From assembly GCA_038884455.1 (NCBI GenBank), contig JAWABU010000015.1:1-41388 (forward strand): a DNA stretch of 41,388 bases, given 5' to 3'. Under the pieces are notes generated by a model. It worked only from the letters and a program-made list of their open reading frames with translations. It was not told the DNA's origin and did no database searches. Position numbers and translations under genes: made by a program. Shown here in pieces: positions 1 to 41,388 of this stretch (position 1 is its first letter; every line of letters begins with the position of its first letter). This DNA is from Candidatus Thermoplasmatota archaeon. Its GTDB lineage: Archaea; Thermoplasmatota; E2; DHVEG-1.

Positions 1-211
1 GATGGTTTTGTTGAAAAAATCTGTAAAAAAGCTTGTTGAATTATGATTTTTTCTGTTTGCTGTGCGTGATTCTCACAGCAAAATGAGACGTTATGCTGAA
101 TTTATGGATTCATTTCGGGATGTAGCCAGATCAGTCGATAATTATAAATAGCATCTCAACATACCGCGTTAAATCAAAACGATATACTCTTTTGTCAATC
201 GAGGTGATCGG
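1..211. other. Left edge, possible tail of an upstream gene, then non-coding
   Basis: Frame 1 on the plus strand is open from the window edge to a TGA at 37-39, giving 12 residues that may be the end of a gene outside the window. A second frame starting at the ATG at position 2 also ends quickly, so the reading is ambiguous. The rest is AT-rich and shows no gene; it presumably holds the promoter of the small ORF that starts at 212. Confidence 0.2.
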
Positions 212-379
212 ATGCATACGATAGATAACTATAAGAAAATTAAACCAGAAAACTGCGCTTGCTGCGGAAAAAATTTTGAAAGCAACGAGATGAAGGTCAG
301 CTATGATTTTGAGCATTTCTACTGCATTCAGTGTGATGATAATCGGCAAACACTAGCAGCACATGCTACTTGTTCATAA
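212..379 (+). CDS. Small zinc-finger protein (55 aa), function unknown
   Basis: A short ORF starts at an ATG preceded by a clear Shine-Dalgarno-like stretch (GAGGTGATC, 201-209). It carries two CxxC pairs, C15-x2-C18 and C38-x2-C41, about 20 residues apart, the layout of a small treble-clef or zinc-ribbon protein. The segment between the pairs is charged and aromatic. Proteins of this kind in archaea are often nucleic-acid binding or accessory subunits, but no specific family is recognised, so no function is assigned. It ends tail-to-tail with the threonine aldolase gene and overlaps it by 6 bp. The paired cysteines and the ribosome binding site are the reasons for calling it a gene. Confidence 0.6.
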   Translation: MHTIDNYKKIKPENCACCGKNFESNEMKVSYDFEHFYCIQCDDNRQTLAAHATCS

Positions 380-1426
380 AGTAGAGCAATTACCTTTTTT
401 AATTAAAGCATGGACTGTTTGTACAAGACGCATTACATCATCTTCTTTGGTCTGAAATGAACAGACAAAGCGGATCTCTGATGTTCTGCTGTTGAACATA
501 TGGAAAAAATATTTTTTTTGTAATACGGTTATGATTTTCTTTGGAAGCACTGCAAAGACCATATTTGCTTGAATTTTCTGGGTGATTTTTACAGAGGGAA
601 TTTCAGCTAATTTTTCTCCAAGAAGTTGTGCCATCTTGTTTGCATGTGTCGCATTGTGCAACCAGAGATTATCGGTCATGAGTGCATCAAATTGAACAGC
701 GATGAACCTCATTTTTGAAGCAAGTTGCATACCTTGCTTTCGGATATATCCAAAATTTTGAGCGAAATTTTTTTGAAAAAAAATGACAGCTTCACCAAAC
801 ATTAGGCCATTTTTCGTGCCGCCAAAAGAAAGGACATCTACACCAGCATCACCAGAAATTTCAGCAAGCGACGTTTGTAAAAAAGCAGCAGCGTTACTAA
901 GTCGTGCCCCATCCATATGAAGAATCATCCCTTTTGAATGGATAAAATCAGCGAGTGTTTTGATCTCATTAGATGTATACACAGTTCCTTGTTCTGTTGC
1001 CTGAGTTATCGAAACAACATGAGGTTGCGCCATATGGACATCATCATGCTCAACCAGATAAGGTTTTAGTAGATCGACGGTGAGTTTTCCATCAGGTGTA
1101 GGAACAATCGTAAGTTTACAACCAATGAAATGTTCAGGACCACAACATTCATGAACGTTAAGATGTGCGGTTTCCGCGCATAGAACACTCTGAAAGGATT
1201 GTGTTACATTTTTTAATCCTAGAATGTTTGCTGCGGTTCCATTGTACACAAAAAAGATATCAGCTTTTTGTCCCAAAATTTTTTTTAATTTTTTTATTGC
1301 CCTCTCAGTATAAGGATCATCACCATAAGCAACTGCGTATCCGGTATTTGCAGCATGCAGAGCTGATAGAATATTGGGATGAACTCCTGCGTGATTATCG
1401 CTTCCAAAACCATCAAATCGAGTCAT
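374..1426 (-). CDS. ltaE: Low-specificity L-threonine aldolase
   Basis: A PLP-dependent fold-type I enzyme expected to cleave L-threonine or L-allo-threonine to glycine and acetaldehyde in the cytoplasm. At 350 residues it has the usual family length. The N-terminus has the family pattern (FGSDNHAGVHP, GDDPYT), YNGTAAN near 61-67 fits the cofactor phosphate site, DGAR at 172-175 holds the Asp that contacts the pyridine nitrogen, and SFGGTKNG at 200-207 contains the Schiff-base lysine K205. AGGATG lies just before the ATG at 1426, and a TATA-like TTTTTTATAAC near 1446-1456 suggests a very short leader. It appears monocistronic. The family is clear; stereopreference cannot be read from sequence. 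Confidence 0.93.
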   Translation of the reverse strand: MTRFDGFGSDNHAGVHPNILSALHAANTGYAVAYGDDPYTERAIKKLKKILGQKADIFFVYNGTAANILGLKNVTQSFQSVLCAETAHLNVHECCGPEHFIGCKLTIVPTPDGKLTVDLLKPYLVEHDDVHMAQPHVVSITQATEQGTVYTSNEIKTLADFIHSKGMILHMDGARLSNAAAFLQTSLAEISGDAGVDVLSFGGTKNGLMFGEAVIFFQKNFAQNFGYIRKQGMQLASKMRFIAVQFDALMTDNLWLHNATHANKMAQLLGEKLAEIPSVKITQKIQANMVFAVLPKKIITVLQKKYFFHMFNSRTSEIRFVCSFQTKEDDVMRLVQTVHALIKKGNCSTL

Positions 1427-1516
1427 ACATCCTGCAAAGATACTGTGTTATAAAAAATCTTCTTAGCTAATTATTCTTTCAAAAGAAATTAAATTCTTTT
1501 GTATTCTTTTCTCAAT

Positions 1517-1699
1517 CTAGATGTATAAAGAGGATCTTTCTACAAGGATCAATTTCTTTACCTCATCTCGGATGCGTTGATATTGGACTGAAGATGCAGA
1601 AACTGGGGTAATGATCAACGCCCGGGGTTTATGACTGAAATACTGCCAGTTTTTATTTATGACATCAAATAAACCACTCGTTAGATATCCTAAAAAAGA
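1517..1699 (-). pseudogene. Possible remnant of a protein gene (3' part only)
   Basis: The minus strand is open for 60 codons and ends at a TAG at 1517-1519. It has no ATG, no ribosome binding site, and an in-frame TAG at 1700-1702 just upstream. The translation is protein-like rather than random: a mixed aromatic and aliphatic stretch, then ALIITPVSASSVQYQRIRDE, then a basic amphipathic tail. This would fit the C-terminal end of a decayed gene. The family is not recognised, and a chance open frame cannot be excluded. Confidence 0.3.
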
Positions 1700-1764
1700 C
1701 TACGCGAGACTAATTGATTCTGATTCATATTTAAGAATTATTGATTAACAAAGTCAAGCAATGG

Positions 1765-1820
1765 TAAAGTTTTTATAGAAGTGTATATATATCTATTTTA
1801 TATAATAACAAAAATGGAGG
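1765..1820 (+). promoter_or_regulatory. hsp20 promoter and ribosome binding site
   Basis: An A-rich BRE-like stretch followed by TTTTTATAG (about 1768-1777), with a second TATA-like run TATATATAT at 1782-1790, lies about 45-65 bp before the start codon. A strong GGAGGT (1815-1820) precedes the ATG at 1830. Which TATA box is used cannot be decided by eye. Confidence 0.55.
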
Positions 1821-1829
1821 TAGGAACCT

Positions 1830-2348
1830 ATGGCAATAATTGGAAAAAAAGACAAATTAGCTATTCAACCAACAGAAGGAAAAACACGTGAAATTAGTGA
1901 TCGAAGACCATATGATCTTTGGGCAGAAATGGACAAACTCTTCGAACAATTCCGCAGCAATTTCGACGACCTCTTCTGGAGACCTCATACTAGCCTATGG
2001 AGTTCAGGAAGTAACCAGCGACTACCTATGATGGACGTTGCAGATCTTGGCGATAAATATGAAATGAAATTAGAATTACCTGGAATACCTAAAGACAAAA
2101 TCAATATTGATGTTTCTCCAACAGGAATTGAAATCTCAGCCCAGCATGAAACAAGTCACGAAGATAAAAACAAAAACTGGCTCAGACGTGAACGCAGTAG
2201 CATGAGTTTCTATAGAAACGTTGAGTTCCCAGAAGAAGTAAAAACTGATACTGTCGAAGCCGAACTAAAAGACGGGGTACTCCACTTATCTATTCCAAAG
2301 ATGGAACCCAAACCCGAATATAAAACAACAAAGGTAAAAATAAAGTAA
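1830..2348 (+). CDS. hsp20: Small heat shock protein, Hsp20/alpha-crystallin family
   Basis: An ATP-independent cytoplasmic holdase chaperone that binds unfolding proteins in large oligomers. At 172 residues it is slightly longer than typical archaeal sHsps because of a charged N-terminal arm (1-65) with an amphipathic Phe/Trp-rich segment at 37-50. The alpha-crystallin domain spans about 67-157: it opens with a PMMDVADLGDKYEMKLELPG strand pair and ends with the diagnostic GVL motif (149-151). The C-terminal tail ends in VKIK rather than a clean IXI motif, so the usual inter-dimer anchor is only weakly recognisable. It stands alone with its own promoter and a T-rich stretch directly after the stop. 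Confidence 0.93.
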   Translation: MAIIGKKDKLAIQPTEGKTREISDRRPYDLWAEMDKLFEQFRSNFDDLFWRPHTSLWSSGSNQRLPMMDVADLGDKYEMKLELPGIPKDKINIDVSPTGIEISAQHETSHEDKNKNWLRRERSSMSFYRNVEFPEEVKTDTVEAELKDGVLHLSIPKMEPKPEYKTTKVKIK

Positions 2349-2685
2349 AAATTTTCTTCTATTATTTTTTAATGTGAACCCCAGGATTTTTCGACCAATA
2401 CAGGTTCATCATCAATTTTATTGGGGTAATACTTAGAATTTTCTATGGTTTTTTGCCTATGATTTTTCATATACCATCTCACCATACTAATTTGTTAAAA
2501 ATCATCTATTTATAGATATGGTGTAAAAATATCATAGTGAAAAAGTATCATCAATTTAAATACCATCAACATAAAGAAGAATTTTCCTTCATGTTATCAG
2601 TTTAAAACAAAACAAAAAAAATGAATTGAAAAATAGTATGTGATAGATATGATGTTCCCTACACCCTCTTTTACGAGCCTTTTTC
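2349..2685. other. Intergenic stretch before the IS element
   Basis: AT-rich, with no ORF worth calling. The start is T-rich and could terminate hsp20. Two short inverted pairs interleave (TGAACC with GGTTCA, and ACCCCA with TGGGGT, about 2371-2427), too weak to call an RNA gene. Confidence 0.4.
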
Positions 2686-2693
2686 TTTTTAAA
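2686..2693 (+). repeat. Target-site duplication, left copy (TTTTTAAA)
   Basis: An 8-bp direct repeat abutting the left inverted repeat of the IS element, identical to 3816-3823. Its low complexity lowers certainty, but it sits exactly at both element ends. Confidence 0.7.
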
Positions 2694-2711
2694 GGGCTTG
2701 ATTCATAATTC
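2694..2711 (+). repeat. IS terminal inverted repeat, left
   Basis: 18 bp (GGGCTTGATTCATAATTC), a perfect reverse complement of 3798-3815. It lies just beyond the 3' end of the transposase gene. Confidence 0.92.
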
Positions 2712-2712
2712 A

Positions 2713-3734
2713 TCATCCTAATGAAATTCTCCTGATATTACAGTCCCGATCTTTGTAATATCTTGCGATGGCAATCGCAAGACGCAGAATCAAAATAATG
2801 AATACGTGGATCTTCACCGCATTCCATCCTTTCACGTGGAGATCTTCAAGTCCCATTTGTTTGAGGACATTGTTGGTGTTTTCAACAGCTGCTCGTTGTT
2901 TGTATGTGTTATCAAGTTCTTTCTGGTGCAATGTGATCTTGTTGGTTCTTCTGCGAACAAGGTCTTCAACTCGGTATTTGATATCGAGTGGTTTATCAGT
3001 ATTCCTTGGATTGTAGGAGATGACGGGTAGCACATGTTCGTCGATGAGTTGCTCTTGCATCTCAACGATATCCAACCCAGAATCACCAAGTAATACGGTT
3101 GGTTTTTTCACAAGCATTCCTTCCCTAATAACCATTGACCATTCCTCCTTAGATGCTTGTTTCCGCTGCACGAATCGTGCAAGCGATGGGCAGCTGCGTT
3201 TCAACATCTACAACAAGCAGCAGACCATACCCAAAGTAATATTCTTTCTTGGTTGCATCATAGCTCCATACCGCATCAGGGTCATCGAGGTATGGTGTGG
3301 AGATACTCGTACTGTCTACTGCTTGAACGGTTCCGAGTATCCCAAGACTTTTGACTATCTGTGCAAATTCTTTGAACACCGATTCTGCAACAGTAGCAAA
3401 TTTGATGCCAGAATCGTTCCAAGGTGGCATAGCTCATGCCACCTTGTTCAAATCCAAGAAAGACTTGATCCACAGATGTTTGAATAGTTCTTGAAATCCC
3501 TCGTAGCGTGTCTTTTCCTTCAGCAAGACCATAAAGCAATGCCTTTAAGTTATCACTAGGAGGATATACTCTTGGTCTTCCTTTTCTTGTCTTCTTGCTC
3601 TGTGCAAATAGTTGATCTACATAGGATAGATCAAGATGTTGGAGAACTGCCTTGCCCTCATTTTTCAAAATATCTAAAACCTCTTGCATGATAGGGCTTT
3701 CGAGCAAGAGCTGAAGTTGCTCTTGCGAGTGCAT
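2713..3734 (-). pseudogene. DDE transposase with two apparent +1 frameshifts
   Basis: The transposase reads in three consecutive pieces. The N-terminal part (3734 to about 3400) is a helical DNA-binding region with GRPRVYPPSDNLKALLYGLA. The middle part (about 3400 to 3165) holds the first catalytic Asp in QAVDSTSI. The C-terminal part (about 3165 to 2713) holds the second Asp in LLGDSGLD and the YKQRAAVENTNNVLK motif with the catalytic Glu. The frame changes near 3397-3411 (an AAATTT stretch) and near 3155-3172 (GCGGAAA). Each behaves as one extra base; removing both gives a 339-residue protein with all three catalytic residues. The first site contains AAATTTG but not in the phase of a canonical -1 slippery site, so mutation or sequence error is likelier than programmed frameshifting. 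Confidence 0.85.
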
Positions 3735-3797
3735 CCTTTTGTTTCACCAAAATAAATGGATGCACTCATTCCATATTAATGGAAATCCTCCTGAGTG

Positions 3798-3815
3798 GAA
3801 TTATGAATCAAGCCC
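3798..3815 (-). repeat. IS terminal inverted repeat, right
   Basis: A perfect 18-bp reverse complement of the left repeat at 2694-2711, located 63 bp upstream of the transposase start. Confidence 0.92.
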
Positions 3816-3823
3816 TTTTTAAA
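3816..3823 (+). repeat. Target-site duplication, right copy (TTTTTAAA)
   Basis: The second copy of the 8-bp direct repeat flanking the IS element. Confidence 0.7.
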
Positions 3824-4034
3824 ATTAAAAATCCACATAAATAAAGCATAATCCTTAAATATGATAAAAGATACTATAAAAATAAAAAATTGTATGCGAG
3901 AAACTCTAGCGGAACAAACATCCCTCCGCTACGATTCAGCAGGTTATTGGTACCAAGAATCATCGAACGAATAACTTTCTAATGATGAAAGAGCACCTCA
4001 CTAAAAATATCAAAAACTATGGATATTGAAAAAC
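3824..4034. other. Intergenic, with one hairpin
   Basis: No gene is seen. A perfect 7-bp inverted repeat TAGCGGA / TCCGCTA (3907-3913 and 3925-3931, 11-nt loop) could form a hairpin. No C/D or H/ACA signature accompanies it. Confidence 0.4.
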
Positions 4035-4044
4035 CTTTAATTAA
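4035..4044 (+). promoter_or_regulatory. TATA box of tRNA-Cys
   Basis: CTTTAATTAA lies about 27-36 bp upstream of the mature tRNA 5' end, the expected distance for an archaeal TATA box. Confidence 0.6.
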
Positions 4045-4070
4045 TGCTGTCTTCATTACACTTCAGCTGT

Positions 4071-4141
4071 GGGCGGGTAACAAAGCGGCTATGTGGCGGA
4101 CTGCAGATCCGTATACGTGGGTTCAATTCCCACTCCGCCCT
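4071..4141 (+). tRNA. tRNA-Cys (GCA)
   Basis: A full cloverleaf can be drawn. The acceptor stem is GGGCGGG with TCCGCCC, ending in a G-U pair. The D stem is ACA/TGT, the anticodon stem GCGGA/TCCGT around the loop CTGCAGA with anticodon GCA at 4103-4105, and the T stem GTGGG/CCCAC around TTCAATT. The discriminator at 4141 is U, the known identity base for tRNA-Cys. There is no intron and CCA is not encoded. It lies 25 bp upstream of the next gene and could share its transcript. Confidence 0.95.
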
Positions 4142-4166
4142 CTTCTATATATGGAGTAGGAGTCTT

Positions 4167-7100
4167 ATGAAACAGATAATCACAGGAATAAAACTCTTTG
4201 TGATTATTTTTATTTTATTTTTTATATTTATATTTATAAATGAAAAAATAGTTGTATCTATAAACGACCATACCTTACCGTGTATATTCATTAACGAAGT
4301 TATGTACAATCCCATCTATGATGACAATTATTACGAATGGGTAGAACTCTACAATCCAACAAACCAATCTATCAATATATCAGGATGGACAATAACTGAT
4401 AATTACTCAGAAGATCTTCTCGAAGGAGATAGAGATCATGGAAACGGAACAACCATCATTCCTCCAAATGGATATGCACTCATAACAGATCATGGAACAA
4501 TGTTTTATGAAAACTGCACTACCCCAGACAACACAGTACGACTCTATGTACATGACAATAGCATCGGCAATGGTCTGAGCAACACAAAAGATAAACTCAT
4601 ATTAAAAAATCAACAACGAATCATCATCGATGCAATAGAATGGGGAGAAGATTATCCAGATATACCTGGAACTCCTTTTCACCTCATTGACGAAAACCAT
4701 TCCTTATCAAGGTACCACCTCCAACACACTAATGATACTTCAATCGATTTCTATGATGAACTAAACCCAACACCCGGAAGCCAAAATAATAACATACCAT
4801 TTGTAGAACCAGAGATTGCCTGCGAGCTCTATCCACAGTATATTGCAAAAATACCAAGAAACAAACAATATAGTTCGCCATTCCTCATCAAAATTACCCT
4901 TAAAAACATCACGCTTCTATCACAACTTCAATTGAAAGCCTACGTTGTAGGAAATGTCTCCCACAATTATCCAGCAACACAAATATACATGAATCATCTT
5001 TGGCAATATGCATATTACTATCAAAATATCACTGTCGATAACAAAGATAAATATACACTCTATGTACCACTCAGATTTAAAAAAGATTACCAAGAATATC
5101 AACAATACATCAGAGATAGCACAAGAGCATATCTGGTCATAAAAATAAAAATCGACCTGAAAACATACGAACATCTAACTACTGTTACTCTTATGGACCT
5201 GGATAATACAACAACCAACGGAACAGCAGGGGGATACATTGTCGGTATCGCAAAAAAGAATGACACAATTCTTGAAAATACACTCATCTGCGTAAAAAAC
5301 AGTTTAGGCCAATGCACCGGTTTTTACAGAACTGAAAATAATGATATTGACGATAATGCAATAATCTATAATGGATACTACAAAATCCCAACACCAATTG
5401 GAACTAATTATTCACTCCAGTTTATCGACGACAATAATAGTATTGTCTACGAGATAACAAATATCACAGTAGAACCAGGAGAATACGATGTCCGTCTCAG
5501 CAGTTCCACAACTTTTTATCAAGTACTGCGAGGAAAGAACATAACAATACCAATCAACATTACAAATACAGGAAAATTTCCCGATAACTATCTCATAAAA
5601 ATTAACGATATTCCTCCTGAGTGGTCGGTACTCATACATACCTCACTAGTCTACCTTCATCAAAATGCTACCTGCGAAGTAAAACTTACTGTATTTCCGT
5701 CTCTAAAAAAAGAGTATTCATTAGGTATCATTACGCTTCATGCAACATCATCAACAGATCCAATTATGACAACATCATTACAGATAACAATAGAGGTGCT
5801 TGCACCAGATCTGGTCATACCAACAATTAAATGTCTCAATGAAAATAATAAAGAAAATTACACCTACAATCATGGAGAAATAATCACTATTAAAGCATTT
5901 ACAAAAAATCAAGGAAATTACAATGCAACCAACGTCACGGTAACGTTTTATTATGACCAACAAGACCGAAATCATTTTCTTGGGAGGAGATCATTCGATT
6001 CAATCGGAAAATATCAAAAATATCCATCCCTTGAATGGGACACCCAAAATGTTTCTCCTGGGCTGCATACTCTACTTGTTGTCGTTGATGAAGAAAACAA
6101 AATCGAAGAATTTAACGAAACAAATAACAATAACTCTGTTCAAATACTTCTCCATAAAACACTACCTGACCCAGGCAAAGATATCCTCATTACTGAAATT
6201 TATTATCATACACATCCATGTATAAAAAATGAGTTTATCACCATCTACAACCCAACAGAAAAATTTATCGACATATCGGGTTGGTATCTCACAAATAATC
6301 CACAAAAGCCGTATCAAAAACAAACAAAAATTTTTTTCCCAAACAGAACTATTCTTTTTAGCCAATCAAAACTCCTCATAACACAAAATGCTACAGATTA
6401 TCTTTTTGAAACAGGACTGCAACCTGATTTTGAATATCTCCATGATTCGATTTTCAATATTCCAAACATGATAGCGCAAAAAGCATTTAGTCTTAGTAAT
6501 ATAGGAGAAGCGCTTGCGTTAAAAGACCCGTGGAATCATACTATCGATTTGATCATATATGGAAAGAGCAACCTGACGCTTGTTGGATGGAGCGGCCCTC
6601 CAGTAAATGCATCAGGTGCTGGCGTTATTTTAAAACGAAATTTTAAGAATAATAGACCGTGTGATACTAATACCTCCGTAGATTGGATTCACCCTCGCCG
6701 ATATGGGATAGGCCAATCAGATTTTCCGCTTGTATCGTATAATGTTTCAGCATCGGTCACAACTTTCGTTTCACCTGATTGTAGCTATTTTGCAGTATGT
6801 AATGAACTTCGAAATGCAACAAAATCTATTGTTTTGAATATGTATGAATTTACCAATCCATCTCTGGGTGATGAGCTACTAGCAGCATTACAACGAAATA
6901 TATCAGTTCGTATTTTTATGGAAGGATCACCTGTAGGAGGTATCGACAACCAACAAAAAATCATTTTACAGAAACTGCATGACCTTGGAGCAGAGATTCG
7001 CTTTATCGTTAGTGACCCTAAAAACAATGTGTATGCGCGGTATCCCTATAATCATGCAAAATATTGTATTATCGATGATCAGTCAGTTATCGTTCAAAGT

Positions 7101-8036
7101 TGCAACTATGTAAAAACAGCAGTTCCGTGTAATCCAAGTTTTGGTAATCGAGAATGGGGAATTATAATGAGAAATACAACTATTGCTAATTCTTTTACTT
7201 CTGTATTTAATGATGATTGGAATCCACAACGCTGCGATAGTTACACCTTCGAGGCAATGAATTTTTCGATATCTCTGGACGACATTGATCTTGATACCTC
7301 AATTCCAACAGGTCGTTATACTCCTCGATTTTCACCAAAAACCTATATAACTCACTGTACAATAACACCGATATTTTCCCCAGATACAAGCGAGCAAGCA
7401 ATATGTCATCTCATCGATTCTGCTCAACAAACTATCTATATTGAACAACTCTATATCTACAAAGACTGGGAGGCAACAATAAATCCTTTTGTTCAAAAAC
7501 TTATCCAAAAAGCACAGGAAGGTGTTGACGTAAAAATTCTTTTAAATTTCAACCCAAAATATGATTCAGGAAATTCACAACAAATGAAAGTAAAATCGTA
7601 CATTGAGCAATTTGGCATACAAGTACGTTTCTTTTATACGAATTGGTCGATTTTTACGAATATCCATAATAAGGGCGTGATTGTTGATAATACATCTGTA
7701 CTCATTTCAAGTATAAACTGGAATGAAAACTCTGTACGAAAAAATCGAGAAGCAGGAGTAATCGTTGAAAATCAAGATATTGCAACGTATTATGCTGAGG
7801 TTTTTTTCTACGACTGGAATTACAATCAGAAAAAAAATCATCAAGAAATAAAACAACAATCTAAAAATTTTGAACGTAATACATCATTTGACATCTTTGG
7901 GATATTATTAGATCGAAGCAATCAAAACCCGCAAGAAACTACAGGAGAGTATAAAAACATCTTAGCTATTGTCTGTATATTTATTATAACGGTCGTTATC
8001 ATCATGAATGACTGGAGAAAACGTTCATGGAAATAA
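4167..8036 (+). CDS. Giant membrane-anchored surface protein: LTD, CARDB and two phospholipase-D-like domains
   Basis: A predicted extracellular protein of 1289 residues. The ATG at 4167 is chosen because GGAGTAGGAG precedes it and the longer frame would run through tRNA-Cys. The N-terminus has a lysine followed by a strong hydrophobic segment (about 7-26). A lamin-tail domain (about 35-150, FINEVMYNP, EWVELYNPTN) follows, then beta-rich regions including a NEW3-like stretch near 450-535, a CARDB domain (about 547-665), a second lamin-tail domain (about 670-800) and two PLD domains with H963-x-K965 and H1167-x-K1169. A C-terminal transmembrane helix (about 1265-1283) is followed by a short basic tail. 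Many N-x-S/T sequons fit N-glycosylation. PLD domains cleave phosphodiesters in lipids or nucleic acids; the substrate is unknown. The rhomboid gene overlaps its 3' end. Confidence 0.85.
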   Translation: MKQIITGIKLFVIIFILFFIFIFINEKIVVSINDHTLPCIFINEVMYNPIYDDNYYEWVELYNPTNQSINISGWTITDNYSEDLLEGDRDHGNGTTIIPPNGYALITDHGTMFYENCTTPDNTVRLYVHDNSIGNGLSNTKDKLILKNQQRIIIDAIEWGEDYPDIPGTPFHLIDENHSLSRYHLQHTNDTSIDFYDELNPTPGSQNNNIPFVEPEIACELYPQYIAKIPRNKQYSSPFLIKITLKNITLLSQLQLKAYVVGNVSHNYPATQIYMNHLWQYAYYYQNITVDNKDKYTLYVPLRFKKDYQEYQQYIRDSTRAYLVIKIKIDLKTYEHLTTVTLMDLDNTTTNGTAGGYIVGIAKKNDTILENTLICVKNSLGQCTGFYRTENNDIDDNAIIYNGYYKIPTPIGTNYSLQFIDDNNSIVYEITNITVEPGEYDVRLSSSTTFYQVLRGKNITIPINITNTGKFPDNYLIKINDIPPEWSVLIHTSLVYLHQNATCEVKLTVFPSLKKEYSLGIITLHATSSTDPIMTTSLQITIEVLAPDLVIPTIKCLNENNKENYTYNHGEIITIKAFTKNQGNYNATNVTVTFYYDQQDRNHFLGRRSFDSIGKYQKYPSLEWDTQNVSPGLHTLLVVVDEENKIEEFNETNNNNSVQILLHKTLPDPGKDILITEIYYHTHPCIKNEFITIYNPTEKFIDISGWYLTNNPQKPYQKQTKIFFPNRTILFSQSKLLITQNATDYLFETGLQPDFEYLHDSIFNIPNMIAQKAFSLSNIGEALALKDPWNHTIDLIIYGKSNLTLVGWSGPPVNASGAGVILKRNFKNNRPCDTNTSVDWIHPRRYGIGQSDFPLVSYNVSASVTTFVSPDCSYFAVCNELRNATKSIVLNMYEFTNPSLGDELLAALQRNISVRIFMEGSPVGGIDNQQKIILQKLHDLGAEIRFIVSDPKNNVYARYPYNHAKYCIIDDQSVIVQSCNYVKTAVPCNPSFGNREWGIIMRNTTIANSFTSVFNDDWNPQRCDSYTFEAMNFSISLDDIDLDTSIPTGRYTPRFSPKTYITHCTITPIFSPDTSEQAICHLIDSAQQTIYIEQLYIYKDWEATINPFVQKLIQKAQEGVDVKILLNFNPKYDSGNSQQMKVKSYIEQFGIQVRFFYTNWSIFTNIHNKGVIVDNTSVLISSINWNENSVRKNREAGVIVENQDIATYYAEVFFYDWNYNQKKNHQEIKQQSKNFERNTSFDIFGILLDRSNQNPQETTGEYKNILAIVCIFIITVVIIMNDWRKRSWK

Positions 8037-8977
8037 TCATTAACACCCTCTCAGCAGCGTCGCTCATCTGCATAGGAATCATTATCATATCATTACTTAT
8101 CACTCGCTTAAAAAACATAAAAATAACTTTTGGTCTCATTATTGCAAATATTGTTGTTTTTATTGGTTCTTTTTTTATTGATCGTGGCCTTATTGCCGAA
8201 CTTGGATTCCGACCGATGTACTTTTCTTTGGAACAAGCACCACAACTGTATACCTTATTTACCTCTATGTTTCTCCATGCAGATCCAATCCATATTTTTG
8301 GAAATATGCTCGTTTTTTTCTTCATGGGAATTGCATTGGAAGACCGTATCGGATGGAAACGATTTTTCATAATATATATCATAACTGGCATGTGTGGAGC
8401 GTTGGCTCATTCGCTACTCGATCTCACCTCGACAACACCACTTATTGGGGCTTCAGGTGCAATCTTTGGCATTCTCGGAGCATTTGCTGCTGCCTACCCA
8501 CATGATGAAATCGTTATGCCTGTACCCATAGGAATTATGTTTATCATGCGGATTAAAGTCATTTATGCAGCAATGCTCTTTGCACTTATGGAAACTTTGT
8601 TTGTTTTTATGGGAGGACAAAGTAACACGGCACACTTTGCGCATCTCGGTGGTTTAGTTAGTGGTATTGTTCTTGCAATGATACTTCTAGGCGGACAAGG
8701 GCAGAAAATTAACGACGAAAAAATCAAAGTATCGTATGCTTCACGGTATGTTCCAAAAATAAAAAACATTAATATCTCAAATTTAAGAAAACTTGCAGTC
8801 ACGCCACAGCTTCAAGAAATGATTCATCGAATTGAACACGAATCAGTTCCACAAGTACGAGATCTCTGGATCGAACATTTCATCGAAAAGACTCGATGTC
8901 CAGTATGTCAAAAGCCATTACATCATTTTGATCGGAGAGTCTGGTGTGAAGATAATCATTTTCGGACAGAATATTAA
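8027..8977 (+). CDS. Rhomboid family intramembrane serine protease with C-terminal zinc-ribbon-like tail
   Basis: A membrane protease expected to cut transmembrane segments of other proteins. The 316-residue protein has about six or seven hydrophobic helices. HADPIHIFGNM at 84-94 is the conserved loop-helix region, GASG at 141-144 carries nucleophile S143, and AHFAHLGG at 202-209 contains the probable catalytic histidine H206, so the Ser-His dyad is complete. The tail after about 230 is soluble and ends in C291-x2-C294 with C307 and H311, a zinc-ribbon-like set unusual for core rhomboids. The start codon lies inside the 3' end of the surface-protein gene (10-bp overlap), implying translational coupling; that protein is a natural candidate substrate, by inference only. 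Confidence 0.92.
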   Translation: MEIIINTLSAASLICIGIIIISLLITRLKNIKITFGLIIANIVVFIGSFFIDRGLIAELGFRPMYFSLEQAPQLYTLFTSMFLHADPIHIFGNMLVFFFMGIALEDRIGWKRFFIIYIITGMCGALAHSLLDLTSTTPLIGASGAIFGILGAFAAAYPHDEIVMPVPIGIMFIMRIKVIYAAMLFALMETLFVFMGGQSNTAHFAHLGGLVSGIVLAMILLGGQGQKINDEKIKVSYASRYVPKIKNINISNLRKLAVTPQLQEMIHRIEHESVPQVRDLWIEHFIEKTRCPVCQKPLHHFDRRVWCEDNHFRTEY

Positions 8978-9909
8978 AAAACATATGAGAGACCTACAAG
9001 TTCTCCAAAAAAAAGAAAACTTCCAACAATATAGCCAAAGATAGCACCGCCACACAGACACGGAAGTCCTGCTTGCGGTTTCCCTTTTATTACAAAGATC
9101 ATAAGAACAGCAAAACCAACGAGAGTTCCTGCAATAACTGACAACGCAACAGGTAATGCATATTCTACAGAATGATACACTGAAACAACTAAGATACCAG
9201 GCATGACAACATCACCTAGACCCATAAAAAATGCATCGCGTTCTTGATTTTCTTTTAATTTTTCCTTCAAACTTTTTGTTTCTTGGAGCAGAGAATAACG
9301 CCATATTTTTGGTACAACTAACAAGACCGGGAGTTTTAAATCCATAACTGTATCTGCAAGATCAATCATATGTTTGGTTTTATAGACCGATATTGCATCA
9401 TACAGCGCTAAAATGATAAGTAAAATGATAACCAAGAAAACAGTCAGTGACATACCTAAAATAGCAATAGCGCCTGCACCGACAAGAACCCCACAGATAT
9501 CTATGATATACCATTCAGGATATTTATATAATACAATGAGAAGAGAAACAGTTATAAGAACCGCTAAAAGAAACGCAATCAGGTCAAGTGTCTCTCCGAA
9601 AAAAAACAAAAGCAAAGGATACAGAATAAAAAACGATGTATATCCAACAGCTCCAAGAATAATAATCTGGATCACTTTTTTTTTCCAAAAACGAGCAATC
9701 AGAAGGATAATCCCTGTCGTCGCAAGGAGAAGAGTAAAAATGATAACAAGATTCATCGGATCGTTAGGTTCCTCAAAAGCAGGTTGAACACCAACATCTT
9801 GAAATGGTCTAATAACAAGTAGACCTAAACCATGAATTATTAGGAAAAAACAAGCCATGAGAACAATCGGAGCGACCAGATGTCTATTGCAAGCAGTTTC
9901 ATCATGCAT
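8974..9909 (-). CDS. Presenilin/SPP-type intramembrane aspartyl protease (A22 family)
   Basis: A 311-residue polytopic membrane protein with about nine hydrophobic segments. It carries the paired aspartates of the GxGD proteases: D171 in ALYDAIS and D233 in MGLGDVVMPG. The third signature, usually PAL, reads P283-C284-L285 here (GLPCLCGG), a conservative change. Archaeal members of this family (PF06550) cleave type II transmembrane or signal-peptide-like helices. Its stop codon overlaps the stop of the convergent rhomboid gene, so two mechanistically different intramembrane proteases sit tail to tail. thiC is 75 bp upstream on the same strand and may be cotranscribed. Confidence 0.9.
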   Translation of the reverse strand: MHDETACNRHLVAPIVLMACFFLIIHGLGLLVIRPFQDVGVQPAFEEPNDPMNLVIIFTLLLATTGIILLIARFWKKKVIQIIILGAVGYTSFFILYPLLLFFFGETLDLIAFLLAVLITVSLLIVLYKYPEWYIIDICGVLVGAGAIAILGMSLTVFLVIILLIILALYDAISVYKTKHMIDLADTVMDLKLPVLLVVPKIWRYSLLQETKSLKEKLKENQERDAFFMGLGDVVMPGILVVSVYHSVEYALPVALSVIAGTLVGFAVLMIFVIKGKPQAGLPCLCGGAIFGYIVGSFLFFGELVGLSYVF

Positions 9910-9984
9910 AAGAAACCAAGAATAGCAGAGGTGTATTTAATGCAATTGATATTCTATCCAACAATACACGAGCATAAAAAAGCA

Positions 9985-11268
9985 TTATTGTTTCTTTTCA
10001 AGATGTTTTTGCACAAGCTCAAGTGCACAAAGTGAACCACACATAGAACACGCATTTGTATCTTCACAGGGGAATCGCTTTGTCCGATACTCCCGAGCTT
10101 TAACAGGATCAATACAGAGCTTAAACATCTTCTCCCAATCAAGCTTCTCGCGAGCAACACTAAAAGAGTGATCAATATCTCGATCAAGACCCCGAGCAAT
10201 ATCAGCGGCATGTGCAGCAATTCTCGTTGCAATCACTCCTTCACGAACGTCATTTTTATCTGGTAATGCAAGATGTTCAGCTGGAGTCACATAGCACAAA
10301 AAGTCAGCACCATAAAAACCTGCAAGAGCACCGCCGATACCGCCTACAAAATGATCATAACCTGGCGCTATATCGGTCACGAGTGGCCCGAGAACAAAAT
10401 ACGGAGCGCCTTGAGTAACAGCTTTCATGACTTTGATATTTGATTCAATATCTGATAACGGCATGTGACCAGGACCTTCCACCATGCATTGGACACCAGC
10501 CTCTCGACAACGATCAACTAATTCACCTATAATCAAAAGTTCTTGGAATTTTGCCCGATCATTTGAATCATGTATCGCACCTGATCGCATTCCATCACCA
10601 AGACTTAAGGTAACGTCATATCGCTTAGCCAGTTCCAAAAGGTATTCAAAATTCGAGTACAACGGATTCTCTTTTCCATGATGTAGTATCCATGCCATAT
10701 GAAAAGAACCTCCGCGAGAAACCATGGGTATTAATCGCTTTTGTCGCTGAAGTCGAAGTATACTTTCCTTGGTGATACCAGCATGAACAACAAGGAAATC
10801 AACTCCCTGTTTTGCATGTTTTTCAATATTGTTAAAAATATCATCCTCAGACATATCAACAATTGCACCGTGTTTCTCAACTGCCTCGATACCTGCTTGA
10901 TACACAGGAACTGTACCAAAAGGAATTTGTATCTTTTTTAATATAGAACAACGGATACAATCAAGGTCACCTCCTGTTGATAAATCCATTACTGCATGAG
11001 CACCTGCCTCTGCAGCAACTACGGCTTTTTCAATTTCTTCATCAATATTACAATGTTCACGAGACGAGCCAATATTTGCGTTAACTTTAACCCGTAAACC
11101 TTGCCCAATACCAAGAGAACAGGGATCATGAATCGGATTATATGGAATGACAATACGTCCTGCGGCAACACCTCGGATTATATCATCAATCTCAATATGT
11201 TCAGATTTCGCGATTTGTTTCATCTGAAAAGTCGATTTTCCTTGCTTTGCAACAGTTAACTGAGTCAT
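9985..11268 (-). CDS. thiC: Phosphomethylpyrimidine synthase ThiC
   Basis: A radical SAM enzyme converting aminoimidazole ribotide to HMP phosphate for thiamine synthesis. The 427-residue protein matches the family throughout: VNANIGSS for substrate binding, DLSTGGDLD, VSRGGSF, DGMRSGAIHDS, EGPGHMPL and GPLVTDIAPGYDH. The C-terminal cluster motif is C407-x2-C410-x3-C414, one residue shorter in the second gap than the CX2CX4C of bacterial ThiC. The ATG at 11268 is preferred over an upstream in-frame ATG at 11286 because ATAGGAGTCCTT directly precedes it. No TPP riboswitch core was recognised upstream. Confidence 0.95.
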   Translation of the reverse strand: MTQLTVAKQGKSTFQMKQIAKSEHIEIDDIIRGVAAGRIVIPYNPIHDPCSLGIGQGLRVKVNANIGSSREHCNIDEEIEKAVVAAEAGAHAVMDLSTGGDLDCIRCSILKKIQIPFGTVPVYQAGIEAVEKHGAIVDMSEDDIFNNIEKHAKQGVDFLVVHAGITKESILRLQRQKRLIPMVSRGGSFHMAWILHHGKENPLYSNFEYLLELAKRYDVTLSLGDGMRSGAIHDSNDRAKFQELLIIGELVDRCREAGVQCMVEGPGHMPLSDIESNIKVMKAVTQGAPYFVLGPLVTDIAPGYDHFVGGIGGALAGFYGADFLCYVTPAEHLALPDKNDVREGVIATRIAAHAADIARGLDRDIDHSFSVAREKLDWEKMFKLCIDPVKAREYRTKRFPCEDTNACSMCGSLCALELVQKHLEKKQ

Positions 11269-11571
11269 AAGGACTCCTATAATCAACTTCCCCTTTATAT
11301 CTCTTTAACCATACCTTAAAAAAAACAAAATACTTGATTATGGCCCAGGGGTACTTTTGATATTCTTATAACTTCGATTTCAAGATAAGAATCAAAATAA
11401 ATGATATAATAATTCAGATAACAAAATAACAGCAGTACTCCAAATAAAGTTTAGCTGTTTGAGAACTATTTGAATCATATTTGGTGATTGATCCTAAAAA
11501 AACCAAGATAGACCATAATGCTAAAAATATAAACTTCGATTCAGTATCAAAAAAAATAATTGGGGCAAGAT
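11269..11571. other. Divergent promoter region between thiC and polD small subunit, with a hairpin
   Basis: A hairpin can form at 11355-11397: TTTTGAT plus TCTTAT pair with ATAAGAATCAAAA, with a 2-nt AT bulge and a 15-nt loop, giving 13 pairs. It lies between the two divergent promoters and could act as an operator or a barrier to readthrough. A TATA-like AAATATAAA at 11525-11533 sits about 40 bp upstream of the polymerase start. Confidence 0.5.
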
Positions 11572-13242
11572 ATGAACAACATTCTAAAAATATTCTCAGA
11601 ACATGGAACTTTCATTCAACCAGATGCATTTGAGTATATTTCATCAAAAGAAAAACCTGACGAATTTGCCTCAATTTTACTTCAAAATCTCAAAGAATAT
11701 CCTTTGGTTCTAACCGTTGAAACAGTAAAAGATCTCGAACAAAATCTTCAACCGTTCAGATCCCTAGATCAAAAAAAACCAGAAGAAAACATTATTTTAA
11801 AGAAAGAAGTACAAAAAAAACTTCTTTCTGAAGTGTACGGTGGTAAAATAAAAATTGGTGAACTTTCTGAAGAACTTGAAGAAGATGAAGAAGATTCTGA
11901 AGAACAAAGCTCAGAAAATGACAAACCAGTAATAACCCATCTGCAACCTTTAAAAATATCGCCAAGCAGAGGATGGAAACCCCTTGCTCAAGAATACGCC
12001 CCTGAAATCAATATCATCAAAGACATCACAGGAAACAGTATGTGTGAAGGAACAACACAAGATTTCGTTAAACTCTTCAGAGATCGATATGAATCTATAT
12101 GTAAAATTATCCGTTCACAACGACGGGAAATCTCAAATATTCAGCCCATCGGTAGAATCAAAAAAAATCAAACTGAAATACAGCTTATCGGCATGGTTAA
12201 AACGGTTAAAACTACGTCAAATGGTCATAAACTCATCGAACTTGAAGATGAAACAGGAACTGCAACACTACTTGCGTTAAAAAACAACCCTGAAGCATTC
12301 TCCCTTGCATCTGAAGTTCTTACTGACGAAATTATCGGTGTAGTTGGAAAGATCAGTAAAAATGGTGATTTAATTATTATTCAAAATATTATTTTTCCTG
12401 ATATTAGAATCCATAACGAAAAAAAGAAAATAGAACTGCCACTCTGTGCTGCATTTCTTTCAGATATTCACATCGGAAGTAAAATGTTTATGCACAATGA
12501 ATGGACGCAGTTTCTGCAGTGGATCAACGGAAATCTGGGAAACTCTCGACAAAAAGATGTTGCAAGTAGAATTAAATATCTCATCCTTCCAGGAGATCTT
12601 GTCGATGGCATCGGCATTTATCCAAATCAAGAAAAAGAACTCGCCATAAGTAATATCTATGCGCAATACGAAGCATTAGCCCAGCAGCTCAGTCTCATTC
12701 CTGATCATATTACAATCCTGCTTCAGCCAGGAAATCATGATGCTGTACGGCCTGCTGAACCTCAACCCACGTTTGAAAAAGAAATCCGTGATCTTTTCCA
12801 GGGAAAAGATTTCCGATTTATTGGAAATCCGTGTTACTTCACCATACATTCTGTTGAAATACTGTCGTATCATGGGCAAAGTTTGCTTGATTTTGCAACC
12901 CAGATTCAACACGTGAATTACAATGAACCAACTGAAGCTATGAAAATCATGCTGAAAAAAAGACATCTCTCACCAGTGTATGGAGGGTACACCCCACTTG
13001 CCCCAGAACATATCGATTATATGATTATTGATCGCGTTCCCGACATCTTTGTTACCGGACATGTTCATACTGCAAAAATAGACACGTATCGAGGAGTAAC
13101 TCTTATCAATGCTTCTAGCTGGCAGGCACAAACAACTTATCAAAAAATGCTGAACTTTGTCCCAGATTCTGCTAAACTTCCAATCGTCGATCTGAAAACA
13201 GGAACTGCAACAACTATGGATTTTAGTAAAAGTATCTCTTGA
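11572..13242 (+). CDS. polB: DNA polymerase D small subunit (DP1), 3'-5' proofreading exonuclease
   Basis: The 556-residue proofreading subunit of the archaeal replicative polymerase PolD. An N-terminal helical region and an acidic linker (about 100-116) precede an OB fold (about 190-280) and a calcineurin-like phosphodiesterase domain. The metal-binding motifs are complete: SDIH (D298, H300), PGDLVDG (D342), GNHD (N388, H389, D390), then YHGQSLLD and GHVHT. The exonuclease should therefore be active. The frame also opens with TTG at 11560, but the ATG at 11572 is preferred because GGGG lies at a suitable distance upstream. The large subunit follows after 102 bp on the same strand. Confidence 0.95.
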   Translation: MNNILKIFSEHGTFIQPDAFEYISSKEKPDEFASILLQNLKEYPLVLTVETVKDLEQNLQPFRSLDQKKPEENIILKKEVQKKLLSEVYGGKIKIGELSEELEEDEEDSEEQSSENDKPVITHLQPLKISPSRGWKPLAQEYAPEINIIKDITGNSMCEGTTQDFVKLFRDRYESICKIIRSQRREISNIQPIGRIKKNQTEIQLIGMVKTVKTTSNGHKLIELEDETGTATLLALKNNPEAFSLASEVLTDEIIGVVGKISKNGDLIIIQNIIFPDIRIHNEKKKIELPLCAAFLSDIHIGSKMFMHNEWTQFLQWINGNLGNSRQKDVASRIKYLILPGDLVDGIGIYPNQEKELAISNIYAQYEALAQQLSLIPDHITILLQPGNHDAVRPAEPQPTFEKEIRDLFQGKDFRFIGNPCYFTIHSVEILSYHGQSLLDFATQIQHVNYNEPTEAMKIMLKKRHLSPVYGGYTPLAPEHIDYMIIDRVPDIFVTGHVHTAKIDTYRGVTLINASSWQAQTTYQKMLNFVPDSAKLPIVDLKTGTATTMDFSKSIS

Positions 13243-13344
13243 ACACCAAAAGAAAAATTAAAAAGTTATAACAAAACGAACGCAAAAGTTTAAACATATG
13301 CTTTCTATTTCTACTATCAATCATTTTTTCGGGCGAGAAAAGAT

Positions 13345-16300
13345 ATGGATGGGGAGTTAACCAGCAACGTCGTGGCAAGTTCAACGATGCAACAATATTT
13401 CTCAGAGTTGCAACAAGAGATCAACCGATGCTATTCAATTGCACAACAAGCAAGAAAACAAGGAAAAGATCCGACGTTTTCAGTAGAAATTCCACAAGCA
13501 CTTGATCTTGCAGCTCGTGTTGAACAACTCGTCGGACCTGAAAATATTGCACCGCTTATTAGAACCATCACAAAAAAAATTAACAACCGTGAATTAGTAT
13601 CACTAGAGATCGCAAAACAAATCGCAAGTGGAACAATCTATACATTCCATTCCACTGAAAAAGCTCTTGATCAAGCGATTAGAACCGGTCTTGCTATTCT
13701 CACAGAAGGTGTCCTTGTTGCACCTCTCGAAGGAATCGCAGAAGTAAAACTCGGAACAAATAAAGATGGTACAAAATATGTTGATCTATATTTTTCAGGT
13801 CCAATCCGAAGTGCAGGTGGAACCGGACAAGCGATGAGTGTACTCCTTGCTGATGTTGTCAGACGGCAACTTGGTCTTGCTGCATACCAACCAACAACTG
13901 GTGAAATTGAACGATATAAAGAAGAAATTCCTCTCTATAAACGCGTTCAACATCTTCAATATTTACCAACAGCAGATGAGATCGAATTAGTTGTGAAAAA
14001 CTGTCCCATTTGCATCAATGGTGAAGGAACAGAGGATGAAGAGGTAACAGGATACCGTGATCTACCTCGAGTCGAAACCAACCGTCTTCGAGGTGGTGCT
14101 TGTCTTGTTATTGCTGAAGGACTCTGTTTAAAAGCTCCAAAAATCTATAAACATATTAAAAAACTTAATCTGACAGGTTGGGAATTTCTTGAAACCTTCG
14201 TAAACAAAGGCGTAGAACCTGATAAAAAAACTTCTGAAATCCCTCCAATACCACCATCGTCAAAATATATTGGAGAAGTGATAGCAGGACGACCTGTTCT
14301 TTCACATCCTTCACGAAAAGGAGGATTTCGACTTCGATATGGACGTGCACGAACTGCAGGTCTTGCATCTACTGCAATAAACCCTGCAGCTATGTACATT
14401 CTCGATGGTTTTATTACAGTTGGAACACAGATGAAAACAGAACGGCCAGGAAAAGGAACAATCGGGACCCCCTGTGATAGTATTGAAGGGCCTATTGTTC
14501 TACTTACAAATGGTGATCTCGTCCAAATCAATAATATAAGCAACGTGCCAAAAGATATAAAAAAAATTATAGATCTTGGAGAAATACTCATTCCGTTTGG
14601 GGAATTTATTGAAAACAATGCACTCTTGCCTGATGCAAGTTACACCTATGAATGGTGGATACAAGAACTTCAAAAATCATTATCGATCCAGCCGCCACAA
14701 TACACGTATCATCATATTCTCCAGGCAGATCAAGCTTGTCAGAAAAAAATTCAAGGAGATCTTCAAAAAACTATCAATCTTGAGCATCCAACTGCAGAAG
14801 AAGCATTTCTCATTTCAGAACAGTATCGCATCCCCCTGCACCCTAAGTATAATCTTTTTTGGCATGATATCTCATCGGAAGACATTGTACAACTTGCAAC
14901 ATATATCAAGCAGCATGGAAAACTCAGCAAAGAAGAAAACATACACCATCTGGTAATTCCGCATGATGAAAAAATAAAAAACATCCTTATCGAACTTGGA
15001 GCATTACATCGTCAACGAGAGGGAAAACTTATTTTTGATACCTATACGTATTCATTGTTGAGATGTCTTGGTTTCGATATCCAAGATAATACGATTGTTG
15101 AAACAAAACGATTCTCTTACCTAACTGAATCAACTGATAGTATTTCTCTTGTTTCAAAACTCAGCGGCGTCACAATCAGGCCACGAGCGCCAACACGTAT
15201 CGGGACAAGGATGGGACGGCCAGAAAAAGCAGCAGCGCGAAAAATGCGCCCCCCACCTCATGTACTTTTTCCACTTGGAAACTACGGTGGCAACCAACGA
15301 TTGTTCTCAACTGCTGCTGAAAACGCAGTAATTGAAGTAGAAGTAGGAAAACGAAAATGTACTCAATGCCACGCAACCACCTATAAAATATCGTGTAGCT
15401 GTGGAGGACACACAGAACCTATTGAAGGACGTATTGAAACCCACCAAATCAATATCGGTGAAGAACTAACAATTGCCAAAGAGAACATCAAAGAACGAAA
15501 CCTGCCCGAGACAATCAAAGGTGTCATCGGCACAATATCAAAATATAAAACACCAGAACCTCTAGAAAAAGGTATCCTTCGCGCAAAACACGATGTTCAT
15601 GTTTTCAAAGATGGAACAATCCGTTTTGATATGACCGACGCCCCGCTTACACATTTTAAACCAAAAGAGATTAACACTCCAGTGAAACGACTACGAGAAC
15701 TTGGATACACTAAAGATTATCTAGGAAATAATCTTGAACATGATGAACAAATCTGCGAGTTAAAAGTACAGGATGTGATTATCTCCAATACTTGTGCAGA
15801 TTTTTTCATTCAGGTTTCAAAATTCATTGATGATCTTCTGGCGAAATTCTACGGTTTAGATCGATTCTATAAAGTGAAAAAACCTCAAGATCTCACAGGT
15901 CATCTTGTTGTAGGACTTGCCCCACATACCTCTGCAGGAGCTTTAGGAAGAATCATTGGTTATACCAACGCTCAGGTCTGCTATGCTCATCCTTTTTATC
16001 ATGCAACGAAGCGCCGGAACGCAGATGGCGATGAAGATGGTTTAATGCTTCTTATGGATGCTCTGCTCAATTTTTCTTTATCGTATATCCCTGATAAACG
16101 GGGGGGAAAAATGGATTTGCCACTTATTCTTACAACCCGTCTTGATCCCTCAGAAGTCGACAAGGAAGCGCATAATCTTGACACCTTATCTCGATATCCA
16201 TTAGCATTCTATGAGGCAACTCGAAGACATGAACAAGCAAAAAATCTGGAATCAATCATGGGATTAGTGTCTTCACGACTCGGTACAGAGCTACAATATG

Positions 16301-16773
16301 AACACTTTGGATTTACTCATGATACTACAGATATTGCTGCTGGTCCTAAAGAATCCTTGTATAAAACATTGAAAACGATGATGGATAAAATGAATGTTCA
16401 ACTCAGTCTTGCTGCAAAAATTCGTGCTGTCGATGAAGCAGACGTTGCCTACAAGGTGATAGAACGTCATTTCCTTCCAGATATCCTTGGAAATCTTAGA
16501 GCGTTTAGCAAGCAATCAGTTCGCTGTCCAACCTGTAATATAACCTACCGGCGGATGCCACTCCAAGGTTCTTGTTTGCAATGCAACGGAAAACTTACCT
16601 TAACTGTCCACGAAATGTCGGTGAAAAAATATCTAGAGATTTCACGAGAAATCGCTGATCGGTACAATCTTCCCATGTACGCGCGCCAGAGAATAATTCT
16701 GGTTGAAAAATCAATCGATTCTTTGTTTCAGAGCGATAAAATAAAAAACACAAAACTAACAGATTTTTTCTAA
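13345..16773 (+). CDS. polC: DNA polymerase D large catalytic subunit (DP2), intein-free
   Basis: The 1142-residue polymerizing subunit of PolD. The N-terminal part contains the GPIRSAGGTGQA motif. The catalytic NADGDED stretch starts at N892, with D894 and D896 the likely metal-binding aspartates. Zinc-binding clusters are visible near 672 (CTQC with CSC) and from C1061 (CPTC with CLQC). The last residues, NTKLTDFF, resemble a PIP box for binding PCNA. No intein interrupts the catalytic site, although this position is a known intein site in other archaea. The upstream gap has a TATA-like AAAGTTTAAA, so it may have its own promoter as well as readthrough from polB. Confidence 0.97.
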   Translation: MDGELTSNVVASSTMQQYFSELQQEINRCYSIAQQARKQGKDPTFSVEIPQALDLAARVEQLVGPENIAPLIRTITKKINNRELVSLEIAKQIASGTIYTFHSTEKALDQAIRTGLAILTEGVLVAPLEGIAEVKLGTNKDGTKYVDLYFSGPIRSAGGTGQAMSVLLADVVRRQLGLAAYQPTTGEIERYKEEIPLYKRVQHLQYLPTADEIELVVKNCPICINGEGTEDEEVTGYRDLPRVETNRLRGGACLVIAEGLCLKAPKIYKHIKKLNLTGWEFLETFVNKGVEPDKKTSEIPPIPPSSKYIGEVIAGRPVLSHPSRKGGFRLRYGRARTAGLASTAINPAAMYILDGFITVGTQMKTERPGKGTIGTPCDSIEGPIVLLTNGDLVQINNISNVPKDIKKIIDLGEILIPFGEFIENNALLPDASYTYEWWIQELQKSLSIQPPQYTYHHILQADQACQKKIQGDLQKTINLEHPTAEEAFLISEQYRIPLHPKYNLFWHDISSEDIVQLATYIKQHGKLSKEENIHHLVIPHDEKIKNILIELGALHRQREGKLIFDTYTYSLLRCLGFDIQDNTIVETKRFSYLTESTDSISLVSKLSGVTIRPRAPTRIGTRMGRPEKAAARKMRPPPHVLFPLGNYGGNQRLFSTAAENAVIEVEVGKRKCTQCHATTYKISCSCGGHTEPIEGRIETHQINIGEELTIAKENIKERNLPETIKGVIGTISKYKTPEPLEKGILRAKHDVHVFKDGTIRFDMTDAPLTHFKPKEINTPVKRLRELGYTKDYLGNNLEHDEQICELKVQDVIISNTCADFFIQVSKFIDDLLAKFYGLDRFYKVKKPQDLTGHLVVGLAPHTSAGALGRIIGYTNAQVCYAHPFYHATKRRNADGDEDGLMLLMDALLNFSLSYIPDKRGGKMDLPLILTTRLDPSEVDKEAHNLDTLSRYPLAFYEATRRHEQAKNLESIMGLVSSRLGTELQYEHFGFTHDTTDIAAGPKESLYKTLKTMMDKMNVQLSLAAKIRAVDEADVAYKVIERHFLPDILGNLRAFSKQSVRCPTCNITYRRMPLQGSCLQCNGKLTLTVHEMSVKKYLEISREIADRYNLPMYARQRIILVEKSIDSLFQSDKIKNTKLTDFF

Positions 16774-16839
16774 GAAGGTACGAAGCACAATGTTGATATA
16801 GCTATTTTTGAATCATCTTTTAGAACGGAATGGATTGTT

Positions 16840-17121
16840 ATGATTGAAACAAAACCACAACAAATCGATAAGCAGACGTGGAACAAAGTATCATTTTATG
16901 TTGACATTATTGTTTTTATTGTCATCGCAATCTCAATTTATCTCTTGATTCTGAATGCTTATGAGGCCGGTAAACTTGCATCGACTCAATATGGTGGTGA
17001 TCAATTGTCAAGTGCATGGATTAATGTTGCTCGAGATATCGCGTTTTTAGCTTTTGGTTTAGCATGGATATTCTTTCGGTTGTATTCCTATCGAGGTATT
17101 GTTGCACGGAGATACTGGTAA
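16840..17121 (+). CDS. Small two-helix membrane protein, function unknown
   Basis: A 93-residue protein with a charged N-terminus (1-18), hydrophobic helices at about 20-42 and 63-83, a roughly 20-residue polar loop between them and a basic C-terminus (RGIVARRYW). The basic end suggests the tail is cytoplasmic. No family is recognised. It lies 66 bp after polC and just before SRP RNA on the same strand. The ribosome binding site is weak, but the regular membrane topology supports a real gene. Confidence 0.65.
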   Translation: MIETKPQQIDKQTWNKVSFYVDIIVFIVIAISIYLLILNAYEAGKLASTQYGGDQLSSAWINVARDIAFLAFGLAWIFFRLYSYRGIVARRYW

Positions 17122-17129
17122 ACATATAC
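17120..17129 (+). promoter_or_regulatory. Probable TATA box for SRP RNA
   Basis: AAACATATAC lies about 20-25 bp upstream of the first helix-1 bases, and partly overlaps the end of the preceding gene. Confidence 0.45.
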
Positions 17130-17145
17130 GTTCATAGTCATAGTG

Positions 17146-17472
17146 GCGAAAGGTGTAGAATAGACTGGGGAGTTAGGCGTTCCCTGCAACCAGAAATCGC
17201 CGATACGCTGGGGTCGAATTCAAAAGGCGGTGTTACGAACAACTATTGATCCGTTTGTTGACGATGAAACCTTGTCCTTTGGGATCAGAGGTGATGATCG
17301 CATACAGCCGGAGGGTTGTATGCTCATCTTTACTGTGGGAACCGGGTCAGGCACGGAAGTGAGCAGCCTTACCACAGACTGCCGATGCTCAAGGGGTGAA
17401 CGGGGTTAAGAATACAGACGGGGCGTCAATGGTATGTCACGTGCACCCACTTGCGAAGCTTCTACACCCGCT
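17146..17472 (+). ncRNA. ffs: Signal recognition particle RNA (7S RNA)
   Basis: The RNA scaffold of archaeal SRP, which binds SRP54 and SRP19 to target nascent membrane and secreted proteins. The hallmark helix 8 is GGTCAGGCACGGAAGTGAGC followed by AGCC, with the GGAA tetraloop (GNAR type) at 17355-17358 closed by CAC/GTG. The ends pair into archaeal helix 1: GGTGTAGAA at 17152-17160 with TTCTACACC at 17460-17468, extended by GCG/CGC around an AAA bulge. The length near 327 nt fits the archaeal type. Exact ends are inferred from pairing and could be off by several bases. Confidence 0.93.
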
Positions 17473-17477
17473 AAAAC

Positions 17478-17486
17478 TTATATAGG
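17478..17486 (+). promoter_or_regulatory. TATA box for mcm
   Basis: CTTATATAG lies just after the SRP RNA 3' end and about 55 bp before the mcm start, predicting a leader near 30 nt that includes CAGGGGAGTTG. Confidence 0.55.
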
Positions 17487-17537
17487 AATTATTGGTTATC
17501 AAAAGTCCGGCTAACTCAGGGGAGTTGAACTTGATCT

Positions 17538-19643
17538 ATGGTTCGATTACTAAAAGATGAAAATCTCGTTGCATCTTGGAAGAATTTCCTCGAGGAAAAA
17601 TATCGCTCTGAGATTGAAACAGTTGCCCTTGAATATCCTGAGAAAAGAAGTGTCTTTGTAGATTATTGGGATGTCGATCAATTTGATTCAAAATTATCTG
17701 AATTACTCGTAAAACAACCATACAAAGCATTATTTAATGCAGAAGCTGCATTAAATAGTATTGACGTAGCTGTAGAACATAAGGTAAATTTACATCTCCG
17801 TATCAAAAATCTATCTGAAGAACATAAAATTGCTATTCGGAAAATACGAGCAATGCATCTCGGCAAACTTGTTGCTGTAGAAGGTCTCGTCAAGAAAAGA
17901 ACCGAAGTCCGTCCGAAGTTACAGGTTGCTGCATTTCAGTGTCAGAAATGCGGTGCAGTATTGAAAATTGAGCAGGATGAAGATATTTTAAAAGAACCTG
18001 CTGAGTGCTATGAGGATCAGGGTGGTTGTGGCCGTGTTTCCTCTTTTAAACTCTCGACGAATCTTTCAACATTTATTGATTCTCAAAAAATTGAAATACA
18101 AGAGAACCCAGAGGGCCTTCGCGGAGGAGCTCAACCTGAACGTATCAGCTGCTTTCTTGAAGATGATCTCGTCGGTGAGATTGCACCTGGTGATCGGATT
18201 ATTGTCAACGGTATTTTACATTCATTGCAACGTCGTGTTGGTGCACTTCGATTGACTTCCTTTGATAAAACCATGGAGGCAATCAGTATTGAAAGCCAAG
18301 AACAAGCTTTTGAAGAAGTAGAGGTCACCGAAGAAGATGAAAAACTGATTTTAAAAACAAGTAAAGATCCAGAAATTTACGAGAAGATGAAACAAAGTAT
18401 AGCTCCAACCATTTATGGTTTGGAAACTGAGAAGGATGCATTGGTGTTGCAGTTGTTTGGTGGTCTTTCAAAAGAGATGCCTGATGGTACCCATATCCGT
18501 GGTGATATCCATATGTTGCTGGTTGGCGATCCAGGTACTGCAAAGTCCCAGATGTTAACGTATATGTCAAAAATCGCACCGCGAAGTGTGTATGCCTCAG
18601 GAAAAGCATCGTCAGCTGCAGGTCTTACCGCTGCTGCGGTCCGAGATGAATTCGGTGAAGGTCAATGGACGCTTGAAGCGGGAGCTCTTGTTCTCGCAGA
18701 TATGGGTATTGCCTGCGTCGATGAAATCGATAAAATGGATGAAACAGATCGAAGTGCTCTCTATCAAGCGATGGAACAGCAAGAAATCTCTGTTGCAAAA
18801 GCAGGGATTAACGCCACGTTAAAATCGCGGTGCTCTCTTCTGGCAGCAGCAAACCCAAAATTGGGTCGTTTTGATGATTTCAGTCCAATCCATGAACAGA
18901 TTAACATGCCGCCTGCGCTTCTTTCCCGTTTTGATCTGATTTTTTCAATTCTTGACAAACCAAACAGAAAACAAGATACAGAACTTGCAAGTCATATTCT
19001 TCGTTCACATAAAGCCGGAGAAATACGAGAAAACATTTTAAAAGCAAAAAAATCAAAATTTACAAAGGCAACTGAAAATGAAATGATGAAAATTGTTATG
19101 CCTGTTTTTGAACCAGAGTTTCTCCGGAAATATGTTGCTTACGCAAAACGCAATGTGTTTCCAGTGATGAGCGATGAAGCAATGGAGATCCTACAGAATT
19201 ACTATGTGGACTTTCGAAGTTCCTCTGAAGGTTCTGTTCCGTTTACTCCACGTCAACTTGAAGCTTTTGTTCGTCTCTCTGAGGCAAGCGCACGGATTCG
19301 ACTTAGTCAGGAAGTTACTGTGGAGGACGCAAAACGTGCGCTCTCGATTATTGATCAGTATCTCCGTCGCGTCGGTATGGATCGTGAAACCGGTAAATTT
19401 GACATTGACATTATTGCAACTGGTATCAGTCACAGTCAACAGGAACGCATGCGTTCTCTTATTGACATCATAAAACGATTAAGTATGGAATCACCTGAAC
19501 AGAGTGCTGCAAAAAGTGATATTATTACAGAAGCAGAACTGCATGGTCTTGAATCTCGAAAAGTTGAAGAAGCGCTTGATCGATTGAAACGAAACGGTCA
19601 AATCTATGAACCAAAGCAGGGAAGATATCGGATAGCAGAATAA
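17538..19643 (+). CDS. mcm: Replicative DNA helicase MCM
   Basis: The hexameric 3'-5' helicase that unwinds DNA at the archaeal replication fork. The 701-residue protein has the N-terminal domain with a zinc finger (C135-x2-C138 and C157-x6-C164), an OB fold, the AAA+ core with Walker A GDPGTAKS (330-337), Walker B VDEID (394-398) and the SRFD arginine-finger region, and a C-terminal winged helix ending in LKRNGQIYEPKQGRYRI. No intein is present. It lies downstream of both polymerase D subunits and SRP RNA on the same strand, with its own TATA box. Confidence 0.97.
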   Translation: MVRLLKDENLVASWKNFLEEKYRSEIETVALEYPEKRSVFVDYWDVDQFDSKLSELLVKQPYKALFNAEAALNSIDVAVEHKVNLHLRIKNLSEEHKIAIRKIRAMHLGKLVAVEGLVKKRTEVRPKLQVAAFQCQKCGAVLKIEQDEDILKEPAECYEDQGGCGRVSSFKLSTNLSTFIDSQKIEIQENPEGLRGGAQPERISCFLEDDLVGEIAPGDRIIVNGILHSLQRRVGALRLTSFDKTMEAISIESQEQAFEEVEVTEEDEKLILKTSKDPEIYEKMKQSIAPTIYGLETEKDALVLQLFGGLSKEMPDGTHIRGDIHMLLVGDPGTAKSQMLTYMSKIAPRSVYASGKASSAAGLTAAAVRDEFGEGQWTLEAGALVLADMGIACVDEIDKMDETDRSALYQAMEQQEISVAKAGINATLKSRCSLLAAANPKLGRFDDFSPIHEQINMPPALLSRFDLIFSILDKPNRKQDTELASHILRSHKAGEIRENILKAKKSKFTKATENEMMKIVMPVFEPEFLRKYVAYAKRNVFPVMSDEAMEILQNYYVDFRSSSEGSVPFTPRQLEAFVRLSEASARIRLSQEVTVEDAKRALSIIDQYLRRVGMDRETGKFDIDIIATGISHSQQERMRSLIDIIKRLSMESPEQSAAKSDIITEAELHGLESRKVEEALDRLKRNGQIYEPKQGRYRIAE

Positions 19644-19772
19644 GAGACCGTCGACTTAAGTATTTTATGACGTGTTTCTTCTTCTGTTGATTTTAACTAC
19701 AAGAATCTTTAAGTTGACATTCCCGCAGAATAATACGACAAAACTAAAAATACTATAACCTGTAAAAAGAAA

Positions 19773-20129
19773 TCATAACTTTGGTGATAAAAGTTTTGCC
19801 ACCGCTTTTTTGATATCATTTTTATTTTGAGGACCTGTTTCTGCGATAAGTACTTGAGTAAAATTTTCTTTAATGTCGTTCCAATTTAGAGTGGTTACCC
19901 CGAAATAAAGTTTTTTTGCTACATTGTCTTTTTTATGAATGTGCGGTGCCCATTTTCCATCGGTTGTATCGCAGTTGTCCATATGCAGCATGTAGCTTCG
20001 ATGCATACCGTTTCGTTGGATGAGGTAGATTTCAAATTTCCGGTTAAAATATCGATACTTTTGATCTTTCTCATAATACCGGTATTCAAGTTCATAGTCT
20101 TTGTTTATAGGGATAACTCCTCGATTCAC
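19773..20129 (-). CDS. Uncharacterised 118-aa protein downstream of EF-2
   Basis: No family is recognised. The sequence is rich in Tyr, Lys and Asn, with an N-terminal beta-like half (YELEYRYYEKD, KFEIYLIQRNG), a central WAPHIHKKD stretch with an H-x-H pair that could bind metal or be catalytic, and a helical C-terminus. It starts at GTG with GGTGAT about 5 bp upstream. It lies 81 bp after the EF-2 stop on the same strand and may be at the end of that transcript. Its composition differs from the ribosomal genes, so it may be an accessory gene. Confidence 0.6.
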   Translation of the reverse strand: MNRGVIPINKDYELEYRYYEKDQKYRYFNRKFEIYLIQRNGMHRSYMLHMDNCDTTDGKWAPHIHKKDNVAKKLYFGVTTLNWNDIKENFTQVLIAETGPQNKNDIKKAVAKLLSPKL

Positions 20130-20210
20130 TGTGCATCACCACGGTGTATTGGGTGAATTCTGATTTTCTATTTAAAAATTTGGGAAAAATGAAAAATTTG
20201 ATTTTCCTAG

Positions 20211-22409
20211 TTAATCCATGTAGTATTCAGGTGGATATGGTTCTGGTTTGAGTCCTTTTCGTTCTCGTATTGACTTAACAATATTTGCTTGGAGGTTTCG
20301 TGGTAATGGCTCAAAACCTTTGTTTTCAGTGTTCCACAGTACTCGCCCACCGGTTGCAGACCGTATTGCTGAAGCAAATCCAAACATTTCAGCAACAGGT
20401 GCTTGCGCCTCGATAGTAACCATATCTCCTTCAGTGGTCATATCCTTAACAACAGCTCGGCGGGTGTTAAGCTCTCGTGTCGCATCACCCATAAGTTCTT
20501 GAGGGGTGCTGATAAATACTTTTTGAATGGGTTCTAACAGTATTGGATCTGATATCGTAATAGCTCCGTAGATGGCATTGCGAGCTGCTGGTATAACTTG
20601 TGCAGGACCTCGATGAATTGCATCTTCATGGAGTTTTGCATCAACGAGTTTTACGAGCAATCCTTGGCATGGTTCTGCGGCAGTCGGTCCGTTTTTCATA
20701 ACCTCATCAAACGCTTCTTTTATAAGTTCTCGTGTTTCAAAAAGATGTTGAATACCTTTTGTTACATCAGTAATAATATTTAATCCTTTTATTCCAAATA
20801 CTCCTTTTGCGACTTCTTTATCAAGCCCGAGATCTTGGAGTTGTTTTGCTACTTCTTTTTTAAATTTTTTAACATTCTCAGGGATTTCATTGTTATAGAT
20901 GGCTTTGACAACTGCTTCTGGGAGCGGTTCTACTTCAATGTAAAAACGGTTGTGCTTGTTTGGTGATTTTCCTTCGAATTTATACGGGCTTTTCTTCCCA
21001 ACGGTTTCACGATAGACAACAATAGGTTCGGAGCAGATAATGTCGAGTTTATGATCATTTCGTATTCGATACTCAGTGATTTCAAGGTGAAGCTCACCCA
21101 TACCTGACATGAGGTTTTCACCGGTTTCTTGATTGATTTGAACTTGGATGCTCGGATCTGCCTTTGAGACCGATTTTAAAACCTCGACAAGCCGAGGGAG
21201 ATCTTTGGTGTTTTTTGCCTCGACAGCAACTGTAACAACCGGTTCTGACACGTGGACGATCCGTTCAAACGGCTCAGCATCAGGATTATCGGTTATGGTG
21301 CTTCCGGCGATTGCATCTTTTATACCGGTTACAGCAACAATATTTCCCGCACTAACAAATTCAACAGGGATACGATCCGCGCCAACCATCAAGTTGACTT
21401 GCTGGACACGGTTTTTATTCGGCATACCTGCAACAACTACTTCTTGACCTCGGGTGATTTTTCCGCTAAACATACGTCCAACAGCTACTTCACCTGCATG
21501 AGGGTCAAGAATAATTTTTGTGATCATGAGCGCAAGAGGACCATTTGGATCACACGTCAGCATACTTTTTCCAAGAGGACTTTCAAGATCTCCACGCCAG
21601 ATATGAGGTATTCGATATTGTTGTGCAACTTTGGGTGAGGGAAGATGACGGATAACCATGTCGAGAACAACTTCATGGATTGGGGCTTTCTTTGCAAGTG
21701 TTTTCTGATCATTGTTTTTACAGTATTCATAGATATCTTTGAAACTCATCCCTGTTTTTTTCATAAATGGAACTGATATTGCCCAGTTATGAAATGCTGA
21801 TCCGAAGGCAACACTGCCATCTTCTACTTTAACATTCCATTTCCCTTTGAACTCTTCAGGAACCATTTTGTTGAGAAGTTCATTGAACTTTGTAATAATC
21901 CTAATGAATCGTTGTTGCATTTCCTCAGGAGTTACTCGGAGTTCGTTAATCAGGCGGTCAACTTTATTGATAAAGAGTACAGGCCGTACCTTTTCTCGAA
22001 GTGCCTGTCGTATCACTGTTTCTGTTTGCGGCATTGCTCCTTCTACTGCGCACACAAGAACAATACAACCGTCAATTGCTCTCATTGCTCGAGTGACGTC
22101 ACCACCGAAATCGACATGACCTGGTGTATCGATAAGGTTAACGAGGTATTGGTTGTTTTCAAAAGTGTGAACCATGGATGCTGAAGCTGCATTGATTGTA
22201 ATACCACGTGCTTGTTCCTGTTCATCAAAATCAAGGACAAGCTGTTTTCCTGCGAGATCCTCACTCATCATCCCACAGCCTGCTAGAAGGTTATCTGAAA
22301 ACGTAGTTTTTCCATGATCGATATGCGCTGCTGTTCCAATATTTCTAATAAAATCAAGCTTATTCATAAGGCTTGTCGCTTTTTGGATGTTATCTTCTTT
22401 TCGACCCAT
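20211..22409 (-). CDS. fusA: Translation elongation factor aEF-2
   Basis: The 732-residue GTPase that drives translocation on the ribosome. G-domain motifs are AHIDHGKTT (28-36), the switch I region with ARGITI, DTPGH (94-98) and NKVD (148-151). Domain IV carries H599 in DAIHRGPAQ, the site converted to diphthamide in archaea and eukaryotes. The protein is full length and ends in a typical PPEYYMD. GAGGTAATC precedes the ATG. It follows rps7 by 59 bp in a str-type operon. Confidence 0.97.
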
Positions 22410-22468
22410 AGATGATTACCTCGAAAATATTCTCATATTCTCCTTGAGTTAATTTTAAGAGACAAGTA

Positions 22469-23065
22469 TTATCGAGCTGATTTTGCAACTCGTTCAACAT
22501 CGTTTTTCTTTGCAATGGCAAAGGATGCCGGATCATTTTTACTTGCTTTGATGATTTCATCTGCAAGACATTCTTGCATCGGCTTTGCACTTTTATGACT
22601 TGAATTCATAGCACCAAGACAGATATTCCTCAACGCAATGTCAAGACGTCGTTGTGGTGCAACATCAACTGCTTTTGGAACCATGATGCCGCCGTAGCGA
22701 AGACGTGTTGTTTCTTCTTTTGGTGCTGCGTTTTGTAATGCATCAACAAGGATTTGCATCGGGTTTGTTTTTGTTTTCCGGTCGATAATGTCAAAAGCAT
22801 CTCGAACAACTTTGTAGGCTTTGGTTTTTTTTCCAGTATACACTTCGGTTTTCATAAGTATATTCATAAGTCGTTCGATAATGCTGATTTTTGATTTTCC
22901 AAACCATTTATTCGCATGAGGTGCACCAAGGAAGAAATCCTTATTTTCTAGGTTGATGTATCGTTCAAGGCCCTTATCTTCAATATGAACCGTACTCATG
23001 TCGTATTTTTCCAGGCTTGGAAAGAATCCAGAACTGATCATTTTTGTTTCTTTTTTATCAGTCAT
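22469..23065 (-). CDS. rps7: 30S ribosomal protein S7
   Basis: A 198-residue small-subunit head protein that nucleates 3'-domain assembly of 16S rRNA and contacts E-site tRNA. Typical sequence includes NPMQILVDALQNAAPKEET, GGIMVPKAVDVAPQRR and the C-terminal NDVERVAKSAR. It starts 2 bp after the rps12 stop, so the two are translationally linked. Confidence 0.96.
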   Translation of the reverse strand: MTDKKETKMISSGFFPSLEKYDMSTVHIEDKGLERYINLENKDFFLGAPHANKWFGKSKISIIERLMNILMKTEVYTGKKTKAYKVVRDAFDIIDRKTKTNPMQILVDALQNAAPKEETTRLRYGGIMVPKAVDVAPQRRLDIALRNICLGAMNSSHKSAKPMQECLADEIIKASKNDPASFAIAKKNDVERVAKSAR

Positions 23066-23067
23066 AG

Positions 23068-23499
23068 TTATCGTCTCATTGGTTTTTCAATTTTCTTTTT
23101 AACAAGCATATCAAGTGACACATCGTTAACTTTAATAACCTTGTAGCGAACACCAGGGATATCACCATAACTTCGTCCCATTCTTCCACCAATTCCTTCA
23201 ACAACTACCTCATCGTGTTCATCGATGAAACCTATTGCATTGTTTCCTGGAGCAAATGCAGTTATCTGTCTGCCGTTTTTGATCAGTTGTATCTTGACGC
23301 ATTTTCTAATGGCTGAGTTAGGTTGTTTTGCCTCGACACCGACTTTTTCAATGACAATGCCTTTCGCCTGAGGGACACCTCCAAGAGGATCTGATTTTTC
23401 TTTAAGGTGAAGCACTCGGCGTTTATAGTATCGATCGCTCCAACGTTGTTTTTTCTTTGTTTTTTTTATTTTTCTTGCTGCGTTTAATCCTCTGCCCAT
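23068..23499 (-). CDS. rps12: 30S ribosomal protein S12
   Basis: A 143-residue decoding-centre protein of archaeal/eukaryotic (uS12) type, with a basic N-terminus and the universally conserved [19 protein letters not shown] and the PGVRYKV region. GGTGA precedes the ATG. It heads the rps12-rps7-EF-2 unit. The RNA polymerase and nusA-like genes that often lie upstream in archaea are absent; a secreted-protein gene lies upstream instead. Confidence 0.97.
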
Positions 23500-23530
23500 T
23501 CATTCACCTATTCAGATGGAAGTGAGCCAG

Positions 23531-23553
23531 TATATAGCTTTTAATATTTAAAC
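23531..23553 (-). promoter_or_regulatory. Promoter of the rps12-rps7-EF-2 operon
   Basis: Two TATA-like elements face rps12: GCTATATA at 23531-23538 and GTTTAAATATTAA at 23541-23553. Either would give a leader shorter than about 30 nt. Confidence 0.5.
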
Positions 23554-23645
23554 CCATCCTATACTTTCCTCGAGAAAAACAAACATATCTCTGAAGGAGA
23601 AAAAAGTGGTGTATCTTAAAATACCATTTGTGCTGGCTGTTCTCA

Positions 23646-26600
23646 CTATATTTTATTATAAATATCAGCGAGGTATTTTTGAAATCGTAAAAACGTAGAA
23701 GCATCTAATGTTCGTGATTCCTCAAGAATTTTTAATTTGGCAAGATGGTAATATTCAGCTGCTTTTTTTGGATTCCAAGAATATTGAGATGCAAGCGACA
23801 ACAATTGTTCGATTTCCTGCCGAGCATTCGGTTCTTTTTGAGTATTCTGTGAAGAAGAGCAACAGGGTATTTTTTTGGATGGAGAAAGAATACCAAAACT
23901 CCGCGAAATATACAATCGACGATAGAAGTACAATGCTATGAGAAAAACACTAATGGACGATATGAATATGATGCCGCCGTACTGTATCTCATCCAATTTC
24001 GGCAAAAGAGATGCCTGATCTCGTATGGCTTCGTAATGTTCAGGATGAACAGTTAGTGTGAATTTTCTTATATACGTATTTCCCTCGATGTCACTAATGG
24101 TTAACGTAATTGTATACGTCCCAGACAGCGTATATCGATGTGTGGTCTGTAACCCATATGCTATAGTTCCATCGCCGAAATCCCAAGAACATGACACAAT
24201 TTCACGATCTGGGAAATAATCTGTTGCGTGAAAGACAACCGACTGATTCACGGTGCTGTTGAACGACGGAATTCTGGAGATGTTTGATTCTTGCGAATCG
24301 TCAACGTATGCAGAGACGACAAATTGGAATGAATCTGACCAGGTACTATTGGCCCCATGTTCGTCTTGTACCTGAACTGAAATATTATACGTCCCTGGGG
24401 AATTCCAATGATATGTTGCTGAATAGGAGGTATTTGACGGAAGAAGAGAACTCCAAGAACTGATTATCCCATTGCCCCAATTGAAACGGTATCGAATCAT
24501 ATCGCCATCAGGATCTTCTGCTTTTGTAGTAAAAGTATAGTTGATATTTTGTTCTCCGTAGTTCGGTCCTGCGGGTCGTAATGGTCGATAGGGGGCTGTA
24601 TTCTGAGGAGGTACTGCAGGTGGAGGTAGTTGCGCTGGTGGTTGATTTCCGTTGAAACCCTCTGATTCAACGGTCTGTTGTCGAATAGTGATAGTCACTT
24701 GTGCTATGTTTGTGTTGTTATAGATATCAGAAACGGCATAGGTGAAACAATCTGTTCCACTGTATCCTGAAGTTGGTGTATATGTAACAAATTGCCGATT
24801 GTCTGAAATTCTTGCTGTTCCATGGTGCGGTTCAGTGATATACTGCAGTTCAAAAAAATCTTGTTCAGGATCATCATCATTTTCTAAAATCATCAATTGA
24901 TTATTGGTACTGTCCTTGTTTACAATATATTCGTCATTGCGCGTCTGAGGTGGTCTATTTTGTATAAGGATAAATGGTCGTTCACCGGTCAACGCAAAAT
25001 ACGGCTGGATTGTTTCACCGAAACGGATGAGTACATTTCCAAATGTTTGTCCTTGCGTGAGTGGTTTTGTTACGGTGAGTCGCCAGAGAGTGTTTCGTGC
25101 GTTTTCAGGAACTGTGATGCTTAGATTTAGATAATAACTTGTGATGTTTGTCTCTGCAGATGTTACAAGAGTATAGTCACCTTTATCAGGTTGGTAAATG
25201 CTTGCTGTAAAGCCTTGGGTTTTTGCTGTCTTTTTGAAATCGATACGAAACGATGAAAGATTATGAACCCAGAAATATAAAGAATATGCTCGGTTGAGTG
25301 AATCTGCATACATGTCAATAATCGGAATATAATCAGTATCTGTTAAAGGTTCTTGGATAGTTGGTTCTCGAAATGGTTTGTATACTACAAAGGGGACATT
25401 TGTATGAGTAATCTCAAAAAGACTATATGATGGATTAATTAAAAGGAAAAATATTCCTTCGTAGGGAGCAGTGAAGCTGATATTTCCTGATAATCCAGTA
25501 TACCCGCTATACAGAGGATCTGATGGTCGCGAAAGTACCCCATAGCAGAGTTCGGTTCCATTAAGATGGTATATTGCGTAGGTTATCCCTGCTTTCACTT
25601 CAGAATACTTTGAAAATAGATAACAAAGAAGATGAATTTTAACGGTTTGATTCTCAGAAGCATACAGAAGAAAACTTTGTTGATATCTGAAGCGTACTTT
25701 ATTTTCAGGTAATTCAATCATGGTTTCTTCTGGTGATTCCAAGGGATTGATTTTCATCGTCGGTGGATTCATATACTCTGGATGTTCAACGTAAATGGTT
25801 GGTTCGCGTGGTGGAGAAAGCTTCTGCAGAGTTGTTTGATAATTTGGATAGTTGAGAAAATACTTGGATAACTCGGTATTCATCAGGCTCATTTCGGTAT
25901 AGTAATCATGTACCCCTTGTTCGTAGGTCTGCTGATTGTTACATGGGGTATACGGTGAATTGTATTTCGAGGGATACACAGTGTTGTTGTTTCGATCAAA
26001 GTAGGGTACAATATACCCTACTGTGAGGTTCTGAAGTTTTTCTGTGAAACCATATGTGGTGAAGATCCAATACCCATTCGTTTGGGTTGCAAGATGATAG
26101 AGGTGGTATCCCCAGTTTCCTGAAAAGTAATACGAATTGAGAACACCGCCTACATAATAAGCATACATATCATTATTACTACTTGTTGCAGATGGGAAAA
26201 TAGACGATAGATTGTAGTAGCCATCATCAAGAAGATTTTCACTGAGATTTTCTGGGATATTTTCTGCTCCTCCGCCACCATACATTTCTGTTGCCCAGAC
26301 AACTGCAGGATGAGTTGGTGTGCTCCACCCGCTGAAGATTTCAGGGAGATATAATCGTGGGTTTTTGACACTGAGATATTTGGGTGAGGGATATGCTCCG
26401 ATGAGAAAAGAGGGATTAATTGCATGGACTTGCTCTCGCATTGTTGTTGCATATGATTTGATAAGTTCACTTAGGAACACGTAGTAATCCCCCTGAATGC
26501 TCTCATCAGGGTTCTCGATGATTTTTCCTTGAGCGCGTAACCAACTATATCGTTCAGAAGGCAAAGGAATTGGATCGGGAGTTAAATGTCGACTTTCGAG

Positions 26601-27404
26601 ATATGAAATGAAGGTTTGATTTTCAAAACCCCAGGTGTAATCAAAATAGCTGCCACCTGTAATGCTGTAGAGTTCAAAATCAAATAAGACACCGTCGATG
26701 CGGTAGATTTCTGGGTTATATGTACTTAGGTATGCTAGCGATTTAACCATTTTGGTGAGGTGATTCCAATACGCTTGGCTAAATGGACTTACATGCGAAC
26801 CTGTTTTCCCATTGGAAAACACAACAGGAAATGTTCCTGGGACAATAAGGTTCTTATTTGGAAAGGAGGCATAATTGAATGCAATAGTTTGGATGTAGCA
26901 AAAACCATACTGTTGTGCCAGAACTGCTTTTTCTTTGATGGTTATTCGTGCTGAATGGGGATATCCATTAAGAGAATAGGTGATGATATAGGGAGCATTT
27001 GGATCTGGACCAAGTAAGTCATACACCGTTTCGTTTTCTGAAAAATTTTGATAGGGGACGTACACAGGGTAATCATTAAGAATGAAGGTGTTAATGCCGT
27101 TGTTCATTAAGGTTGTGATTTTTTCATGCGTCATTTCTCCAGGGAACGGATAAGTATATGTCCATGCTGCTTTTACCCGCCCTCCTGAAAAAGGAGTTGT
27201 TGGATTTGTGTCTGCAAGACATTCGTAGAAGTTATTCATCCCATCATGATCATAATCATCTTCTGGTTTTTGTGATAAATTGCCGAAATAATGGTGCTCC
27301 CATTCATCCGGCAAATTGTCATTGTCTTCGTCAATAGCTTTGCAGGTTGGAAAAGAAACCAACGAAAAAACGAATATTAGTATTAGCAAGAACGTTAGTC
27401 TCAT
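23646..27404 (-). CDS. Large secreted, membrane-anchored protein with possible TIM-barrel, cadherin-like and PKD domains
   Basis: A 1252-residue predicted surface protein. The start at 27404 is chosen because GGTAGGGTGA precedes it and a signal peptide follows (RLTFLLILIFVFSLVSF); the frame opens 21 codons earlier. After the signal come calcium-binding-like repeats (about 26-68, DEDNDNLPDEWE and DDYDHDGMNN) and a region of about 430 residues that looks like a TIM-barrel glycosidase, with D242 and E244 in GVLFDFELY as possible catalytic residues. A cadherin-like domain (about 815-910), a Pro-rich linker and two PKD domains (about 935-1030 and 1040-1118, the second with CSWDFGDG) follow. A transmembrane helix (about 1143-1165) and an 87-residue intracellular tail end it. 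The glycosidase reading is tentative. Confidence 0.75.
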   Translation of the reverse strand: MRLTFLLILIFVFSLVSFPTCKAIDEDNDNLPDEWEHHYFGNLSQKPEDDYDHDGMNNFYECLADTNPTTPFSGGRVKAAWTYTYPFPGEMTHEKITTLMNNGINTFILNDYPVYVPYQNFSENETVYDLLGPDPNAPYIITYSLNGYPHSARITIKEKAVLAQQYGFCYIQTIAFNYASFPNKNLIVPGTFPVVFSNGKTGSHVSPFSQAYWNHLTKMVKSLAYLSTYNPEIYRIDGVLFDFELYSITGGSYFDYTWGFENQTFISYLESRHLTPDPIPLPSERYSWLRAQGKIIENPDESIQGDYYVFLSELIKSYATTMREQVHAINPSFLIGAYPSPKYLSVKNPRLYLPEIFSGWSTPTHPAVVWATEMYGGGGAENIPENLSENLLDDGYYNLSSIFPSATSSNNDMYAYYVGGVLNSYYFSGNWGYHLYHLATQTNGYWIFTTYGFTEKLQNLTVGYIVPYFDRNNNTVYPSKYNSPYTPCNNQQTYEQGVHDYYTEMSLMNTELSKYFLNYPNYQTTLQKLSPPREPTIYVEHPEYMNPPTMKINPLESPEETMIELPENKVRFRYQQSFLLYASENQTVKIHLLCYLFSKYSEVKAGITYAIYHLNGTELCYGVLSRPSDPLYSGYTGLSGNISFTAPYEGIFFLLINPSYSLFEITHTNVPFVVYKPFREPTIQEPLTDTDYIPIIDMYADSLNRAYSLYFWVHNLSSFRIDFKKTAKTQGFTASIYQPDKGDYTLVTSAETNITSYYLNLSITVPENARNTLWRLTVTKPLTQGQTFGNVLIRFGETIQPYFALTGERPFILIQNRPPQTRNDEYIVNKDSTNNQLMILENDDDPEQDFFELQYITEPHHGTARISDNRQFVTYTPTSGYSGTDCFTYAVSDIYNNTNIAQVTITIRQQTVESEGFNGNQPPAQLPPPAVPPQNTAPYRPLRPAGPNYGEQNINYTFTTKAEDPDGDMIRYRFNWGNGIISSWSSLLPSNTSYSATYHWNSPGTYNISVQVQDEHGANSTWSDSFQFVVSAYVDDSQESNISRIPSFNSTVNQSVVFHATDYFPDREIVSCSWDFGDGTIAYGLQTTHRYTLSGTYTITLTISDIEGNTYIRKFTLTVHPEHYEAIRDQASLLPKLDEIQYGGIIFISSISVFLIALYFYRRLYISRSFGILSPSKKIPCCSSSQNTQKEPNARQEIEQLLSLASQYSWNPKKAAEYYHLAKLKILEESRTLDASTFLRFQKYLADIYNKI

Positions 27405-27709
27405 TTTCACCCTACCTTTGGACGAAATGCCCGTTGCCCGCAATTTAAATTTTGTATAATATATCATATTTAATTTAAATATTTATATATTTTTTTATAT
27501 TATTTTATTATTTCTTCTCCTAAAATGCATTAAACTCTCCTACTCCAAACAAGGCATAATTACAAACTAAACAATATTTCTTATAACACAAAGTAATAAA
27601 GTTAACGAGAAAAAATGCCAAAAAGGAAAAATAACAACTTTTAAATAATAAAATCACTCTATGTTTATCTACTGTATATCCGTACAAAAATGTATTTTAA
27701 GGTGATACC
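27405..27709. other. Divergent promoter region between two secreted-protein genes
   Basis: A very AT-rich 305-bp gap. The minus strand has a TATA-like ATGATATATTATAC before the PKD protein. The plus strand has GTATATCC and GGTGAT (ribosome binding site) before the peptidase. No ORF or RNA gene was seen. Confidence 0.5.
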
Positions 27710-29566
27710 ATGCGAAAAAATCACATTTGCATTCTCAGCAGCATAGCCATCCTTATTCTACTAAATATCAATATTCAATCAATACCTGGATTACAACATC
27801 AACCTTTGCTACAAACGATTCAATCAACAGAATATTTTTCACCGCCAATAATTCATCAAAACGATGAGTATACCACCATTACACTTGCTGAGTCAAACTC
27901 AGTATTAACACAGGACAACAAACCGATGCTCCCAGTTGTGGTTAAAACCTTTGAATTTCCTGTAGGTACAAAAATCCTCGGAATCGAAGGTATTCCTTCC
28001 AACGGTAAGATGATCTCAATCCAGAAAAAAATCCAACCAGGACCAATCAAGCAAAAAATAGATTCAAAGATCATCCTCTTGCAAGAAAGTGGTGATCAAG
28101 AAACGTATGCCAGCCAAAAATTTTATCCTGAAGCATGGTATCATTATACCGTTGGACGAGGACTCAATAAAAAGAATGATCCTACTGTTTTTGTATCGAT
28201 CCATATCTATCCAATACGATATTGCGCTGCAGAAAATCTCATAACAACAATCCAGTCAATACAACTTATAATTACCTATGAACAACACCCTGTAGGTATC
28301 CTCTCTAAAGAATCCTATGATCTATTAATCATAGCACCTGCAGAGTTCTCAGCACATCTACAACCGTTACTCACCCATAAAAATAGTTATACTATGCGAA
28401 CAATTCTTCAAAATCTTGAAGATATTTATACTAATTTTCCCGGCCGAGACAATGCTGAACAAATTAAATATTGCGTAAAATACGCCTATGATACGTGGAA
28501 CATACAGTATGTTCTTCTCGTCGGGGATATGAAAAAATTGCCGATACGGCATACGTATGCATCATGGTGGGAACCAGACATCTTAAGTGATCTGTATTAT
28601 GCTGATATCTATGACGAACATGATATTTTCTGTAGTTGGGATGGAAATAATAACAATAAATTTGGTGAAACGAATCATGATAACGATATCGACGGTGTTG
28701 ATTTGTATCCAGATGTTCATATTGGACGACTTGCATGTTCGAATATACAAGAAGTTGATACTGTTGTCAACAAGATCATTACTTATGAAACGACAACGTA
28801 TCATCAATCATGGTTTAATACCGTGATTGTTGCAGGAGGAGATACATTTCCACCAGGATGCGGAGCACCTCCAAATGTTTTTGAGGGAGAGATAACAAAT
28901 GCAAAGGTGTTAGAACAGCTTCCCTCGTTTTCTCCTGTGAAACTGTGGTCATCAACAAAGAATCTCAATGCACAGATGTTCAACAAGGCGATTAACCAAG
29001 GCGCAGGTTTCCTAAGCTATGCAGGACATGGCTTTGAACATGGATGGGGGACCTATCGGCCGAACTCATTACGATATAAAATGGGGTTTAGCCAACCGTT
29101 GTACTATACACCATTTATTAAAAAACTATATAATCAGAATCAACTTCCGGTAATGTTTTTTGATGCATGTCTAACGGCAAAGCTTGATTTCAATGTTTCT
29201 GATCTCATGCGATATTATCCTGTTTTTACCAATCTTTTAATAGCTCTTTCTCAAATTGAAAACAATCCATCAATCTTTTATCCCTGTTTTGCATGGAGTT
29301 TTGTTGCCTATGAAAACGGCGGTGCTATAGCAACTATTGGTGCTACGAGAACAGCATATACTCATGTTGATAGCAATGGTGTTTATGCTGGTGCAGGATA
29401 TCTTGACGTACATTTCTTTCAAGGATATGAAGAAGGAGTCCATCTTGGACAGATGTTAACGAGAAGTCAGAATGATTATATCAACTATGTTGGTCCTGAT
29501 TACTTTACAATCGAAGAATTTATTCTACTTGGTGATCCTAGCTTAAAGATTGGTGGGTATCCATAA
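27710..29566 (+). CDS. Secreted C25 (gingipain-like) cysteine peptidase
   Basis: A 618-residue predicted extracellular protease. An N-terminal signal (about 6-24) precedes a propeptide-like beta region with PMLPVVVKTFEFPVGTKI, typical of C25 propeptides. The caspase-like catalytic domain begins near 205 (YDLLIIAPAEF) and contains VGDMKKLPIRH, H440 in SYAGHGFEHGWG and nucleophile C487 in FFDACLTAK, so the His-Cys dyad is complete. There is no C-terminal anchor or repeat region, so the enzyme may be released or associate with another surface protein. It is divergent from the PKD protein. Confidence 0.88.
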   Translation: MRKNHICILSSIAILILLNINIQSIPGLQHQPLLQTIQSTEYFSPPIIHQNDEYTTITLAESNSVLTQDNKPMLPVVVKTFEFPVGTKILGIEGIPSNGKMISIQKKIQPGPIKQKIDSKIILLQESGDQETYASQKFYPEAWYHYTVGRGLNKKNDPTVFVSIHIYPIRYCAAENLITTIQSIQLIITYEQHPVGILSKESYDLLIIAPAEFSAHLQPLLTHKNSYTMRTILQNLEDIYTNFPGRDNAEQIKYCVKYAYDTWNIQYVLLVGDMKKLPIRHTYASWWEPDILSDLYYADIYDEHDIFCSWDGNNNNKFGETNHDNDIDGVDLYPDVHIGRLACSNIQEVDTVVNKIITYETTTYHQSWFNTVIVAGGDTFPPGCGAPPNVFEGEITNAKVLEQLPSFSPVKLWSSTKNLNAQMFNKAINQGAGFLSYAGHGFEHGWGTYRPNSLRYKMGFSQPLYYTPFIKKLYNQNQLPVMFFDACLTAKLDFNVSDLMRYYPVFTNLLIALSQIENNPSIFYPCFAWSFVAYENGGAIATIGATRTAYTHVDSNGVYAGAGYLDVHFFQGYEEGVHLGQMLTRSQNDYINYVGPDYFTIEEFILLGDPSLKIGGYP

Positions 29567-29669
29567 ACAGTACAATATACCTATACAATTGTAATCGTTA
29601 GTTGGATCTTTATGATTTCTTATATTCATCACCATATATACTTGGAGTAAAAACAGATGATGGAAAACT

Positions 29670-29680
29670 ATTTATTTAAA
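29670..29680 (+). promoter_or_regulatory. TATA box for the RNA candidate
   Basis: ATTTATTTAAA lies roughly 20-26 bp before the first bases of the closing stem, a spacing that fits an archaeal promoter for a stable RNA. Confidence 0.5.
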
Positions 29681-29695
29681 AAGAATATTGCATAA

Positions 29696-29788
29696 TGGGG
29701 GACAAAGAGTAATACTTGGGGAGGCTGCTTTGAGTATCTGCTTTCCACGAAAGGCACATTCCTCCTATCCAACGCATCCCGTCCCCCA
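29696..29788 (+). ncRNA. Putative structured non-coding RNA, 93 nt, class unknown
   Basis: The ends form a perfect 8-bp stem, TGGGGGAC (29696-29703) with GTCCCCCA (29781-29788). Inside, TTGG plus GGAGG pairs with CCTCC, a TAT bulge and CCAA, and an apical hairpin CTTTC-CAC-GAAAG follows. The GC-rich stems stand out in very AT-rich surroundings, and no ORF covers the segment. A TATA box lies at the correct distance upstream and a hairpin directly downstream. It lacks a T-arm, so it is not a tRNA, and C/D, H/ACA, 5S, SRP and RNase P hallmarks were not recognised. Strand is inferred from the promoter. Confidence 0.55.
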
Positions 29789-29805
29789 CTTTTCTGAAGA
29801 AAAGT
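29788..29805 (+). terminator. Possible terminator hairpin after the RNA candidate
   Basis: ACTTTTC-TGAA-GAAAAGT is a perfect 7-bp stem with a 4-nt loop, starting at the last base of the RNA stem. It is not followed by a long T-run, so the role is uncertain. Confidence 0.35.
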
Positions 29806-29825
29806 TAAAACTTCATCGTTTATCC

Positions 29826-29872
29826 AATAAAAAAAATTTTTATAAAAAAGAGTGAAAAAGGGAAAAAAGTTT
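29826..29872 (-). terminator. T-rich terminator of the rpl1-rplP0-rpl12 operon
   Basis: Directly after rpl12 the minus strand has successive T-runs (6, 5, 6 and 8 T), the usual archaeal intrinsic termination signal. Confidence 0.6.
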
Positions 29873-29873
29873 T

Positions 29874-30185
29874 TTAGTCAAAAAGTGCGCTGAGACCGGC
29901 TGCAGCTTCTTCCTGTGACACTTCTTCTTTTTTCTCTTCCTTTTTCTTTGCATCTTTCTTTTCTGCAGGTACATCAGCAGCTGTTTGTGCAGGTGCAGCA
30001 ACAGGTAGTGCTGCAGCGGATTTTATTGCTTCATCTATGTTGACACCTTCAAGTGATGCAACAAGTGCTTTAATCCGGGCTTCATCTGGTTTCACGCCAG
30101 CTGCAGTAAGAACCTTTTTAACATGTTCTTCAGTAATTTTTTGTCCTGCGGAGTGGAGAAGCATTGCACTGTAGATATATTCCAT
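29874..30185 (-). CDS. rpl12: 50S ribosomal protein L12 (P1-like stalk protein)
   Basis: A 103-residue acidic stalk protein that recruits translation factors to the ribosome. It has the N-terminal dimerisation domain ([20 protein letters not shown]), an Ala-rich hinge, a Lys/Glu-rich linker and the conserved factor-binding tail [10 protein letters not shown]. It is the last gene of the L1-L10-L12 operon, 15 bp after L10. Confidence 0.97.
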
Positions 30186-30200
30186 TCTTTTTTCCTCCTT

Positions 30201-31085
30201 TTATGTTAAATTTTTCTTTAAATCTTCATCAAGGGCAGCATCTTGTGTTTTTTTTGCAAGAGTCAGCATCGTTCTATGTGCCTTTGAGAGTAACGGTGGA
30301 ATCGTATCTTTTGTTAGAATATTTTGTTCTAATGCGAGGTAATACGCATCGCGATGTGCTTTCATAATGAGCTGATTGATTGTTGCTTTCGTAGTCCATG
30401 CTGTTTTCATTGCAACAGCGAAAGCATTCGAAGATGCTGTAGCAAGCTTACCCATGAATTTGTCCATATCGATATCTAAAACATCAGGTTTGTAGATATT
30501 TCCGAGTTCATACACTGCATTTAACGTAAGACCAATTTCTAAAGGATAGATTTCCAACCGGGTAAGCATCTGTGCAACGTCGGTCGGAATTTTTTTGCCA
30601 GCAGGAACAATAACCTTGTCGGTTTTTATAACGACTTTTCCTTCTTGAATGGCAGCTGGTATCCCTGCCTTCTGAAGTTCGCCAACAATCGGACCTGGTT
30701 TGAAAGGAGTATCTCCTGCCTTGACAATGATATCGTTTTGTGCGATTTCACCACCTTTGGCAGGTGCATGAGTTCGTGTCGCTTTGATTTCTTTATAAAG
30801 ATGAAACGGGTTGACATCTGCTGCGATAATCGCTGCTTGACCGTTGACTTCTGATTTGAGTTTACTGATACCAGGAACTTGTTTTTCTGCTTCGTCTAAT
30901 GCAATTTTAATTAAGCTGTTTTTTGCAGCTCGAATCTGCGCTTTAGATCGAATATTTCCTCGCATGTTTTGTATTTGTGGACCTGGGATTCCAGCAACAT
31001 TCACAATTCCAATCACTTTTCTCGTGGTTAGAATCGAGGTAAGTTCTTGAACTTCATTGTTTTTCCAGCTTGCAACATGTGCCAT
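30201..31085 (-). CDS. rplP0: 50S ribosomal protein L10 (P0)
   Basis: The stalk base protein that anchors L12 dimers to 23S rRNA. The N-terminal rRNA-binding domain (WKNNEVQELTSILTTRKVIG), the inserted domain and the L12-binding helices are present. At 294 residues it ends in DAALDEDLKKNLT and lacks the acidic GLGALFG-type tail found in many archaeal P0 proteins, so the factor-binding tail is carried only by L12 here. The end looks like a natural stop, 15 bp before rpl12. Confidence 0.95.
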   Translation of the reverse strand: MAHVASWKNNEVQELTSILTTRKVIGIVNVAGIPGPQIQNMRGNIRSKAQIRAAKNSLIKIALDEAEKQVPGISKLKSEVNGQAAIIAADVNPFHLYKEIKATRTHAPAKGGEIAQNDIIVKAGDTPFKPGPIVGELQKAGIPAAIQEGKVVIKTDKVIVPAGKKIPTDVAQMLTRLEIYPLEIGLTLNAVYELGNIYKPDVLDIDMDKFMGKLATASSNAFAVAMKTAWTTKATINQLIMKAHRDAYYLALEQNILTKDTIPPLLSKAHRTMLTLAKKTQDAALDEDLKKNLT

Positions 31086-31108
31086 ATCAGTTTGTCACCT
31101 AAATTTTT

Positions 31109-31753
31109 TTATGCAACACGAATGGGAGGCCCCATCGTAGTCTTAATATATAAAGCGCCAATGTTTTGCGATCCGCGTTCAAGTTTTGATTCAAGTCTTT
31201 TTAATATCGCTGCAATGTTCTCAGCAATCTGTTCAGGATTCATCTCTTCCCGTCCAACTGTTGCATGACATGCATAGCTTTGTTTGGATCGTATGCGGAT
31301 ACTTTTTCGAAGATTTTTTACAATTGGTGCAACATCAATCTGTGGGGGTACTGGTTTGGGCATTTTCCCTCGAGGACCAAGAACAACACCAAGGGTTTTA
31401 CCTATGGTTGGCATCAGTGATGCTTCTGAAATAAAGAAATCATATTCCTCAGCAATTTTTTTGAATTTCTTTTTATTTTTTGCAAGTTCTTCAATTTCTT
31501 CAGGTTTTATGAGAAGATCAACATGCTGTTTTGCTTTTAGTGCAAGTTCTCCACCAGCAAAAAGAGCTATTTTTGCCTCTTTACCTGGCCCATGGGGAAG
31601 TAGTATTTCTTCTTCGATACGATTTTTGGTGTCACTGATATCAATGTTTTTTAGATTAATAACTAGATCGACGCTTTGTTTGAATTTACGGTCAAGTTTT
31701 TTTGACTCGTCTAATGCTTTTTGTATTGCTTCAACGGTTTTTTGATCTGCCAT
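31109..31753 (-). CDS. rpl1: 50S ribosomal protein L1
   Basis: The 214-residue protein of the mobile L1 stalk, which helps release E-site tRNA. Recognisable segments are GPGKEAKIALFAGGE, LGPRGKMPKPVP and the C-terminal GPPIRVA. L1 commonly represses its own operon by binding its mRNA; no such site could be picked out by eye. Genes for L11 and NusG, often upstream in other archaea, are not adjacent here. Confidence 0.96.
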   Translation of the reverse strand: MADQKTVEAIQKALDESKKLDRKFKQSVDLVINLKNIDISDTKNRIEEEILLPHGPGKEAKIALFAGGELALKAKQHVDLLIKPEEIEELAKNKKKFKKIAEEYDFFISEASLMPTIGKTLGVVLGPRGKMPKPVPPQIDVAPIVKNLRKSIRIRSKQSYACHATVGREEMNPEQIAENIAAILKRLESKLERGSQNIGALYIKTTMGPPIRVA

Positions 31754-31822
31754 AGTACATCAATAATGTATCTGTTATTTTAAAGAACCCCATAAGGAGA
31801 ACGTAGTTTTCGGGAATAAATA

Positions 31823-31840
31823 CCTTATTTATATATCTTT
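31823..31840 (-). promoter_or_regulatory. Promoter of the rpl1-rplP0-rpl12 operon
   Basis: On the minus strand AAAGATATATAAATAAGG is a strong BRE/TATA element about 80 bp upstream of rpl1, predicting a leader near 50 nt. Confidence 0.65.
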
Positions 31841-31881
31841 TTGTTAAAGGTGCCCTTCTACTATTTTGGGTTGGATGCTGC

Positions 31882-32841
31882 TCACCGACAGATAATCATC
31901 CGTTCGATGATCAAACGGAGTACTTCTTCGGGATCTCGCAGTTTCTTTAATTCTTTTTTCGCTATAACCGGTGTTCCATGGATATTTTGTTTGTTGTCTT
32001 TATCGGTGATTACCACAGCGTGTTTCTCGGTTATTTTTGAGATACTGTTGATGATTTGTGCTCGTTTTGACAAGTTTGCATTATATTTTTGGATGCAGGT
32101 AAGAAGGATTTTTTCTTTTTCTTTACTTACCGCTTCGAAAGGAAATTTATCAAGGGGAAAAATCTTATATCCTGCTTCTTGGAGAAGGAGGAAGATTTCA
32201 CGTTGAAAACGTTCGAAATGATGTAATGCCTGGTTGTAGAGTGAACAGATATCTGCATCAAAATCAGGGTTTTTAAAAACATCAATAGGAGTGATAACTG
32301 AATTTTCCAAGAGTTCCTCGATACGTTCTGCAACATCGACTCGTGCATTCATCCCTTCTTCATACATTTGAACTGTTTTTCTTGAGACATTAACATGACG
32401 GGCAAATGATCCAAGTGATATATTTTTCTCTTGTCGGAGTTTTTTAAGTTTTTCTTCATCAAGGCGAACATATAAACCACCAGGTCCTGCATAGATCCTG
32501 ATTGAATCTTTATGATAAAGATAGTTTTTCAGAGTGTTAATGGTTATTGCTTGTACACCGAATCGAAGATAGACAACATCGTCTTCTAATTTATTAAAAC
32601 CATTATGTTCTCCGATGAGAAGGGGAGTTGCGTGGAGTATCGAGCATAATGTTCGAAGCTCTTGTGCGACATCTTCTGAGAATGAATCAATATTGGTTAA
32701 TACTTTGATGATAAGCAACGTATCATCTTTCCGAGCAAGGATATCAAAACCACTGAGACGTATATTGTACACTTCCGAAACAGTGAAACCAGCAGTGCCC
32801 AGGGTTTCCCGTATTTGAACGAGAAGTTCGTTTCGTTCCAT
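31882..32841 (-). CDS. Archaeal HTH-type transcriptional regulator (XRE-like)
   Basis: A 319-residue protein matching the archaeal family of putative HTH regulators: an N-terminal nuclease-like fold (LLVQIRETLGTAGF, GFDILARKDDTLLIIKV), a central XRE helix-turn-helix at about 128-178 (LKKLRQEKNISLGSFARHVN, SRKTVQMYEEG) and a C-terminal helical effector region. Regulated genes are unknown. The start at 32841 is preferred to a frame opening at 32922 because a TATA-like AATTATAATACTA lies about 30 bp upstream, which fits a leaderless mRNA, and because the longer form would overlap tiaS head to head. Confidence 0.85.
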   Translation of the reverse strand: MERNELLVQIRETLGTAGFTVSEVYNIRLSGFDILARKDDTLLIIKVLTNIDSFSEDVAQELRTLCSILHATPLLIGEHNGFNKLEDDVVYLRFGVQAITINTLKNYLYHKDSIRIYAGPGGLYVRLDEEKLKKLRQEKNISLGSFARHVNVSRKTVQMYEEGMNARVDVAERIEELLENSVITPIDVFKNPDFDADICSLYNQALHHFERFQREIFLLLQEAGYKIFPLDKFPFEAVSKEKEKILLTCIQKYNANLSKRAQIINSISKITEKHAVVITDKDNKQNIHGTPVIAKKELKKLRDPEEVLRLIIERMIICR

Positions 32842-32844
32842 AGG

Positions 32845-32877
32845 AATATAAAATAAAGGAGTTCTAGTATTATAATT
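32845..32877. promoter_or_regulatory. Compact divergent promoter between the HTH regulator and tiaS
   Basis: Only 41 bp separate the two start codons. GAATATAAAATAAAG (32845-32858) is placed to serve tiaS, and AATTATAATACTA (minus strand, 32865-32877) the regulator. Both would yield nearly leaderless transcripts, and the two pre-initiation complexes should interfere. Confidence 0.55.
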
Positions 32878-32882
32878 TTGTG

Positions 32883-34223
32883 ATGAAAACCATTTGGATT
32901 GGCATTGATGATACTGATTCAACCTTGGGTGGTTGTACTACATTTGTTGCTCGAAAAATCATAGAAGATCTTGGTGAGCAGTATACACTTATTGGATACC
33001 CTCGGTTGATTCGGTTAAATCCCAACATCCCCTGGAAAACCAGGGGTAACGGTGCCCTGGCACTGCATATTGGGAGAAGCGATGAACGAGTACTCCACAT
33101 AGGTGAGATAGAAAAGAAGGCTTGTTTTTCATCGCCATCTGGAAAGTATAGTTTAACTTCTAACGATGTTACAAAGATTCAAAAAACAGTTCATGAAATC
33201 GTAGAACACTATGCACAAGTTCAAGACCCGAATACAAACCCTGGTGTTGTCTTTTTTAGTAAACAACCTAGTTATTCAGTCTATAAGAAAACTGTTACCT
33301 CGTTAGTAACTATCCAAGAAACCATGCGCGTATTGAAACTTATGCATGCAACATATTTTGGTTTAAAAAACCGGCGAGGTCTTATTGGTGCGACTGCTGC
33401 AGTTGCTTGGAAACCAAAAACAGATAAAACATATGAAGTAATTGCATACCGTGAAAAGAACCGATGGGGTACTCCTCGCAAGGTCGATGCATATTCTGTT
33501 CAAAAGATGGATGCAACCATCATCTCAACGTTTGATAACTATGATTATCGCAATAAACATAATCGTATTGTGCCGAATTCACCTTGTCCAATTCTTTTTG
33601 GCATCCGTGGCGACAATTCTTCTGATCTTATCGCTGCACAAAAGATGATTATTTCTGAAAAAAAAGAAAGTTGGATTCTCTTTGAAACAAATCAAGGGAC
33701 TGATGATCATATACAACGAAAGAAGATAGATCAAATTAAACCCTATGATTCTGTGATCGTGAGAGGTTGCGTCTCTCAACGGCCATGGACCTTCCTTGGG
33801 GGGCATGTTTTTTTCGATATCCAAGATACGTCAGGTTCGATAACATGTGCAGCTTATGAACCAACCAAGGAATTTCGAAAAATCATCCGCGAACTGCTAC
33901 CTGGAGATGTAGTAGACGTGTATGGTGGTGTTCGAAAAAAACCATTAACCATTAATATTGAAAAAATTCATGTTCATAAACTTGTACAATTTTTCGTAAA
34001 AAGTCAAAATCCTGTATGTCCAAAATGTGGTAAACATATGAAATCTCAAGGAACAAATCAAGGGTACAAGTGTATCCGCTGTCATACAAAACGAAAAAAA
34101 GCTCTTTTTTCCGAACAAGAGCGGAAAATTCAAAGAGATTTGTACGAAGTTCCAGTATGTGCTCGTCGGCATTTAAGTAAACCACTTAAGCGCATAAAAG
34201 CTACTTCTCAACCCAGATCGTAA
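32883..34223 (+). CDS. tiaS: tRNA(Ile2) 2-agmatinylcytidine synthetase TiaS
   Basis: Modifies C34 of the AUA-decoding tRNA-Ile with agmatine, using ATP, so that it reads AUA rather than AUG. The 446-residue protein has the family start GIDDTDS (7-13), GYPRLIRLNPNIPWKTRGNG in the TCKD/FLD region, an OB-fold-like part (VIVRGCVSQRPW) and a C-terminal zinc ribbon with C379-x2-C382 and C397-x2-C400. A GTG one codon upstream is an alternative start. Confidence 0.95.
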   Translation: MKTIWIGIDDTDSTLGGCTTFVARKIIEDLGEQYTLIGYPRLIRLNPNIPWKTRGNGALALHIGRSDERVLHIGEIEKKACFSSPSGKYSLTSNDVTKIQKTVHEIVEHYAQVQDPNTNPGVVFFSKQPSYSVYKKTVTSLVTIQETMRVLKLMHATYFGLKNRRGLIGATAAVAWKPKTDKTYEVIAYREKNRWGTPRKVDAYSVQKMDATIISTFDNYDYRNKHNRIVPNSPCPILFGIRGDNSSDLIAAQKMIISEKKESWILFETNQGTDDHIQRKKIDQIKPYDSVIVRGCVSQRPWTFLGGHVFFDIQDTSGSITCAAYEPTKEFRKIIRELLPGDVVDVYGGVRKKPLTINIEKIHVHKLVQFFVKSQNPVCPKCGKHMKSQGTNQGYKCIRCHTKRKKALFSEQERKIQRDLYEVPVCARRHLSKPLKRIKATSQPRS

Positions 34224-34233
34224 AATATCGATT

Positions 34234-36522
34234 TTACTGTTTTTTTAGGTATTCGGTATTCAGGATTTTGACAATCTCTGAGGCAATATTTTTTCCGATA
34301 CCTGGGACTTCACATAGCTCTTCTTCTGTCGCATTTGCGATCGCTCGTATTGTTCCAAATTGCTGTAATAATCGTTGAGCAAGAACCGTTGATATATGTG
34401 GAAATCCTTCAACAATGTATTGTTGTTGTTCTGCAACTGGCATGATCCATTTATCTCCGCGGACTACAACCGGTTTTTTTCCATCTTTTTGCTCACGGCA
34501 TGCCATGATGTATAATACATCTGCTGTTTCTTGTGGTGTTTTCGTCATAAGAATTGGAATTCCGAAATCAATGATAATTGATGCAAAACTACCGTAAATT
34601 GCATTATGGTTGATGTTTCGTTTGGTAAATAGTTCTTCTCCTTCAAGAATGAGCAGAGGTCGTGAATATGCCTCCCGAAGTTTCCTGAGTTGTAAAAACA
34701 GTTTTCCTTCGAGTAACGAGGTAAGATAATCGTCAACTGTTTTCCGTTCGACTCCTAGTCGAGATGAAAGGACATAATCGCCGACATCAAGTTGTTTCGG
34801 TTCGATTTTTATTTTTTTTTCCACGAGGCGTTTGATAACTTCTGAACGTGATTCACGGTGATCCACAAAAATCTTTAAATCATTATTGGACTCGGATTTC
34901 TGCAAGATTGACTCATCGAGTTTTCTTTGCTGATTATCTGTTGGATGTATCATTTGAGTGTAGAATGTTTTCGGATCTTCGAGTTTTTTTTTCAATGAGG
35001 TTCGCAGTGTTTCAAGTTCACTATGCATGAGGCGTTCTTTTCTTCGAGCTGACCAGTAATATCCTTCATCAGGTGTTCCTTTCGTGATAAGGATGATGAC
35101 GTTACCAGGCATTTTTCGAGCGGTTCGTCCTCGTCGTTGGATCGTTCTGATTTCTGAAGGAACAGGCTCATAGAATATGACAAGATCAGTGGATGGGATG
35201 TCAAGTCCTTCTTCTGCAACTGAGGTTGCGATTAAAACATTATAGATTCGATTTTTAAACTGTTGTATGATTTCCATTTGTTTTTTTTGAGAAAGACCTT
35301 TATCCCCCTCTTTTCCTGATTGACCGATGAATCTCACGGGCCGCACATCAGGTAACCCTTCAAGATTTTTTAAAACGTAATATGCGGTATCTCGATAGTG
35401 TGTAAAAATGATAATCTGTGATTGTGGGTGCTTGGTGAGTTGTTCAATAACTATCTTTTTTATTTCAGGTATTTTTGGATGTTCTAAAGTGAGTGATTTT
35501 GCATACGCAAGTGCTTCAAGAACATTGAGATCTTTCATGATGGTTCGTGATGCTTTACTCCCGCCTTTAGATTGTGCTTCTTCTTGCATTCGTTGAAAAT
35601 AGGTTAAAAAAGCATTAACTCCTTGTGTTTGTAAGAGTTCTATCGCATGATATAGTTTTAATGCTGCATTTTGAGCTGAGGCTGCATCAAATAATTCTTT
35701 CGGAGGATTGAGTGATGATTTGAGCTGTTGCTGGATGAGCTGTTGTATTTCTAATAGTTTTGTTCTGTTGATGAGTTGAACTGATGCTGATTGAGTAACA
35801 CCGATATTTTTTAAAACTGTTAAATATCCAGATAATGATTTTTTCAAGAGTTGAAGAACTTGTGAAAATTCCTGAGGCAATGCAATTTCTTTCCATTGGA
35901 TATGGACATCGTAGACATACGGCCGAACGTCACGATCATATTTTGTTCTGATTTCTATATGTTCGATTTCCAAGTTTTTGCATACTTCAACAATTTTTTG
36001 CAAATCGTTTCCTGGAGATGCGGTCATTCCAAGAACAAGTCGGCCTTCGCGTTGTTGTTGATATTGGTTAGAAACAAAAACATATGAATAATTTCCAACA
36101 GCTCGATGTGCTTCATCAAAGATGATCAGTGAAACTTTTTTAAGATTGACCTGCTGGGTGATCAGATCATTTTCGATAACCTGAGGTGTTGAAACAATGA
36201 TTTTAGATGTATCCCAAAGTGCTTTTCTTTTTTCTGGAGCTAATTCTCCGGTAAAAACAGCAATAGGTATTTCAGAAAGTAAGGTTTCTCTGAGGAATTG
36301 TGCATGTTGGTTAACGAGTGGTTTTGTTGGTGATAAAAAAAGTATTTTTTCGTTGGTTGTCGTAAGTTTTTCTGCGATGACAAGTAATGCAATGATGGTT
36401 TTTCCGAGACCTGTTGGTAAAACAACTAACGTACTTTTTTTGATTGCCTGTGCTGCAATGTTGGTTTGATAGATACGTTGCTCAACACAGTCTGGTTTTA
36501 TCAGAGGATGAGAGATATACAC
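34234..36522 (-). CDS. hef: Hef: fork-structure helicase with XPF-type nuclease
   Basis: A 762-residue DNA repair enzyme that unwinds and cuts stalled forks; the archaeal relative of FANCM and XPF. The SF2 helicase half has Walker A PTGLGKT (36-42), DEAH (136-139), TSVAEEGLD and the QRRGRTAR motif VI. The nuclease half has the XPF signature GDY...ERK, with D582, E592, R593 and K594, and a C-terminal helix-hairpin-helix pair (FGTIRAIANATEEELCEVPG). Both activities look intact, unlike lineages that have lost the helicase part. It is convergent with tiaS and 69 bp downstream of the glycosyltransferase. Confidence 0.96.
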   Translation of the reverse strand: MYISHPLIKPDCVEQRIYQTNIAAQAIKKSTLVVLPTGLGKTIIALLVIAEKLTTTNEKILFLSPTKPLVNQHAQFLRETLLSEIPIAVFTGELAPEKRKALWDTSKIIVSTPQVIENDLITQQVNLKKVSLIIFDEAHRAVGNYSYVFVSNQYQQQREGRLVLGMTASPGNDLQKIVEVCKNLEIEHIEIRTKYDRDVRPYVYDVHIQWKEIALPQEFSQVLQLLKKSLSGYLTVLKNIGVTQSASVQLINRTKLLEIQQLIQQQLKSSLNPPKELFDAASAQNAALKLYHAIELLQTQGVNAFLTYFQRMQEEAQSKGGSKASRTIMKDLNVLEALAYAKSLTLEHPKIPEIKKIVIEQLTKHPQSQIIIFTHYRDTAYYVLKNLEGLPDVRPVRFIGQSGKEGDKGLSQKKQMEIIQQFKNRIYNVLIATSVAEEGLDIPSTDLVIFYEPVPSEIRTIQRRGRTARKMPGNVIILITKGTPDEGYYWSARRKERLMHSELETLRTSLKKKLEDPKTFYTQMIHPTDNQQRKLDESILQKSESNNDLKIFVDHRESRSEVIKRLVEKKIKIEPKQLDVGDYVLSSRLGVERKTVDDYLTSLLEGKLFLQLRKLREAYSRPLLILEGEELFTKRNINHNAIYGSFASIIIDFGIPILMTKTPQETADVLYIMACREQKDGKKPVVVRGDKWIMPVAEQQQYIVEGFPHISTVLAQRLLQQFGTIRAIANATEEELCEVPGIGKNIASEIVKILNTEYLKKQ

Positions 36523-36591
36523 AAACCCAGGAAATAGTATTGGTATTTTAGTATATTTGGGCGATACGTGAAACGGCTTAGAACATAATAC

Positions 36592-37756
36592 CTATGTTCT
36601 GGTAATGCTGTCAGGTCTTTTGAAGAATTCCTTTTTAGTATAGGTTTTTCCACACCAGGTTATCGTATTTTTGATACTTGATACTGCCATGTTGATGGTA
36701 ATGAGCACAAAAACGACAGGGGTGAGAAGGGTTGGTATCAATGCTGATTTGAATTGAGGTTTGGGATACTGCATTGATTTCAGTATCATTTTGAATCCGG
36801 CATATCCATAGATACATTGAAAAAAAATCGGTAAAAGGAAGAGGATGCCGAAATGTAGCGAGCCGGTAAGTATACAAAAAAGACCAAGAAGATTGAGAAG
36901 TTGTAATCCAATAAACATCATAAAAGAGAAAAACCATAAGGATGGATAGTACCATCGCATCCAGGTCATTTGTTGATTTGCCCCATTTGAAAAAGTGTCC
37001 AACGGTCTCATCAGTTGAGGTTGTTACTATACTTTGCGGAACGAAAAAATCAGATACCCGTTTTTTCAGTTCTTCTGTGAGAAGCAAATCATCAGATAGC
37101 CCGTTTTTCCAGATATCTGCAATGTTGAGCTGTTCAAAGGTGGTTTTTTTGATTGCAGTTGATCCACCCCAGGTATAATTCGTGACGCGGTAGTATAAGC
37201 CTACCATGAAAACCATGTTCCATGTTGATATCAGATATGATGTTTTTAAGATGGGAATATACCAGCGATATCCTGTTGTTGCACCGATTTCGTTATTTTG
37301 GAGTGGTTGAACAAGATGATACAGCCAGGTGTTATGAGGGCGAATATCTGAATCTGCAAAAACATAGACTTCTGATGCTGGCGCCATAGATATTCCGGTG
37401 AGTTGTGCTGCTATTTTACCGCTACAGGTTTCTCGTGGTATAGTCTGATGGACTGCTATGTGCGGATTTTTATGATGTACAGTTGCAATAATTTGATATG
37501 CAGGATCATCGTACGAATCGACTATGAAGAGAACCTTATACTGTGGGTAGTTTTGTGCACAGATTGCTTGAATATTTTCTTCAAAAAACTTCGTGATTCC
37601 TTTACAGGGAACTATAATTGTAACAGTTGGTGTATACGTCGGAAAAGTTTTTTTAGTTGTGTGAATACCGCCGTAGTACCATAATGCGATAAGGGCTAAT
37701 TCTCCAGATATTGCGAGACTGCACAGGAAAAAAAATATGATCTCAAGCATCGGCAA
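36592..37756 (-). pseudogene. Family 2 glycosyltransferase (membrane, GlcT-like) with one frameshift
   Basis: The frame from 37756 codes for an N-terminal membrane helix, a GT-A domain with TVTIIVPCKG, VDSYDDPAY, the metal-binding FADSDIRP and the acidic LSDDLLLTEEL motif. After HFFKWG it loses homology-like character, while another frame continues with NQQMTWMRWYYPSLW (QxxRW-like motif) and three or four hydrophobic helices to 36592. The switch falls at a run of four C at 36981-36984; removing one base gives a continuous 387-residue enzyme. This resembles glucosylceramide-synthase-like transferases that act on membrane lipids. Real mutation and sequence error cannot be distinguished here. 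Confidence 0.82.
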
Positions 37757-37800
37757 AAAAGAAATGCAGGTTTACTTTATAGATATTTTGATAATTTGCT

Positions 37801-38229
37801 TTATGCTTTAATAGTTGCAATCCATGTTTTTTTCAGTAAATAGTACGCTGTGCCGATCGAGATGACTAAAGCAGATAAGCCGAAGAAAATGTCACTGGTG
37901 ATTTTGTTGTAATCAAGCAGAATGATTTTTCGAGAAATCGCAATCAACGCTACTAGGAGCATTGCTTCGACGTGAACTACATGTTCTTGTGTATATAATT
38001 TGAAAGTTTCAAATAATTCGAGGCTGACGAAAACAAGCAGGAATAAACCAAGGATGTCAATGATAACATTTGAAATGGAGCTTGGATCAAAGTGGATTAC
38101 AAGTTTATCGATTATGGTCCATCCAACATAACCTGTTGAAACAACGATAATAATCGCCAACATCAGCATTAGGAAATTGACAATGATCCGTTTAAAAAAA
38201 TTAAATGGTATTTTTTCTTTCGAAATCAT
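37801..38229 (-). CDS. PsiE-like membrane protein
   Basis: A 142-residue protein with four hydrophobic helices resembling the phosphate-starvation-inducible PsiE family: FVSLELFETFKLYTQEHVVH in the middle and a following helix that ends in AISRKIILLDY. The biochemical role of the family is unknown. It precedes the glycosyltransferase by 44 bp on the same strand, and the two may share a transcript. Confidence 0.8.
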   Translation of the reverse strand: MISKEKIPFNFFKRIIVNFLMLMLAIIIVVSTGYVGWTIIDKLVIHFDPSSISNVIIDILGLFLLVFVSLELFETFKLYTQEHVVHVEAMLLVALIAISRKIILLDYNKITSDIFFGLSALVISIGTAYYLLKKTWIATIKA

Positions 38230-38303
38230 AAAAGATTATCAGTGAGGAATTTAATAATCTTTTTGAGAAACAATGTTTTGTACTTTGGTGTGAACTTTCA
38301 TTT

Positions 38304-39110
38304 TCATGTACTATTGCATTGAGCACTTGGTTTCGCATATTTTTTTATTTGTTCAATAAGTTTTAAACTCATCACCGCGTAAAATGAATATTCTGGTGTA
38401 GGTAGTGTTATCGTCTGTCGCCCGAAACCACCGATACGTGTGATACATGAATCAACAAAACGTTCACATCGACTAACATGAAGCAGGGGTGCATGTAATT
38501 CTTTAAGGCAAGTAAGTGCATAATACGTTGGTTCTAAATACGATGTTGAATAGGGAACAATTCCAAAACCACCATCTGGGTTCTGACTGTTTTGAATGAC
38601 GGTTATATATTCTTGCGATGGAAACGACAATCCAAATTTTTTCATTAAAAAAATGAGTTGTTGATAGTCTACTAATGCCTTTTCGTTTTTCGTTTGTACT
38701 GATACAAGAAGGTCATGTTCTTTTGTCGTAAGTCTGGCTGGTTTGATCTGGTACAATTCTTTGATCAGTACCATATAATAGACATCGGATAGTGTATTCA
38801 ACATGACTGCATCCTCCATGATTTTACTATATAAATCATTGAATAAATCTATCTGATGCGTTAGTCTGTAGATTGTTGCTACTTGGTATATTTGCTTTGG
38901 GGAACGGAGCTCAAGGTGATTTAATTGTGAAATATAACCGATGGTTTGCTTACTAACCGAAATTTCGTTGAATTCAGCGAGAAGCTGAAGTGCAAAATAA
39001 GTGTCCTCAACTGTTGGAGGTGCGGTATGCGAAGAACTAAAACCCCCAAGTTCTTGCTCGCGGGAATAAATAAAACTGATTAGTTTTTTTTTCTTCTGTT
39101 CCGTCAACAT
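38304..39110 (-). CDS. Alpha/alpha-toroid protein with prenyltransferase/squalene-oxidase-like repeats
   Basis: A 268-residue mostly helical protein with repeat motifs of the terpenoid-cyclase/prenyltransferase toroid: ELGGFSSSH near the N-terminus, NPDGGFGIVPYSTSYLEPTY near 180-200 and ITRIGGFGRQTIT near 230. The zinc ligands of protein prenyltransferase beta subunits and the DxDD cyclase motif are not evident, so enzymatic activity is doubtful and a binding role is as likely. There is no signal peptide. It lies 21 bp downstream of the antiporter and is probably cotranscribed with it. Confidence 0.72.
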   Translation of the reverse strand: MLTEQKKKKLISFIYSREQELGGFSSSHTAPPTVEDTYFALQLLAEFNEISVSKQTIGYISQLNHLELRSPKQIYQVATIYRLTHQIDLFNDLYSKIMEDAVMLNTLSDVYYMVLIKELYQIKPARLTTKEHDLLVSVQTKNEKALVDYQQLIFLMKKFGLSFPSQEYITVIQNSQNPDGGFGIVPYSTSYLEPTYYALTCLKELHAPLLHVSRCERFVDSCITRIGGFGRQTITLPTPEYSFYAVMSLKLIEQIKKYAKPSAQCNST

Positions 39111-39131
39111 AGGTGCTCAGAAATATATTTT

Positions 39132-40385
39132 TTAGTTATGTTCATTCGCATCATTTCTTCGTGAGTTGTCGTTTTCGCAGATGCGACTACCATTAATGGT
39201 ATCTTCTTGAGGTATCTCTTCATCAGTGAGGGGAATTTCAAGGAGATGTTTTGGGAGAAACCGGAGATTTGCAATCAATGTTGGGATGACTGCGCTCCCG
39301 ATTACAACGGCAACGAGATATGAATATTGTTCTTGGGAAATAATGCCCTGGGTTAAGCCATAGATTGCTGAAATTGTCCCAAACGTTAGACCTGTTGACA
39401 TCAGAAGAGTGTAATACCATCGTTCGCGTTTATCTGTTCTAAATTTTCCGATTACTGGATATAAACCAAAGATTTTAGAAATTACTTTTCCACTAAGGAG
39501 GATAATAAAAATCAATGGTGCAGAGACAAGCACGGGGAGCGAAACAAGAGATCCTGCACGGAGGAAATAAAACGGTGTTAAAAACCCTATGGTTAACGTT
39601 CGAAGTCTTCGAATAAAAAAATCATCTTTGCTCACGGTACCGGCAAGAACCATACCAAGAAGATATGCCGGAAGAACTGCTTCGCTTCCAGACCAAAGAG
39701 CAAGAGCACCTAACGAGAATAGAACAAAGAGGATCCATTTTGTTCGTATAGCTGCAGTTTTATAGGCATACCGTTTGATTAGTACTTTCGTTATCTTCGG
39801 CATCGCGATAAAAGCAACAATCACCAAACCAATAAAAATTCCAGTTTTATAGGTAAATGGAGCAAACAGCAGACCTAACGCAACTACCGTACCAATGTCG
39901 TTAATGAAGCATGCACCAAGAATTCCTTTCCCATATTCAGTTTTGTTAAAACCGTATTCTAACATAACAGCATACACTACGGCCATTGATGTTGTTGACA
40001 ATGCTACCCCGGTGAGAAGACTTGCAGGGATACTCCACTGCAGGATGAAATATGCGATCGCTGAGCAGCCAAGAAACGGCGCAAAAAAACCGATGACACC
40101 AACAATAATTACTTCCTTAGTTTTTGATTTTAACGAGGATGGATCAAGCTCTGCGCCTGCTAAAAACGTAAGTAAAATTGCCCCGGAACTTGCAATAAAA
40201 ATCAACCAATCCTCATTTGCATGGAGCGCATCTGGTCCGATATACTGTGTTGCAAGGTATCCTGCAATAACACCAATGCAGATTTCCATAAGTGCCATTG
40301 ATATTTTTAATTTGTAGGCAAGAATTGTTGAAATGAGTGCAAGTCCAAGCCATACCGCAGCAATCGAAAATTGTTCTAATCCCAA
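39132..40385 (-). CDS. Cation/proton antiporter (CPA family, NapA/KefB-like)
   Basis: A 417-residue membrane protein with about 12 helices that should exchange Na+ or K+ for H+. FLAGAELDPSSLK (75-87) is the conserved helix and loop, and N162-D163 in ACFINDIG is the ion-binding pair; ND rather than DD is more common in electroneutral exchangers. A polar tail (about 392-417) is cytoplasmic and has no RCK/TrkA-N domain. Translation starts at TTG, 7-8 bp after a strong AGGAGGT, and a 28-codon upstream ORF overlaps the start. The upstream leader is long and looks structured, suggesting post-transcriptional control. Confidence 0.9.
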   Translation of the reverse strand: MGLEQFSIAAVWLGLALISTILAYKLKISMALMEICIGVIAGYLATQYIGPDALHANEDWLIFIASSGAILLTFLAGAELDPSSLKSKTKEVIIVGVIGFFAPFLGCSAIAYFILQWSIPASLLTGVALSTTSMAVVYAVMLEYGFNKTEYGKGILGACFINDIGTVVALGLLFAPFTYKTGIFIGLVIVAFIAMPKITKVLIKRYAYKTAAIRTKWILFVLFSLGALALWSGSEAVLPAYLLGMVLAGTVSKDDFFIRRLRTLTIGFLTPFYFLRAGSLVSLPVLVSAPLIFIILLSGKVISKIFGLYPVIGKFRTDKRERWYYTLLMSTGLTFGTISAIYGLTQGIISQEQYSYLVAVVIGSAVIPTLIANLRFLPKHLLEIPLTDEEIPQEDTINGSRICENDNSRRNDANEHN

Positions 40386-40462
40386 AGTTGTAACCTCCTA
40401 GAATATAATAGAAAAAATATACGCATAATTTTGAAGATATCGTTCAACTGCTGAAGGATCAT
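40376..40462 (-). CDS. Short upstream ORF (28 aa) overlapping the antiporter start
   Basis: ATG at 40462 is preceded by AGGAGGT (40468-40474) at good spacing. The peptide is hydrophobic in the middle (IFKIMRIFFLLYS) and basic afterwards. Its stop TAG overlaps the first codons of the antiporter in another frame, a typical arrangement for translational coupling or a leader peptide. Whether it is translated is unknown. Confidence 0.45.
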   Translation of the reverse strand: MILQQLNDIFKIMRIFFLLYSRRLQLWD

Positions 40463-40577
40463 CGTGTACCTCCTGATATATCTAGAAGTCATCAGCAGTT
40501 GACTGCAGTTTTGGGGCTCGTACCAAGGTGGACTTCATCACCAGTGTACCGGTAATTTTTTATCGTTTATTTATAGG
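40444..40577 (-). promoter_or_regulatory. Promoter and candidate structured leader of the antiporter operon
   Basis: On the minus strand a TATA box CCTATAAATAAA (40566-40577) predicts a start near 40545, so about 160 nt of leader precede the antiporter. It contains a perfect 11-bp inverted repeat (TCAACTGCTGA at 40492-40502 with TCAGCAGTTGA at 40444-40454) whose loop holds the Shine-Dalgarno of the short ORF. A 5' GGTG/CACC hairpin is flanked by GTAC/GTAC, and an alternative GAAGTC/GACTTC pair uses bases in that hairpin loop. Mutually exclusive pairings suggest a switch; no known riboswitch class was identified. Confidence 0.45.
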
Positions 40578-40650
40578 TTCCTAAAAATAGTGCAGGAGAA
40601 AGGATTTGAACACAAAATACCGAAAAAATGAATGCTTTGTCCTGTATGTC

Positions 40651-40848
40651 TCAATTTTCTTTATATAGAAAAATTTCTTCAATTTTTGTTTCAAAGAGTT
40701 CCGCTATTTTGAATGCCCGTTCCAACGATGGATCGTATTTTCCTTTTTCTATCGCCAGTATAGTTTGTCTTGTTACCTTCAACCGATCTGCAAGTTCCTC
40801 CTGTGTTAAATCATGCATCGCCCTGTAAACCTTGAGTTTATTTTTCAT
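40651..40848 (-). CDS. Small XRE-family HTH regulator
   Basis: A 65-residue DNA-binding protein that is almost entirely one Cro/cI-type helix-turn-helix: VYRAMHDLTQEELADRLKVT then RQTILAIEKGKYDPS. It starts 6 bp after the membrane-protein gene, so the two form an operon. Such small regulators paired with a membrane protein commonly control their own operon, which is inference here. Confidence 0.9.
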   Translation of the reverse strand: MKNKLKVYRAMHDLTQEELADRLKVTRQTILAIEKGKYDPSLERAFKIAELFETKIEEIFLYKEN

Positions 40849-40854
40849 ATTTTG

Positions 40855-41241
40855 CTACTCTCCAAGTTTTCTTGAATAGTAGCTATAGAATATCAGATAT
40901 ACTATTATTAAGACTGATGCAAAGTATGCCAACGAAGAACCAACGTCAGTCAACTTTAGATACCCGCTTTTACTCAGTCCAATAAGAGCAAGACCAAGTA
41001 ATCCCATTGTTGTACCAACAACTTGTATTGTTCTACGCGATGCTTTTTCGCTTATTCTATAAATTCTCTCATCTTCTATTACCTGGTTGATTCTGCTTTT
41101 GAGCGCATAAAGCACTATCATCCCCATAACCACTGCAGCTATTGCTGTTATAGGTTCTCCCCCAATTGCAGACAATCCAATGACAAATCCCACAACTAAT
41201 GTTATTACCAGCCCATATAGTATGAATTTTTTTCTTTCCAT
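40855..41241 (-). CDS. DUF2178-like membrane protein
   Basis: A 128-residue protein with four predicted transmembrane helices (about 8-24, 30-46, 73-90 and 101-120). The cytoplasmic loop between helices 2 and 3 has EDERIYRISEKASRRT, resembling the DER...S-x-K-A signature of DUF2178 proteins. The function of the family is unknown; members are frequently next to a small XRE regulator, as here. Confidence 0.75.
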   Translation of the reverse strand: MERKKFILYGLVITLVVGFVIGLSAIGGEPITAIAAVVMGMIVLYALKSRINQVIEDERIYRISEKASRRTIQVVGTTMGLLGLALIGLSKSGYLKLTDVGSSLAYFASVLIIVYLIFYSYYSRKLGE

Positions 41242-41388
41242 AGAACCACTTTTATGTATATTAGACCTTTTGCGTAATTGTAAAACAAGAATAACTACTC
41301 TCTTTTAACCTCCCGATTTACTATTTTTTACTCTGGTTGTATGGTAAAATTCACTAGACCACAGACGATAGACGTCATACGATCGTAT
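41242..41388. other. Right edge, non-coding, ending in a palindrome
   Basis: AT-rich upstream region of the DUF2178-like gene. The window ends in a perfect 12-bp palindrome ATACGATCGTAT (41377-41388), with GACGTC (41371-41376) adjacent. These could be operator sites, but the context is cut off. Confidence 0.35.

Follow-up and report, generated by a model that had tools for sequence, protein, structure and literature searches.

Between two convergent genes of a Thermoplasmatota archaeon lies a short GC-rich segment which raises the question of whether it encodes an RNA of its own or is an appendage of its neighbors. The stretch of DNA analyzed here (41,388 nt, referred to as the window) comes from a 1.70 Mb assembly whose named relatives are Thermoplasmatota MAGs. 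The segment is flanked by a C25 peptidase gene (27710-29566, plus strand) and by rpl12 (29874-30185, minus strand), with the 3′ ends of both genes facing it. A preliminary description, based on the letters of the window, proposed a stand-alone structured RNA of unknown class at this position. It was right that the segment is GC-rich within an AT-rich gap, as its GC fraction is 0.48-0.52 against 0.14-0.28 in the adjoining sequence. The comparative analysis points with high confidence to a free-standing gene for a structured noncoding RNA, with a predicted transcript of about 94 nt. The features of the locus, all on the plus strand, are as follows.

29662 to 29676, plus strand: BRE and TATA box of the RNA gene, GGAAAACTATTTATT; in 27 of 29 homologues, an equivalent motif is spaced 28-29 nt from the leading G of P1
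29696 to 29789, plus strand: candidate RNA gene of about 94 nt (covariance-model match, single-copy in the 29 of 45 family genomes that have it; promoter spacing)
29696 to 29703, plus strand: 5′ strand of predicted stem P1, TGGGGGAC (7 of 8 pairs invariant in 29 sequences)
29704 to 29717, plus strand: A-rich joining segment on the 5′ side, variable, with a length of 11-17 nt among relatives (split alignment and alignment A2)
29720 to 29724, plus strand: 5′ strand of predicted stem P2, GGAGG (pair counts; present in nearly all individual folds)
29725 to 29734, plus strand: variable segment, shortened in 7 relatives, in which TGCTTT (29726-29731) can pair with AAAGGCA (29750-29756) as P3
29735 to 29748, plus strand: near-invariant TATCTGCTTTCCAC, in which GCTTT (29740-29744) can instead pair with AAAGGC (29750-29755) as P4 (alignment, pair counts)
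29761 to 29765, plus strand: 3′ strand of P2, CCTCC (pair counts; individual folds)
29766 to 29780, plus strand: near-invariant 3′ joining strand TATCCAACGCATCCC, mostly unpaired (alignment; mean pairing probabilities)
29781 to 29788, plus strand: 3′ strand of P1, GTCCCCCA (alignment and pair counts)

The distribution of the element among related genomes carries much of the argument. A blastn search with a 106-nt query detects clear homologues across many genera of the window's own Thermoplasmatota family and no convincing homologue in other families. A covariance model made from 23 homologues detects the element in 29 of the 45 genomes of the family, each with exactly one high-scoring copy. 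A second model, made from these 29 sequences, recovers the same 29 among 390 Thermoplasmatota genomes and none of the 345 outside the family; the model searches were also run at the order and class levels. The RNA-bearing genomes represent at least 16 genera. Mean pairwise identity reaches 77% within the RNA, compared with 37% in the sequence preceding the promoter and 33% in that following the RNA, and the edges of this conservation coincide with the ends of P1. Conservation over this range of genomes and genera excludes a chance origin. The lack of conservation in relatives, which according to the preliminary description would speak against an RNA gene, is thus not what is observed, and its suggestion of a lineage-specific RNA agrees with the restriction to a single family. 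Viral contigs yielded 37 exact 15-mer matches, none of which scores as the RNA; the plasmid collection contained no match to the element, and nothing was found in the literature on this lineage and noncoding RNA.

The second line of evidence is the promoter. In 27 of the 29 genomes, the motif GAAAA-N-TATTTATT places its first TATA base 28-29 nt upstream of the first G of P1, and in the window GGAAAACTATTTATT stands 28 nt before G29697. Such spacing is the distance expected between an archaeal TATA box and a start site at this G. The TATA box, already recognized in the single sequence as properly spaced, is therefore a preserved property of the family, marking the putative transcription start at the base of P1 and the element as a transcription unit of its own. 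The predicted RNA begins at T29696/G29697 and ends in the T-run past C29789. Directly downstream of P1, a hairpin ACTTTTC-TGAA-GAAAAGT (29788-29805) is present, as the preliminary description states; it is, however, private to the window's genome, as downstream identity falls to 33% and the homologues have only ACTT(T/C)T in common 3′ of P1.

The gene order around the element bears on the view that it acts in cis, as a 3′ UTR structure, as a terminator or insulator of convergent genes, or as a regulator of rpl12. Its position between two convergent 3′ ends in the window would fit such a role, as would rpl12 being its downstream neighbor in 27 of 29 genomes. However, the upstream neighbor changes: it is the C25 peptidase gene in most RNA-bearing genomes and a DNA polymerase B gene in G020, G009, and the early-branching G022, where a small ORF lies between the polymerase gene and the RNA. 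The RNA persists beside these other upstream genes and, within the fetched loci, also without an adjacent rpl12 in G018 and G022. Conversely, the C25-rpl12 junction is retained without the RNA in g6, g20, and one f2 genome. The changing upstream neighbor, together with rpl12 adjacent in 27 of 29 cases, therefore indicates a free-standing gene rather than a cis-element, as does the conserved promoter, and a cis-acting role is considered very improbable. Archaeal ribosomal leaders, which lie upstream of ribosomal protein genes, are likewise lineage-limited intergenic elements with a structure predicted by comparison (PMC7247131). The element resembles them in these three respects, but it does not occupy a leader position for rpl12 and forms a free-standing unit with its own conserved promoter. 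The divergent copy of the early-branching G022 (L071, 1502-1591) precedes the start of a same-strand ORF, and rpl12 is not adjacent to it.

The absence of the RNA from part of the family allows its history to be outlined. In a tree of the L10/P0 protein, the RNA-bearing genomes fall within a clade supported by 96/95, and the outer branches of the family, g14 and g20, are without the RNA. The orthologous rpl12 junctions from other families and from the hit-less genera were searched by the model with filters off and revealed no hidden copy. The rpl12 contigs of G061, G007, and G004 stop before the expected site, so that the absence of the RNA from these genomes is uninformative; G067 carries other sequence at this site. 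The simplest reading would be one gain inside the family, followed by one clear loss in g6. Since g6 and the early-branching genera are without the RNA, it serves no universal core function. In G019 (g20), where no RNA was found, the gap between the C25 and rpl12 genes (L083, 1045-1110) has GCATTCCTCC after a GAGAAAAATACC motif, and GCATTCCTCC is possibly a decayed or precursor copy, or a chance occurrence.

The secondary structure is regarded as probable. The two strands of P1, TGGGGGAC and GTCCCCCA, close the element, also in the minimum free energy folds, which confirms the perfect 8-bp closing stem noticed in the window (29696-29703 with 29781-29788). P1 appears in every folded sequence and the inner P2 in nearly every one. 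The window sequence itself folds modestly better than chance (z from -1.6 to -1.9 against shuffles), therefore the single-sequence argument of the preliminary description is insufficient alone. Each of the eight tested homologues folds below its own shuffles, with z from -1.3 to -4.3. Within P2, two further helices are conceivable, P3 and P4, which are mutually exclusive because both compete for one 3′ strand. P3 joins the variable segment to UAAAGG in the long forms and is missing from the short ones. In the 23 long forms, own partners pair at -6.6 kcal/mol compared with -5.5 kcal/mol for swapped partners (0.0002 of permutations), a comparison in which relatedness was not controlled. For P4 (GCUUU/RAAGGC), the cells compatible with pairing amount to 94.5%, counted over all forms. 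In the locus L070, an insertion builds a perfect additional hairpin, and the divergent, early-branching L071 retains P2-like and P3-like helices with an altered sequence.

Covariation does not add to this structure. Among the 29 sequences, the changes in P2 and P4 are not above shuffles, and P1 is nearly without variation; an RNAalifold consensus of 23 sequences mis-paired the second stem and contained no compensatory change. The preliminary description had named covariation among the homologous loci next to rpl12 as a check, and the formal test gave no excess over shuffles. Of its nested compensating stems, the inner GGAGG/CCTCC stem is present, but the compensation does not exceed that of shuffles. 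Covariation is not demonstrable because the sequence is so invariant. The lack of any compensatory change in P1 is also what a DNA-level binding or recombination site would show, the inverted repeat GGGGGAC/GTCCCCC being then read in double-stranded DNA, and a single copy per genome would suit such a site. However, the BRE/TATA motif at a fixed distance, the sharp conservation edges at the stem ends, the asymmetry of the inner conserved segments, and an inner length variation which preserves hairpins (L070, L071) all speak against this explanation, which is given little probability, hardly more than the cis-acting role.

If the element is an RNA gene, the next question is whether it belongs to a described class. 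Rfam 15, searched at gathering and permissive thresholds with the window locus and ten homologous loci, returned chance-level matches only, e.g., ceN103 with an E-value of 2.1. The element shares with tRNA and tRNA-like RNAs a terminal stem of 7-8 bp and a length of about 90 nt, but ARAGORN reports nothing at the element and there is no RF00005 match in the window or the ten loci. Its size and stand-alone intergenic position are those of an archaeal C/D box sRNA; the C box RUGAUGA occurs in none of the 29 sequences and the D box CUGA in four. An archaeal H/ACA guide RNA is also small, with a closing stem that carries an internal loop. However, only 2 of 29 sequences have an ANA box immediately 3′ of the stem. 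A guide pocket requires both sides of the internal loop, but in the element its 5′ side varies, and the best complementarity to rRNA lies within the range of the shuffled controls. Y RNA and YrlA, which are bound by Ro60, have ends paired in a single stem, a pyrimidine-rich interior, and a short U-rich tail; the element is alike in outline only and matches no Rfam family. The earlier statement that no RNA class is recognizable is supported by the Rfam, ARAGORN, C/D, and H/ACA box tests.

A short protein-coding gene is suggested by open frames in some copies. Indels of 1 and 2 nt occur inside the element, and stops lie in different frames between genomes; because the length changes are not in threes and the stops shift frame, there is no conserved ORF, and, save for a very short peptide, this frame analysis refutes a coding role, the likelihood of which is negligible. 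The promoter at a fixed distance, the single copy, the changing neighbors, and the lack of an Rfam, C/D, H/ACA, or tRNA match therefore lead to a stand-alone, lineage-restricted RNA gene of a class not recognized so far, as originally proposed. Judged from sequence comparison, the predicted RNA represents a new archaeal family, restricted to one lineage, within the broad and already known kind of orphan structured RNAs.

The strongest competitor for the function is a trans-acting antisense sRNA, whose pyrimidine-rich conserved segment would seed on translation starts, e.g., UUCCUCCUAU with a strong Shine-Dalgarno sequence like that of the neighboring rpl12. In almost all RNA-bearing genomes, (T)AGGAGGAA precedes the rpl12 start, with 8-10 nt complementary to UUCCUCCUAU. 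However, the predicted structures pair CCUCC within P2, and the RNA variants CCUCCC (g13) and UUUCUCC (g4) are not accompanied by a matching change of the rpl12 site. The pairing of UUCCUCCUAU with the rpl12 Shine-Dalgarno sequence was rejected, as the two sites show no co-change. A second candidate target is the start of a TrmB-like HTH gene, where ATGCGGAAAGCAG complements CUGCUUUCCGC perfectly over 11 nt in G009, G010, G027, and G034 (loci L106, L126, L127, and L128). Across 44 genomes, the complement of CUGCUUUCCRC forms one orthologous cluster, at this TrmB-like start codon, in the genera g10 and g11 only; among the other family members examined, the orthologues do not have it. The complement of CAAYGCAUCCC, from the 3′ segment, yields self-matches only, in the RNA gene of the window's genome (G000) and of the single-contig chromosomes G001, G006, and G026. 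Complementarity to the genome's own 16S and 23S rRNA is no better than the range of shuffled-rRNA controls, which counts against an antisense role as well. Thus, 11-nt complements of either near-invariant segment reveal no target conserved elsewhere, which disfavors a guide or antisense role with long pairing; pairing through shorter seeds would be conceivable. Overall, an antisense function is a minority view, though one with some weight.

A protein-bound RNA is preferred because there is no long conserved target, the P1 strands and loops are invariant, and the gene is single-copy. The molecule may act as the RNA component of a small ribonucleoprotein, a proposal given about an even chance, and the same balance holds for the RNA gene and this mechanism taken together. 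In such a particle, P1 would close the RNA end-to-end and so stabilize the molecule, and P2 would present the apical hairpin. The segments UAYCUGCUUUCC and UAUC(C)AAYGCAUCCC, along with the invariant P1, would be the parts read by sequence; the invariance of both P1 strands and of the unpaired segments fits such recognition. P1 and the 3′ joining strand would be the contact sites of a lineage-specific protein, and a second molecule would be contacted by the apical loop. That the RNA founds a new functional class, as a ribonucleoprotein RNA which arose once in the family, became nearly frozen, and is unrelated to described RNAs, is a more speculative and less probable extension.

To our knowledge, few free-standing structured RNAs have been described in archaea besides the guide, SRP, and RNase P RNAs. 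The candidate described here has a traceable origin, being absent from the sister families and the early-branching genera and found in nearly every assessable member of one clade. It would therefore offer a well-delimited example of a young RNA gene that is strongly constrained, single-copy, equipped with a clear promoter, and almost frozen in sequence. The covariance model could be used to annotate the RNA and to retrieve it from sediment metatranscriptomes.

Other structured RNAs were observed in the window. The gene of the archaeal SRP RNA (17153-17467, plus strand, 205 bits) is closely followed by an MCM helicase gene (17538-19643). A fluoride riboswitch (RF01734; 40476-40551, minus strand, 42.6 bits) is located just upstream of a gene of the Na+/H+-exchanger family (39132-40385, minus strand). 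A 1330-aa ORF (4044-8036, plus strand), which has phospholipase-D, lamin-tail, and CARDB domains, includes a tRNA-Cys (4071-4142, plus strand) in its mechanical start; the ORF probably begins downstream of this tRNA.
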